Part shown: positions 1 through 64,000 of the stretch, piece after piece
Position numbering within the stretch: the first letter of the stretch is position 1
Layout: every line of letters begins with the position of its first letter
Source of the DNA: Basidiobolus meristosporus CBS 931.73
Taxonomy: Eukaryota > Basidiobolomycota > Basidiobolomycetes > Basidiobolales > Basidiobolaceae
DNA: 64,000 bases
Direction of reading: 5' to 3'
Assembly (NCBI GenBank): GCA_002104905.1
Contig: MCFE01000284.1
Location: forward strand, 39,220-103,219
Made by a program: the position numbers and the translations under genes
Notes under the pieces: generated by a model
Database searches by the model: none
Seen by the model: only the letters and a program-made list of their open reading frames with translations
What the model was told of the DNA's origin: nothing

Positions 1-654
1 AAACTTAACCTAGGCCCATTCAGTCCATAATGATGAGCACTAGACTGTGAAAGAGGCCCTAAATAGCCCTCAGATGAAGTTTTGGACATTTGCAATGACT
101 GAGGAATATCAGGCCCCAATGGAGAATCAAACTTGGGACTTAATCAAATTACCAATCAACCAGAGATCAATTGGATGCAGATGAGTCTTTATGACAAAGT
201 ACAAGGCTGATGCTACAATTGAAAGATACCAAACAGGACTTGTGGCCAAAGGATACTCTCAAACAAAAGGACTTGACTACACTGAGACCTTTGCACCTGT
301 TGCCAAGTTTAATTCCTTCAGATTGATATTGGTTATTGCAGCCAAATATTAGTTTTTTATACATCAAATGGATGTAAAAACTACATATTTGAATGGAGAA
401 CTTGATGAGAATGTTTATATGAACCAGCCTGATTGATTTGCTGACCAAGATAACCCGCAATTGGTCTGCAAGCTTAAAAAGTCTCTATATGAACTCATCA
501 ATCACAGAGAGCCTGGAATTGCAAAATAGATTCTTATTTGAAATCTTTGAGTTTCAGAAGGAGTAACACAGACTATAGTACATACTATAAGCCATATAGA
601 ACAAATCCAATTTGATTAGCTCTATATGTAGATGATTGTATTATAGCCACCAAT
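1..654 (+). pseudogene. Copia-B reverse transcriptase fragment, left part
   Basis: Decayed Ty1/copia pol. Reading across frames one sees the start of the copia RT domain (YQA.MENQTWDLIKLP, then a degraded RWVFKTKYKADG block, RYQ..LVAKGYSQTKGLDY, ETFAPVAKFNS) and the region before the catalytic box. In-frame stops break it. It is interrupted at 654 by copy A and resumes at 5718; the same 5 bases, CCAAT, lie at 650-654 and 5718-5722, the target duplication of copy A. The element starts left of the window. Confidence 0.85.
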
Positions 655-1003
655 TGTTGTAAAAGTCTGTAATTCCACCTAAATACTCACCTAACTTGGT
701 AACTTAGCTCATTACCTTATAATCCTAGGGAATACTGACCAAATTCCTTGTTGGGATCTACTTGGAATATTCTCACCAAAATACCAGGTACCCACAACAT
801 CAAAATTAGATAAGTTGTCCAAACAGTCCCAAGCTTTGCACACATGCTCTTGGAACCTTCCTTAACCTATTCTACATGCTTCTAATGCTGAGACCATGTA
901 AAAGTATGAATACTACTATTACATTCAATAAAACATTGAGTGAAAACCACATAATCTACTTGTTCTCCAGATCACTTCCAATATCTCCAAGACTCTTACA
1001 ACA
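655..1003 (+). repeat. 5' LTR of Copia-A (LTR family 1)
   Basis: 349 bp. Starts TGTTGTAAAAG and ends CTTACAACA, imperfect terminal inverted repeats with TG...CA ends. Closely similar to the LTRs at 5370, 6459 (reverse), 10004 (reverse), 10914, 44697, 49657 (reverse) and 50164 (reverse). Contains AATAAA-like sequence near 928. Confidence 0.9.
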
Positions 1004-1015
1004 GGTTATGAGCCC
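1004..1015 (+). other. Primer binding site of Copia-A, overlapping the gag start codon
   Basis: GGTTATGAGCCC directly follows the LTR. It is complementary to the anticodon loop and stem of initiator tRNA-Met (anticodon CAU), not to a tRNA 3' end. This matches the half-tRNA priming known for Drosophila copia. The ATG inside it (1008-1010) is also the first codon of gag; the reverse-oriented copy C has the same arrangement at 9991-10003. Confidence 0.7.
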
Positions 1016-3011
1016 AAAGTTGTCACTCTCTGCAATGTCTACTATTGCTATGACTGGAATTCTTCCCTCTGCTGAAAAGTTGGATGAATTTAACTACCAA
1101 TTGTAGAAGGTGAAGATGAAGATGCTGCCACAAGAGAGAGACCTTTGAGATATTGTTATGGGAGAAGAATGCCCTCCTAAAAATATTGGAGAGGAAGCCT
1201 TAAAGTACCAGTAGAAAGAACAGAGTGCCTTCAACTGCATTTGCCTTAGTATTAAAGACAAATTGCTAATTCAATGTTTAAGAGCAAAAACAGCAAAGAA
1301 TACCTGCAAGGCATTAGAGGACACCTACCAGTCATGTTTAGCTGCTAAGAATATGTATATGAGACAAAAATTCTATACTGCAAAGATGCAGCTGGGAGAA
1401 GAAATGAAAAATCTAATTAATAGAATTACCCTGCTGGTGGATGAGATGGAATCTGTGGGCATACCAACTACTAGTGAGGATGTGATAGTACCCATTCTGA
1501 ATAGCCTGACAGCCACATTTCAGGGCCTTGTATCAGTCCTAGAGTCCAGAACTGAAGATTTGACCTTGAATTACAAATATGGAAGGCTCCTGGATAAATA
1601 ACTAAGAAAATCAAGTTTCAATAAGAAGGAAGAAGAAAATGCTTCAATAATCAATGATAACCAACAAAGCAGGTACCCAAGGCCCTACTAAGGCAACAGC
1701 AACCTGTTTTGCAACTACTGCAAAAGGAAAGGACACTCATCAGACCATTTTCTCAAAAAGTGAGATAATCAGCAAAAGAAGCCTGAATATGGAACTACTG
1801 CAACAACTGAAGACAGACTATTCTTTGCTGCTCTAAATATGACCACAAGCAAGGATTCTCAGACATGGCATATTAACTCTGGAGTATCTCAGCACTTTAC
1901 ATACCAAAAAGAACTTTTTACTCAACACTATGGAAGTCCAATTAAGAAGGTTTTCATGGGTAACAATAGAGCACTTGATGCAGTGGGGGAAGGAACTATC
2001 AAAGTGAACCCTAAAAACAGTGAAGGAAGTCATACACTGACCTGTTAAGAAGTACTCTATGTACCAGAAATGGCCAAGAACCTACTATCTGAAAGCAAGG
2101 CCACAGCAGAAGGACTCAGTTTCAGCTTTGATAATTATGGATGCAGCATCAATGATCCTAATGGAGCCTGTATTGCTTTGGGTATCAGAGATCATAATCT
2201 ATACAAGCTGACTTATATATCATCATATCTGGCAGCCAATATAAGTAACGTACATGAGAAAACACCAATGCTTTGGCACAGGAGATTTGGGCACATCAAT
2301 TTTGATTATTTGTGCACAATGATCAAAGATCAGCTAATTTCTGGAGTAAAAATTGATCCCCCAGCTGATTGGGGTACTCTGAAGCCAGCATATATGGGAA
2401 ATAAGCAAGACAATTATTCAAGAGCTCTGGGTTAATTAAAACTAAGAAAAAGTAGATCTTACTCACTCAGATCTGTGTGGATCTACCCAAAATATCCCTT
2501 GAGCAGGATAGTGTATTTAATCACTTTTACTCATGAATATGCAAGATAGACATGGGTCTACTTCACAGAGAGAAAGTAAGAAGCTCTGCTTAAGTTCAGG
2601 GAGTTTAAAGCCATGGTGGAGATAGAAACTGGTGAGAAAATCAGGAAAATATGCCCCAACAATGGTGGAGGGTATATCTAAAAACTCTTCATCCACTTTT
2701 TTTGAGAGTAAAGCATACAGACTCTACAGTACTAAAGCAAAGAAGCTAATCAGTCCAGGGATGTGTTGTTAGATGAAAGCTTAAAATTTTCACAAAAAAT
2801 GACATTGGAAGATGATAAAAATCTGATCTCAAGTCCACTAATGGTCAGGATTGAATCAGATCAAAACAATGAAGCCTTTTTCACTCCAGAGGACACTACA
2901 ACCATGGTTCAGCCAAAATCAGTGCCCAGGAAAATCCCAAAAGTGATCATTCCAGTATTAAATGCCATAGATCCAACCAGACCAGAAATAGCCCAAATAC
3001 TATATCAATGA
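1008..3011 (+). pseudogene. Copia-A gag and integrase remnants
   Basis: From the ATG at 1008 the frame gives MSPKLSLSAMSTIAMTG and is soon stopped by a TAG that replaces the tryptophan codon seen in copy C. Around 1263-1600 is the gag core (LINRITLLVDEMESVGIPT). At 1705-1760 a shifted frame shows CNYC..KGH of a CCHC knuckle whose last Cys is lost. 1839-2060 matches the copia protease/gag-pol linker, and 2273-2370 shows the GAG-pre-integrase block WHRRFGHINFDYL. The integrase catalytic core is largely missing; 2700-3010 is the integrase C-terminal tail. Confidence 0.75.
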
Positions 3012-3099
3012 GGGTACAAACTTAGCCTATACCTATTCAGTCCATATTGGTGAGCCCCGGACTGTAAAAGAGGCCCTAGATAGCCCTCAGACAAAGTTT

Positions 3100-5340
3100 T
3101 GGAGATCCATAATGACTGAGGTATATCAGGCCCTGATGGAAAATCAAACTTGGGACTTAATCAAATTACCAATCAACCAGAAATCAATTGAATGCAGATG
3201 GGCCTTTAAGACTAAGTACAAGGCTGATGGTAAAGTTGAAAGATACCAAGCAAGGCTTGTGGCTAAAAGATACTCTCAAATAAAAGGACTTGACTGCACT
3301 GAGACCTTTGCACCGGTTGCCAAGTTTAATTCCTTCAGATTGATATTAGACTTGTTCCATTGGATAGTGCCACATTGAGCCATGAGTGCCAAATGATGCC
3401 ATAGTGTGCCAGAGAGGCCAAGTGAGCCTATACTTGGCCACAGAGTGTGAAACATGGATCTGCATCCTCATGCAAAGCAGCCCCTGTGTTTCACCTATGA
3501 TGTAGGAGAAAATCCATTTTTTGACGTTTTTTTGTGGATCAGTGTTATGCAGGATGTCTAAGAGCACAGAAGAACTGAAGACATGCATCAGGTACTCAAT
3601 ACTCATGGCACTCTGAATCTAGCTCCTGTGGCTTGTAACATGTCACAACAATGCATGGCACTATCTTGGTCCACTGGTACTCTCTGCAACTATAATTAAT
3701 TATTAGCCCTAAAGTAAGATCTATATAAAGCACTTATAGTGCCAGATAGTACCAGTGGACCAAGATAGTGCCATGCATTGTTGTGACATGTTACAAGCCA
3801 CAGGAGCTAGATTCAGAGTGCCATGGGTATTGAGTACCAAATGCATATTTTCAATCCTTTTGTGCTCTTACACATCCTGCACAACATTGACCTAAAAAAA
3901 AAGGTCAGAAAATGGATTTTCTCCAACACAATTGGTGAAACACAGGGGCTGCTTTGCGTGAAGATGCAGATCTATGTTTCACACTCTGTGGCCAAATATA
4001 GGCTCACTTAGCCTCCCTGGCACACTATGGCATCATTTGGCACTCATGGCTCAATATGGCACTATCCAACGGAACAAGTCTATTGGCTATTGTAGCCCTA
4101 TATTGGTTTTTTAATCATCAAGTGGATGTAGAAACTACATATTTGAATGGAGAACTTGATGTGGATGTGTATATAGACCAGCCTGACAGGTTTTCTGCCT
4201 AAGACAGCTCCCATATTGGTCTACAAGCTTCAAGAATCTATATATGGTCTCAAACAATCACCAAGAGCCTAGAAATGCAAGAGAGATTTTTATTTGGAAT
4301 CTTTGAATTTCAAAAGGAGTAATGCTGACTCTAGTATATACTATAAGCCAGATAGAGCAAATCCAGCTCTATTAGCTCTATATGTGGATAGTCTTATTAT
4401 AGCTGCCAATAACCTTGCAACATTGGAAGAGACTAAATCCATCCTATCTAAGGAGTTCAAGATGTATAATCTAGGAGAACTCAGTTACTACTTTGGGATT
4501 AAGTTCTCCATAGACAGAAGTACCTAGACTATCACTCTAAGTCAGTCCAAGTATATTCAAAATATACTAAAGTACCAAATGGAAGACTGTAAACTGGCAG
4601 CTACCCCAATGACAATAAACCTTAACTTAATCAAAACTCAACCAAATCAAGAGAGCTTGGTCACATTTGAAAGCCCTGACTTTCCTTATCAGTCTATGGC
4701 TGGCAGTCTGATGTATAGCATGCTTGTAACATGTCCAGATATCTCATATTCAGTGGGAGTTGTCAGCCAGCATAATCAGAACTATGGATCTAATCATATT
4801 GCTGCAGTTAAGCGGATTTTTAGGTACTTGAAAGGAACTGCTGATATCTGCTTAAGATACACTTATAAGGATTCAGAACAGGATCTTGGGGGATATGCTG
4901 ATGATGATTGAGGATAAAACTTGGAAGGCAGAGGATCCACCACAGGATACAGTTTTCTTTACTGTAAAGGAGCAATTTCATATAATTTAAGAAAGCAACC
5001 AACTGTAGCACTCTCAACCACAGAGGCAGAGTATATGGCAGCCTGTGAAGTTACAAAAGAAGCAACAGGGCTAAGAAAGCTTTTTACAGACTGGGCCCTC
5101 TGTCAAAAAACACGTATTACTTTATTTCAGGATAATCAGGAATATATACTATCAGGTAGAAATCCAACTTTTCATGCTAGAACCAAGCACATAGATATTA
5201 GACATCATTTTATATGTGAAGATATAGAGAATATCTTAGTAAGCTTAGTTTACTGTCCTTCAGAAGAAATGATTGCAGAAATACTTACCAAGCCATTAGC
5301 TAGAGACAAGCTTGAATATCTTAGGTCAAAATTAGGGCTA
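3100..5340 (+). pseudogene. Copia-A reverse transcriptase / RNase H remnant
   Basis: RT begins at 3112 (MTEVYQALMENQTWDL) and runs to 3347, where the palindromic element interrupts it, then continues from 4082. The catalytic box is seen near 4378 as LALYVDSLIIA, so the second Asp of the usual YxDD is changed to Ser. RNase H from about 4890 keeps QPTVALSTTEAEYMAACE and DNQEYILSGRNPTFHARTKH. The motif order is standard copia pol. Stops and a shift near 4910 make it non-functional. Confidence 0.8.
3348..4081. repeat. 734-bp palindromic (foldback/MITE-like) insertion in Copia-A RT
   Basis: Left arm about 3348-3681 and right arm about 3748-4081 are near-perfect inverted repeats (about 334 bp each) around a ~66-bp AT-rich spacer. 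Outer ends read AGACTTGTTCC and GGAACAAGTCT. The 3-bp sequence ATT lies on both sides (3345-3347, 4082-4084), and removing the element plus one ATT restores the RT reading seen in other copies. The small open frames on each arm are mirror images of one another and are not genes. Confidence 0.85.
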
Positions 5341-5369
5341 TTCAGTATGAACATTCAACTCAGTGGGAG

Positions 5370-5717
5370 TGTTACAAACATCTCTAATTCCACCTAAATA
5401 CTCACCTAACTTAGTCACTTAGATCATTACCTTCAAATCATAGGGGATACTGACCAAATTCCTTGTTGGTATTTACCTGCAATATTTCACCAAAACACCA
5501 GGCACATAGAACATCAAAATTAGATAAGTTGTCCAAGCAGCCCCCAACTTTGCACACATGCTCATGGGACCTTCCTTTGCTTATTCTATGTGCTTGTAAT
5601 GCCAAGACCATGTAAAAGTATAAGTACTACTTTTACTTTCAATAAATCATTAAGTGAAACCCACATAATCTACTTGTTTTCCCAGTAACTTCCAATATCT
5701 CCAAGACTCTTACAACA
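5370..5717 (+). repeat. 3' LTR of Copia-A (LTR family 1)
   Basis: 348 bp, TGTTACAAACATC...CTTACAACA. It is preceded by the purine tract CAGTGGGAG (5361-5369), the plus-strand primer. It differs from the 5' LTR by scattered substitutions, so the insertion is not recent. Followed by the CCAAT duplication. Confidence 0.9.
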
Positions 5718-6458
5718 CCAATAGTCTATAAAATTGGGAGACTAAGTGCAGCCTATCAAAGGAGTTAAGATGTCTGATTGAGGAAAGCTCAGTAACTACT
5801 TAGGGATCAAGTTCTCCATAGACAGAAGTACCCAGACTATCACCCTAAGCCAATCCAAGTATATTCAAGATATACTAAAGTAGTACCAAATGCAAGACTG
5901 TAAACTGGCAGCTACCCCATTGGAGACAAACCTTGAATTAGACAAAACTCAACCAAGCCCAAGAGAGCTTGGTGACATCTGAAAGCCCTGACTTTCCTTA
6001 TCAATCTATGGCTGGGAATTTGATGTATATTATGCTTGGAACATATCCATATATCTCATTTTCAGCTGGAATTGCCAGCCAGCACAATCAGAACTATGGA
6101 TCTGATCATATTACAGCAGTTACATGGACTTTTAGATATCTAAAAGGAACCGCTGATATCTGCTCAAGGTGCACCAAAAAGAATTCAGACACAATCTTGT
6201 GAGAAACTCTGATGCTGATTGGGGACAAAATTTAGATGACAGATGATCCTCCATGGGATATACTTTTGTTTGCTGTAGAGGAGCAATTTCATGGAACTCA
6301 AGAAAGCAACCCACTGTAGCACTTTCTACCTCAGAGGCAGAGTATATGGAAGCTTGTGAAGCTATCAGAGCAGCAATCTGGTTAAGGAAGCTTTTTAAGG
6401 ATTTAGACTTATATCAAAAAATGCCTTATACTTTCTTTCAAGATAGTAAATTATATAC
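5718..6458 (+). pseudogene. Copia-B RT/RNase H, middle part
   Basis: Resumes the RT interrupted at 654: the block after the catalytic motif (KLSSYYLG-like, SIDRSTQTITLSQSKYIQDIL), then SPDFPYQSMAGNLMYIMLGT, then RNase H with KQPTVALSTSEAEYMEACE. A 6459-10335 insertion in the opposite orientation interrupts it; bases TATAC (6454-6458) and TACAC (10336-10340) are the target duplication with one mismatch. Confidence 0.8.
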
Positions 6459-6805
6459 TGTTGTACAAGTCTTAGAGAAATTGAAAGTGACTGGGAGGAC
6501 AAGTAGATTATGTGGTTCTCACTTAATGAGTTATTGAATGTAAAAGTAGTATTTATACTTTTACATGGTCTTGGCATAACAAACATGCAGAATAAACTAA
6601 GAAAGGTCCCAAAAGCATGTGTGCAAAGTTTGGGGCTGTTTGGACCACTTTGAGAATATTCATGTTCTGGGTATCTGGTATTATGGTGAAATATTCCAAG
6701 TAAATACCAAAATGGAATTTGGTCAGTATTCTGTAGGATTTGTAGGTAACAATCTAAGTGACTAAGTTAGGTGAGTATTTAGGTGGAATACACATGCTTA
6801 CAACA
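6459..6805 (-). repeat. 3' LTR of Copia-C
   Basis: 347 bp reverse-oriented family-1 LTR, reads TGTTGTACAAGTC at its left end and GCTTACAACA at its right end on the plus strand. Confidence 0.88.
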
Positions 6806-9800
6806 CTCCCACTCAGCTAAATGCTCATACTGACTAGTCCTAATTTTGACCCAAGATATTCAAGTTTGTCTCTAGCTAATGGTTTGGGAAGTATATCTGC
6901 AATTATTTCATCTGAAGGACAGTAAACTAAGCTTACTAAGATTTCTTCAATAGCTTCACATATGAAATGATGTCAAATATCCATGTTTTTAGTTCTAGCA
7001 TAAATGTTGGATTTCTACCTATTTGTATACATCCTTGATTATCTAAAAATCCGCTTAACAGCTGCATTATGATCGGATCCATAGTTCTGATTATGCTGGC
7101 TGACTACTCCCACAGAATATGATATATCTGAATGTGTTCCAAGCATGATATACATCAGACTGCCAACCATAGATTGATAAGGAAAGCTGGGGCTTTCAGA
7201 TGGCACCAAGCTTTCTTGACTTAATTGATTTTAGTCTCTTCCAATGCTTCTAGGTTATTGGTGGCTATAAGATCATCCACATAGAGAGCTAATAGAGCTG
7301 GATTTGCTCTATCTAGCTAATAGTAGATACTATTGTCAGCATTACTCCTTTTGAAACTGAAAGATTACAAATAAGAATCTATCTTGCAATTCCAGGCTCT
7401 TGGTGATTGTTTGAGACCATAAAGAGACTTTTTCAGCTTGCAGACCAAATGAGGGCAATCTTGGCCAACAAGCCCATTGGACTGGTGCTTACACACATCC
7501 TCATTAAGTTCTTTATCCAAAAATGCAGTTTTTACATCCATTTGATGAATAAAAACTTATATTTGGCTGCAATAACCAATATCAATCTGATGAAATTAAA
7601 CTTGGCAACCAGTGCAAAGGTCTCAGTGTAGTCAAATTCTGTTGTTTGAGAGTATCCTTTGGCCACAAGTCTTGCTTGGTATCTTTCAATTGTACCATTA
7701 GCCTTCTCTCTTGTCTTGAAGACCCATCTACATCCAATTGATTTCTGGTTGATTGGCAATTTGACCAAGTCCCAAGTTTGTTTTCCATCAGGGCCTGATA
7801 TTCTTCAGTCATTGCGGATCTCCAAAACTTTGTCTGAGGGCTATTTAGGGCCTCTTGTACAGTCTGGGGTGCATCAATATGGACTGAATAGGTATAGGCC
7901 TAGTTTGTATCCTCATAGATGTAGTAATATGGGCTATATCTTGTCTGATTGGATCTTTGGGCATCTGATACTGGAATGATTATCTCTGGGATATTCCTGG
8001 GCACTGTCTCAAGCTGGGCCACAGCTGTAGAGTCCTCTGGAGTGAAGCAACTTTCATTGTTTTGCTCTGATTCAATCCTGACAATTGGTGGACTTGAGAT
8101 CAGATTTTTGTCACCATCTGATGTCATTTTTTGCAAATATTTTGAATTTTCATCAAACAACACATCCCTGGACTTGATAAGCTTCTTTGCTCTGGTATTG
8201 TAGAGTCTGTATGCTTTACTCTCATTGCAGTAGCCCAAAAATATGCATTTTACACTTTTTGGCTGAAATTTTAACTGATTTCCCGGCAGTTTCTTAGCTT
8301 ATGCTGTACACCCAAATATTCTTAGATGTCCTGCACTTGGTCTGTATCCATACCATGCTTCAAATGGAGTAGAATCATGAAGTATTTTGTTGTAACTCCT
8401 ATTTTTAAGGTATAAAGCTGTAGCAATTGATTCCACCCAAAAATTATAGGATAATTTTTGATCATGGATCATAAATCTTGCCATATCAATTGTTGATCTG
8501 TTTGCATGTTCTGCTACTTCATTTTACTGTGGGGAGTATGGTACAATAGTCTCTTGCTTTATCCCATGAATTTTGCAGAAGTGGATGAAATGTTGTGAGT
8601 TAAATACTCCACCATTGTCAAGTCAAATTTTCTTAATTTTTTCACCAGTTTCTCTCTCCACCATGGCTTTAAACTTCCTGAGCTTAGACAGAGCTTCTTC
8701 CTTTCTCTCCAAGAAGTAGACCCATGTGTATCTTGTAAAATCATCAATGTTTCTTCATATAAGTTACTTATATTGGCTTCCAAATATGATGGAATATAAG
8801 TCAACTTGTATAGATTATGATCTCTGATACCCTAAGCAATATGGGCTCCATTTTGATCAGTAATCTTGCATCCAGAATTTTCAAAGCTGAAACTGAGTCC
8901 TCCTGCAGTAGCCTTGCTTACAGATAGTAGGTTCTTGGCTATTTCTGGTACATAGAGTACTTCTTTAATGGTCAGTGTATGGCTTCCTTCACTGTTTCTA
9001 AGGTTTACTTGAATAGCTCCTTCTCCCACTGCATCAAGTGTTCTATTGTCATGCATGAAAACCTTCTTAATTGGACTTTCTTGGTATTAGGCAAAAAGTA
9101 CTTTATAGTATGCAAAGTGTTGACATACTCCAGAGTCAATATACCATGTCTGAGAATCCTTGTTTGTGGTTATATATAGTGCAGATATGAATAGTCTATC
9201 TTCAGTTGTTGCAGCATTTTCATATTCAGGTTTTTTCTGCTGATTATCTCTCTTTTTGAGGCACTGGTCTGATGTGTGTCCTTTCCTTTGCAGTAGCTAC
9301 AAAACAGGTTGCTATTGCCCTTGAAAGGTCTTAGGTATCTCATTTGTTGGTTATAACTGCTTATTAAAGCATTTTCTTCTTCCTTCTTATTGGTTCTTGA
9401 TTTTCTTAATTTTTCATCCAGGAGCCTTCTGTATATATAATTTATGGACAAATCTTCAGTTCTGGGCTCTAGGGCTGATACAAGGCCCTGAAACTTGGCT
9501 GTCAGGCTATTCAGGATGGTTACTATGACATCCTCATTGGTAGTAGGTATTCCCACAGATTCCATCTCATCCACCAGCAGGGTATTTCTGTAAATTAGAT
9601 TTTATTTCTTCTCCTGGCAGCATCTTTATAGTGAGGAATTTTTTCTCAGATACATTTTCTTAACAGCTGAACATGACAGGTAGGTGTGTTCTAATGCCTT
9701 CCAGGCATTCTTTGCTGTTTTTGCTCTTGAGCATTGATTAGCACTTTGTCTTTAACATTAAGGCAAATTCAGTTAAAGGCACTTTGTTCTTTCTACTGGT

Positions 9801-10003
9801 ACTTTAAGGCTTCCTCTCCCATATTTTTAGAAGGGCATTCTTCTCCCATGACAATATCCTAAAGGGTTCTTTCTTGTAGCAGCATCTTCATCTTCACCTT
9901 CCACACTTGGTAGTTAGATACATCCAACTTTTCAGCAGAGGGAAAAATTCCAGTAATAGCAGTAGTAGACATTGCAGAGAGTGACAGCTTGCGGCTCATA
10001 ACC
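6806..10003 (-). pseudogene. Copia-C gag-pol remnant
   Basis: Minus strand from the PBS-embedded ATG at 9999: MSRKLSLSAMSTTAITG and then YQVWKVKMKMLLQERTL, so this copy keeps the tryptophan lost in A. A zinc knuckle CSYC..K lies near 9290, broken by a 1-base change relative to copy A. GAG-pre-integrase is at 8560-9060, the integrase C-terminal part at 8299-8484 (FWVESIATALYLKNR, FEAWYGYRP), its tail AYRLYNTRAKKLI near 8200, and the RT start at 7532-7812. Stops are scattered throughout. Confidence 0.78.
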
Positions 10004-10335
10004 TGTAGTAAGAGTCTTGGAGATATTGGAAGTGACTGGGAGGACAGGCAGATTATGTTGTTTGCACTTAATATATGATTGAATGTAAAAGTAGTATTTA
10101 TACTTTTGCATGGTCTTGGCATAACAAACATGTAGAATAGATTAAGGAAGGTCCTAAGAGCATGTGTGCAAAGTTTGGGGCTGCCTGGACAACTTACCTA
10201 ATTTTCATGTTCTGGGTAAATATTTCAAGTAAATCCTGACAAGGAATTTGGTCAGTATTCTCTAGGATTTGAAGGTAATGATCTAAGTGACCAAGTTAGG
10301 TGATTATTTAGGTGGAATTACAAGTTTCTACAACA
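10004..10335 (-). repeat. 5' LTR of Copia-C
   Basis: 332 bp reverse-oriented family-1 LTR. The inner edge is followed by GGTTATGAGCCGC (9991-10003, reverse complement), the same half-tRNA-type primer site as in copy A. Outer neighbour is the imperfect target duplication TACAC. Confidence 0.85.
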
Positions 10336-10375
10336 TACACAATTAAGTAGAAATCCAACTTTTCATGCTAGAACT

Positions 10376-10724
10376 TGTTGTAATTATTGAATTGTCACCT
10401 AAATATTCATGCTAACTTAGTCACATAGATCTTATTCTGTGATTAGCATTCTGTCCTGACTAGATTTCTTGTCGGGATTTACTTAGAATATTTTCACCAA
10501 ATTGTCAGGTACCCAGATTATTATTTTTCTCAAAGTCGTCCAAAAGACCCCAAACTTTGCACACATATTCTTGGGACCTTCCTTAACAAACTCTACACGT
10601 TTGTTTCCTCTACTTTATCAAAAGTATAAATACCATACTTTTGATCAATAAATCTACAAGTGAATAACATGTAAATCCTCTAGTTCTCCACATCACTTCC
10701 AATACTCCTCAGAATATTGCAACA
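10376..10724 (+). repeat. Solo LTR, family 2, inside Copia-B
   Basis: 349 bp, TGTTGTAATTATTG...AATATTGCAACA. Related to family 1 but clearly distinct; its closest relative here is the reverse copy at 43900-44248. The exact 5-bp duplication GAACT flanks it (10371-10375 and 10725-10729). Contains GTATAAATACC (TATA-like) and AATAAA. A single LTR with perfect duplication indicates LTR-LTR recombination of a former full element. Confidence 0.88.
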
Positions 10725-11269
10725 GAACTAAGTACATAGTTATTAGACTTCATTACATATGTGAAGCTATAAATATTAACTTAGTTAACCTAGCTTACTG
10801 TCCTACAGATGAAATAATTGCAGACATAATTACCAAACCATTAGCCAGACACAAATTTGAATATCTTAGGTCAAAATTAGGACTAGTTAGTATGAGCATT
10901 AATGGAGTGGGAGTGGCTGTAAAAGCTTGTAATTCCACCTAAATATTCACCTAACATAGTCACTTAGATCATTACCTACAAATCCTAGAGAATACTGACC
11001 AAATTTGTTGTTGGGATTTACTTAAAATATTTGACCATAATACCAGATAACCAGAACATGAAAATTTAGAAAATTAGATAGGATGTCCCAACAGCCCCAA
11101 GCTTTGTACACATGTCATGGGACCATTTTAAACCTATGATATTTGTTTTCTATACCAAGACCATGTAAAGTGTAAATGCTACTTTTGCATTCAATAAATC
11201 ATTAAGTGAAAACCACAAAATCTACTTGTTCTCCAAGTCACTTCCAATATCTCCAAGACTCTTACAACA
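10725..11269 (+). mobile_element. Copia-B 3' end with its 3' LTR
   Basis: 10730-10905 is the C-terminal RNase H coding end (YCPTDEIIADIITKPLAR-like, FEYLRSKLGLVSMSI). A purine tract GGAGTGGGAG precedes the 3' LTR at 10914-11269 (356 bp, ends CTTACAACA). The short piece 10341-10375, between copy C and the solo LTR, also belongs to B (RNPTFHART). To the right, minus-strand gag sequence of copy D begins, so B itself inserted into D. Confidence 0.8.
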
Positions 11270-11810
11270 CTCTTTGCTGTTATTGCTCCTGAGCATTGAA
11301 CTAGCAGCTTGTTGTTGACTTCAAGGCAAATGCAGCTCAAAGTAAGTTGTTCTATTCTGTGGTACCTGAGAGCTTCTGCTACAACATTGAGAAAGTATTC
11401 TTCTTCCATAATAACAGCCCAGTAGCTTCTTTTCTATAAAGCCATCCTCAGTTTCACCCACCAGACTTGGTTGCTGGAAGCATCCAGCTTTTCAGCAGAG
11501 GGAGAAGCTCTAGTGATAGCAGTAGTAGACACCCCAGAGAGTGATGACTTAGGGCTCATAGCCTGTTATAGGAATTCAGGTGATGCACAAAGTGATTAGA
11601 AGGACAGGTATAACTCAAGAACATACATGCAAAGTTTGTGACTGTTTGGAAAATTTTGAGCTTTCATGTCCTGGGAACCTCACATTTTGGTGAAATATTC
11701 CAAGTAAACCCCAACAAAGAATTTGGGCAGAATACATCAAGACTTGTAGCCTATGAACCAGGTGACTAAGCTAAGTAAATATTTAGATGCAAATTTATCA
11801 GCATGCGCAG
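11270..11810 (-). mobile_element. Copia-D gag start and decayed 5' LTR
   Basis: Reverse complement of 11270-11555 is the N-terminal gag region (AMSPKSSLSGVSTTAIT, then WVKLRMAL). A primer site GGCTATGAGCCC is recognisable near 11554-11565, and 11566-about 11810 is a strongly diverged family-1 LTR (GCAAAGTTTGTGACTGTTTGG, TTTTGGTGAAATATTCCAAG). The rest of D should lie left of the window, beyond B. Confidence 0.65.
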
Positions 11811-14800
11811 GCCTACACCAATAAAGCAAGTCCACACTAACTTTGAGAATAAGAAGAATTAGTTGATATTGACTTGCTTATTTTAATTGATAGATGCAAA
11901 CAGAGAGTTTCACATGCCTTTCTGACTGGCCATTTAGTTTGGAGGGACTAGGCAGTGGACTATTGTACATTGCTGACAGATAGCTTACTATACCAAGCCC
12001 AGCACCAAAGTCAACTGCGTACATGATACATGGGGCCTATGACAAGTCTGCGGACCACTGCACAAAGTAACCCAAAACCTTGAGCGGCTAAAACCTAGGG
12101 GCTTCGTGATTTACCTACAATCAGAGTGTGCCTCACCAGAAATCAATCTGACGGGCCTTGCCTCTAAGGGTAAATCATCGTATCCGGGAATTTGGCACCA
12201 TCACAACACAGACGCTTTGAGGCGGTGCGCATTTCACCATTCAATCACCCAGAATTGAAGGCTCGTCGTGATAGAGGATTTGATCGAAGCAGGTCATTTG
12301 TACCGGGACAACACCTGTTGCACAGCGTTGAAGATCCACCAGAAAGGTTGGGTGGATGATTGTGCGCTGGATCTGCCTTGACAGGCTCTTGGTAACTCCT
12401 TCCGGAATATCCATTCAACCCCGGCAAGGAAAGCGCTAATAAACACAAGAGAGAATCTGCGCATAGTTGTGTATGGCCCATATTGGAGTGATTTGTGCGT
12501 GGTTGAAAGTGCGGAAATCAGGATTCATTAGCGATCTCAAATTGAGCATTTACAGTTCGGCCTAGAGTCAGGGGAGCGGATGGGAGTTTGGGACTTCGTT
12601 AAGCAGGCTGGTCATCAAATGCATTTATGGATGATGCTTCTTCCATATCAAGAAGTGGCATCAAGCAGACGTGTATACGAGATCACTGATGCGATTAGAT
12701 GGAATCTACGGAGGAAATCCGGATTGACCACTTTGTGGATATCTGTCTAGCCTGTTGGCGACAACGTCAATATCCAGGATTGCCTTGCCTTTGCTTACGT
12801 GGTTCGCCTTGTGGCATTTACCATGAGTGTTTGTCACTTCGACCCTGATATCGTAACCGATGTCGAAAGATTCTCAAATTCCCCAGCGCTGCCAACGCCC
12901 CGATCCTTGCTACCATGTACCCAACTGCCACTTGACTCGGCCTAATGCCCGCTACTCGATACATCCTGATGCCCATCCGCCATATTCACAGGTTCTCAAG
13001 AGTATGCATCCTATTTGTTCATCCCAGGCTGGAGATTCCGAGCTGGTTGAATACCAAGCCCTTCCAAGCGTGTCAGAAGATCGCTAGATGGTGGAGTCAA
13101 CAACATAGGGTTCCAGCTTGGGTGTTCAAGTTGATTAACCAGAATCCCGAATGCTGATTGGCCCGCAAAAATGCATCCGTAGGGCGGCAGAGGGTCAGGG
13201 AGATTCCATATTCATGTGGCGAGGAGAGGGCCAGTTTCGAGGGTTAAGCCTCAATCTCCTTTTATGAATCCAAGGTGGGACCTGTACCAGACCTTGGTGG
13301 TTTATGCATCCTCAGGTGGCATTCACGTTGCCGCCTTCTTCAAGAAGACATGTAACCATCGAGCAATCATCGATCCTATGTACCTTGGCAACGGTGGTCA
13401 GGGGGCCAAGCGAGCTTCGCTGACGAGCACTAGGGTAAGGGTCGGACGGAGTAAGACGTGGGATTCCCTAGAATCCAACTGGCTGGTGCCAAGGTGTTTT
13501 GGCGCAGGCGTCTCCTGGAGTGGCTGGAATACTGAAGCGGCGGCACAGCAACGGTATGCGCCCGGTGGTCACCCATCGAACGGATTTGTCCAAGCATCTG
13601 ATGTGAAAGTCGATCCATACTGTTTTGTAACATTCCCGCTCTATGCGGCGCTCGGTGACATGGTTATGACCAAGGCACGATGGCCATACGGGGCCATTGG
13701 TAGACGGGAGAGATTAACAGTCGATTAGATTGACCTCGTATTAGACAATCCGTGATCGAGGTGGGTGATGCGCTATGGCTGCGAGGTGGATGAGTAACTT
13801 GGCGGCGATTCGGATTGGCATTGGAAGTCGATAGTGCGACCGTCTCTGATAAATGTGACATAACCATAGATTATCAAGATTCCACATACTCCGTGGTCTG
13901 TTCATGACCTCCCACTTCAAGCCAGGCTGTCTTGGTCGATGCTCGCATGGCATTCAGGGCTTTTCGTTTGCTCCGGTATCTGCTCCCCAATAGGATCCGA
14001 TCCTTCGACTCGAGCATTGGATGATGACAGCAATTCAATGGTGTCGCTGGCCATCGGCTAGATCTGAATTCGATGGATCCCTCGCTTGTGCAACGCCAGC
14101 CATGTGAGCTGGAAAGAATGCTAGCGCATTGCTAACCATCCAGAGTATACCCGCTCACCTGGATTTGATCCTCCCCCAAGCCTAGTAGATTCGTACGTCG
14201 ATTCTTGAATAGTACTCCTTGCCTTATACAATCTGAACCCTACAACCCTTTGATAGATTATATTTGATGATCCCTGGATGAGCTGTCGCTTCGCTTCCTT
14301 GCTCATGGGAACAATTGAATGATCTTGTCCCACTTCCACCATGAATGGGGTCCGTCAAGGCCACCCCTGTTTCGCCCACCAGTGGGCCATGCTCAGGAAG
14401 CCGATGCTTGTCTCAACGCACTAGCTGGAGGGTGTTGACGGCAGGGCATTACGCGGCACCCAAACCTGACGGAGTGAGCGCCAGGGGCCCGTGCAATGCC
14501 GAAGGGAAGTGGCGGACGGAAACGGGTGAAGCCAGGCATGCGCTGCACTGATCCACATCTAGCAAGGATATCCTTCAGTCGGGAAACCCTCCTCAGCCAT
14601 AAGCTCATACGATCCCATTCGCAATGTGCGACGACCAAAACATCCCGAATTCCTCTGGATGCAGTGACGCTGGATTCGAGATAATCTTGATTTTCTTGAT
14701 TCGTGGTCGCCTTGGCCGCTGGAACGATTGGCTGCCAGGCTTGGGTGATTTTGATAATCTACTTGGCTCAGTAGGCCAACTCACACCCTTGGGCGCTTGG

Positions 14801-15327
14801 TGGCCTTCCTGCAACCTCCATGTCTCAGCTCCATTCGGCTGGACTCGTTGTATGGACAGACACTCCGCCCAGCCCCCTGCTCTACCCGACCGCTTCCAAG
14901 GTGGGAGCGTGGTTTCGGAGAACTGGTAGTCGTGCGGGATCTTGGCCGTGAAAAGTGGCGTGCAGCAAGCGGTTACCGTGATTCCAGCTGGGAATCACTT
15001 GGGTGGCGGAATTGTCTAGCGCAAAAATCCATCAAAATACCAGTATCCCTTGACGAAATGAGAGGCGTGATCGAATATGAAACAATTGATTGCCCGCCTC
15101 ATGACATGTGTGCCAAGTGCCCATGGTACATGCCTTGTCTGCAAGAGAATTCAATGCCTCAGATGGAGCCAAAATGGGTGGCCACCGGTTCACAGGGAAT
15201 CTGAATCCAGCTGGTTGCGATCATTGGTGAATCGTGAACTTCGTTGTGGTGCAACCCGGCTGCCATATTGGCTCTGCGGGTGGCCGATTTGGGAATTTCC
15301 TTTTTATGGCAGTCGACTTAACTGCCG
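11811..15327. other. 3.5-kb stretch without a recognisable gene
   Basis: Visibly richer in G and C than the retroelement cluster to its left. Several frames stay open for 60-170 codons (the longest 13216-13728, plus strand), but none shows a familiar domain, consistent splice sites or a biased composition. It may be a decayed gene region or relic of an unknown repeat. I see no tRNA, no terminal repeats and no tandem repeats. Confidence 0.4.
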
Positions 15328-15335
15328 ATATATAA
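15328..15335 (+). promoter_or_regulatory. TATA box of the alanine aminotransferase gene
   Basis: GATATATAAGC 78-85 bp before the ATG at 15413, a normal distance for a fungal TATA element with a short leader. Confidence 0.55.
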
Positions 15336-15412
15336 GCGGATGTGGGGCCGGGGTTGTCAGTCATACTCTCCACGTCCATTCTTGCAGATATATTCGAAGT
15401 TTCTTGTACAAA

Positions 15413-17332
15413 ATGTCTCCACAGCTATACACCGACTCAGCCGACACTTCTTTTAAAGGTATTTCGTCGTGGAGTCGGCCTCTATTTGGAGCCGTTTGAC
15501 TGATTGTGAATTAGTACCAAAAGGCAAGAAGATCCTGAGGATCGATTCCATCAACCCTCAAGTAAGGGAGGTACAATACGCAGTTCGTGGTGAGATTGCC
15601 ATCCGTGCGGAAGAGTTGAAGAACGTAGGTCGTTGATGCTCACCCTGATCTGTATCTGCACTGACTAAACCTCCAACAGGAGCTCGACACAAAGGGATCC
15701 AATCTTCCATTCAAGGAGATCGTCAACATCAACATTGGCAACCCTCAGCAGCTAAAGCAGAAGCCAATTACCTTCTTCAGACAGGTTAGCGCGCGGGCAC
15801 TTCTCTTGCGTTTGATCAGCTCTTAACTGTGTTTATTAAGGTGGCCTCTCTGGTGGAATATCCCGACTTATTGTTGGAGGAGAACCAAGAGAAGGTGAAG
15901 ACCTTGTTCGCCACAGATGCCATCGTAAGGGCAAAGCTGCTTGTTGATGCATGTGGCGGTAGTGTTGGTGCCTACAGCCATTCGCAAGGAATCCCCCATA
16001 TTCGCAAAAATGTTGCCAAATTCATCGCAGGTAGGTAGCAATGCAACCTCTATCTTTTGGTTGGATGTTAATGGCTATATTCCAGAACGGGACGGCTTCC
16101 CCGCTGATGCTAGCAAGATCTTCTTAACCATGGGGTAAGTCATTGCTGAGTTGTGTTGAGAGTGGCCCTGAAGATTCTAATGGATGATCTCCGAAGCGCT
16201 TCCGCCGGTGTCCAATTAGCCTTGCGCTTCATCATCGAGAACTCAAAGGTTGGAATCATGATTCCGATCCCCCAATACCCACTCTATACCGCCACACTTT
16301 CCCTGTACGAAGGCCAAGCTGTCCCTTACTACCTGGATGAAGAGAAGGACTGGGGCATGGATGTACGTTAGACTCAACAGAATCTTGTCGTGTTCATCTT
16401 ACTAAATCCGTCTTGATATAGATCGGAGAACTGAAGAAGTCCATTGATGAGGCTCGTCAGAACGGCGTTGATGTAAGGGCTCTGTGCATCATCAACCCCG
16501 GTAACCCTACTGGACAATGCCTTGCTGAGCAAAATATGCGTGAGGTCATCGCATTCTGCCAGCAGGAAAGAGTCGTTCTATTAGCCGACGAAGTCTACCA
16601 GGAGAATATCTACATGCCTAGCACCAGGCCTTTCCACTCGTTCAAGAAGGTCCTGAAGTCCATGGGCCCCTCCTATGACGATGTGGAGCTTATCTCCTTC
16701 CATTCGATCTCCAAAGGAATGATCGGTGAATGTGGTCGCCGTGGTGGCTACTTCGAGTGTGAGGGGATCGAACAGGAAGTAATTGATGAAATGTACAAGA
16801 TTTCCTCTGTTTCCTTGTGCCCCAATGTTCAAGGACAGATCATGGTGGATCTCATGGTGAATCCACCAAAGCGTGGTGACGAGTCATACGAATCTTACCA
16901 GAAGGAAATCGATGATATCTACCAGTCCCTTAAGCGTAGAAGCAGTAGACTCTGCGACGCCTTCAATGAGCTGGAGGGTGTGACTTGTAATAAGGCCGAG
17001 GGGGCACTCTATTTATTCCCCAAGGTCAGACTTCCGGCAGGGGCTATCAAAGCGGCTCAAGACGTTGGCAAGAACCCTGATGATCTCTACTCCTTGGCCA
17101 TGCTTAACGAAACTGGAGTGGTAAGTTGATGATCTTGGATGAATTAGCTGCATGGTATTTGAAATTGACTTATTATTGGTTCCAGTGTGTAGTCCCAGGC
17201 AGTGGCTTTGGACAAGAAGAGGGTACCACTCACTTCCGTGCTACTTTCCTACCTCCTGAACATCTTTTCAGCGAGTTCATTGAGCTACTGAAACGCTTCC
17301 ATCAAGGGTTTATGGATAAATACCGGGATTAA
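15413..17332 (+). CDS. ALT1: Alanine aminotransferase (glutamate-pyruvate transaminase)
   Basis: PLP enzyme that interconverts alanine + 2-oxoglutarate and pyruvate + glutamate. Eight exons: 15413-15458, 15515-15624, 15680-15784, 15841-16030, 16086-16134, 16197-16362, 16422-17120, 17186-17332; all junctions are GT/AG and the phases agree, giving 503 residues, the usual size. Diagnostic pieces: YAVRGEIAIRAEEL (N-terminal ALT signature), INIGNPQQL, CGGSVGAYSHSQGIPHIR, PIPQYPLYTATL, INPGNPTGQCL, ADEVYQ, and SFHSISKGM with the Schiff-base lysine at about residue 320. The C-terminus reads FGQEEGTTHFRATFLPPE. No N-terminal mitochondrial presequence is apparent, so a cytosolic form is likely. The 14 residues of exon 1 are the least certain part. 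Confidence 0.95.
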
Positions 17333-19574
17333 ATCTTGGGATCTGCCTTCTATACCAGTTTCCCCACCAGAAGATCAGCATATTTATATAACGCTCACTC
17401 GTATAGCAGCATTATATGACCTTTCATTTATGTATTGTATTAATCTATAATCTTTGAAGTAAACCCAATGGAATCGGTGTAATTAGACTTCATAACTCAG
17501 TACAATTGATTGATCTGAAAGGGACTTTCTATTATATTATGGTTTGTGTGCCGGGTACCAATTTGGTGGTATTAGACAACTAGTGTGTGATTGAGGGCTG
17601 CTCATTACCACATACAAAATTATATGATTGTACCCTGCCCAGGTAACCCATATAGCTTACATAAAACAGCTTATACCGATGATTGGACATTAGAAAGTTT
17701 TAGCAGTCTATCGGAGGTGAAAGAAAGCAGAGCTCACGACTCTTTCTACTTGAAATGCAGGCATTAATCAGGGTACGTGCTCAAGGTAGAACCCCTTCTT
17801 ATTCAACATCGCTTTCCTTTATGGCAAATGCTGAACACAAAAGGCAGTAAAAAACTAAGCTCACCTACCATACAGACGCAATGCTTGCCTTGATCAGCAA
17901 CTCCACAATTAATTCAAAACCATATCTGATGACAATACTGATCTCCACCTCGTAGATATAGGCATTGATTCCTTTGATAAGATTATATTGAAAGGTGAAT
18001 GATATAGGTAAAGATGAAGGCCATTAATTGGATGAGCTTTTTTTAAGTTGGTCTTTCCATGAAACAACAACACGTGAAGAGGAAATGAGGGTGGCTAATT
18101 TGCAGAGGGGAATTACACCATTGCTTTTCTGAACTAGAAATCCTCTGGCTGGTGGTTGCCTCGTTGTGATTCTCTCATCATAATTATCATAAACAACAGC
18201 GGCCATCGGATCAGGAGCTGGTAGAGAAGAGTACTATGAGATATTGTTAACAAATATATGTCTAAATGTACATTGCCAAAAGCTGGTACATTGCACTTTG
18301 GTCAGCTTGTAGGTAAGGTGGTTTATCAGTCACATTTACATAGTCAATATCGCCTATACCATGTAAGAAATTGTTACAGGTGTATGTAGTGTTGCTTACA
18401 TAGTCTAAGAAAGACTATACTGAGATTGACTTGTGAATGACTCAAGCACATTGGAGGATTATTTACTGAAGCAAATCCAATGTAGGTGAATTTTGGTTAC
18501 AAGAATTGGAACTAGCTGAAGTATACTTGCTAGTGTAATAGATGCAAAGCAAAAGGACCCTAGTATGTTTACTTTGAGCACCTTACTACTGAGATCATTA
18601 GTCTTAAACTTCAATGTTGATTGCAAGAGAATCGAGTAGTTCTATGGCTCAGGTAAAATCCATATTGCTCTTGGTTATTCAAAATCATTTTGAGTCCTCA
18701 TATTTGGTCTGATGGATAGAGTTGTAACCCTTGGTTCCAGGTAAATAATTCTGATGGGTGCCATCAGAATACCATACAAAAATCAGCAAAAACCCAACCA
18801 CATTCCAAAAACCAGGGGACACTATTAAATGCGATATGTGTGCCCTCGTATACTCTTTCCATGAGGAAGCTGTAGATGTTTACCACTGACTTTTGTATTG
18901 ATCATGTGCAGCATGAAATATTTGGTTGTTAAAGGAGCGGAATACCATGAAGAACCCACAGGGCAAATGTTGAGGTACCGGCCAAAACCGAAGTTTGAAT
19001 TGCACTACATGAGAATGGTTGAAAACTAGCAAGCATTCAACGATCACTGAAGTGGCGATTCTGCACCTTCATAAAATTCTCAAATCCGGAGATTGCTGCA
19101 CATGTGCAGGGATTTTTGTATATCATACAGAGACGCCTTAGATATCCTCATACTCCCAGCTGCCAGCTTTCGAACTGCCACTGCTGCGCATAGTACCTCT
19201 AGGCGTATGTGGAACAGAGCGGGGTTCTTGTGTATGTGGGGACACGAAACGATTTACCGGGCGAGTTTCTAAAAAACATATTTATTTGCTTGTCATCCCA
19301 TCCAAGCGGTAAAGTTGGACAGCAATGAGTGGAAGGAAAGAGGAAAATATATAAAATCTTACATACATTCTAAAGATACGAAGATCACGTCAAGTGGTAG
19401 GGGGTGGAGAAGAAGGAGCCTTCACTTACGTGGATGAGTCAAACAATCCCATCTTCGCATGTCCACAGAGTGGGTAGATGGATGAGGGTCAAAAGAGAAT
19501 GAATGTGGAAAGAATGTTGCGAGAGGATAGCATTATAAATCATTATAAACGTTGGGAAGCAAAGACTGGACGCT
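17333..19574. other. AT-rich intergenic region
   Basis: Between the convergent ALT and NOP58 genes. Contains a T/A-rich tail after the ALT stop and short open frames only (for example 18024-18206) without domain signatures or splice structure. No repeats or RNA genes recognised. Confidence 0.4.
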
Positions 19575-21197
19575 CTATTCGGACTTCTTCTTCTTCTTCT
19601 TGTCCTTCTTCTCCTTCTTTGGCTCCTCGTCGTCGGACTCGGCCTTTCTCTTCTTCTCCTTCTTTTCCTTCTTCTCTTTCTTCTCCTTCTTCTCGGTCTT
19701 AGGGGTTTCAACGGCAGCCTCGCTGACCTCAGATTTGGATGGAGTGGTGGGGATGACTGCGTCAGTCTTGGCGTTGTAGCTATCGGTGTTGTTGTTGAAC
19801 TCGAACTTCTTCTGTCCCTTGGGGGTCTTGTTGGGGGTTCTGGCAGCTCCAGCAGCGAAGCGGCCCTCCAACTGACGAAGACGAGCCTCAACCTTGGCGC
19901 GGTTCTCCATACCAACCTCGGGTGTATCCTTGTCACCCAAAGCATCAACACGAATGGAGATGGCGGCCTTGGTAGCAAGCATACGAGCAATCTTACCCTT
20001 CATCTTGGGACCAGCTTGACCAATCAAGGAAGCATGGTAGATGAGACCGTACTTGGGTGTGTCGTGCTTGGTCTTGAGGGCTCTGAACAAAGCCTTCTCA
20101 GCACCAAGGATCTGGACAGTAGAGGCAGGATGCTTGGCAAGGTTCATGAGGGAACCGGCGTGTGCGATCAAACGAGCACCAACAAGCTCACCAACAAGGG
20201 TGGTAAGGTTGGGGGCGATGGCGACCATACGGTTCTTGAGGTATTCGTAAAGCTGGGTACGGTACTCGGTGATGGAGATGACCTGCTCACACAAGTGGGT
20301 GATGTTCATGATATCCTCGTCGGAGATTTCAGTACCCATAGAGATCTCAGCAGCATCCTTGAGTTCCTTCTCGAGCTCCTCAGGAAGAATGTTGGAGAGA
20401 TCAGTCTTGGAAGCATTGGTACGGAAGCCCATGGCCTTGACGACACGGGCGAAAGCCAAGTTGTCAACAATGATCTTGGCCATTTCAGGGAAATGCCATC
20501 CGTACCATTCCTTGGCGCGCATGGCGTAGGTGTTCAACTCCTTGTCCAAGTCATCAAGCAAAGCGATAGCCTGAACGATCATAGTATCAACCTTGTCGGG
20601 GGAGAACTTAAGCTTGTAACGAGAGAGGGAGTGGGAGAGACCAAGGGCCATAGCGTTCATATCCGATTGAGGGATACCGGTGAGGAGGGAAGAGATTTGA
20701 CTACGGATACCACGGTAAAGCTCGTTCACAGTAGAGTCGGAAAGGACCTTGATACCAAGCTTCTTGGAGATGGAACCACCTTGGGTATGGGGTTAGTAAA
20801 CGCGTGTGGGGCTGGAGCAGCAGGCGGTAGGAGAATATCTTACCAAGCTTGGAGTCGGCGACAATCAAACTCTCCTTCTTCATTTCTTTCTCGCTAATCT
20901 CGTCACTCAAGAATTTCTTCAAGCTTTTGTCGAGTTTGCCCTCAACGATGGCGGTGGCGGCGGACAAAGCCTCGATGGTGTTCTCGAATTTTTGGAACGC
21001 CTTCAATTTGATACTACGGAAAAGAAAGTGGGTTGAGTCAAAGGCAAAGGTACGCAGCATACAGTACACACTCACGCTTGGTTGGCCTTCTCGGCGGTCT
21101 CAAACTCCTTATACAGGTCATCGGGTTTCTCTATTTTACCGTCGTCCAAGAGTTTGAACAAGGCGTAACCGGCCGGGGTTTCGTGGAGGACCAACAT
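19575..21197 (-). CDS. NOP58: Nucleolar protein NOP58 (box C/D snoRNP core)
   Basis: Core protein of box C/D snoRNPs, pairing with Nop56, fibrillarin and Snu13 for rRNA 2'-O-methylation and 18S processing. Three exons on the minus strand: 21197-21076, 21013-20844, 20779-19575, introns of 62 and 64 nt; 498 residues. N-terminal domain [20 protein letters not shown]; middle VADSKLG and [10 protein letters not shown]; Nop domain with [11 protein letters not shown] and [17 protein letters not shown]; then [14 protein letters not shown]. The C-terminus is a long Lys/Glu/Asp tail made of KKEKKE-type repeats, as expected for Nop58 rather than Nop56. The window also encodes a box C/D snoRNA (U24, 36518-36597) that would bind this protein. 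Confidence 0.96.
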
Positions 21198-21699
21198 GTT
21201 CTAGCAAGACTGCAAAAGTGTACTAAACACTGTGGGGAGAAATCAAAAGGCTGTGTTTCGAGACAATACGAGCCTTGAAGTGATGGCGAAAAAAAAATCA
21301 AATAAAGAAAAAAAAACTAGCGAAAAAAATTCGTTTTTCATGCGCGGGATGATTGGCGATTTTCAGTGGTAACGTTGATATTTTAAGCTACAAATGAATC
21401 GAAATCAGGGTAAAGTTAACCAAGTTTCATGCTGGCATCAAATCTACTGTCAGGCCACATCACTGCGAAGCCTGCAATTTGTCCCGATTCTTTATTAATT
21501 GGTTGAACTGATCGAAAAATATATGCCAGAATTATAAAATTGGTTGCAGCAGTGATTCACCGCGAAATATTTGGTCGATTTCAACGGCGGTTTGATAGTT
21601 GGTTCTGCTTAGGATGGATATATTCACAAAGATGCATATACAGAAAAGGCGAACAGGAAGAGTCACTCAGTGTCCGAAGCCAACGTGAAATATATTCTT
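21198..21699. other. Intergenic region, NOP58 to APC13
   Basis: Holds the NOP58 upstream region (A-rich run near 21285-21330) and the 3' end of the convergent-side APC13 transcript. The plus-strand open frame 21540-21950 is the antisense of APC13 and is not counted. Confidence 0.35.
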
Positions 21700-22028
21700 T
21701 CACACAGAATCGCTTTGTAACGACAGCTCCAGGTCGTTCCATTTGTTATCAGCCTCTTTGTCAACCGGCAAATCGTCCAGATGGGGCGGCTCAAGATTTT
21801 CAGGGATTGCGATGTCTGTTGGGGGGAAAGGTCAATACAATGGCTCTATTCATAGTGTGGCAGAAATACCCACCATCTGCGGGGAGCTCATCTTTGCGCC
21901 ATTTTTCATCAACGATGTCAATGAAGTTGCTAGAACGCTGGTGGAGATAAGTGAACTGGCTATCCTTGTAAATCCAAGAGTAATTAGGCAAGGCAAAGGT
22001 GGGTCGATAAGATATTGAGGTTTACCAT
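21700..22028 (-). CDS. APC13: Anaphase-promoting complex subunit 13 (Apc13/Swm1)
   Basis: Small structural subunit of the APC/C ubiquitin ligase that stabilises the TPR lobe. Three exons on the minus strand: 22028-22026 (the ATG alone), 21964-21874, 21815-21700; introns 61 and 58 nt (donors GTAAAC and GTGGGT, acceptors ACAAG and AACAG). The 69-residue product starts MDSQFTYLHQRSSNF and carries the family signature IDIVDEKWRKDELP then DIAIP, followed by KWNDLEL near the C-terminus. The human protein (74 residues) shows the same order: a D-x-x-WR-x-D-x-LP block, an AIP block, and KW-x-DL. Exon 2 begins with no in-frame ATG of its own, which supports the one-codon first exon. Confidence 0.88.
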
Positions 22029-22654
22029 GCTGTGAAGCAAGCTAAGGAAAGGAGTTTCGGGAAGAACACTGGGTAGAAGTGGATGTACTTATGACGGGGC
22101 TCTTTTCAACAAATTCACCCGAACAATAAACAAACACATCGTTTGTTGCCCGTTCTACGGATTTTAATTGGCGCAGCATCTGATTGATTTGTTAAAATAT
22201 TGGAAATGATGGGATTCGGAATAGGATATATATTAAAATATATGTCGGCCCCTTGTTTGGTTACAGCGTAATTACCAATATTATCGTCTCCAAACAAGGT
22301 TATGTGGAGTATAGGACTTGCTATGGAATCCGCTGGTAAAATTCATCACTAGCTCCTAAGCTGTATTCTTTTACATTTTGATATTCCGTACTGATAATAG
22401 ATATAGATGATTGCTAGCTATCTGATGTGCCGGCTTGCGGGTTTAGCTTGAGTAGAGGCAAGTCTAATGATGCTCGATTCGAGATTTATATCCCGAGCAA
22501 TACCACTGACAAAATTCATGACATGTGGTTCGTCGAGAATGAGGGGAGGGGAGGGTAGGGGAAACGGCTGAATAGCAATGTCAGAGTGCTGAATTTATCC
22601 AATAGATATATACAGAGGCGAGTTGCCTACAAATACAACACTTGTAAACAGTCT

Positions 22655-23663
22655 CTAGGATAGTGTTTTGAACTGAGGCTCTATGTGGAGCAGGGGAGGA
22701 TGTCGTTTTCGTGTGAGTGTATAGTGCTCGGACGTCGGCAAGTCCTCGTTGACTTTGTACCGGTTATTGTCAGGCCGAAGAAGCAAGATGATTCCATCGC
22801 TGCAGGATATGGCCACGGCGTGAAGACTCAGCACACCATACCCTGGTGAGAGAAAATTCACCGGAAAGGATGTCATCGATTGATGAGATTTGATGATAAA
22901 AAACGCATGATCTACAGTATCCATATCCTCAGGCTCGATGTATGTAAGGAGCGGGACACCAATCATCTCCTCTGGCATGATCCCAAGCAGATTTTCTGTA
23001 GCGTTCGAAGCAAACAAGATGGCGTGTTTTAATGTAAATCGATTGATGACGAGACACACCCTAGGCTCTGGGGTAAGGTCTCTAAATGCGGAATCCACGT
23101 TGGGATATCTTATGAGAGCAACCGGCCGGTTGAAGGAGTCCTATGCAACTTGGTCAGAAATGGTAAAGACTGGTCGTAAGAAGTGGAGAGTACCATTGTC
23201 TCTAGCCCCTTGGTGAGTATTCTGGTCCTCTCGATTGGCGCCACACGGCGATTTGCTACAGAAAAGATAGTATGGTTCGTGAATCCGTGTGCTCGTTCAA
23301 GGCAATAAATCCAGTAGACTTACGTATGAGTTGACACTTGAAGCGGGGTGGGCCGGTGATGAGAGAATAATACACCACCATCATGTCATGACATATGACG
23401 CCTATCACTTCAGCATAAACGTAGAAGCCCGTTTTGTGTCTGGTTCGACATAGAATTACTGAAAATAATTTGTCCTCCTTGAGTGCTGCGTGATACACGA
23501 TCTTAACACCTTCTTTGTCATCAGGATGGTACAGGAAGTCCCATTTTTGCCCAACAATGTCTTCAGGTTGAAAGCCTAACACTTCAGTTACATTGGACGA
23601 AACAAACAAATAGGTTGCATCGGGACTTGAATCTAGGAAAGTCATAAAATCAGGCTCTATCAT
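22655..23663 (-). CDS. Two-PAS-domain protein related to white collar-1
   Basis: Three exons on the minus strand: 23663-23324, 23255-23194, 23140-22655; introns 68 and 53 nt; 295 residues. PAS-A (about residues 5-110): FMTFLDSSPDATYLFVS, NVTEVLGFQPEDIVGQ, FLYHPDD. A linker with IERTRILTKGLE follows. PAS-B (about 150-250): RVCLVINRFTLKHAILFAS, ENLLGIMPEEMIG, YIEPEDMD. This domain order and the PEDIVG / PEEMIG loops resemble fungal WC-1-like proteins. No flavin-binding GxNCRFLQ loop is present in PAS-A and no GATA zinc finger follows, so it is probably not a photoreceptor or DNA-binding factor by itself; a PAS-mediated partner role is inference. The ATG at 23663 was chosen because of the TATA box 90 bp upstream. 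Confidence 0.8.
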
Positions 23664-23752
23664 TGCGTTTGTCAGTGGGGAGACTCTGGGATATTGTTGG
23701 ATGGGTGTGCGCAAAGAAGTCGTGGATATCGGGGGAAATAGTAATAGGTGGT

Positions 23753-23760
23753 TATAAATA
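23753..23760 (-). promoter_or_regulatory. TATA box of the PAS-domain gene
   Basis: Reverse complement reads TATTTATAACC, about 90 bp upstream of the chosen ATG at 23663. Confidence 0.45.
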
Positions 23761-24295
23761 CAGAGGCAAGTTTTCCAAGAAAAGAGTAACGAAATACAGC
23801 CTCAGCCTACTCGCTGTTGACCATGTTCAGATGAACCCGTATTATATTTAGATCACACTGTTACAATACTTGTTCACATAGATTCTGCTTGTAACGGTAT
23901 TCGTCCTATGATATCGCTTTTGACCTCATATACTCGGCAAAATATATATTAATTACCGTAGGATTCTAGAGATCAGTGGATGTTACCTTTCCACATTGGG
24001 TTGATGCATGACCCACAGAAGATGGGTGTTACCTGATTAATGGCAAGAGTAGGAATATTTGTTACAGTGACTGCTCCGCCTTCGCGGAACCCTCGGCACG
24101 CCGCAGAGAAGATTCTACAATGAATCACTCGTCATGCGTAATAAGAGCTGTCCATGTCTCTTCGAGGAGAAGACCCCAGTGTCAGAAACGAGTGGTATGG
24201 TGGAGTTTACTGCTGCCGAATAGATCATGTTTCAAGCGTGTCCAAGTCACAAGAGCCCGACGCCTGATTGGACTGCCGATTCTATTTAGTTTAGA
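23761..24295. other. Intergenic region upstream of the PAS gene
   Basis: No open frame of note, no repeat and no RNA gene seen. AT-rich around 23840-23960. Confidence 0.35.
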
Positions 24296-24586
24296 TTAGC
24301 AATAACTCAAGTTTCCTGGATGTCCACCACAAATCAACCCATGTCTCTCATCTGGCTGCCAGCAGCGAGTCGATTTGTCCGCCTTGTTGCACCAGCCGAG
24401 GCGAATTTCCTTATCAAAAACCCAACAGCTCACTGGTGAAAACAATGAAAAAGAGATGGTACCCAGGAGTCCACGTTCCGTGTTGCTGAACACTTGTTTA
24501 ATCCAAGGATTTGCCCTAACGCGACCACAATCCAGCTTGCACTTGCCATCGATACAAAGCCAATCACCCTCGTACATACCACGCAT
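24296..24586 (-). CDS. Possible small cysteine-containing protein, unrecognised
   Basis: ATG-started frame of 96 residues with ten cysteines in loose pairs (WLCIDGKCKLDC near the start, GLICGGHPGNLSYC at the end). A TATA-like sequence (reverse complement TATATTTAAAGA, 24622-24633) lies about 40 bp before the ATG. It has no hydrophobic signal peptide and no domain I know. The region overlaps the downstream side of RPS5, so it may be chance. Confidence 0.22.
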   Translation of the reverse strand: MRGMYEGDWLCIDGKCKLDCGRVRANPWIKQVFSNTERGLLGTISFSLFSPVSCWVFDKEIRLGWCNKADKSTRCWQPDERHGLICGGHPGNLSYC

Positions 24587-24728
24587 TCAATCAATGCGTA
24601 CCCGCCGTAAAATAGCGACCTCTTTAAATATACGTTATACTCAGCAATTTTGGAAATTTTATTTCCTTCTGTATGTACAGCAAGTTCGTTACAACCAAAA
24701 AGCCGGCAGTACTCAATGTGCAATAATA

Positions 24729-25328
24729 TTAACGGTTAGACTTGGCAACGCGTTCCAATTCGTCCTTCTTCTTGATAGCGTAAGAGTTGGAGGAACCCTT
24801 AGCGGCGTTGATGAGCTCATCAGCCAAACATTCAGCGATGGTCTTCACGTTTCTGAAGGCAGATTCACGAGTACCGGTGGTCAACAGGTGAATGGCTTGG
24901 TTAACTCTTCTCAAGGGAGAGACATCGACAGCTTGTCTGCGGACAGTACCCGAGCTACCGATACGAGTAGAGTCTTCACGAGGACCTGAGTTGATGATGG
25001 CATCAATGAGGACTTGGAGGGGGTTTTGGTCAGTCAAGAGGTTGATGATCTCGAATGCGTGCTTGACAATGCGGACAGCCATAAGCTTCTTGCCGTTGTT
25101 GCGACCGTGCATCATAAGAGAGTTGGTCAAACGCTCAACAATGGGGCATTGGGCCTTTCTGAACTTCTTGGTTGCATATCTGCCGGCGGTATGAGGCAGA
25201 TAGACAGGGGAGCGAATCTGAAGGTAGTCAGTCAAGGAGATATCCTTGATTTCGAGGTCTTCATAAGACCACTTGTTGAAAAGCATGATGCCTTGCGCGT
25301 CACCGACGATTTCAGCTGGAAGGGCCAT
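24729..25328 (-). CDS. RPS5: 40S ribosomal protein S5 (uS7)
   Basis: Small-subunit protein at the mRNA exit/E-site region of the head. Uninterrupted 199-residue frame, the family's usual length (about 200-225). Signatures: [93 protein letters not shown], and the C-terminal [20 protein letters not shown]. The start ATGGCCCTTCC is the only one in frame before the domain. A 5'-UTR intron is likely (25341-25416). Confidence 0.97.
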
Positions 25329-25340
25329 AGTTCTTCAAAC

Positions 25341-25416
25341 CTACGTAGGGAAGCCGAGTTTAGATGGATGTCATTTATTTGCGCACAGATGATTCTTCCG
25401 ACAGTTCAAGACTTAC
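25341..25416 (-). other. Predicted 5'-UTR intron of RPS5
   Basis: On the minus strand GTAAGTCTTG (donor, 25416) to CTACGTAG (acceptor, 25341), 76 nt, ending 12 nt before the ATG. Ribosomal-protein genes often carry an intron at or just before the start codon; the borders fit the local consensus. Confidence 0.55.
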
Positions 25417-25765
25417 CGAACAATTCCAAATGGATAGAACTAACAGTGAAAGAAGGCTCATACAATCCAATACACAGGCATTTCTATCATCACGGACTCT
25501 AGGGTGCCACCCCAGATGATCCTGACCTTTTTTTCATTTTTTTCTACAAGTCGATCCACACCCACTCGACTGCAGCACGGCCAGAGCATGTGAGGAACGC
25601 CGTCAGATTAGTCGATCTTGCTGCTTAGCGCGGTTTAAGTTAACCATCCACCACGGGCGGATTTAATTGGCTCCCGGATTTTTTTTCATTCCACGAAGAT
25701 ATATGTCAACGGGATATGACATTTGCAACTCTCTCTCCTTTAGACCTCAGTTATCCATATAGAAA

Positions 25766-26003
25766 ATGGCCCACGAAGCTGTCTGGTTCTCTCGTCCCCG
25801 TAACTTTGGCAAAGGTTCCCGCGAATGGTAAATATACACTGAGGAATTGAGCTTTCATGAGATGGTTCGTGTCAAATAACCCATAAATTCATAGCCGTGT
25901 TTGCACTCACCGTGCCGGTCTTATCCGCAAGTACGGCTTGAACGTCTGCAGACAGTGTTTCCGTCAATATGCTAGCGATATCGGCTTCGCCAAGTATCGT
26001 TAA
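25766..26003 (+). CDS. RPS29: 40S ribosomal protein S29 (uS14)
   Basis: Zinc-binding small-subunit protein. Two exons, 25766-25827 and 25895-26003, separated by a 67-nt intron (GTAAATATAC...TTCATAG); 56 residues, exactly the family size. Exon 1 gives [16 protein letters not shown] and exon 2 [16 protein letters not shown] and [15 protein letters not shown]. The zinc ligands are the CxxC pairs C21/C24 and C39/C42. It is divergently placed from RPS5 with about 350-440 bp between, which may act as a shared ribosomal-protein promoter region; pyrimidine-rich sequence (CTCTCTCCTTT) lies just upstream. Confidence 0.96.
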
Positions 26004-26147
26004 GGACCAGCTTGATGTGATGGCGATCAAGCCCATGTATTGAACGTTCAACCAGGAGTCGCTTGAATCATCTTTGAATAAATCCAGTTGAAGCAGTATG
26101 TGATGTATATTCGGAAGTGCGGACACTCAATCATCCTCACTGGTGCC

Positions 26148-26372
26148 CTAAAGACCTTCATCTATGTTTATATCGCGGGGCTCTAATCCATCGCCGCTCT
26201 CTAGGAAGTGATTGGTGGATGGATTGCGTTGTAGATTGCTCCCAACTAACATTGGCTTTGTTCCAATCGGCCATTGGGTGCTCAGGATATCGTTGATCAA
26301 TTGCATCACCCGTTGTAGGCACCCTTGCAAATCACTATCATCCAAACTGTTTATCAATGTTTCCAAACCCAT
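26148..26372 (-). CDS. Possible 74-residue protein, unrecognised
   Basis: Frame from an ATG at 26372. The N-terminal half looks like an amphipathic helix (TLINSLDDSDLQGCLQRVMQ and LINDIL), followed by a polar tail ending in EPRDINIDEGL. The composition looks protein-like, but I cannot assign a family. Additional upstream exons are possible. Confidence 0.3.
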   Translation of the reverse strand: MGLETLINSLDDSDLQGCLQRVMQLINDILSTQWPIGTKPMLVGSNLQRNPSTNHFLESGDGLEPRDINIDEGL

Positions 26373-27794
26373 GTGGGATGTCTGAGTCTCAATATACAAA
26401 TCAAAACACCATGTGCTAACCACACCCGACCCCGTCTGGCTAACACCGGGTTGACCTCGGACGGTTGACAATCCCCAAACCGCTACTTTAATCCAGGATA
26501 CCAAAGTGCCACACAACGTCAGACCAATTTAAGTCAGATGATGCTCAACAAGGATATAGCTTCGTCATTCCGTGTGCTCCGACACACACACGCGCGCTCG
26601 AGTACAGCTCGAAAGTCGGCCTTGGTTGCTCAACAAGCGTACGCTTAATATGGCACAGTCTATATGTGCGCTGTCTCTATATATAAGCTTTATGCGTTTA
26701 ATCAATGTCACCTCCTCAATACTAGGTTTGGCTAACATCAGCGTCAGCACGATCAGTTGTTAGGGTGATCTCTTCAGCCTCGGATTTCCCCGAGTGATGT
26801 CATTGTGGGTCCTCCGACGCTGAAATGAATACGATGGCAGGTTCTGGCTGAAACATGTGATATCACGGAGCATCCGGACTTGGTGCTTGGAACAGGGTGG
26901 GTTGGATGCAAGCTAGATAGGTGACAACTCCGAACAGTCGAGCGAGGCCATGATCACCTTAATCTCTATCAACGCTTAACATATTTATCGATCATCACCT
27001 GGTCCATTGGCTTCGGCCTTAATTTCCCGGGAAAGTCAAGATGATTTTTCACATCATGATACTCGTTATTGGGTTTGATTTCAAGGATGATGTATTCATG
27101 ACGAGATGCCGGCCAATCAAAGCCCGGACGATTACATCACCGCTAGGTGATTTCATCATGCTTGCCAACTTTCCCCAAATGGCTAACATGGTGTACACAA
27201 TGATTCTTGATGCTCCATTAATAAGAGAGAGCTGGAGATACAGAAACCGAGTCATGGAGCCGAAATGGCATGGTAACATGGTGCCTCAACTGCTGAATGG
27301 TCTCCGACGTTAGCCAGAAGAGGAAACAGCATCCATTTGAGTAGATGCCTGTCTCCAGTTGGGGTGAAGCGCTTTGCAGTAGCCATCTAATCTGTTGCGT
27401 ATTCAGAGCCCCATATAGTAAGCTTTAATTTAGCGGAATCCCAAGATGGGCTGGACCTGCGGCAGACTTGGGAATGGAGGTATTCTCTCAGCTGTGGATG
27501 GTGCTGAGGTTATATGGGGTGAATATTCATTCAATAAAATGTACAGGTTGTGGGGTGACACACCACTAATTCGCTTTTGGATTTGATCAACTTGATATCA
27601 ACTGAATTAGCTGCATTTTTGAGTCAGAGCATATGGATGTTGCGGTGAACATGCGATTTCGTACAGGAGGATTTCAGTTAGCCTGGCATTGGAAGTTGCA
27701 TTAATTGGACAACGAGCCAATCTACAGATTTATGTGGATCACAATGGACATAATGAGATTACTGCATTTGGAAGCGCATCCCAACGGAATCTAG
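26373..27794. other. Intergenic region between RPS29 and the bZIP gene
   Basis: Contains a TATA-like run CTATATATAAGC near 26684-26695 that could serve either strand, a short CA/CG-rich run (ACACACACGCGCGC at 26582) and open frames without signatures (27041-27313). No repeats or RNA genes recognised. Confidence 0.35.
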
Positions 27795-27801
27795 TATATA
27801 A
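27795..27801 (+). promoter_or_regulatory. TATA box of the bZIP gene
   Basis: CTAGTATATAAGCC, about 130 bp upstream of the ATG at 27929. Confidence 0.45.
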
Positions 27802-27928
27802 GCCTTGCGCATCTCCTGATGAAATCACCAACACTTGACTGTCCAAGATATACAGGCTTTGCCAATTGTTTGTTCTCACAAAATATCGTAATCATTAGAC
27901 AACCCCAAGTACCTAATCACCACCAACA

Positions 27929-28878
27929 TGAGCGAAACTGTTACTCGACTTGGCATTCCGCGCTCGGACTTTCCTGAAGGTTCGTCAGCGGCCACGCTTT
28001 GAAGCGCCCTCAAACGATACTAATTTTGTTTGTATTTCACATCAGATGTGGGCGCGCCAACCCCAACTCGATTCCTACTTGAGTGCGGTGAGTATCGATT
28101 GACCCCTAGCCTTTCGTCATTGGGAGAGATCAATCCATTCGAAGCAAGTTTTACAACCTGTGGGAAGAAGGACCCGCTACCAGGGCTTAACCCCACACAT
28201 AGTACCTTCACTGTCCCAACTTCCAACGTCAGCACCACAATTCACAATGAACCAGTGTCCGTTGCTCCCTCTCTGTCGGCGAAAGCCACGATGCCGTTCA
28301 TGGCAGAGAGGCAGCCGTATGAGTCTTCAACATCGTTTATCCCCGAAAAGCTGCCACAAATGTCCAAGCCACCCGCTTCGGTAGAGGAATACCAGGATCG
28401 CGACAGTAGCTCCGATGAAAGAAAAGAGCCATCCTCAGGGTCGAAAAGAAAAGGGTCTACTCATTCAGAGAAGGACGAGGAGAAGCGCAAACGCTTTTTG
28501 GAACGGAACAGAGTGGCGGCCTCCAAGTGCAGGCAGAAGAAGAAGGTATGGGTTAAAGAGCTGGAGCACAAATCGGACGAAATAACCGCAAGAAACAAGC
28601 AACTGCAACATATCGTAGGCCAGTTGAAGGAGGAGCTACTGCAGCTCAAGAGTCAACTACTCGGCCATCGCAATTGCAACTGTAACGTTATTCAGCAGTA
28701 CGTCCAAACCAGTGGGCATTTCAGTCAAGTTCCTGATGCGATTGGTGGGCCGGTCAACACCATCGTAGGAGCACCTCTTCCTGGGCTACTTTCTACCGGT
28801 CCGCATGGTATGCATCCAGAGATCTCTGGGCCAAAGATGAGCTCAGTGGCTGGTGCCCCATCTTTTGTTACAAATTAA
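27929..28878 (+). CDS. ATF/CREB-type bZIP transcription factor
   Basis: Two exons, 27929-27980 and 28046-28878, with a 65-nt intron (GTTCGTCAG...CACATCAG); 294 residues. The N-terminal part has RLTPSLSSLGEINPFEASF, similar in layout to the N-terminal region of fungal Atf1/Atf21 stress factors, followed by a Ser/Thr/Pro-rich middle. The basic region at about 163-186 holds NRVAASKCR followed by KKKVWVKELE, which is the ATF2/Atf1 type, and a leucine zipper of about 4-5 heptads runs to 225, followed by GHRNCNCN as in ATF2-like proteins. Likely role: nuclear stress- or nutrient-responsive regulator binding CRE-type TGACGTCA sites, possibly a MAP-kinase target (family knowledge, not shown here). 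Confidence 0.92.
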
Positions 28879-29461
28879 TAAGTCTTGTCGTATTTTTTGA
28901 CCGCTATTGTTACCACACCTCTAGCTTATAGCGAACAAAAACCTGTAAATAATACAATAGTTAAAAGAGAATACCAACTGACATCATTGGACTTTGATTA
29001 CATCATCGTTTCTGTATCTCGGTTCGCGCGAGACAAACTGTACTTCATCCAAATGAGCTTCAGAAGTGTCTATCAATCCTTGATGAATGTATGGAGCAGT
29101 GCAGATCATTACAGCTGCTACCCATTCACGACCGCACTTACTCGGCCACGATCGGGCTTGGATCCCTGTTGCCGGGATAAGGGGCCGGGGTTTCAGTGGG
29201 TCAGCATATCCGTACCTACCCATCGAATGCAGCTATAAGCACACAGCAGAAAAGACAAGGCGTTCGGCGCCAACGATGCTTACTTCCATCGTAGGCGCGG
29301 AAACCAAGTGGCCATCTGTTCGGGTTGCAAGGCGAATTGTGTTTATTATGAAGTTCTCTTGGAGTGCATGAATTGTGAAGTGTATGTGATACGAAAAGTC
29401 CGTGAACCGGTTATTCGGCAGGAACGGTCTTGGTTGGTCTTCCAACTGCTTTACTTCAGAC
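28879..29461. other. Intergenic region, bZIP to QCR6
   Basis: Holds the two convergent 3' ends. A small inverted repeat GGCGCCAACGATG / CATCGTAGGCGC at about 29260-29298 could form a hairpin; it may be a terminator-like structure or chance. No gene seen. Confidence 0.35.
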
Positions 29462-29892
29462 TTATTGAAGCCCAGCGAAAAGTTTAGGGGCAACCTAGAA
29501 ACACGGTGAACATCAAGTCAAGGACATATCAAGAGGAATCCTGCTTACACAAGTATCAATGCAATGTTGTAGGTGGAAGAATTCTTCAACACAGTTCTCG
29601 TTGGAGCCATTGGCCACTCTGGCAGCACATTCTTCAAGATGGTGCTTGTAGGAAGCGCACTTGGAAGAATTGCCACATTCTGGTTGAGGATATTAAGGAG
29701 TCAATGAAACGTTATGAAACCATTTATGATAATCAACAAGTTCCCACCTTCTTCAAGTTGTGGTTTAGTGTCCTCGGGCTCTTCCTCCTCCTCCTCCTCC
29801 TCCACCTCTTCTTCGACTTGCTCTTCTACGTCTTGAGACTCTTCTTCAGCGAAAACAGTAGGGAACAATTCTTCAAAAGCCTTGAAAATCAT
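29462..29892 (-). CDS. QCR6: Cytochrome bc1 complex subunit 6, acidic hinge protein
   Basis: Small acidic subunit of mitochondrial complex III (UQCRH/Qcr6), which helps cytochrome c1 and cytochrome c interact on the intermembrane side. Three exons on the minus strand: 29892-29748, 29679-29549, 29494-29462; introns 68 and 54 nt; 102 residues. The N-terminus FEELFPTVFAEEE matches fungal Qcr6; then a long Glu stretch; then the helical hairpin with paired cysteines (ECGNSSKC, HHLEECAARV, ENCVEEFFHLQHCIDTC) and the C-terminus VAPKLFAGLQ. Four cysteines in the hairpin are the family's disulfide pairs. The ATG at 29892 is the last one before the conserved block; a short upstream exon is not excluded. 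Confidence 0.9.
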
Positions 29893-30475
29893 TGTAAGTG
29901 CGCAGATGCTAAGGGTGATAGTAACAGCCAAGAAAGGTCAAGTGATGTATTTTGCACTTATGAGTGGGTAGAGTAAAATATTTGTTAAACATTTTGGGGT
30001 GATGATATCCACCTTCCCCCACATCAAAATTTATTCCCATTTCATGTCCCGAAATGCCAGTGATGGGAGAGGGTGGGCGATTCAACATCGATCGATCCTC
30101 AAATGAATTGTCGGATCCGAATGCGACAGTTGGCCAGGCACGAGGAACAACCGACTCGGGAAATATACAGACATCGTTTAACTGATGTATTCTCCAGCCT
30201 AAGATGACGGGTCCATTCCCAATTTATTGTTGGTAACAAATTACACACAGGACACTATATTGCTTGAAAGCATCACAAAATAGAGGTAAACGACAGTATA
30301 GCATAATCGCTGAGGCACTTCGGGATTTCTGGCGCATATGATTCATGAATTGGAAATGATGCTTTACCAAGAGTGTTTGGAATCATACAGAAATTGTCGG
30401 ATATATTAATAAATAGTGGTGTAGTATCAACCAAGGAACACGCGTGAGTTATGCAAAACAAAATGGGCTCCCAGA
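29893..30475. other. Intergenic region, QCR6 to the RING gene
   Basis: QCR6 promoter side and the 3' end of the RING gene. Nothing recognisable beyond short open frames. Confidence 0.3.
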
Positions 30476-33086
30476 TCAGTAGCGTCTTCTCGCGTTGTTA
30501 CTCATTAACACGTGTTTCTTTTTGCCTTTCTTTCCAACCAAGACTTCCTCTTTGCCATACTCGAGTTGGCTTGAGGACTCCAAAGCCTTTGCAAAGGTAC
30601 CCCCCTGATTACCACTAGCCCAGTTCTGAGCTTGTGCACTTGGCAAGTGACCTGTTTCGGGCGCGACTGCAGGTTGTAGAGGGGCCGGAGAACTCAGACT
30701 GGTAATTGGTGCCTGAAAAAATGGGTCGTTCTTGATAAATTCGTCTTCGGCAGGGGTTCTGTTCGACTTGTATAACGGCTCCTGTGCAAGCAGGCGCTGC
30801 CTTTCCTCCTTGCGTTCTTTCTGCTTTCTTTTGCTTTTGCGTTGACGAAGTTCATCTAAAATTGTTTATCATTTAGTATGGTCAACCCCAACAGACATTA
30901 GGCATGATACTTACTTGCGAACATATTAAAAGTTTTCTTGGAAACGATGTTCTTCAAGTCAATCTCGACAAAAGTGATATCACAGCTAACCGGGAGATGA
31001 CTTAAATACTTGAATCTCTTGCGTAATTCCTAGGATCATGAAGGTACGTCGGTAGGTGCTCTACACACGCAGCGTCAAGATGGCACTTACCGGATTAATA
31101 GTGGATTCCTCAAGGCTAATCATGGGTGCAGATATCTCATCCGGGAAGTTCTCGTATGCGCCAAACTCTTCCCTTAGAATTTTGATGTCCAGTGGGTGTA
31201 GGTACACATGCTGCCCATCAGCTGCCTGGTAAAAGAAGTAATTCCCATCCGCAACAGAGGAATCCTGCTTTACATTGCCTTTTGATTCCGAGGATTCCAT
31301 GACTGTGTCCGTTTTCGAATAAATATGCGCATCATGCATGGCACCATAGGGAATCGAGCTCGATGTCTCTATATAGTGTGTATGATTGAGGTTCTTGTGA
31401 TTTGAATCCTCTGATTCATCGTCTTCGCAGTCTGAGAAAGCTGGTTCATGCTCCTAAAACACATCGATGTTAGCCCATAGCCCATGACACAATGTCTCTC
31501 TTTAGTACTACTTGATTGTTTTCGTGGTAGGCTTTTATGACTGATTCGAATTCATCAATGTGTGCTTTGCTTGCCGGCTCATTGGCTGGGGAGGTGAGCT
31601 CTGGTAACTGAGCATCAGGCAGCATGTTAGCAGCTGCCCTTTTCTCAATGCTATCTCTAACTGGGCTTAGACGGAGGAGCTCGAGTTGACTCTAAACAAA
31701 AATAATGTTCGTTATCTGCCATAGTGCGATCAATGCCAACCCAGAGGTTACCTTCACTTTTTCGAGAGCACTATTGATGAATGGCATCTCCTCCTGTGCG
31801 CCCCAACCCTTGGCGTCCTCCAATGCGCCCTCTAACTCGGATATATTACGAAGATACTCTTTTTCCATATACGAAGTGGTAGGAAGGACCAGTCTTGCAT
31901 ACGACAAAGCACAGGGGGTGAAGTCCCAAGGTATGAATGGGGCTTCGGAAAATTTCTCTGGGTTCAATTTGGCCATAGCTACTCGAGGTAGGACTATATT
32001 TGAGATTGGCGCCTTCTGCATTAAATTGAATATGATCGAGTCGTTCTTGATCTCTTTGTTGGTTAAAAACAAGCCTTCTATATGCTGTACACTCTTCAAG
32101 TCTTTTTCATAGATGGCGTCCCAACACACCGGGCATTTCCTCCATTTTTTCTTTTCTTCGCCAACACTAAGGTAATGCAAGACACATTGATAGCAGTAGA
32201 TATGGCCACACTTGGTAACACGCGCAGCACACGGCTCCGAAAGACAGATCGGACAGGTAACTGGTGATTGACTAGTGATGATCACTTGCTCAATATCTTC
32301 CCAGTTAATATTGACATCTGAAGTGACCAGCAAGCATGTTGGTGAGTATGGCATTGGCATGGCCGGTAAGGGATTAGGTAATACCTGGGTCGACAGATTG
32401 CACAGTGTAGTCTCCAGTAGGATTGACCAAGAATCGGAAGCTTGGTGAATTCGATATCCATTACTACACATATCAACGCTAAACCGCCATGGATAGTCAC
32501 TTACTTGGCATTGATAAAGCGCTCTTTGTTGAAAGGTTGATGATTAGAGCTCTTAGACTTTCTAGGAAGGTGGCTAATAGGGCGTTGGCGAGGGGGTAAG
32601 GAGAAATTCAACAAGTGATTCATGGAAATTTGGCCGCGCTTATTAGGTGCCCCGATCTATGTCAAAACAAAAGGTCAAACTAGCCACCTCTGGAGGATCC
32701 TGATTCGACGAAAAACCCACCTCCAATTGATCAAACGACAAGCCAGAAATGGAATCGGAAACGGAATCAGGATCAGACGTCTTTCTATGTCTTGAAGGCG
32801 CGTGGTCATTGCTGGCTTTTCGTTCTTGTTGGTTACTGTTTCTATTCCTGTGACCGTGGTTCTGGGAGGAACCTGATCCTAATGAATAAAGAAGACAGTA
32901 AATACACAGTTGTGGGGGCTCGAAATAGGTGAAATGCCAAGCCCCCTAGGTACCTCGTTGATTATTCGATCCTCTCGAAGGGCGTTCTTGGTTTTGTCTA
33001 TGGCCAGTTCGCTTTGATAAATCGGGAGTTTTTTTTATGTTTTGAGGAGTAAGTGTAGGTGTAAATACAGGTGCGTTAACGTTCAT
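30476..33086 (-). CDS. RING-finger E3 ubiquitin ligase, RNF10/Mag2 family
   Basis: RNF10 and yeast Mag2 ubiquitinate 40S proteins of stalled initiation complexes (family knowledge). Nine exons on the minus strand: 33086-32954, 32878-32721, 32656-32505, 32440-32385, 32317-31752, 31691-31512, 31453-31091, 31029-30915, 30855-30476; all eight introns (58-75 nt) have GT/AG ends and the phases close, giving 700 residues. Landmarks: KRGQISMNHLLNF, RFLVNPTGDYTVQSVDPD and NINWEDIEQV before the RING; RING at about 188-232 (TCPICLSEPCAARVTKCGHI, CYQCVLHYL, KCPVC); then YEKDLKSV; FFYQAADGQHVYLHPLDIKI downstream, and a basic C-terminal segment RQRKSKRKQKERKEERQ. An earlier ATG at 33182 is in frame, but the conserved product does not need it. 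Confidence 0.9.
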
Positions 33087-34488
33087 TTCTATGAGGTGTG
33101 GTTGAAGTATAGAAAGTAAATGATTTTGTTGGCAAGTTGATATTAACAAAACTACAGGTCTAAAGGTGGAGTATAGTATCAATGAGTTTCGACAAATGGG
33201 AAATAACTGCTACTTGAAAGAAACTAGAGTTATCTGCTGAAAGCTATTGGGATAGTGTGTACGTGGAGTGAAAGAAGCTCAAAGACGCAGGAAAGCGGAA
33301 AGGACAGTTAAAAGATACCCGAATGATGCTACCCTCATTGGTAGAAATCCATATGTGGTTGAGTAATTCAACCTGAGCTCGTTTTAGCAGTGAGCGGAGC
33401 GGTAACAAGGCCAAATCCATACCCTGTGTCAGGGTAATTTCGACTCATTCCCCAAAGCGATGTTTTTTGAGGCATGCCTCAATGTTCAAAACATACGGAA
33501 TATCGGTAAACAAGATAATTTTCAGTATTCCAACACCCGTGCTGCGGATTGGATGAGAAATCTCGGGCATTCTCTGAACCAAAGATCTCCTAGATTCAAG
33601 CAATGCGACGGACAGAGAGTGAGAATCTCATCACTGGTTGGAAGATACAAGGCGAATAGAAAGTAAGTTACTCAGCACGAAGCAGTCTATAGATCTTATT
33701 GAATGCGCATAGCTGATTGACAGAGAGGTTGATACGATTTAGGGTCCCTTGATCCCATCAGACCGTTGAATGCTTAAACAAAGTGCTCACTATAGTCTGA
33801 GCCGAGATGGGCTTGGGGGTAAGCTAAGGGATTCACATTAAATCTAGCCAGGTGACATTCCTCGGGGTAAATGCTTGAAAGGCTGATCCATACACGTCAA
33901 TTATGTGAGAAGCAATACGATTCGCCCATCGTATGACTAATGATTTCATGACTTCAACGTCACTCTATCGCAGTCAGATGGCAGTGGGGCTTGGGGACGC
34001 AAGGCTTTGTAGCTCGACACTCGATATATAGGCAAGATCAACGCGGTAGGTAGCCCATGCTGTGAGGAATCGCATAGATGTAGTTTAATCGTACACCTGG
34101 AGAGGAGGGGTGCACCGGGTATGGAATGGAAAGGTCGACCTCTGGGAGTTTTCTCACCAGATCTCTTGGACGATATGCATTTGTTTCGGAACCCATTGCG
34201 CATATCAGGTAGATTGGTACTCTAAGCTAGTCTTGATTCGGGATTCCATTGATTTGCTGGCGACTGTTGAATTTCAACTCTGCCAAAGGAGGTGGAGGAA
34301 ATCCGAACAAGAACTAGCCATACCTTAGATTAAGGTCGCGTAAGTAAGATGTAGGACTAGGAATACAACTCTACTTTTTAGGTGGACAGCTCACGACAAG
34401 CTGTATCCACGATATTTAATGCTTTACTCATTTTCCTTAAAGACAACACATTCTTGGTTTAGAAGATACATCAACAAACACCGGAGGC
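33087..34488. other. Intergenic region
   Basis: Upstream side of the RING gene and downstream side of the Pmp3-like gene. Open frames 33460-33666 and 33946-34203 have no recognisable content. Confidence 0.3.
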
Positions 34489-34755
34489 CTAAGCAATTTG
34501 TACATATCTACTGCCATGATATTTCGTGATAATATACCATGCGTGGAAAACGGGTATCAGCCCAATGGTCCATTCGAAGCCATATAGGAAGTGATTTCCA
34601 AGATAGTATGGCATGTAGACTGGAACCGTAATTGCCAAAGTCAAGCAAAGATTGATCCAAAAATCCGCTCTAAACTCTCTTCGTATGTACACTGCCAAAG
34701 GTGGGATGAGGAGGCCAACGATTAAAAGTAAAATATCAGATTGATTATAGCGCAT
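34489..34755 (-). CDS. Pmp3/UPF0057-family membrane proteolipid
   Basis: 88 residues, two membrane helices. The first (DILLLIVGLLIPPLAVYIRR) and the following ADFWINLCLTLA match the Pmp3 signature, where LPPLGV and DFLINI are typical; the second helix GLIPVFHAWYIITKY matches the GYIPGIIHALYI block. Unlike the usual 52-60-residue Pmp3, an extra ~22 residues (from ITVPVYMPYY to FEWT) separate the two halves; no plausible intron borders surround them. The ATG at 34755 was chosen: the codons upstream begin with GTG only, and a TATA box lies there. Likely plasma-membrane protein affecting membrane potential and cation tolerance (family). Confidence 0.8.
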   Translation of the reverse strand: MRYNQSDILLLIVGLLIPPLAVYIRREFRADFWINLCLTLAITVPVYMPYYLGNHFLYGFEWTIGLIPVFHAWYIITKYHGSRYVQIA

Positions 34756-34792
34756 AGGTGGCAAATAAATCGCTTCCCTTATCAGTGTCGCT

Positions 34793-34800
34793 ATTATATA
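34793..34800 (-). promoter_or_regulatory. TATA-like element before the Pmp3-like gene
   Basis: Reverse complement TATATAATAG, about 40 bp before the ATG; close, so the leader would be short. Confidence 0.3.
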
Positions 34801-34822
34801 CGCAAATCCAGTCAAGGACACG

Positions 34823-35854
34823 TGTTAAAGACCTCGCCAACGTAAGTAAGGTTTTAATTATCGAGTGACGAGGACACATGTGCTAAAACCATGTCTCCCT
34901 TCATAGGGGGAAATTGGATCAACCTCGTATATGCACGCAAATAGGTTTCTGTTGGGATTCATTCTTATTTAAAATGATGCTGACACGGAAACCATGAGCA
35001 CCCGGGCGAAAACAGCTTGGGAGGATTTACGTAAGCCGCCTGCAACTCTACACGGTTGGAATCCCATTCTGAAGGTTCAAGACGACAGCTTTCTTTTTCG
35101 ATTTTGTTTGCCATGTTTGGGATGAGACATTGTCGCATGTGTTAGTCTTATTGTATCCACTCTTCTGCTGAATAGGGGAGGGCGAAGCTTATTCTGAAGT
35201 CACCTGCTTTTCTCCTGTGTATTTGTGTGCCTTTCCTGAGGCAGGGCGTCCCTGTTTGGGATCACATGAGCCTCACCAACAGGTAGCTGTTGGTTGGTCG
35301 GCTTAGAGGTTGAAGCACGCGAATAGAGATGTATCACCATAGCTGGAGGGAGCGGGAGGTCTTACACACCATCTCATACGCACTGACATTGCCGTTTAAT
35401 TTCGGTTATTTCTGATAAAAGCAACTGGCATAGATTAAGTTGTATGTATGCCTTCTAGATAACCATAAAGCAGCACGGCGGTAACGCATGTGATGTGAAG
35501 GGACTCTTACCGCCATCTCAGTTGCATTGGATTTAATTGGCCAGCATTTGCAATCTTGAACCCTGCTTAAAAATATTCATTTTACAATAGAGGCAGAGGT
35601 CATCTCAGAGCGCACTCCCATCGCCCCAAATTGGTTACAATGGGATGCATTCCACTAAGCTGATCATTTCCAGGATTTGGTAACTTCGAAGAAATATCAA
35701 TTTCATTGTATGATGGCGAACACAGTGGTATCCATAAATTTTCGATCGGAAAAAAAAAACGTGACCTAGGGAACAAGCCAGATTATAAGCAATTGCGGGT
35801 CTTAGAGAGCTCCTTCTCCCGGTTGATTAGTTACTTTGGTCACAAGAGCTCAAA
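34823..35854. other. Intergenic region upstream of RACK1
   Basis: Shared upstream region of the divergent Pmp3-like and RACK1 genes. No additional gene seen; 35706-35990 is an out-of-frame overlap of RACK1 exon 1 and intron 1. Confidence 0.3.
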
Positions 35855-37084
35855 ATGGACACTCTTATCTTACGTGGAACCCTTGAAGGTTAGTTTTGAC
35901 AGATTCTGTTACATGATCCTCCAGATCTCATCCCTGACATCCACCAGATGGATGGATACATCATATTCAATCGATTCTAACTCTATGTAACAGGTCATAC
36001 TGGATGGGTCACTGCCATCGCTACCTCCTCTGAAAACCCTGACATGATTTTGTCTGCTTCCCGCGACAAGTCAATCCTCATCTGGCATTTGACTCGCGAT
36101 GAGACCCAATACGGTGTCCCTCGCAAGTCTCTTCGTGGCCACAACCACTTCGTTTCTGACGTTGCCATCTCCTCTGACGGCCAATTTGCCCTCTCTGCCT
36201 CTTGGGATAAAACCCTTCGCCTGTGGGACCTCAACACTGGTGCCACTACCCGTAGATTCGTCGGTCACGATAAGGATGTCACCACTGTTGCTTTCTCTGC
36301 TGACAACCGCCAAATTGTCTCCGGTTCCCGCGACAAGAGCATCAAGTTGTGGAACACCCTTGGTGAATGTAAATACAACCTTACCGAGAACGGCCACTCC
36401 GAGTGGGTCTCCTGCGTGAGATTCTCTCCCAACCCTGCCAACCCTGTCATTGTTTCTGCTGGATGGGATAAGCTTGTTAAGGTATGCCTTCTCCCAAGAC
36501 ATCACTCCCCCTTCCTCTCGATGATGTTTCTATATATTTGCTACTTCAGACGAGGGTCGCTCCTCAAATGAGACAAATTTCACCAAAATTCTGATGCTTT
36601 CTTGCATTTCCACCAATCACTAGTTGGAGTATCCATGTTAACACACTCTTTGATCGTATAGGTCTGGGATCTCTCCAAGTGCAAGATCCGCACCAACCAC
36701 ATTGGCCACACCGGTTATGTCAACACCGTTACCATCTCCCCTGATGGCTCCCTTTGCGCCTCTGGCGGTAAGGATGGTGTTGTTATGCTGTGGGATCTTA
36801 ACGAAGGCAAGCACCTTTACTCTTTGGAGGCTGGTGATGAAATCAACGCTTTGATTTTCAGCCCCAACAGATACTGGCTCTGCGCTGCCACCTCCTCCGG
36901 CATCAAGATCTGGGATTTGGAGTCCAAATCTATTGTCGATGAGCTTCGTCCTGAGTTTGTTGGTGTTGGCCGTAAATCTGCCGATCCCCAATGCGTCTCC
37001 CTCGCCTGGTCCGCTGATGGTAACACTCTCTTCTCTGGTTATACCGACAACCTGATCCGTGTCTGGCAAGTCATCAGAGCTTAA
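35855..37084 (+). CDS. ASC1: RACK1/Asc1, 40S-bound G-beta-like WD40 protein
   Basis: Seven-bladed WD40 propeller on the head of the 40S subunit; scaffold for kinase signalling and ribosome quality control. Three exons: 35855-35888, 35994-36481, 36662-37084; 314 residues, as expected (about 314-319). Repeats include [122 protein letters not shown] and a C-terminal [12 protein letters not shown]. The second intron (180 nt, 36482-36661) is longer than other introns here because it carries the U24 snoRNA. Strong preference for C-ending codons marks high expression. AATAAA at 37125 is a likely poly(A) signal. Confidence 0.98.
36518..36597 (+). ncRNA. snR24: U24/snR24 box C/D snoRNA in RACK1 intron 2
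   Basis: Box C ATGATGT at 36521-36527, D'-like CAGA at 36547-36550, C'-like AATGAGA at about 36567-36573, and box D CTGA at 36591-36594. Upstream of D' lies TATTTGCTACTT and upstream of D lies CACCAAAATT. These correspond to the two 25S rRNA antisense elements of yeast snR24, which guides 2'-O-methylation at C1437, A1449 and G1450 and lies in the intron of ASC1, the same host gene. Box D is about 65 nt before the intron end, allowing debranching-dependent processing. Ends are approximate. Confidence 0.87.
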
Positions 37085-37343
37085 GTTAATTTATCTTTTA
37101 GCTCGTACTTATTACAGTGTAAAAATAAATTCTATTGAACCACCATTTTCATGGCCAAACTTTCTTCAAAACCACGAATTCTGAATGACCCTACGCATCA
37201 TGATGCCCTGCATTTGATCAATGCGATACGACGATCGATTGGTAGCCTGATCAAAAAATACGCTTCACAGACACTGGTTACATTGCAGCCACGATAATAC
37301 TTGCGTGCGATATGCTGTACTTGGAAGTACTCTCTCCTCGAAC

Positions 37344-38018
37344 ATGTCTACTTCTCGCCAAAGGATCTCTACGACCACCAGTAAAGCAAGTTTTGATGAG
37401 AAGGTGGTTGGTATACACCAGGTAGAAAAGGAGAAGCAGAAGAAATCCCCTCTCCTCAAAAAGCTGGAGCAACTCGGATTCGTCTTATTTGCCGTGTGGT
37501 TTGGCTGGATATTTGAAGTATTGGAGGTTCCCTACGACCCACGTCTATACGAGTAGAGTTAGATTTCTATTATGACTTGTGGGCATTACTGATTTTTCCT
37601 TTAGCCTATTTTTCAAAGCAGGGATCTTTTCCTTTGGTTTATCCGTCCTAATCTTCGTCTACGTTGCTGTATATCTTCCATATATTGCTGGTACCCCGGT
37701 GGATATGAAGAACTGGCGTATAACCATCCCTCGACACGTACAGGCGTCTACTTTCTCTGGGGTTGTTTCGTATTTCTCATTTACAATCGCTTGTTGGCCA
37801 ATCTGGGGCTTTATGAGCCCTTTGATCGTGTTTGTAGAAGCTATAGGATTTCTCGCATTGTTTAGTATGTTTTAAAGATTTCCGCATACCAAGCTCGCTC
37901 CCCTAAGGCACTTACCTAGTTAGAAGAAATCCTACCTGCCTTCTTGAAGGGTTTCCTTGCCAATTCCTTTGAACACAAACCGTGGTTTACTGTGGTTCTT
38001 GGATATTTTGAAAAGTAA
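37344..38018 (+). CDS. TMEM128-like integral membrane protein
   Basis: Three exons: 37344-37552, 37605-37864, 37924-38018 (introns 52 and 59 nt); 187 residues. After a basic, polar N-terminus (about 1-45) come four hydrophobic segments: LGFVLFAVWFGWIFEVLEV, GIFSFGLSVLIFVYVAVYL, STFSGVVSYFSFTIACW, and FMSPLIVFVEAIGFLALF. The stretch around IPRHVQASTFSGVVSYFSFT and WPIWGFMSPLIVF follows the layout of animal TMEM128 (Ile-Pro ... Ile-Ala-Leu-Trp ... Trp-Ser-Phe-x-Thr-Pro). If the second intron is not removed, the protein ends at SMF; the third exon adds EILPAFLKGFLAN and a short tail. Function unknown; ER membrane is likely from the family. Confidence 0.65.
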
Positions 38019-38589
38019 AGCCTCAAGCACGCAATGACAATGCTTTAGACGTAAAAAGACGATGATGGGGAACTCAAGGACTTAGGCCATAGTAGGCGTT
38101 GAGTAGGTTATTTGTACATCGATGGAATACCGAAGTATGGGATACAAGTGTATGATGTGTTGATTGTAGCCCGCTATGCATACAGCTGATGATTCGATTA
38201 AAGGGATACTTTTCAGAGGTTGTCATGTAATAACAATAATGGCCTTGACAACCAGGGATGGTAGCCCAGGTCTTAGTGCTGCTATAAAGAATCTCAATCT
38301 ACTTCACATTCCTCTAGATTATTCCCACAAAGCATCGTGGTTTCTGATGATTTTATCTTTAATATGATAGATACAGTAAGAGCACACCAGTGCAACCTAC
38401 TATGGCTAGCTGGTACTAGTACCATAAACCCATACACACATTGATGTCTATTAGAGGTTGAAGTGATTTGGCACAGGAAGAGATCAATCCTCCTGGCATA
38501 TGGGGAGCATAGTGGCCTCCAATACGAGAGGCTTCACATAGAATGTCGGAATTCACTGGCATCTGGAGCAGAGATATTGGGTCGTTTGC
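38019..38589. other. Intergenic region between convergent membrane-protein genes
   Basis: 3' regions of the TMEM128-like gene and the four-helix protein gene. No additional feature recognised. Confidence 0.3.
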
Positions 38590-39219
38590 CTAGAATTCTC
38601 GATACAAGAAATCCAGCCAAATGAATAATGTAGCTAGAATCCAACCTCCAAACCCTATCAACATCAAGGTTTTTCCTGTGGAGCAAGCTAGCCCAAGAGG
38701 GCCGCTTTGCAGATGAATGAGGCACCAGCCTTCTGTGAGCATCAGAGAAAACATCACCACACTCCATGCCAGACTCATGCTCAGATGGATCACAAGCTGC
38801 ACGATCCTGTAACGTCTTTTTGTTGATACGTAGTATAGCAAGGGTGTTTCCTCCATATCTGGATCGACTGCTGCCGGCGATTCGGGGGAAATCACATCAT
38901 TTCGGTTAACCGCTTTTAGAAATCCCTCAGCAAGATAGTATGCGGATATTATCCACGAGAAAGCCACGATACAGCATAGCAAGCCATGGAGAAAGCATGG
39001 GCGTGAATAGACAAGGGCTAGAGTGATTCTGAATAGGATGAAGCCGATCACCAAGATGATGGCCCGAAGAAACACCAGTGGTCGCCTATGAAATCGGTTG
39101 CGTTTGCGATCGAGCTGGGGAGACAGGTATTCTGGAGACACGAAGGAGATATACTGCGATCGAAGAGGAATGTCGATTCTCATGGGTGTCCTTCGTTCGT
39201 TCGACTTTGGAAGCGTCAT
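38590..39219 (-). CDS. Four-helix membrane protein, paralog A
   Basis: Intronless, 209 residues from the ATG at 39219 (MTLPKSNERRTPMRI). After a short cytosolic head with YISFVSPEYLSPQLDRKR come four predicted membrane helices (about 45-67, 75-100, 137-160, 180-202), with an acidic loop containing ESPAAVDPDMEETPLL between helices 2 and 3 and YREF at the C-terminus. Clearly homologous to the gene at 40989 (same SFVSPEYLSPQL head, same ESPA...EE(T/S)PL loop). I recognise no named family. TATA box GGTATAAATAAGG about 40-50 bp upstream. Confidence 0.75.
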   Translation of the reverse strand: MTLPKSNERRTPMRIDIPLRSQYISFVSPEYLSPQLDRKRNRFHRRPLVFLRAIILVIGFILFRITLALVYSRPCFLHGLLCCIVAFSWIISAYYLAEGFLKAVNRNDVISPESPAAVDPDMEETPLLYYVSTKRRYRIVQLVIHLSMSLAWSVVMFSLMLTEGWCLIHLQSGPLGLACSTGKTLMLIGFGGWILATLFIWLDFLYREF

Positions 39220-39257
39220 GCTTTGTATTCCGGGCGATGACTGGGAGGGCAAGCCCC

Positions 39258-39268
39258 TTATTTATACC
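39258..39268 (-). promoter_or_regulatory. TATA box of paralog A
   Basis: Reverse complement GGTATAAATAAGG, 40-50 bp upstream of the ATG at 39219. Confidence 0.5.
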
Positions 39269-40909
39269 TCACATAGAATCTGACACAGTCAAGAGTAGCC
39301 GGAGAGAGGAACGCTTGGGGTGAGATCCAAAACGTGTCTATATAATGCGTGTTGTAGCACCATCAGGCCAATGACCTCGATGACCAAAATCATCTTCGCG
39401 GACGGTACATGACTTGGTCTAAGACTTGCCAATTTCCAATCCAAAGAACTGGTGGGCTTTCTGTTTTAAACTAAATCACATAAGCACGCTTCGCAGGCAG
39501 GCCCTTTAAGAGGTCACCATACCATTCAATGAATCTAAATGTATTCCATTTGCAGGATTGTTCAGCCGCCCTTCAAACCAACCACATCCATTGGTCCATG
39601 GGGCTAGGGAGCAGTAATGCATGCAATTGTCCCATATTAGGTAACTGCTTGGACAGCAATGATTCGATACATCCAGAACATTCAGAGATCACAGAGTAGT
39701 AAGAACGGCCCATTGTAGAACCGACGGATGTGGATTTCGGATCAATGAGATGGTTCGACTGGTGCGCAGCGGTGCGGAAAAGAGCGTGCCACAGATCCTG
39801 CAGAATCTGGAGGGCATGGCTCGAGAATAGAGCGATCACCGCCCGGTGTTTGTACACAGGCTCCATTCGCTTGCTGTGCGCGACATCAGTTAGCTGGCCA
39901 GAGGGTGCATCCTCACTACGCCTGATTACCAATTAGGTTGCTATGTAATGGTGCTGGTTCGGCTCGCAAGCTGGCAGCATCCGGAGGTGCACCAGGGTTC
40001 GAGAATGCAGCGGACATGCTTTGTGTTATAAAACACGCTTCCTGTTTAGCGCCATGGAATGAATGTGGTAAGCACGGTTGAGCGTCCCATAATTTAGTGG
40101 GCAATTAGCAAACAGGTAATCATATAATTATTTAAGACATCATTTACGAGAATACGGATCTGGATGAATGATAGGGTACTGTGTCTCCTTGTGACGGGAG
40201 CTTGGTAATTAATTTAGAATTCAATCAGTTTCTTCCAGCCAGCCTAGAGGCATACCGGAGCAGGCCACCTGAATTCTAGGGAATAACATGCCGGGTTGGA
40301 TGGCACGAATTTTCTGGGATTCGGGTAACGGCCGTGTCCGCCCAACCCCCACCCGAGCGAGATTTCTTGTTGGAAAACCAGTTGCTGGAGTGGGGCATAT
40401 TGGGCAGGCCCGTAGATGCTTATATCCACAGATAAGCGAGTTTCCAATTAAATCACCAGCGTCCGAGCACCAGAGCTCTCCCCGAGAGAAGGATTTCACC
40501 CGGCCTCGGCCATGTGACCTGGGGTTTTTGGGTTTCAAACTAATTCAACCTAGAAAATGGGAAGTGGGATACAAATGCCCCTTTCGCCATGGATGTGGTG
40601 GCTTCATTAAGGCTGATGCGGTAGCCTAACCTCTTACCAGTTTCCTGTTTTGTTGTTGTCAGACCAAGGGTTTTGTAGCGCAACGGGTGCCATCATGAAG
40701 TATGAGGTTCGGCAGATGTAACCACCGCTGTGTGAATGGATATGGATCTGATTCATAATTCATGAGCAATAATCGTTGCATGGTGGTCTCGATGGCTATG
40801 CTTTAGTTCCCTATCTCAGGGAATTACACGATCCATACCTGCTGTCCATATTAAGTATTTGATTTTGGACTAGGACCTACCTAATGGGAACCAGGGACAA
40901 GCCAGAAGG
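39269..40909. other. Divergent promoter region between the two paralogs
   Basis: 1.6 kb between head-to-head paralogs A and B. Open frames such as 39573-39932 and 40288-40629 show no domain content. No repeats or RNA genes seen. Confidence 0.35.
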
Positions 40910-40916
40910 TATAAAA
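40910..40916 (+). promoter_or_regulatory. TATA box of paralog B
   Basis: GGTATAAAAGTAGG about 75 bp upstream of the ATG at 40989. Confidence 0.5.
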
Positions 40917-40988
40917 GTAGGAGGGGCCGGCGGTGGTAGTTAGAATTCTTTCTCTTAACCTAAAGCCGGTACTCCCAGTCATTTCGAG

Positions 40989-41645
40989 ATGGTTTCGGAA
41001 CCCAAACACACGACATCTGAAAAACCTCGGCCCCTACACGTATCCATCCCACCGCGCCCCAAACGTCCGCATTATGTTTCATTTGTATCGCCCGAGTTCT
41101 TATCTCCACAGCTCGAGCGGAAGCGCAAAATTTTATATCGCACACCACTACTCCTGCTACGAATCCTAACCATATCCTTGAGTAGCGTTATATTGCACCA
41201 GGTCCACCAATTGCTCCCTAAGATCCAAAATAAAGGCGAGCTCTACGCCTTGCTGAGCATTGGGATAGTTTCCATTGTGGCAAACAGCGTGTGCATATTA
41301 AACTGGGTCTGGACGCAGGTGCGGTGCCAATCGCGCCAAATGTTGTTGGAGTCTCCGGCGGTAGACCTTGAGCAGACGGAAGAATCCCCCTTGGTGTACC
41401 ATATGACCAGAAGGAGAAGTAGAAAATGGCTTCTATTCTATTTTCATTTGATCATTTGTGTAGCATGGTCCTGCGTTGGCATCAAGCTCTTAGGTACCAA
41501 TTGGAGATGCCCGATTAGTACCCACAGCCTAGACCCGCAATGCAAGACGCCTTGGATGCTCATCCACCTTAGCTTCGGATCCACACTATCCTGGCTACTG
41601 GGGCTTGTGTTGATTTGGATGGATCTTCAGCGGTGTGTCTTCTGA
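40989..41645 (+). CDS. Four-helix membrane protein, paralog B
   Basis: Intronless, 218 residues. Head YVSFVSPEFLSPQLERKRK, then four hydrophobic helices (about 52-72, 85-107, 150-170, 190-213), an acidic loop ESPAVDLEQTEESPLVYH between helices 2 and 3, and the C-terminus MDLQRCVF. The head and loop are the parts most conserved with paralog A; the helices are diverged in sequence but match in position, including a Trp in helix 3 (VAWSC vs LAWSV) and LIWMDL vs FIWLDF in helix 4. Conserved head and acidic loop suggest a cytosolic partner (inference). No known family recognised. Confidence 0.75.
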   Translation: MVSEPKHTTSEKPRPLHVSIPPRPKRPHYVSFVSPEFLSPQLERKRKILYRTPLLLLRILTISLSSVILHQVHQLLPKIQNKGELYALLSIGIVSIVANSVCILNWVWTQVRCQSRQMLLESPAVDLEQTEESPLVYHMTRRRSRKWLLFYFHLIICVAWSCVGIKLLGTNWRCPISTHSLDPQCKTPWMLIHLSFGSTLSWLLGLVLIWMDLQRCVF

Positions 41646-43899
41646 GATGTCTTCCAGCTGAGCACAACCCTTCCTCGACGGAAGCCTTGGGAACACTCAC
41701 CAGCGATGGTTGTCCCCGTGGCATCAATGTCACCATCAGTGTTACCGGTTAGCACGCCAAAATCAGTCGATGGCTTGGAGCTTGTAATCCCCTCTACCCA
41801 TGTGTACATAAGCTTGCTTGTAAATATAATAAAGCAAATCCCACTTGATCCACGCGCGCCTCAAGAGTTGTGAGCCTGAAACAGTATCTGAGCTAATGCT
41901 TAGCATCGGGATTTAGATTTGATCTTGCGAATTTGATCAGATGAAGGATATATAAATACAGATTGCAGCCACTTTCGCCATCGTGTATTCTAGTCTCCAG
42001 TCAGTCGGTGCTTGTTTCCTCCCCAAACCTTACTTGGATTCCCGAACGATGTCAAATCGGACCTTTATCCGGCTTCATTGGTCAATGCTGGATATATTGG
42101 AATTCTGATGAAATGCGCGAACCTCACCATTGGATTGATGAGACAAGCCTTTGGTAATTCCCCTTCACCTGCTCCCATTCTAAAAAGGTTCGGTGGCCTA
42201 TCCATAGGCCCGTGGGTTTTCGATGCGCATGCTCAGTTTGCGAATGGCCGAATGCCGGTGCTTGGAAGATAAGCCACCGGGATACCACAAAGTACTTATG
42301 GGAAGTGTGCTACAATCATCTCTCTGCACCTGGCCTCACCATTGTCAGGCCAGTTTTTCTGTTTTACCAAATCCCAGATGCTGCAAATCCTCTGGTCAAG
42401 CTAATCATTAGTGGGATGGCCGTCCGAAGGGATGAAGCCTTCAGCAACATATGTAGCCTGCGCTTTCGGTCCGTGACCACCTTCGAGTCTTGGATGAGAC
42501 TGGCGCTCACAACGAGCATCTCTTGGCATGGATCCTGTTGGAATTTCAGGACAACCTACATTCCCATTGTGGAAAGAATGGCGAACCATGCTGAAGCCAA
42601 TCACTGTATTCACCCGGCCAAAATCGGATATGTAGACTGGGATGATACCTTTTGGCTTAAATTGAAGCTACTTTTCAATTTATCCTGTAGCTACTCTTGC
42701 ACATGGCAGATCTTCGCAGCCTAGTTCAAGTGAAGTGATTTTTCCGTGTCACATCACTGGTAGCGATTATTTAAGGCGGCGATATACTGATAACATCTGT
42801 TATGTATGAAATATGGCCATAAGAGTCAGGAAATGCTTGTGGTCTTTTCCGTGGTAACAGAAAAGTTGTGGTCATGGACTCATGAGAGCAACCACCACTG
42901 ATACCAGAGTTACCGATAAAAGTTGTGTACAATCACTCATAACATGGGTGAGTTTGATAAACTACATTGTTCCTTTGCCATATTTGCAGTAAGGTGTACA
43001 ACATATGCCTGAGTTGAATACATTGGAGTGAAATTGAACGTAGTGTCACGAGGTACAGAGAGTGTACCTGGGTACTACGGGCTAGGTAGACCAAATATCA
43101 TAAGGTGATGGGGCGATTACGGATTCTTATCCAGTAGGTGGGACAGCTCGTTTGTTAGCTTGGATTCTGGTATGGAGACACTATGATGTGAAAACATAGA
43201 TACGCACAAAGTACATCATAGTTATGGTGTGAGGTACAACGACTCTGAACTGGTTTCCACGCTCCAGCTTAGCACGTGAAGCCCCCAGTAGGTTACTTAA
43301 ATCCAAGTTTGCACTATATGCTGTGTGTAGTATTCTTCAAGCATCGCTTTATTTGTAAAAGCCTGATATAGTTCTGGAGTCATTTGGGTTCTTCATATAT
43401 TGCCTAACATCTACCTAGAAGCGTTATAGATATTTACAACAAATAACTTATTAATCATTGCCAAATGAATTTTGCTGAAAAATGGTGAGGAAAATACATT
43501 GCAAGATCTGAGCTTATGTATTTATTAGTTTTACCTAGAAGCTGAAGTACTTAGGTACCATGATCATGCATAAGTTGTGCAAGAAAAGAATATAGCTTCT
43601 AAATGAAATGTACTTGTGTATAACACTTCAACTTCCATATATAATAAGCTCACCTTTAGTAATAAAACACATCTGCCATAAGTTGCTATCTTTCCTGCAT
43701 AAGGCCCTATGAGAAGCTTTAGGTTTGCATTGTAGCAGCAATCTACTGGTAACATTTGTTGCAATATTCTAGTGTGTACTGGTATTGATTTTGAGAACTA
43801 GAAGAATTGCAAGATATTCACTTGCTGTATTATTGAGCTCAAATTAAGTTTTATACTTCTATGGGAGTCTGGTAGACTGGTGATAAGAATGCTTCATGG
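41646..43899. other. AT-rich region with an unexplained TATA box
   Basis: GGATATATAAATACAG near 41947-41960 looks like a core promoter, but the frames after it (42012-42272, 42212-42724) give no recognisable protein and no clean splicing, so this may be a decayed gene or a non-coding transcript. 42750-43899 is AT-rich with nothing recognised. Confidence 0.3.
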
Positions 43900-44248
43900 T
43901 GTTGCAATACTCTGAGGTGTATTGGAAGTGATGTGGAGAATTAGAGGATTTACATGTTATTCACTTGTAGATTTATTGATCAAAAGTATGGGATTTACAC
44001 TTTTGATAAAGTAGAGAAAACAAACAAGCAAAGTGTGTTAAGAAAGGTCCCCAGAATATGTGTGCAAAGTTACGGGGCTTTTGGACAACTTTGAGAAAAA
44101 TCATAATCTGGGTACCTGATAATTTGGTGAAAATATTCTAAGTAAATCACGACAAGAAATTTGGTCAGGACAGAATGCTAATCAAAGAATAAGATCTATG
44201 TGGCAAAGTTAGCATGAAAGTTTAGGTGACAACATAATAATTCCAACA
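43900..44248 (-). repeat. Solo LTR, family 2
   Basis: 349 bp reverse copy of the LTR family at 10376-10724. The 5-bp duplication CATGG flanks it exactly (43895-43899 and 44249-44253). Confidence 0.88.
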
Positions 44249-44696
44249 CATGGAAGGCCTTAGGAAGCTGTGAGTAAGATAGGGGGCTTTTGGACAAGCT
44301 TGAACATAGTGAGAACTCCCAGACCTTTAGTAATTCCTTGAGCTAGATAATACTGTACAAACCTAATCTTTAGTGAATATTTCAGAGCTTAGCAATCAGC
44401 CTAATTGAATCTCATTTCATATCAATGGCCAAGGTGTAAAATAAATACTGACAATAAGATTTTGACTTGGCTCTTTAGATGAATATAACTTAAAATCAGT
44501 GAGCTGGTTGATATCAAATCTGGCATAGAGCCTACTCCAATTGTAGTCCTCCTGGAGGACTTGTCTATCTGTCTTCAAGATAGTTCAAATTCAAGGTGTT
44601 CAAAGCGGTTGCTTCAGGAAACATAATATATATATACATAAATATATATAATATCTGTTTTTGCAATATTTACAGATGTTGCTCACTCCATACTCA
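44249..44696. other. AT-rich spacer, possible LTR relic
   Basis: GGGGGCTTTTGGACAAGCTT near 44281-44300 resembles the middle of a reverse-oriented family-1 LTR, strongly decayed. A TATATATACATAAATATATA run lies at 44628-44650. Confidence 0.3.
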
Positions 44697-45041
44697 TGTT
44701 GAAAAAATTTGTAATTTCACCTAAATAATCACCTAACTTAGTCACTTAGATCATTACCTACAAATCTTAGAGAATACTGACCAGATTCCTTGATGGGATT
44801 TGCCCATAATATTTTCACCAAAAGATCAGGTACCCAGAACATGAAAATACTCAAAGTTGTTCAAACAGCCCCAAACTTTACATACATGTTTTTGAGACCT
44901 TTCTAAATTTATTCTGTGTTTGTTATACCATACCATAAAGAGAATAAATACTACTTTTACATTCCATAAATCATTAAGTGAAAACCACACAATCTACTTG
45001 TTCTCCAAATCACTTCCAGTATCCCCAAGACTCTTACAACA
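44697..45041 (+). repeat. Solo LTR, family 1
   Basis: 345 bp, TGTTGAAAAAATTTG...CTTACAACA, flanked by the exact 5-bp duplication ACTCA (44692-44696 and 45042-45046). Confidence 0.88.
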
Positions 45042-45929
45042 ACTCAAGCCCAAGTAACTCCGTAGACTCTTACTTCTAACCTCACTCTTCCCTGGATAAT
45101 TCTGTATTCAGGGGTTGCTCCATATACCTTTTGCAAATGTAGCATTCTGAGATTTCTTAAGGCATCTGATGAAACTGATATACCTAACAAGCTCTGTGTT
45201 TTACCTCCATTATCTTCACAAACCCTGTGGAAAATCTCAAAGGTGGAATTCATTGGATTTTGAGCTGGCATTCAGCTGGTATTTTGCTGGTTTTTCTGCT
45301 TCAAGTTCTGAGTTGCAATTCATGGTAGATGTAGTGAGCAGCTGATTACCAAGTTTGATATGTAGGCTAGTTTGCCTAGTCTCCATCTGGAAAGAATATC
45401 TGCTTGACTACTCTGATGATAATACCTGAGATGTTGAGAGTTGTTACTTTTGCAAAAGTTAGAACTCAGTTGATATTTTTGCAGTTTTCTGCTAGCCTTG
45501 TTTTAACCCTTTTAGGGAAAGCTAGCAATAATCAGCATAACTAATAGAACTAGATTGATTTGAATGTGGCATGACCTCTTCTGACTTGCCCAATCAAGTC
45601 TTATGACATTGACCTGGCTATTTAGATGATGCTTATCATTTCTCCCCATGTTTATTGTATGAATTTGCTTTCACTATTTATAATGGAATATTGGGTACCC
45701 TGAACCTCAATGATTAGCTTTGTGCAAAGCTCCCAAGCTTTGCATCCAAACTCTCAGGACCTTGCTAAGCATATTTGGGATCCTGGTAAGAGTATAGATC
45801 CACTCTAGCAGGTTGTACAGCATTAGATGAAAATTGATTAAAGTCACATACTAGCATATGAGTATCAGATTATCATAGCACATATATACAAGCTTGCAAC
45901 CATCAATTTTTTGGTCCCAATCACTATTT
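45042..45929. other. AT-rich region, possible retroelement relics
   Basis: 45670-45800 contains TTTGCATCCAAACTCTCAGG and GACCTTGC, reminiscent of the middle of family-1 LTRs. No intact coding sequence. Confidence 0.25.
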
Positions 45930-46136
45930 AGATCTACATTGAGTAATATACTAGAATGTCAGAGCTCATATCATCAGCATTGTCAAAGCTCTCTAAAGAC
46001 TCCAACAAACTTCACACAGGTTCTTAGGACCTTTTCAGGCATGCTTTACATGCTTATCAATTTTACATTTAGAAAATTGCCAAGTGAAGCCCACACAATC
46101 TAATATTTCCTCCAATACCTCCAAATTCTTGTATCA
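45930..46136 (+). repeat. Decayed LTR relic
   Basis: Ends CCAATACCTCCAAATTCTTGTATCA, comparable to the LTR end CCAATATCTCCAAGACTCTT, with AAGTGAAGCCCACACAATCT before it, as in family 1. Left half barely recognisable; no target duplication found. Confidence 0.45.
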
Positions 46137-47264
46137 TAAATGCCTTAGCCCCTACCCTGTGCATCATTTTATGGCATCAAGTGTATGTATTGCAGCATAA
46201 TTTGCCTGAAAGCAAATATAGGTAATGGAGCTCAATAACTAACAAGTACATTGTCTGCCTTCTGCAATACCGATTGCACTCTCAGGACCTACTTGATCTA
46301 AGCTTTAATCTTACTACTCAATTGGAACCACATATCTTTGCCAATTCTTAATGAATAGTACTCATCAGTGCTTATAAAGCATTGATATGTGTATGCTAAG
46401 ACTTGTACACATTTCCTTGGCACTGGATCCCATATGAACTTCTGCTTCAAATAGCTATATCCTACAATTGGTATAGGATGTACACTATTACATAGCATTT
46501 AATAATGTCAAATTAATTGCAACTAAGCAGGTATCCAATTTCTATTCACAACTATCAGGAAAAAGCAATGTAAGCTTGATGCAAGGATTCCTGTTATGTA
46601 AAGTCATCCACTGAAACATGCCAAGTAAGGGGGCTTTGGATAAATATAAATATATTCTAAATCCCATACATGAAATATTCTTTTAAATTGTACAATAATG
46701 ATTAAAGGATCTAAGGAATTTTATCAATGGGCTGCTGATTTTCAAGCAAGACTCCATTGGTGAATTGAGAATCACCTTTGACCATTTATCTGGCTCATCG
46801 GGGCTGCGGCTGCTGGGTGATCTAAAACTGAGAAGGATAGCAAAATCTCCATAACTGAAGTAGCTCATGATATCAAAGGAGCAAAGGAAGCATAAATCTT
46901 AATGCGGGATTGTCTCATTGGTACAAATCATCTCACAGTGAACAAATTTGCGAGATCAGCATATGTGTCAAACATAGAGGTGCTGAGGTCCAGAAATGTG
47001 CGTTGGCATCATATAGCATGGCCACAGTACTATGTAGCCTCTGGATATATTCAAGGTGCAGCTCATGTTACAAGAATAAAGCTTGGGTTCAATGAGTAAG
47101 TTTATTTGACAAACTAAGGATGGGATCAGTTTTTTGGATTTTACATAATTCACAGATACAGGTATGTTATAGCCAGGAATGTACTAAAGATTAAATATTA
47201 CATGCGTTACAGTATGCATAGATCTCCAGGGTCCACGGAGAAATGCGGTGATGAAACCATTCCG
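46137..47264. other. AT-rich intergenic region
   Basis: Only short open frames (for example 46902-47099) without signatures. Confidence 0.3.
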
Positions 47265-47711
47265 CTAGTTACAAATGGTGTAGTTGCCGTTAGGGTCCGG
47301 AGTTAACTCGAAAGGGGGAGTTTGGGCTGAACAATCTCCATCGTTGCCTGGGGTGCTTGAATAGACTCTGACATAGTATTCTCCCTCTCTTTGCAAACAA
47401 AGTGGGACGGAGAGGTTAAAGGCGTAGTGCCCGATAGAAGCATCAACACCAGGGTAGCTACGGAATTGCGTGTGCAAGAATTCGTCGGTTTTCGCGCTGA
47501 AGAGGCCAATCTCTCTGATGTACTGGACTTTGGAATGGCGAACTGTCCATTTCACGGAAACTTCATCATTGGCAGCAAAGTCAGTACTGTTGCCCTCGGT
47601 ATGACGAAGAGGGGCAACACGAAAGCCTCGGCATTTATCGCTCGCTCCAATAGGAGCAGCTGAAATTTGAGCAGCCAAAGCGACCAGAATGCAGGTGAAG
47701 AAGGATTTCAT
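47265..47711 (-). CDS. Small secreted protein with a Kre9/Knh1-like beta domain
   Basis: Intronless, 148 residues. Signal peptide MKSFFTCILVALAAQISA with likely cleavage before or after APIGA. The mature part is a single beta-rich domain: VSVKWTVRHSKVQYIREIGL, then FSAKTDEFLHTQF, then LSVPLCLQREGEYYVRVYSS and a C-terminal PPFELTP. The pattern (VxW ... hydrophobic strand ... VPL ... GxYYVRVYSS) resembles the Kre9/Knh1-type extracellular domain of fungal cell-wall proteins. Four or five cysteines, two putative N-glycosylation sites (NST, NLS), and no GPI signal. TATA box GCGTATATAAGC at 47796-47806, 90 bp upstream. Secreted cell-wall or surface protein is inference. Confidence 0.75.
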   Translation of the reverse strand: MKSFFTCILVALAAQISAAPIGASDKCRGFRVAPLRHTEGNSTDFAANDEVSVKWTVRHSKVQYIREIGLFSAKTDEFLHTQFRSYPGVDASIGHYAFNLSVPLCLQREGEYYVRVYSSTPGNDGDCSAQTPPFELTPDPNGNYTICN

Positions 47712-47795
47712 GTGTATAGTGTGGAGTGTGGAGGGTGAAGTGAGAAGTCAGGAATGTAAGAAAATGGTTAATGTGGTTTTGAAATACACAAGATC

Positions 47796-47806
47796 GCTTA
47801 TATACG
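47796..47806 (-). promoter_or_regulatory. TATA box of the secreted protein gene
   Basis: Reverse complement GCGTATATAAGCG about 90 bp upstream of the ATG at 47711. Confidence 0.5.
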
Positions 47807-47811
47807 CAAAC

Positions 47812-49656
47812 AAATCCATGAAGGAGCCCCGAATATAGCCAGCACAAATCGAGTCAGCTGACACTGGGGACTATTTTTAGCGAGATGGCTGTTGGAGGTA
47901 AGCTTGAATACTTGGTAACAAGAAATGGACTCCAGTGCATGTAATTGATAAACAAGGAAGTCTCATCCCCATTTGCTTGGGATCTACCGGAGGCAATGGC
48001 ATATCGTAAAGTATAACATATGTGTTGGCAGTGAATTACGTAAATTCGTCAGGTATTTTTATTCTGGCCAATTGCAGTGGAGCGGATGGTGCCAAGCTAT
48101 TAATACCATCCTCGTAGCCAAACCTGAGGCCAACTGCTGAATTGGTTATGTAGAACGTCACACAGATGGTTCCAAATAGTAAGCACCTTACGTTATTGCA
48201 GCGTACCGCCGGCCAAATCGTTCCCACAAAAACTCAGGGCGCACGACCTATGGTATCCTGACTCAAGTGAAGCTTGTTTGTTTGGGAAATGAAACTAAGT
48301 GCTTCCTTCCGATAGACCTCATCTGGACGCCTAGGTCAAAGGCTAAGGAGACACTCTGTACTGCTGTCAAAAAGCGGTCTACTGGTGCTGGTGAGGAGAG
48401 CTGCCAAACAAGCAACGAACCCCCGCGATGACAGCTCCAACGCAGAAAATGGTCAGCGGATGGCGTCCACCTTCCGCAGAGAAGTCTAGCTCTACCGCCG
48501 TCCCCTTCTCATTGGCCCATCCCATCGTTATTTGTTGATGATGAGGTGTACCTTTCTATTGAACCAGATCATACGGAGTATTCGATCACCTGGCTGGCGT
48601 CCTCCCTAAAACAAGCGTAGTGCAGAGCAGCAAGCCTCATTGGCTCACAGATGACGACCAAGAAAGACCTGTCGGGCAATTTGATTGGTGTCCTGGCAAC
48701 TCTCTTGGCCATATTGGGGATGTACGATTAGTTCTTTAGTAGTCAGTTTAAATCTCTCATCAGTGCAGCCTCATATGGGCACACTGCGCAGATCACTGGT
48801 CAAAGACAGCTATCGGCCCAACGGAAAAAACTAACAGTTCGGTTAGTATCGCCATCGGAAATCCGGAGCGGATAGCTTGATCAGCAATGCACATTGGAAT
48901 TCCATCCGGAAACTGTGTAGTGAGTGTGTGCTTGACTCGATGTTCTTTTCAACTAAAGGATGCTCCTGAGGCTAGAGCTGTACAACCAATATCCATCTCC
49001 GCTAAGGTCCAGATGCTGTTGGTGGTGGGTAGTCGTCAGCACTTGACCACCTGAGCCCAATCGATATACCAGTATATAGGCTTTCGGGAAGGCTTAGTTC
49101 GAGTCCTGGAATATACAAACACTTGTCTTGAATTTGGTAGGATAAAAGCCTGTATTGGGATGCAACTAAGTCAGTCCTGTGACTTGTGGTCAGAACAAGA
49201 ATTTGTTGCAAAACAGATGAAACGTTTCAGTCTGCTACTCTCCAAATATGGTCAAATAGCCATCGCCTTCTTGTTCTAGGGGTAGTCAAGATCACCATAT
49301 GATGCGACCAACTCGTACCAGGCTGGTGGGTTGAATGACACCGCTATCTGCAACAACACTATCCCTATGCATCGTACATTACACAGTGCGGTTGGAGCTC
49401 CATATATCTGGCCAGTGATTCATCCAATTTCTTAGACTTCAATAACTGTGTCAGCGATCCATCCTGAAGCCTAGGCAACTAAGTACCTTACTCAGCTGCA
49501 ATTGATGTCAACTGATTGCTCTAGGCATGGTTTGCTAATAGTAGGTTTATGCTAGATATTGCTTTCTCCTTACAAATGCCTTACCTACCAACTACTAATT
49601 TTTCTATATTTGAAGGGAACTGATTCTTTGGTTTGATATTGACCATAGGTTGTAGT
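47812..49656. other. Intergenic region
   Basis: No recognisable gene or repeat in 1.8 kb; small open frames at 48036-48227 and 49002-49211 lack signatures. Confidence 0.3.
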
Positions 49657-50003
49657 TGTTGTAAGAGTCTTGGAGATATTGGAAGTGTTTTGGAGAACAA
49701 GTAGATTATGTGGTTTTCACTTAATAATCTATTGGATGTAAAAGTAGTAGTTATACTGTTACATGGTCTTGGCATAACAAACACATAGAGTAGGTTTAAG
49801 AAGGTCCCAAGAACATGTGTGCAAAGTTTGGGGCTGTTTGGACAGCTTTGAGAATATTCATGTTCTGGGTACCTGATATTTTGGTGAAATATATTAGGTA
49901 AATCCCAACAAGCAATTTGGTCAGTATTCCCTAGGATTGAAGGTTATGATGTAAGTGACCAAGTTTGGTGAATATTTAGGTGGTATTACAAATTCTTACA
50001 ACA
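49657..50003 (-). repeat. LTR, family 1, without target duplication
   Basis: 347 bp, reverse-oriented, TGTTGTAAGAGTC...TTCTTACAACA. The right side passes directly into the middle of a copia RT gene (minus strand) with no purine tract, and the left side is non-copia sequence; no 5-bp duplication is visible, so a deletion or recombination removed one side. Confidence 0.82.
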
Positions 50004-50163
50004 ATTGGTGGCTATGATAAGACATCCACATATCAAGCTAATAGAACTGGATTTGCTCTCTCTGGCTTATAGTATATACTATAGTCAGCATTACTCCTTT
50101 TGAAACTCAAAGATTCCAAATAAAAATCTATCCTGCAATTCCAGGCTCTTGGTAATTGTTTTA
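50004..50163 (-). pseudogene. Copia RT fragment (copy E)
   Basis: Minus strand reads the RT segment before and at the catalytic region (FKRSNADYSIYYKPERANP-like, then LLAL). 160 bp trapped between two LTRs. Confidence 0.7.
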
Positions 50164-50512
50164 TGTTGTAAGAGTCTTGGAGATATTGGAAGTGATTGGG
50201 AGAACAAGTAGATTATGTGGTTTTCACTTAATGATTTATTGAATGTAAAAGTAGTATTTATACTTTTACCTGGTCTTGGCATTACAAACACGTAGAATAG
50301 GTTAAGGAAGGTCCCAAGAACATGTGTGCAAGGTTTGGGGCTGTTTGGACAATTTTGAGAATTCTCATGTTCTGGGTACCTGGTATTTTGGTGAAAATAT
50401 TCTAAGTAAATCCCAACAAGGAATTTGGTCAGTATTCTCTAGGATATGAAGGTAATGATCTAAGTGACTAAGTTAGGTGAATATTTAGGTGGAAATACAA
50501 ATTTTTACAACA
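50164..50512 (-). repeat. 3' LTR of Copia-F (family 1)
   Basis: Reverse-oriented, TGTTGTAAGAGTC...TTTTTACAACA, followed by CTCCCACTCAGCT (reverse complement of the purine tract). Confidence 0.85.
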
Positions 50513-51621
50513 CTCCCACTCAGCTAAATGTTCATACTGACTAGTCCTAATTTTGACCTAAGATATTCAAACTTGTCTCTAGCTAATGATTTGGTAAATA
50601 TGTCTGCAATCATTTCATCAGTAGGACAGTAAACTAAGCTAACTAGGTTATTCTCTATAGCTTCACATATGAAATGATGTCTAATATCCATGTGCTTGGT
50701 TCTAGCATGAAAAGTTGGATTTCTGCCTAAGAGTATACATCCTGGATTATCTTGAAACAAAGTAATAGGCATTTTTGACATAGGCCTAAGTCTGTAAAAG
50801 GTTTTCTAAACCACATTTCTTCTTTTTTAGCTTCACAGGCTGCCATATACTCTGCTTCTGTGGTAGAAAGTGCTACGGTTGGTTGCTTTCTTGAATTCCA
50901 TGAAATTGCTCCTTGACAGTAAAGAAAGGTGTATCCTGTGGTGGATCTTCTGTCTTCTAAATTTTGTCCCCAATCTGCATCAGAGTATCCCACAAGAGCT
51001 TGTTCTGAATCCTTATAAGTGTATCTTAAGCAGATATCAGCAGTTCCTTTTAGGTATCTAAATATCTGCTTAACTGCTGCAATATGATCAGATCCATAGT
51101 TTTGATTATGTTGGCTGACAACTTCCACTGAATATGAGATATCTGGACGTGTTCCAAGCATGATATACATCCAACTGCGGACCATGGATTGATAAGGAAA
51201 GTCAGGGCTTTCAGATGGCACCAAGCTCTCTTGATTTGGTTGAGTTTTGACCAAGTTAAGGTTTGTCTCCATTGGGGTAGCTGCCGGTTTACAGTCTTCC
51301 ATTTGGTACTTCTTTAGTATATCTTGAATATACTTGGATTGACTTAGGGTGATAGTCTGGGTACTTCTGTCTATGGAGAACTTAATCCCTAAGTAGTAAC
51401 TAAGTTCTCCTAGATTGAACATCTTGAACTCCTTAGATAGGCTGGATTTAGTCTCTTCCAATGTTTCTAGGTTATTGGTGGCTATAATAAGATCATCCAT
51501 ATATAGAGCTAATAGAACTGGATTTGCTCTATCTGGCTTATAGTATATACTATAGTCAGCATTACTCCTTTTGAATCTCAAAGAATCCAAATAAGAATCT
51601 ATCTTGCAATTCCAGGCTCTC
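50164..51621 (-). mobile_element. Copia-F, 5'-truncated copia with intact RT/RNase H frame
   Basis: 3' LTR at 50164-50512 (349 bp), purine tract, then an internal region with the best-preserved copia frame here: 51590-50727 encodes RT with the intact catalytic box LALYMDDLIIA, SYYLGIKFSIDRSTQTI, SPDFPYQSM, RPDISYSVE, YSDADWGQNLEDRRSTTGYT and QPTVALSTTEAEYMAACE; a 1-base shift near 50750 leads to the C-terminal frame 50781-50524. The 5' half (gag, integrase, RT start, 5' LTR) is missing; the sequence changes at 51621 into another LTR. Confidence 0.85.
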
Positions 51622-52317
51622 TGTTGTGCATCAACATTTAAAACTTAGCCAATTTTACTTCGTTTGAAAATCTAGTACCCTAACTGATTTTCCCTAACCC
51701 AGACATAACAAATCCCAGTTACAGTTTATTTTATCCCACCTCAGAATCTATTTTTAGCTATCACACCTGATCTATTTCAAATGGTCATTACGTTATCAAC
51801 CTATCTGCCAAGCCTTCCCAGGTGATTAGTCATCTGAGATCTATCCAACCACTGTGCAGTTGCCAAGACATCAGTTGATTAATGATGTAATTTTCATTTA
51901 TCTTATGCACCTATGAACACCCATATTGATTTCAATCAATCCAGTCCCTTAGCGCTTACTAATTCAACTTGATCAGAAAAGTATAAATAAAGTTTACTGA
52001 ACCTTTTGGTTTAGTGTGTGTCTCAACGGAATTAAGATTCTGTCTCAGCAAAAATAAGAATCCAACAATTCTGTTCTAGTTTCTATCCAAGCCTAGTATA
52101 TCTAGCACCCCAAAGAACACCAAGCCTAGCCTGCCTAGCAAACAAATATCATTGTCTTTATAGCCAACCCAGCTATATCCAAGACCAATATTAGATCAGA
52201 ATCTTTCTGCTAATATTTCCGCCACTCTCTGACAATTCTAAGATTCTGCACTTAATTGTCCCTTTGGTTCAGTTAAACCATTCAAGAGCTTTATTACACT
52301 TTCTCTTGGATACAACA
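51622..52317 (+). repeat. Probable solo LTR of a third family
   Basis: 696 bp beginning TGTTGTGCATCAAC and ending GGATACAACA, so TGTTG...CAACA ends like other LTRs here, with AGTATAAATAAAG near 51979 as a promoter or poly(A) candidate. The left neighbour (copia F) and the right neighbour (LINE T5) both break exactly at its ends and no target duplication matches (CTCTC vs ATAAG). Orientation is taken from the TATA-like box. Not related in sequence to families 1 and 2. Confidence 0.5.
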
Positions 52318-53215
52318 ATAAGTGGTAGATTGCATATTTGGATGCAAAATGTAGGCCTTTGAGTCCTGATATAAAGCCATGATAAGAGCTGTAATTGAAG
52401 GTCCAGCAAAAGCTTCAAGATTTCTCCAAAGTAGGTTACGGTCAACTGCATCAAATGCACGGGTAATATCCAAGAGTACTGCTGGAAATTTGTTACAGAG
52501 TGTGTGGTCATGGCTTAGCATGACAGCCATTTCTAGCAAGACTCTAGGTATAAAACCAAACTGATTTGCTACAAACAAGCCACTAGATGAGAGTTGCAAA
52601 GCAATTAACAGTTCCAATACCTTTCTGCAAGCTGATAAGAGGGAAACAGGGCAATAGGATTCTGCCAGTTTGGCTGAGCCTCTACCTTTGTATAGAGGAA
52701 TCACCTTTGCAACCAGCCATTCCAATGGCATTTGCACATGTGAAATACACTGCAAATAGAATGGGAGCAATATATGTGCCATGGCAGCAGGTGCCAGCTT
52801 CAAGATTTCATATGTTATATTGTCATGACCTGGTGCGGTATTGTTGGGTAGCTTATGAAGAGTTGCCTCTAAAGTAGCTGCATCCAGGTTAATTGCGTGA
52901 GAGCAATCTCTTGAAGTAGCTGTATAGGGCTTGGAGCTGTATATGTCTTGCACAAAGAAAGCAGCAGCTAAAAGATTGGGACTTGGTAGATCTTTTGAAG
53001 CTGGCTGTAGAGCTTGATATATTCTTGATATGCTTCTAGTGGTGTCTGCAGCAGTCTTCAGTGGTAGAGAGTGCATTATATGATTCCAGTAGGATGCATG
53101 TTTTTGAAGATTTTGAAGTTTCACATATTTGCCTGCATCATCCAATAGCTGCTTTGGTGAGGGGTTAGGGAATTGGCAATAGCTCTGGGACAGTGCATAC
53201 ACTATGTTATGCCAC
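52318..53215 (-). mobile_element. LINE T5: truncated, diverged reverse transcriptase fragment
   Basis: Minus-strand open frame from about 53215 to the LTR junction. It matches the linker and N-terminal RT of T1 ORF2: SRIYQALQPASKDLPSP, LHKLPNNTAPGHDNITYEIL, KVIPLYKGRGSAKLAESY, LDITRAFDAVDRNLLW, AYILHPNMQSTTY. It is a distinct lineage, diverged throughout. It is 5'-truncated at a degenerate telomeric tract (TTAGGGGCTAGGGG at about 53216) and cut on the 3' side, before the catalytic box, by the LTR at 51622-52317. The frame stayed open, so decay is recent or purifying selection ended recently. Confidence 0.82.
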
Positions 53216-53225
53216 TTAGGGGCTA

Positions 53226-53269
53226 GGGGAGGGAAAGTCACCAAGGTAGGTGAAATCTTTATTTGATTT
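53226..53269 (-). repeat. Minimal 3'-end copy of element T3
   Basis: Only the last ~42 nt of T3 (AGGGAAAGTCACCAAGG then TAGGTGAAATCTTTATTTG on the plus strand), identical to 58377 onward, flanked by GGGGCTAGGGG and TTAGGGGGG. An extreme 5' truncation. Confidence 0.75.
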
Positions 53270-53330
53270 AGGGGGGAGACAGTCACCAACAGGTGAAATC
53301 TTTATTTCAGTTGAAACAAAGAAGCCAGCG

Positions 53331-56099
53331 CTACTGTTGTAGCTTTGATACAAGAGTGTGTAGCTGAGGGGAATTTGTAGGTAAGTTAATAAGAAGTGAT
53401 GATAGTTCTTCAGTGCTCAAGACACTGTTCAGTGGGAAGGGGGGTAGCATGAGAGGTAAGAATGCCTTGTGAACAACATTAATGAGGGGAATGTGATAAG
53501 GATTGATATTCATCATAAAGGGAGTGTGCTGCTGCAGATATTGCTGCCAAAGGTCTGTCAAGTACTTCAGGTAGGCCAGCTTGGGTTTTTCTGACTGCAG
53601 AATATAGTGAGCAAACTTCTTGACTTCAGGATCTCCAAGTATAGTTCTCCAGCAGGAGTCAGGTGTTGTGTGGTGTGTTCTCTTCCAGGCCTTAATCAGT
53701 GGGTTGTTGCAGTTGTGAAGTCTGAGGTATAATCTGGTTCTAAGGTAGAGAAGTCTGATCTTATAGGGCATAAACCCAAAAGCACCAAGAATAGCATGTC
53801 TGTAGGGGCATTCAGGCAAATGAGGCACCAAGGAGGTAATGCACCATACTGCAAACTTGTCAAGCTTAGTGCAGTCTCTAGAAGTAAGAGAGAGAAGTGG
53901 TAAGCCAAATTCCAGGACAGGGAAGACAAACTGCTTGAGTAGAAGGAGGCAGCTGGGAGCTGAAGTTGTAGGAGGAGTAACAGCCAGTAGCTTGTGGAGT
54001 GCCTGTCTTGCCAGGATAATTCTCTTCTTCAGGTGTGCTCCAGAGTCTAGTCCAGTAGGAAGGAAAGGAAAGCCAAGATATGTAGCAGAAACCTGAGCAG
54101 GTAGAGTGGAGTTCTCCAAGTTGATGGGAGAGCCCAAAGGTACTGTCTTTGCAATGGAAAGCTGGAGATTATTCTTCTGCAGATACTGGTGGATGGTCTG
54201 GGAGTCTTGTTGCACATTGGAGGAGGATATTCTGATGTCATCAGCAAAGAGAGTAACCAGGCAGTCAGCTGAGAGTCTTGGGAAATCATTCAGGAAGATG
54301 GCAAACAGTATAGGACCAAGCACAGAGCCTTGAACCACTCCATTAGGAACTGAGAACACAGCTGATTGCTCACTTGGGTGCAGAATTCTTGCTTGTGGAT
54401 CCAGAAACAGAGATCTGACAAGGAGGGTGAGAGAGGTACTGGAGAAGCATTGCAACTTGGACCAAAGCAGATTTCTGTCAACTGAATCAAAGGCCTTAGT
54501 AATATCAAACAGAACAGAGGGATACTTGCACTGGAGAGAGTGATCTTGGCTAAGTATGACTGCATATTCCAAGGAGAGGCCAGGAACAAAGCCAAACTGT
54601 GCAGGATGAAACTTGAGGGAGTCAGAGTAGAGCTCCTGAGCAAGCAGAAGCTCAAACACCTTTCTGCAGGTGGGCAGCAGAGATATTGGCCTGTAGGAGC
54701 TAGGATCCAGGTGCTTTCCTTTACCCTTGTACAGTGGCAGAACATTTGCAAAGGACCATTCCTCAGGAGTAGAAAGCTGGGCTGAGCATTGCTGAAACAG
54801 TGGAAGCAGAAGTGCAGACATGGCCTTGGTACTAGTCTTCAGAAGCTCATAAGAGATTGTGTCCACACCTGGAGCAGTAGAGTTGGGAAGCCTCTTGAGC
54901 ACATTATGGATTCTCCTTTGATCAAGTGCAAGTGGGATGGGCAGAGTCTTGAAGTCAGGATGAAAGCCAGGAGTTGAGTACTGCTTTGTAGAGAAGAAGA
55001 TGTTAGCCAGCTGTTCTGTTGAAGGTAACTTCCTGGAAGAGGGCCTCATTGCCCTGTAGAGTCTTGATACTGTTCTTGTTATAGAGTTGGAAGATTGCAG
55101 AGGCAAAGAACTCATAATATGATCCCAGAGCTGAGTATGCAGAGTGTGGTGAATTGCCTTGGAGTGGTGTATTGCTGTCAGGAGGAGTTTCTCTGTTTTT
55201 GGGTTAGGGAAACTCAGGTAGCTTTGTTGCAGGGCTGAAACAATGGATTCCCATTTTCTTGAGGTAACAGCAGTAGTCTTGCATGGCAGTGAGAGGGAGG
55301 CAGACACCAGAATCAGATGCTTCACAAAGAGCCAGGCATAGTTGAGATCATCTGGCAGAGAAAGTAGCAAACTGGCAAGCTTCAAGTAGTTCCCAAAGTC
55401 TTTCTTCTGATTCTTGGTAGCTTTGTGGGTGAGCACAGTAAGTTTTGGCAGCTTCTTCTTCACAACTGGTTGCATAGAAAGGGACCAGGCTGGGTGGTCA
55501 GAGGCTCTCAAGGATCCTAGCTCAGCTCCAGAGAATTGCTTAACTTCATTCACAAAGTAGAGGGCAGCAGCAGAAGGGCAGATCCAGTCAACACATCTTT
55601 TCTCAGATTGAGCACCTAGTGCTAGCAGGTGGCTTTCTCTCAGGAAGTTCAGTAGGAATGTAGACCTTGGCTTCATTCTTGCAGTCAGAGTAGTCTTGTT
55701 CTCAGGATGGGGAATGTTGAGATCTCCAAGCAAGATAACAGGTGTTGATATAGATTGTTGGTATTGCTGAACCTTCTGGCATATAACTTGCACTTCCTGA
55801 AGGGCAAGACTTGGAGGCAGATAGCAGAGCACCAGACTGATAGTTGGCAACTGGAGAGCAGCACAGTAAGGGGAGTAAAGAGGAACACAGAGCTGAGGAG
55901 TATTGATGGTAGAAGAGATGAAGCAGATAGAGGAGGTATTCTTTGTTCTAGGAGTAGAAAAGCAATATAGATTAGTCAAAAGTATAGAGGGTAGCTGGAC
56001 ATCAATCAAACACAGGAGGGAAAATCTTGAAAGAAGTCTCTCTAGAGTTGGTCTTGATGGCTGTATGCTGTTGCAGTTAAGCAACAGAACTTCAGGTAG
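53331..56099 (-). CDS. T1a ORF2: APE-type endonuclease and reverse transcriptase
   Basis: Region of about 922 residues, open from the codon after the ORF1 UGA to the stop at 53331. The N-terminal endonuclease domain begins at once with LPEVLLLNCNS (the Asn motif), then VILLGDLNIPHP (GDxN), DWICPS and ASDHPAW (SDH); the expected Glu motif appears as LLCLIDVQLP, with Asp where Glu is usual. RT domain: NSTAPGVDTISYELL, VLPLYKGKGKHLDPSSYRPI (20-residue RT block), FDITKAFDSVDRNLLW, VVQGSVLGPILFAIFLNDF and the catalytic LFADDIRIS. A thumb and C-terminal helical region follows; no CCHC knuckle or RNase H seen. There is no ATG until roughly residue 150, so it is probably made as an ORF1-ORF2 fusion by UGA readthrough. 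Confidence 0.88.
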   Translation of the reverse strand, partial: LPEVLLLNCNSIQPSRPTLERLLSRFSLLCLIDVQLPSILLTNLYCFSTPRTKNTSSICFISSTINTPQLCVPLYSPYCAALQLPTISLVLCYLPPSLALQEVQVICQKVQQYQQSISTPVILLGDLNIPHPENKTTLTARMKPRSTFLLNFLRESHLLALGAQSEKRCVDWICPSAAALYFVNEVKQFSGAELGSLRASDHPAWSLSMQPVVKKKLPKLTVLTHKATKNQKKDFGNYLKLASLLLSLPDDLNYAWLFVKHLILVSASLSLPCKTTAVTSRKWESIVSALQQSYLSFPNPKTEKLLLTAIHHSKAIHHTLHTQLWDHIMSSLPLQSSNSITRTVSRLYRAMRPSSRKLPSTEQLANIFFSTKQYSTPGFHPDFKTLPIPLALDQRRIHNVLKRLPNSTAPGVDTISYELLKTSTKAMSALLLPLFQQCSAQLSTPEEWSFANVLPLYKGKGKHLDPSSYRPISLLPTCRKVFELLLAQELYSDSLKFHPAQFGFVPGLSLEYAVILSQDHSLQCKYPSVLFDITKAFDSVDRNLLWSKLQCFSSTSLTLLVRSLFLDPQARILHPSEQSAVFSVPNGVVQGSVLGPILFAIFLNDFPRLSADCLVTLFADDIRISSSNVQQDSQTIHQYLQKNNLQLSIAKTVPLGSPINLENSTLPAQVSATYLGFPFLPTGLDSGAHLKKRIILARQALHKLLAVTPPTTSAPSCLLLLKQFVFPVLEFGLPLLSLTSRDCTKLDKFAVWCITSLVPHLPECPYRHAILGAFGFMPYKIRLLYLRTRLYLRLHNCNNPLIKAWKRTHHTTPDSCWRTILGDPEVKKFAHYILQSEKPKLAYLKYLTDLWQQYLQQHTPFMMNINPYHIPLINVVHKAFLPLMLPPFPLNSVLSTEELSSLLINLPTNSPQLHTLVSKLQQ

Positions 56100-56108
56100 T
56101 CAGGCAGA
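56094..56108 (-). promoter_or_regulatory. Candidate programmed readthrough site UGA-CUA between ORF1 and ORF2
   Basis: Minus strand reads TCT GCC TGA CTA CCT. ORF1 and ORF2 are in the same frame with only this TGA (56102-56100) between them. TGA followed by CTA is the established high-readthrough context in fungi and animals. Confidence 0.7.
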
Positions 56109-57608
56109 GGTTGTAGCTTCTTCAGAGGCAGCATTGACAATGTGACCTGCAGAGTCCCAGAGCTCTTCAAATGGTGCATCACTTAAGTCAGCAAGGAGGG
56201 AAATGGCATGATTCTTGAGGAAGTATGCCACATCATAGGAGGGGGCTTGTCTCTTGATGGCAGCAAAGAAAGACAGAATGGCAACATGGGCTGGAGGCTT
56301 GTTGAACAGTAGAGAGTCAGAGGATTCAGATTCTTCAGGCACTATCTTGAAGTCAGTTTTCAGCCAGTTAAGGTTCTTCTCCACAAAGGCAACAAATGGG
56401 TCAGCAATGTTTTGGTCTAGGATAACCTCCAGAATCTTCCCTTTTCTCCAGGCCAGGTTGACAATTCTTGAGAGCTGAATATTGCATGCCTTGAGTGCTT
56501 TCCTGATGTTGGAAATGGGAGTCCAGGGAACTTGCTTCAAGTACACCACAGTCCAGGTAGAAGCTGGTGGTAGGTTTGCTGGGGGCTTGTAAGTCCTTCT
56601 GTGTTGCAATGGAGCTGCAGTAGTCAGATTGGAGTCCACATTCTCAGTAGAAGGTTTTCTTGATGTGTCTTGCTGAATAGTACTGGAGCTGGATGTGCTG
56701 ATAATTCTTGCTAGAACCTTGCCTGCATAAGTCTGAGGTATAGCTGAGGTGACTGTAGAGGTGGTGGCAGCTGGTGCAGGTGGAGAGGCAGAGACTGAAG
56801 CAGGAACTGAGGTCACCTGGGAGAAGGCAGTAGAAGCAGGTTTTCTGGGAGGAACAGAGTTCACTATCCAGTTGTTCTGTAAAACACTGGAGTAGCTTTT
56901 CTGTGGAACAGGATCTTGCTCTTGAACAGGAACAGAAGCAGGAGGCTGGGGCTGAGCAGTAGTGGTAAGGCAGTGGCACTCCAAGGAAGCTTTTTGCAAG
57001 GCATCTCTGGCAGTTTTCAGGGCAGTATTGGCTTCATTCTTGAGCTTCTTGCATTGGGCATCCAGTCTCTTGTTTTCAATAGCCAGGGCAGTATTGGCAG
57101 CCTCTAAATCAGCAATTCTCTTCTCAATTGCAAGGAATCTCTGAAGAAATGCATCAGTAGAAGTGCTGGCATCTGGGAGAGCAGTGGCAGGAATAGAGTC
57201 CATTGACAGTGGGCTTCTTGGAGGCAAGGAAAGTGGACTGGCAGATTCAGGCACAAAAGGAGATATCCTGGCAGGAGGAGAAGGAGTATCCAAGGCAGTA
57301 ACAGAGGCAATTCTTGTTGGTGAAGCAGCAGCAGGGGAGGCAAGCCTGTTCAGAAACTGGGCAGGAGAGAGTGCTTGAGGAGAGGGAGTCTTCAGCTTGC
57401 CAAGCATGTCTTCCATCAGAGTGATACCAATATTCCTGGTGCATTTGCAGAGAAAAGTAAGCTTCCTGAGTCTGCCAGCTCTTCCATTCCTTCTGATAGT
57501 TCCTTTGTTTCCACAGTTGGGGCAAGAAATCTTCTTGACAGACTTGTCAAAGCAATCAAGAACCTTCCTTTCAGGTGTAGTGGGCTCCTGTTGAGGTTTT
57601 GGTGGCAT
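56100..57608 (-). CDS. T1a ORF1: zinc-ribbon, coiled-coil and RRM-like nucleic-acid-binding protein
   Basis: 502 residues from ATG at 57608 (MPPKPQQEPTTPERK); the upstream in-frame triplets start only with TTG. Zinc ribbon ligands C29, C32, C54, C56 (CPNCG ... CKC) with basic residues between, like transposase-type zinc ribbons. Low-complexity Ser/Pro/Ala follows, then a coiled coil at about 165-225 (RIADLEAANTALAIENKRLD), a long Pro/Ser/Thr/Gln linker, and a conserved C-terminal core (STWTVVYLKQVPWTPISNIR, KILEVILDQNIADPF) that is RRM-like. The helical C-terminus (HVAILSFFAAIK, YFLKNHAISLLADL, LWDSAG) is shared with the T3 and T4 proteins. Functions like LINE ORF1: RNA binding and RNP assembly, perhaps telomere targeting (inference). 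Confidence 0.82.
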   Translation of the reverse strand: MPPKPQQEPTTPERKVLDCFDKSVKKISCPNCGNKGTIRRNGRAGRLRKLTFLCKCTRNIGITLMEDMLGKLKTPSPQALSPAQFLNRLASPAAASPTRIASVTALDTPSPPARISPFVPESASPLSLPPRSPLSMDSIPATALPDASTSTDAFLQRFLAIEKRIADLEAANTALAIENKRLDAQCKKLKNEANTALKTARDALQKASLECHCLTTTAQPQPPASVPVQEQDPVPQKSYSSVLQNNWIVNSVPPRKPASTAFSQVTSVPASVSASPPAPAATTSTVTSAIPQTYAGKVLARIISTSSSSTIQQDTSRKPSTENVDSNLTTAAPLQHRRTYKPPANLPPASTWTVVYLKQVPWTPISNIRKALKACNIQLSRIVNLAWRKGKILEVILDQNIADPFVAFVEKNLNWLKTDFKIVPEESESSDSLLFNKPPAHVAILSFFAAIKRQAPSYDVAYFLKNHAISLLADLSDAPFEELWDSAGHIVNAASEEATTSA

Positions 57609-57833
57609 ATCCAGAGTTTCAGCTTCAAATTTCAATTTTTGAGATTTTTGGGTGATTTTTGATGGGCGGGATCAAAATTAGGGTTAGGGTTGCGCGCTGT
57701 GACTGCTTTTTACGATCGCAAGGTCAGAACCTAGGAAAAAATAAAAATAGTTAGTAAAGGTGATTTAATGGATGGATGGATGGATTGGAGTCAGATTCAA
57801 TCAAAAAATCAAATCGTTGACTAATTTAAAGAG

Positions 57834-57845
57834 GGTTAGGGGGGG
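57834..57845 (+). repeat. Internal telomeric junction tract
   Basis: GGTTAGGGGGGG between the T1a 5' end and the SINE 3' end. Similar short tracts: 58364-58375 (GGTTAGGGTTAGGGG), 59206-59217, 59975-59982, 60501-60507, 61541-61548, 61644-61651, 61747-61754 and 61811-61817. Confidence 0.8.
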
Positions 57846-58363
57846 AGGAAAGTCACCAAGTGGTGAAATCTTTATTTACTTATGACAAGTATCTAAAGAA
57901 GCCAAGTTAATCTGAAGTAATTCCTAGAAAGCTAGGTCTGAGAGATATCTTCCTGGTAAGCCAGGTCTGAGAGTTGAGAAGCTGAGTGGTACTATATTTC
58001 CTAGTTAGCTAGGTCTGAGAGAGGTTTCCTGGAAAGCCAGGCCTGAGAAGTGAGAATCTGAATATATCTGAGCTAAGTTATACTGGTTTGCGGTAGCTGA
58101 ATTGTGGCCGGAATGGCCAGTAGACTGGGGGAACTGAGATGAATTTCTGGGCGATCACTGGCCAAATTTACTAGGCAAATCTGACCAATTAGCATTTCAA
58201 GGATTTCAGCCAATCAGAGCCTTTACTTTGCCCGATGGTTGATCAAGCCATCTCCCAATGAGCACACATCAATTTATTGATCAAATTTTGCTGGATCCAG
58301 GATTTGAACCCACAACCATGGGTATGGAAGGGTTAGGGATAACCACAAGGCTAAGTGTTCTTG
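57841..58363 (-). mobile_element. tRNA-headed SINE, copy 1 (element T2)
   Basis: About 523 bp, minus-strand orientation. The 5' head has an A-box-like TTAGCCTTGTGGTTATC and, 35 nt on, a perfect RNA polymerase III B box GGTTCAAATCC (plus 58300-58310, reverse). The body contains four copies of a repeat with a small hairpin and CTGAGAG (for example CCTAGAAAGCTAGGTCTGAG). The 3' end is the LINE-type tail: AAATAAAGATTTCACC, loop ACTT, GGTGACTTTCC, then Cs against telomeric CCCTAA. No coding frame. Probably moved by T1 machinery. Confidence 0.8.
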
Positions 58364-58373
58364 GTTAGGGTTA

Positions 58374-59206
58374 GGGGAGGGAAAGTCACCAAGGTAGGTG
58401 AAATCTTTATTTGATTTCAGACAAGTCTAACTACAAATAAAGAAGCCAGCTGGGAATAGAAGATTCCCAAAGTAAACACTAAGTTGAATATGAATAAATC
58501 TAAGCTAAAGTTAAGGCAGTATCCCAGAGTACACTGGAGTTCAGGTTCATGGGGGAGTGAAGTAGATAAGCTTGAGAGATATAATAATCTTTGAGGAAGT
58601 GGGTAACAGCAGGTGAAGGGGAGTTTTTGATAAGTGAAGTGAATCTTGAGAGCAGAGATTCCTCTAATGAGAAGGTCTTGTAAACTGGAGAATCAGGAAA
58701 CTCTTTAAAGGCATGGTCAGTAGGTTCCCAGTAAAACTGGTCAGAGACATTTTGAGAGAATTGTGTTGCAATACTTTTGTCAAGTACTACCTCCAGAGTG
58801 TGATGGTTGATAAATCTCATGTTAACAATTTTGGATAAATTGTAACCTTGTTGCTTGAGATACATCCTATGCTCAGATATGGGAATAAACTCCACATTGG
58901 CAAAGTAGCAGACAGTCCAGTCAGTAGCAGGAGGTAAATCAGAATTGGCAGGAAACTTTCTTTTAGTCTTGGGAGGAGCAGCAGCATGTCTTGAGGGAGC
59001 AGGAACAGGCTTTTTGACAGCTTCAGAGTAGGAAGAGTGAGCAGGAGCAGGTGATTCTTGGGGAGTCTTGTTGACAGGAAGAGTTGGCACAGGGACAATA
59101 GATTCTTGCAGATCAGAAAAGGCAGAGAACAACTTTTGAACTTGTTTCTTGAGTAGAGCATTTTCAGCTTCAACAAGTGCAAGCCTTTCCTCAAGGAAGG
59201 AAATCT
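58374..59206 (-). mobile_element. Element T3: ORF1-only retroelement, 5'-truncated
   Basis: About 830 bp, flanked by TTAGGG tracts. The 3' tail follows the shared pattern (AATAAAGATTTCACC TACCTT GGTGACTTTCCC). It encodes an ORF1-like protein directly upstream of the tail, with no RT or endonuclease. The 5' end is cut inside the ORF1 start, at AAGGAAATCTTAGGG. Confidence 0.82.
58500..59206 (-). CDS. T3 ORF1-type protein, N-terminus missing
   Basis: About 235 residues remaining. A coiled coil starts immediately (FLEERLALVEAENALLKKQV), then a Pro/Ser/Ala linker, the RRM-like core (TDWTVCYFANVEFIPISEHR and HTLEVVLDKSIATQF) and the shared C-terminal helices (SRFTSLIKNSPSPAVTHFLK, LLHSPMNL, LWDTALTLA). 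Comparison with T4 suggests about ten residues, including the start, were lost. The zinc ribbon of T1 ORF1 is not present. Confidence 0.78.
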
Positions 59207-59216
59207 TAGGGTTAGG

Positions 59217-59975
59217 GGGGGAGACAGTCACCAACAGGTGAAATCTTTATTTCAGTTGAAACAAAGAAGCCAGCGCTACTGTTGTAGCTTTGATACAAGA
59301 GTGTGTAGCTGAGGGGAATTTGTAGGTAAGTTAATAAGAAGTGATGATAGTTCTTCAGTGCTAAACACACTGTTCAGTGGGAAGGGGGGTAGCAAGAGAG
59401 GTAAGAATGACTTGTGAACAACATTAATGAGGGGAATGTGATAAGGATTGATATTCATCATAAAGGGAGTGTGCTGCTGCAGATATTGCTGCCAAAGGTC
59501 TGTCAAGTACTTTAGGTAGGCCAGCTTGGGCTTTTCTGACTGCAGAATAAATTCAGCAAACTTCTTGACTTCAGGATCTCCAAGTATAGTTCTCCAGCAG
59601 GAGTCAGGTGTAGTGTGGTGTGTTCTCTTCCAGGCCTTAATCAGTGGGTTGTTGCAGTTGTGAAGTCTGAGGTATAATCTGGTTCTAAGGTAGAGAAGTC
59701 TGATCTTATAGGGCATAAACCCAAAAGCACCAAGAATAGCATGTCTGTAGGGCATTCAGGCAAATGAGGCACCAAGGAGGTAATGCACCATACTGCAAAC
59801 TTGTCAAGCTTAGTGCAGTCTCTAGAAGTAAGAGAGAGAAGCGTAAGCCAAATTCCAGAACAGGGAAGACAAACTGCTTGAGTAGAAGGAGGCAGCTTGG
59901 AGCTGAAGTTGTAGGAGGAGTAACAGCCAGTAGCTTGTGGAGTGCCTGTCTTGCCAGGATAATTCTCTTCTTCAG
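59217..59975 (-). mobile_element. LINE T1b, 5'-truncated copy
   Basis: About 760 bp of the T1 3' end, nearly identical to T1a, covering the 3' UTR and the C-terminal part of ORF2 up to KKRIILARQALHKLL. The ORF is broken by a 1-bp deletion near 59752 (TAGGGCATTC instead of TAGGGGCATTC) and a small deletion near 59841. The 5' break CTTCTTCAGGT runs straight into TAGGG, with GGT shared between LINE and telomeric repeat. Confidence 0.88.
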
Positions 59976-59980
59976 GTTAG

Positions 59981-60501
59981 GGAGGAAAGTCACCAAGTGG
60001 TGAAATCTTTATTTACTTATGACAAGTATCTAAAGAAGCCAAGTTAATCTGAAGTTACTCCTAGAAAGCTAGGTCTGAGAGATATCTTCCTGGTAAGCCA
60101 GGTCTGAGAGTTGAGAAGCTGAGTGGTACTATATTTCCTAGTTAGCTAGGTCTGAGAGAGGTTTCCTGGAAAGCCAGGCCTGAGAAGTGAGAATCTGAAT
60201 ATATCTGAGCTAAGTTATACTGGTTTGCGGTAGCTGAATTGTGGCCGGAATGGCCAGTAGACTGGGGGAACTGAGATGAATTTCTGGGCGATCACTGGCC
60301 AAATTTACTAGGCAAATCTGACCAATTAGCATTTCAAGGATTTCAGCCAATCAGAGCCTTTACTTTGCCCGATGGTTGATCAAGCCATCTCCCAATGAGC
60401 ACACATCAATTTATTGAACAAATTTTGCTGGATCCAGGATTTGAACCCACAACCATGAGTATGGAAGGGTTAGGGATAACCACAAGGCTAAGTGTTCTTG
60501 G
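59981..60501 (-). mobile_element. tRNA-headed SINE, copy 2 (element T2)
   Basis: Nearly identical to 57841-58363, including the B box at 60437-60447 (reverse), the four internal repeats and the shared 3' hairpin tail. One difference in the tRNA-like anticodon region (CATGAGTATGG vs CATGGGTATGG on the plus strand). Flanked by GGTTAGGG at both ends. Confidence 0.82.
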
Positions 60502-60506
60502 TTAGG

Positions 60507-61540
60507 GGGATGATAATCACCACAGGGTGAAATCTTTATTTAAATTGTAAATAAAGAAGCCAAGTTTGAATATGAATATCTGAGATAAAGTAAGCCTACA
60601 AGATAAACTTGGACTTTGCTGTATCCCAGATATCCTCAATATCAAAGTTTAGAGGAGAATGTAGCAAAACTGCTTGTTCACTGTAGTATTTCTTGAGGAA
60701 GTTTGTGACTTGAAGGGAAGGAGAGTTTTTCAACAAGCTGGTAAACCTTTTGAGGAGTTCTTTTTCCAGAGAGAATGGTACAAAGAGTGGAATGTCTAAA
60801 TGATGTCTGAATATATGCTCTGAGAGCTCCCAATCCAGCATATTTTTGACTTCCTCTGTAAAATCTTCCACAATATCTTTGTCAAGAATGACTTCCAAGA
60901 GATCCCTGGCAATGTACTGAATGTTAATAATCTTGGGCATATGAATACCTAGGTCCTTGAGGTAGTTTCTTTGTTCTGAAATTGGAAGATAGCCAGCATT
61001 TCTGAAATAGCAAACAGCCCAATTGGCAGTGGGAGGAGTATCAGGGCTGACAGGAAATCTTCTTCTGGCTTTAGGGTGCACTGGCTTAGGTGGCTGTCTT
61101 ATTGGGAGAACAGTGGACTTTGGATGAGCTTGAAGTGCTTGGGAGTATGTCTGAGTATGAATGGCAGGAGTTGCTGGTTGCTGACAGTGTTCAGATTGAC
61201 TGGAAGAAGTGCTGGTTGAGGGGTTGCAAGGTAAGGAAGTAGCTGAAAGAGAAGTAGAGAGTGCTGGGTGAAGTTCAGAGAGAGTTTTGAAAAGAACCTG
61301 GATCTGAGATTTCAACATTGAGTTTTCAGCTTCAAGAAGAGAAACTCTTTGTTCAAGGTAAGAAGTCTGTAAAGAGTGAAAGTTGGGTAAAGACATGGAA
61401 GAAGTAGATAATAAGAAGAAATGAGTAGTTGGGGTGGGAGGGAGGGAAAATAGTTAAGAAGAAAAGAGAGGAAAGATCTGAAATTGAAAATCTCAGAATT
61501 TATAGATGGATGGACAAGGGTAAAGGATAGATTAATCCAG
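60507..61540 (-). mobile_element. Element T4: intact ORF1-only retroelement
   Basis: About 1.03 kb, minus strand, with 3' tail AATAAAGATTTCACC CTGT GGTGATTATCATCC against CCCTAA, one complete ORF1-type gene, and a 5' UTR of about 145 bp that ends at GGTTAGGG (61541). The distal part of this 5' UTR is repeated further out. No RT or endonuclease; needs a helper in trans. Confidence 0.82.
60596..61396 (-). CDS. T4 ORF1-type protein (complete)
   Basis: 266 residues from the ATG at 61396 (MSLPNFHSLQTSYLEQ). A coiled coil at about 12-45 (QRVSLLEAENSMLKSQIQVL), a Ser/Thr/Gln/Pro-rich linker, then the RRM-like core (TANWAVCYFRNAGYLPISEQ, DLLEVILDKDIVEDF) and the family C-terminal helices (KRFTSLLKNSPSLQVTNFLK, LLHSPLNFDIEDIWDTAK). 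Homologous to the last ~230 residues of T1 ORF1 and to T3, without the zinc ribbon. The stop TAG is followed by GCT, not a readthrough context. Likely an RNA-binding, RNP-forming protein (inference). Confidence 0.82.
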   Translation of the reverse strand: MSLPNFHSLQTSYLEQRVSLLEAENSMLKSQIQVLFKTLSELHPALSTSLSATSLPCNPSTSTSSSQSEHCQQPATPAIHTQTYSQALQAHPKSTVLPIRQPPKPVHPKARRRFPVSPDTPPTANWAVCYFRNAGYLPISEQRNYLKDLGIHMPKIINIQYIARDLLEVILDKDIVEDFTEEVKNMLDWELSEHIFRHHLDIPLFVPFSLEKELLKRFTSLLKNSPSLQVTNFLKKYYSEQAVLLHSPLNFDIEDIWDTAKSKFIL

Positions 61541-61805
61541 GGTTAGGGAAAAATAGTTAAGAAGAAAAGAGAGGAAAGATCTGAAATTGAAAATCTCAGA
61601 ATTTATAGATGGATGGACAAGGGTAAAGGATAGATTAATCCAGGGTTAGGGAAAAATAGTTAAGAAGAAAAGAGAGGAAAGATCTGAAATTGAAAATCTC
61701 AGAATTTATAGATGGATGGACAAGGGTAAAGGATAGATTAATCCAGGGTTAGGGAAAAATAGTTAAGAAGAAAAGAGAGGGAAAAATAGTTAAGAAGAAA
61801 AGAGA
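61443..61805 (-). repeat. Tandem copies of the T4 5' UTR joined by TTAGGG
   Basis: Period 103 bp: T4's own unit 61443-61540, then units beginning with GGTTAGGG at 61541, 61644 and 61747. Units two and three are complete and nearly identical; the fourth is cut after AGAAAAGAGAGG and followed by one more fragment (61779-61805). Each unit includes GATCTGAAATTGAAAATCTC and ATAGATGGATGGAC. Confidence 0.88.
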
Positions 61806-61814
61806 GGGATTTAG

Positions 61815-63806
61815 GGGGGAGACAGTCACCAACAGGTGAAATCTTTATTTCAGTTGAAACAAAGAAGCCAGCGCTACTGTTGTAGCTTTGATACAAGAGT
61901 GTGTAGCTGAGGGGAATTAGTAGGTAAGTTAATAAGAAGTGATGATAGTTCTTCAGTGCTCAAGACACTGTTCAGTGGGAAGGGGGGTAGCAAGAGAGGT
62001 AAGAATGACTTGTGAACAACATTAATGAGGGGAATGTGATAAGGATTGATATTCATCATAAAGGGAGTGTGCTGCTGCAGATATTGCTGCCAAAGGTCTG
62101 TCAAGTACTTCAGGTAGGCCAGCTTGGGTTTTTCTGACTGCAGAATAAATTCAGCAAACTTCTTGACTTCAGGATCTCCAAGTATGGTTCTCCAGCAGGA
62201 GCCAGGTGTTGTGTGGTGTGTTCTCTTCCAGGCCTTAATCAGTGGGTTGTTGCAGTTGTGAAGTCTGAGGTATAATCTGGTTCTTAGGTAGAGAAGTCTG
62301 ATCTTATAGGGCATAAACCCAAAAGCACCAAGAATAGCATGTCTGTAGGGGCATTCAGGCAAATGAGGCACCAAGGAGGTAATGCACCATACTGCAAACT
62401 TGTCAAGCTTAGTGCAGTCTCTAGAAGTAAGAGAGAGAAGTGGTAAGCCAAATTCCAGGACAGGGAAGACAAACTGCTTGAGTAGAAGGAGGCAGCTGGG
62501 AGCTGAAGTTGTAGGAGGAGTAACAGCCAGTAGCTTGTGGAGTGCCTGTCTTGCTAGGATAATTCTCTTCTTCATGTGTGCTCCAGAGTCTAGTCCAGTA
62601 GGAAGGAAAGGAAAGCCAAGATATGTAGCAGAAACCTGAGCAGGTAGAGTGGAGTTCTCCAAGTTGATGGGAGTGCCCAAAGGTACTGTCTTTGCAATGG
62701 AAAGCTGGAGATTATTCTTCTGCAGATACTGGTGGATGGTCTGGGAGTCTTGTTGCACATTGGAGGAGGATATTCTGATGTCATCAGCAAAGAGAGTAAC
62801 CAGGCAGTCAGCTGAGAGTCTTGGGAAATCATTCAGGAAGATGGCAAACAGTATAGGACCAAGCACAGAGCCTTGAACGACTCCATTAGGAACTGAGAAC
62901 ACTGGTGATTGCTCACTTGGGTGCAGAATTCTTGCTTGTGGATCCAGAAACAGAGACCTGACAAGGAGGGTGAGAGAGGTACTGGAGAAGCATTGCAACT
63001 TGGACCAAAGCAGATTTCTGTCAACTGAATCAAAGGCCTTAGTAATATCAAACAGAACAGAGGGATACTTGCACTGGAGAGAGTGATCTTGGCTAAGTAT
63101 GACTGCATATTCCAAGGAGAGGCCAGGAACAAAGCCAAACTGTGCAGGATGAAACTTGAGGGAGTCAGAGTAGAGCTCCTGAGCAAGCAGAAGCTCAAAC
63201 ACCTTTCTGCAGGTGGGCAGCAGAGATATTGGTCTGTAGGAGCTAGGATCCAGGTGCTTTCCTTTACCCTTGTACAGTGGCAGAACATTTGCAAAGGACC
63301 ATTCCTCAGGAGTAGAAAGCTGGGCTGAGCATTGCTGAAACAGTGGAAGCAGAAGTGCAGACATGGCCTTGGTACTAGTCTTCAGAAGCTCATAGGAGAT
63401 TGTGTCCACACCTGGAGCAGTAGAGTTGGGAAGCCTCTTGAGCACATTATGGATTCTCCCTTGATCAAGTGCAAGTGGGATGGGCAGAGTCTTGAAGTCA
63501 GGATGAAAGCCAGGAGTTGAGTACTGCTTTGTAGAGAAGAAGATGTTAGCCAGCTGTTCTGTTGAAGGTAACTTCCTGGAAGAGGGCCTCATTGCCCTGT
63601 AGAGTCTTGATACTGTTCTTGTTATAGAGTTGGAAGATTGCAGAGGCAAGGAACTCATAATATGATCCCAGAGCTGAGTATGCAGAGTGTGGTGAATTGC
63701 CTTGGAGTGGTGTATTGCTGTCAGGAGGAGTTTCTCTGTTTTTGGGTTAGGGAAACTCAGGTAGCTTTGTTGCAGGGCTGAAACAATGGATTCCCATTTT
63801 CTTGAG
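61815..63806 (-). mobile_element. LINE T1c, 5'-truncated copy capped by the telomere
   Basis: About 2.0 kb of T1, near-identical to T1a. It covers the 3' UTR and the RT half of ORF2 with an open frame throughout. The 5' break TTTTCTTGAGG passes directly into GTTAGGGTAGGG and the terminal telomere, so this is the outermost element of the chromosome. Confidence 0.9.
61874..63806 (-). CDS. T1c ORF2, partial (RT domain, no endonuclease)
   Basis: Open frame from the broken 5' end to the stop at 61874; no start codon belongs to it (internal ATG at 63658). Contains NSTAPGVDTISYELL, the KGKGKHLDPSSYRPI block, FDITKAFDSVDRNLLW, VVQGSVLGPILFAIFLNDF and catalytic LFADDIRIS, all intact. Differences from T1a are few (for example DQGRIHN vs DQRRIHN, QSPVFSV vs QSAVFSV). 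Confidence 0.85.
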
Positions 63807-64000
63807 GGTTAGGGTAGGGTTAGGGTTAGGGTTAGGGTTAGGGTTAGGGTTAGGGTTAGGGTTAGGGTTAGGGTTAGGGTTAGGGTTAGGGTTAGGGTTA
63901 GGGTTAGGGTTAGGGTTAGGGTTAGGGTTAGGGTTAGGGTTAGGGTTAGGGTTAGGGTTAGGGTTAGGGTTAGGGTTAGGGTTAGGGTTAGGGTTAGGGT
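63807..64000 (+). repeat. Terminal telomere (TTAGGG)n
   Basis: About 32 repeats of TTAGGG, perfect except for one TAGGG unit near the inner edge (63811-63820). The G-rich strand runs 5' to 3' toward the end of the window, as at a right chromosome end. The sequence stops within the array. Confidence 0.99.

Follow-up and report, generated by a model that had tools for sequence, protein, structure and literature searches.

How does a chromosome end made of simple TTAGGG repeats come to carry a head-to-tail series of retroelements, and which of them supply the enzymes? The locus that raises this question lies in a 64,000-nt window (C518:39220-103219) of the Basidiobolus meristosporus assembly (89 Mb, 1311 contigs), and this window is the telomeric end of its contig, with a terminal (TTAGGG)n tract (63805..64000, plus strand) reaching the contig end at base 64000. 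Inward of this tract lies an array composed of T1 (an APE-type LINE), T3 and T4 (ORF1-only elements), tRNA-headed SINEs, and T5 (a LINE fragment), all with their 5′ ends outward and joined by ~6-14 nt of TTAGGG. Eight 3′ tails carry GGTGAAATCTTTATTT on the plus strand, at 53249, 53292, 57862, 58397, 59237, 59999, 60526 and 61835; no further exact copy was found on either strand of the whole window, and BLASTN detected no interior copies of the array in 1-52300 except short chance matches. Between 52318 and 63804, TTAGGG occurs 21 times and CCCTAA never (shuffle mean for TTAGGG 5.0, maximum 12, 300 shuffles), to be compared with 11 and 13 occurrences in the window interior. The tail census, the BLASTN search, the motif counts and the contig end all indicate that the head-to-tail retroelement array described at this telomere by an earlier, sequence-only reading is real. 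That reading counted ten units; its minus-strand array holds, but we revise the number to nine insertions, eight of them with tails, because the "T4 5′UTR repeats" listed as a unit of their own are tandem 103-bp 5′UTR monomers of T4. Likewise, the 6-20 nt TTAGGG spacers it reported are TTAGGG joints of the length given above, except between T5 and mini-T3, where the spacer is degenerate telomeric sequence (TTAGGGGCTAGGGG), and the centromere-ward position of all 3′ ends is retained for every unit but T5, which is only an RT fragment without a 3′ end here. Mini-T3 (53226..53267, minus strand) is a lone T3-type 3′ tail, with its motif at 53249, and matches the 3′ end of T3 at 98% over 50 nt. A TTAGGGTTAGGGTT block (57678..57691, plus strand) either falls inside the T1a 5′UTR or borders it, and a tentative 5′UTR-like segment, read from the sequence (57692..57831, minus strand), separates this telomeric block from SINE1. 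A copia-like frame, named by eye, lies beside the array.

T1 is present as one full-length copy, T1a (53274..57677, minus strand), running from 3′ tail to 5′UTR, and as two 5′-truncated copies: T1b (59218..59976, minus strand), a 3′ end with 98% identity to T1a, and T1c (61817..63804, minus strand), the outermost element, with 99% identity. ORF1 (56100..57608, minus strand), for which relatives suggest a start at MPPKPQQ and whose TGA stop occupies 56100-56102, encodes a zinc-ribbon-like CxxC/CxC and a coiled coil, and its C-terminal part shows homology to T4 ORF1. ORF2 (53331..56099, minus strand) encodes a putative APE-type endonuclease and a reverse transcriptase. The latter scores above cut-off (RVT_1, E 2.6e-25) and displays the LINE motifs, including FADD, in which ADD is conserved; the N-terminus matches Exo_endo_phos_2 under the curated cut-off (3.1e-4), and no restriction-like endonuclease was found among the Pfam matches. 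The endonuclease keeps N, Y, D, N, D, D and H, but D takes the place of the conserved catalytic E. The same E-to-D change is seen in P0001, P0003 and, by eye, in T2, and 68 ungapped matches have E (63), D (3), Q (1) or K (1) at this position. A dead T1 endonuclease was considered and dropped, this sole departure being common to relatives. In the genome census, in which 50 copies were scored out of 1387 first-look candidates, ORF2 was stop-free in 46 of the 50. The pN/pS values of 0.32 (T1a-T1c) and 0.54 (T1a-T1b) are both weak, and we make no firm claim of selection because synonymous sites are at or near saturation for the T3-T4 and T1-T5 pairs. Profile searches of viral contigs and genome contigs revealed no relatives of the ORF2 alignment, and the ORF2 structure model (mean pLDDT 46.6) was left out of the analysis.

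T1 is not the only LINE. A second family, T2, is present in several copies with an open ORF2 of 949 aa, 46% identical to that of T1, and ends in the same type of tail as the ORF1-only T3. T5 (52318..53216, minus strand) is a 5′- and 3′-truncated ORF2 (RT) fragment whose 5′ end abuts degenerate telomeric sequence; its RVT_1 match (E 1.4e-6) falls slightly under the curated cut-off, it is 47% identical to T1 ORF2 over 301 aa, and it returns six rows genome-wide at 87-100%, window copy included. T5 is a third, sparse LINE lineage. The enzyme source is hence not the single autonomous LINE initially proposed, since T2 combines an open ORF2 with a T3-type tail.

The two ORF1-only elements are 43% identical in ORF1. 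T3 (58377..59205, minus strand; ORF1 58500-59205) is 5′-truncated in the window, and relatives with an open ORF1 exist. T4 (60508..61809, minus strand) bears its 103-bp monomers in tandem at 61443-61780, together with two 27-bp part-monomers, and the monomer motif was found at 23 of 30 loci, with 1-6 monomer starts each. According to the structure model, T4 ORF1 (266 aa; 60596..61396, minus strand) would comprise a coiled coil, an RRM-like domain and a helical C-terminal domain. Foldseek gave no match to this model at E <= 0.001; VIA-align rows cover mostly the RRM-like part, so the C-terminal helical domain is left without an assigned fold. L1-type ORF1p, defined by a coiled coil, an RRM and a CTD, was not among the rows listed. 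A relative in Basidiobolus ranarum (269 aa) is 60% identical to T4 ORF1 over 99%. These open frames, conserved between species, suggest that loss of the enzyme with retention of ORF1, as in HeT-A, has been repeated.

SINE1 (57842..58364, minus strand) and SINE2 (59983..60501, minus strand; 97% identity to SINE1, box B present) are noncoding. Near the 5′ end lie box A, which starts at 12 with TAGCCTTGTGG and departs from the consensus once, and a perfect box B (GGTTCAAATCC, at 55); SINE1 has a LINE-type 3′ tail and no internal TTTT. Neither Rfam nor ARAGORN identified a tRNA in the SINE, and the Rfam scan yielded nothing but two sub-threshold miRNA matches. By its predicted Pol III boxes and the 3′ tail common to the LINE, the SINE is of the tRNA type. 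In the genome census (40 scored out of 419 first-look candidates), one contig (C96) carries runs of SINEs spaced 3-11 nt apart, and another, of 312,558 bases (C424), is flanked by SINEs at its two ends, which lie on opposite strands and have their 5′ ends outward.

The 3′ RNA tails of T1, T2, T3, T4 and the SINE, all five families read, contain the same two hairpins, a prediction of pairing behind which stand few independent families (z of -2.7 to -4.3 for the seven window tails). The 148 distinct tails collected belong to T1 (50), the SINE (50), T4 (32), T3 (7) and T2 (6), with two tails alone and one unassigned; the loop AACTT characterizes seven of them, six from T2 and one tail alone. The proposed ORF1-only and SINE partners thus bear the LINE's 3′ tail.

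We then asked whether the arrangement seen in the window extends to the assembly. The 3′-tail motif occurs 1,623 times, and the reversed-pattern control not once; its strand bias of 1489:134 exceeds that of the copia-like control, 81:55 (Fisher P 1e-21). On known-size contigs of at least 40 kb, which are those of the best matches and not a random set, 26 of 27 T1 rows and 42 of 42 T4/T3 rows point their 5′ end toward the nearer contig end, at most 20 kb away. The exceptional T1 row lies in the interior of C726 and faces away from the nearer end, with copia-like sequence adjoining its 5′ side. TTAGGG was found within 60 nt of 139 of the 150 tails at loci L001-L060 and was lacking at 11; the interstitial tract at these loci has a median of 9 nt and a maximum of 44, whereas terminal tracts measure ~120-234 nt (12 telomeric contig ends). 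CCCTAA lies within 5-20 nt of 86 of 97 listed tails, the other 11 lacking it. By hand count, two of the 11 long-TTAGGG contigs among C1-C90 have no exact tail. What the window shows, namely telomere residence, a fixed orientation and TTAGGG at the junctions, was borne out by the copies examined elsewhere in the assembly; we also sought the opposite pattern, mostly interior sites or random orientation, and did not find it. A TERT RNA-binding domain is encoded in the genome, above the Pfam cut-off, which together with the TTAGGG ends fits the notion of a telomerase-maintained genome.

Taken together, these results make it probable that a community of telomere-targeted non-LTR retroelements lives on the TTAGGG ends of this telomerase-encoding, early-diverging fungus in the following manner. 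T1 and T2 would supply the enzyme, an APE-type endonuclease with a reverse transcriptase, and the enzyme-less T3, T4 and Pol III-type SINE would be mobilised in trans, the LINE reverse transcriptase accepting them through the common two-hairpin, C-ended RNA tail. Once a telomere is worn to one or two repeats, the CCC(UAA) end of the RNA could pair with the TTAGGG 3′ end of the G-strand, and cDNA synthesis would run outward from the telomere end. Telomerase would then cap this extended end, adding only a few repeats before another element joins. In the closest competing account, which we regard as possible if somewhat unlikely, the same community is primed differently: as in SART/TRAS, two-ORF LINEs of the APE type that cleave telomeric repeats (PMC4700185), the endonuclease would nick the repeats at a set position close to the telomere's inner edge, reverse transcription would start from the nick, and the distal telomere would be lost or rejoined. 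Conservation of most T1 endonuclease residues speaks for a nick within the telomere; the aspartate of T1, T2, P0001 and P0003, at a position where 63 of 68 ungapped matches have E, speaks against it, as does the lack of a visible target-site duplication in TTAGGG, a repeat target that hides the cut site. Interstitial tracts far shorter than the termini are also at odds with nicking at random positions in the tract. Recombination is a less probable source of the arrays: breaks at interstitial TTAGGG would be repaired by copying other arrays, with retrotransposition rare or past. MoTeR arrays grow in this way, by break-induced copying that lies behind much MoTeR array change (PMC7367193), and the tandem T4 monomers and the close SINE runs of C96 would suit it. 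By contrast, five families in varied orders with tracts of varied length, an ORF2 that stays open in nearly all scored copies, and 5′-truncated T1 copies with a constant 3′ tail, as predicted for reverse transcription, argue for insertion.

If T1 and T2 supply the polymerase, how is it expressed? ORF1 and ORF2 of T1 lie in one frame and are separated by TGA CTA (56097..56102, minus strand). TGA CTAC is present at the ORF1/ORF2 junction of all 30 T1 loci and in all 27 distinct junction sequences of T1 and T2, only two of which are from T2, counted by walking back to the nearest stop with no downstream context required; since T1 copies are near-identical, the independent comparison is between T1 and T2 only. 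UGA CU(A) is enough for read-through in Ustilago maydis (PMC4207609). Here, an in-frame ORF follows UGA CUA and is conserved across the T1/T2 divergence, which is the sequence signature expected of functional read-through, and a rare ORF1-ORF2 fusion made by UGA CUA read-through is the most likely product. Production of ORF2 by re-initiation or frame-independent entry, for which SART1, with its UAAUG stop-restart, and the re-initiation proposed for L1 provide precedents (PMC5972666), seems improbable: AUG is absent from the first 141 ORF2 codons of T1 and the first 58 of T2, and both LINEs keep the same frame with UGA CUA. The modes described in PMC5972666 are restart and StopGo; UGA CUA read-through was not found as such a mode in the literature searched, a narrow search, and would, if true, be a way for a LINE to express its polymerase.

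That the elements are merely untargeted LINEs surviving best in gene-poor subtelomeres, which do gather many elements, such as the copia-like frame beside the array, is hardly credible, for survival explains neither the constant polarity, nor TTAGGG at 139 of 150 3′ junctions, nor the strand bias relative to the copia-like control. For targeted elements, the fly telomere offers a close parallel. HeT-A, TART and TAHRE have their 5′ ends outward and replace lost telomerase and simple repeats, whereas a TERT domain and TTAGGG ends are present here. They too form tandem end arrays with a gag/ORF1-only element reliant on an RT-coding partner (PMC4700185), and ORF1-only T3 and T4 likewise sit beside RT-coding T1 and T2 at ends. 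The polarity and short tracts would agree with insertion at the chromosome-end 3′ OH, as for HeT-A/TART; the SINE in the array and the modelled coiled coil and RRM-like domain of T4 ORF1 differ. By analogy, the array appears to work like HeT-A/TART without being a member, the likeness being drawn from organisation. In fungi, MoTeR1/MoTeR2 of Pyricularia (Magnaporthe) oryzae share TTAGGG telomeres, outward 5′ ends, head-to-tail order and (TTAGGG)n spacers, and MoTeR2 is a non-autonomous partner with a common 3′ sequence, as are the partners here (PMC7367193). MoTeR1, however, encodes a putative restriction-like endonuclease and MoTeR2 has no obvious function, and a whole-word search of the main text for "SINE" or "ORF1" finds no occurrence of either (PMC7367193); by contrast, we find APE-type two-ORF LINEs, ORF1-only elements, a SINE and the 9-nt median spacer. 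FoTeR (Fusarium oxysporum) and Cnl1 (Cryptococcus neoformans) are also telomeric, FoTeR having an outward 5′ end and 5′-biased tandem repeats, but they are reported as restriction-like-endonuclease or R2-related, and FoTeR 3′ tracts of 3.0-7.0 repeats differ from our median (PMC12857005, PMC12810828). MoTeR, FoTeR and Cnl1 are defined by a single ORF with a restriction-like endonuclease after the RT, whereas the coding sequence of T1 is split over two ORFs and its APE-like domain is N-terminal.

The reverse transcriptases of SART and TRAS belong to the R1 clade. With an APE endonuclease, two ORFs, telomeric repeats and a required 3′UTR, SART1/TRAS1 of Bombyx mori resemble T1 and its putative APE-type enzyme, but the copies reported at their telomeres are all full-length; excerpts of the source mention no ORF1-only or SINE partner (PMC4700185). 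SART1 ORF2 relies on UAAUG restart, unlike UGA CUA here (PMC5972666). In stringent-type pairs, the LINE protein recognises a 3′ tail common to SINE and LINE. Such pairs resemble our elements in the common tail but are not telomere-directed. Zebrafish has LINEs of the stringent type (PMC4176376). The second LINE T2, the two-hairpin tail in five families and the ORF1/ORF2 split by UGA CUA are new here. No fungal system with this full division of labour was known to the sequence-only reading, nor did the literature searched contain one, although MoTeR has a non-autonomous partner in MoTeR2. Whether two reverse-transcription systems maintain these ends at once is, in our judgement, evenly balanced: telomerase would act alongside LINE-driven extension of worn telomeres, with labour split among two LINEs, a telomere-specific SINE and ORF1-only elements that are conserved from one species to another, one common two-hairpin tail, and a polymerase made by UGA CUA read-through, in a convergent counterpart of HeT-A/TART. 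Competition between telomerase and telomere-adding retroelements at the same ends could be watched here, a question out of reach in flies, whose telomerase has been lost. The telomere-living SINE would likewise offer a simple assay for RNA features that send a template to the chromosome end. Tandem repeats such as the T4 5′UTR monomers and the closely spaced SINEs may also arise without new insertion.

Eight copies of the 3'-tail motif, all in a single orientation, were located within 52318-64000, and the exact motif search of the whole window returned no copy outside this interval. BLASTN likewise detected no interior copy of the array elements in the window. Between 52318 and 63804, the + strand contains 21 copies of TTAGGG and none of CCCTAA (shuffles for TTAGGG: mean 5.0, maximum 12, n = 300), while the window outside the array carries 11 and 13 occurrences, respectively; tracts at the junctions measure ~6-14 nt. 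These data uphold the head-to-tail, one-orientation retroelement set proposed by the sequence-only reading. The window corresponds to C518:39220-103219 in an assembly of 89,006,234 bases and 1311 contigs and, since C518 is 103,219 bases long, the telomere of the window is the contig end. Adjoining the array, a reading frame resembling a copia RT/RNase H (50727-51590, named by eye) belongs to a family with 5633 first-look genome candidates; beside it, just inside the array, CCCTAACCC is found in C-strand orientation (51692-51700).

Genome-wide, the tail pattern AAATAAAGATTTCACCN{4,6}GGTGA occurs 134 + 1489 = 1623 times in the assembly, and the reversed-pattern control 0 times. CCCTAA lies 5-20 nt downstream in 86 of the 97 distinct tails among the matches listed, up to contig C90. 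Mostly interior sites or random orientation, at odds with the claimed telomere residence, were looked for among the copies examined across the assembly and were not found. TTAGGG was present within 60 nt of 139 of 150 tails at 60 loci (L001-L060), some of which overlap; the tracts had a median length of 9 nt, with quartiles of 7 and 12 and a maximum of 44. On known-length contigs of at least 40 kb, 26/27 T1 and 42/42 T4/T3 matches faced the nearer contig end with their 5' side, at 20 kb or less, in a sample drawn from best-hit rather than random contigs (known-length contigs: 32/50 T1 and 48/145 T4/T3 matches). One T1 and one T4 match (C45) point to the farther end; both are on shorter contigs, for which the nearer end is of little significance. 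The T1 exception, on C726, lacks its 5' part and adjoins copia-like sequence (by eye). It lies in an interior array (L024, C726:54971-60721) that faces away from the nearer contig end, with truncated T1, tails and copia-like coding on the 5' side (by eye), and which looks like an internalised relic. Among 19 loci reaching the right contig end, 12 finish in a telomere of ~120-234 nt; in the other 7, the sequence breaks off within an element. On C424 (312,558 bases), SINEs at 141-1191, which come after a terminal CCCTAA tract, lie on the + strand and those at 311080-312351 on the - strand, so that their orientation follows the end.

Long TTAGGG runs fall mostly on the + strand of contigs (5144 vs 56 overlapping 60-mers), a peculiarity of the contig layout, and 133/145 T4/T3 matches are minus; contig strand therefore stands for orientation to the telomere. 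The strand bias of the tails (1489:134) exceeds that of the copia-like control (81 minus, 55 plus, for the best 136 of 5633 candidates; Fisher P 1e-21). At least 11 contigs among C1-C90 carry a long TTAGGG tract, in an incomplete list from a single repeat phase; the tail is present in 9 and absent in C35, whose tract is on the other strand, and C81. As 50/1387, 144/543, 40/419 and 129/615 candidates were scored in this contig-level assembly, the copy numbers are minimum values.

T1a is a complete LINE with an RVT_1 match (E 2.6e-25); its N-terminus resembles an endonuclease (Exo_endo_phos_2, E 3.1e-4, under the curated threshold). T1b and T1c are 5'-truncated T1 copies of 98-99% identity (BLASTN). 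Close relatives of T1 ORF2, P0001-P0005, share 48-80%. The catalytic E position is D in T1 and also in T2 (LIDVKL, by eye); among the 68 of 86 hits with a residue in this column, 63 have E, 3 D (including P0001 and P0003), 1 Q and 1 K. T1 keeps the remaining catalytic positions. In the putative T1a 5'UTR (sense, 57692-57831), TACTAAC, a pyrimidine run and CCTAG resemble a branch point and 3' splice site, adjoined by a 14-nt telomeric block. T5, which shares 47% identity with T1, is a fragment from a third LINE lineage; its 5' truncation (53216) and that of T1c (63804) fall a few bases apart in the RT frame, before KWE/KWH, by chance or at a preferred stop.

An ORF1 homologue is the only coding part of T3 and T4. 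T4 ORF1 is 43% identical to that of T3 and 30% identical, across 155 residues, to the C-terminal region of T1 ORF1; its relatives in the protein search were 3/3 from Basidiobolus ranarum. The "T4 5'UTR repeats", listed as a separate unit, turned out to be 103-bp T4 5'UTR monomers. At 30 loci (L031-L060), some overlapping or including part of a second T4, 1-6 monomer starts were found in 23, and the motif was not found in 7. These monomers, joined in tandem at CCCT (61443-61809; L031-L060), are possibly a promoter array. Near its 5' end, the SINE bears a box A that departs once from the consensus and a box B that matches it fully; ARAGORN and Rfam reported no tRNA. It has a LINE-type 3' tail, and TTTT is absent from its sense strand. 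Between the two boxes, both window copies contain CCCTAACCC (sense), a telomere-complementary 9-mer (58330-58338 and 60467-60475).

A genome search with the T5 fragment recovered T1 and, in addition, matches whose open frame spans 949 aa (9 among 129 scored, from 615 first-look candidates). The single autonomous LINE of the sequence-only reading is thus joined by a second, T2. In the one copy read (L061), ORF2 shares 46% identity with T1 and 64% with P0005. The T2 tail combines hairpin I CUUUAUUUG/CAAAUAAAG with the CUUUCCCUCCCC end of T3, suggesting that T3 is the ORF1-only partner of T2; 37 + 328 tails in the genome carry the T2-type hairpin I. Among 50 scored copies of T1 ORF2, 46 have no internal stop and 4 have one.

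The RNA 3' ends of T1a, T1b, T1c, SINE1, SINE2, T3 and T4 all fold into a common pair of hairpins with roughly two bases between them; a C-run comes next and meets CCCTAA. Folding of these seven tails gave z -2.7 to -4.3, with 0-5/500 shuffles equally stable, and the T2 tail folds alike (fold alone). Hairpin I closes with C-G in T1, G-C in T2 and T3, and A-U in T4; the SINE inner stem pairs differently. With few independent families, these results support, but do not prove, that the two-hairpin tail is a conserved structure. Distinct tails at L001-L060 (n = 148) comprise T1 50, SINE 50, T4 32, T3 7, T2 6, tail alone 2 and unassigned 1.

The cDNA strand is the G-strand, 5' truncation is frequent and TTAGGG directly follows the 5' ends; with a C-rich end at CCCTAA, this fits priming by a G-strand end, then telomere addition. 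Most likely, reverse transcription would be primed by the G-strand end, and telomere repeats would be added onto the freshly made cDNA end. Since interstitial tracts are very short, elements may land on telomeres having lost most repeats, or a nick may be made near the inner edge. The genome contains a TERT RNA-binding domain. From the common tail, we infer that T3, T4 and SINE may use the LINE enzyme in trans.

The Basidiobolus system works like HeT-A/TART and MoTeR and is a member of neither. According to excerpts of the cited papers, ORF1 is the sole coding part of HeT-A, which borrows RT from another element in Drosophila, without telomerase (PMC4700185), and MoTeR units follow one another head-to-tail, with (TTAGGG)n of half a repeat to >20, MoTeR2 ends being common to MoTeR1 (PMC7367193); FoTeR and Cnl1 are described, again in excerpts, as restriction-like-endonuclease or R2-related elements (PMC12857005; PMC12810828). 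A literature search of titles and abstract starts found no Basidiobolus telomere element or telomere-specific SINE; of two Basidiobolus-related papers, PMC10386755 contains "telomer" 0 times, and PMC7466969 "telomer" and "retrotransposon" 0 times each.

ORF1 of T1 stops at TGA, followed by CTA, and ORF2 carries on in the same frame, its first AUG being codon 142 (codon 59 in T2). Walking back from the ORF2 start, the nearest stop reads TGA CTACCT in 30/30 T1 loci, which are near-identical and not independent copies. After merging identical copies, TGA CTAC is found in 27/27 distinct junctions (25 T1, 2 T2); the T1-T2 comparison is independent, and the two differ past CTAC. TGACTA accounts for 30/6418 stop hexamers in the window. 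In Ustilago maydis, UGA then CU(A) suffices for read-through, according to excerpts of PMC4207609. ORF2 of T1 and T2 is most likely expressed by UGA CUA read-through, giving a putative product. Seven relatives of T1 ORF1 were found, including one from Basidiobolus ranarum; the C-terminus is complete in six (not P0092), and 5/6 finish in -SA or -TA, as T1 does.
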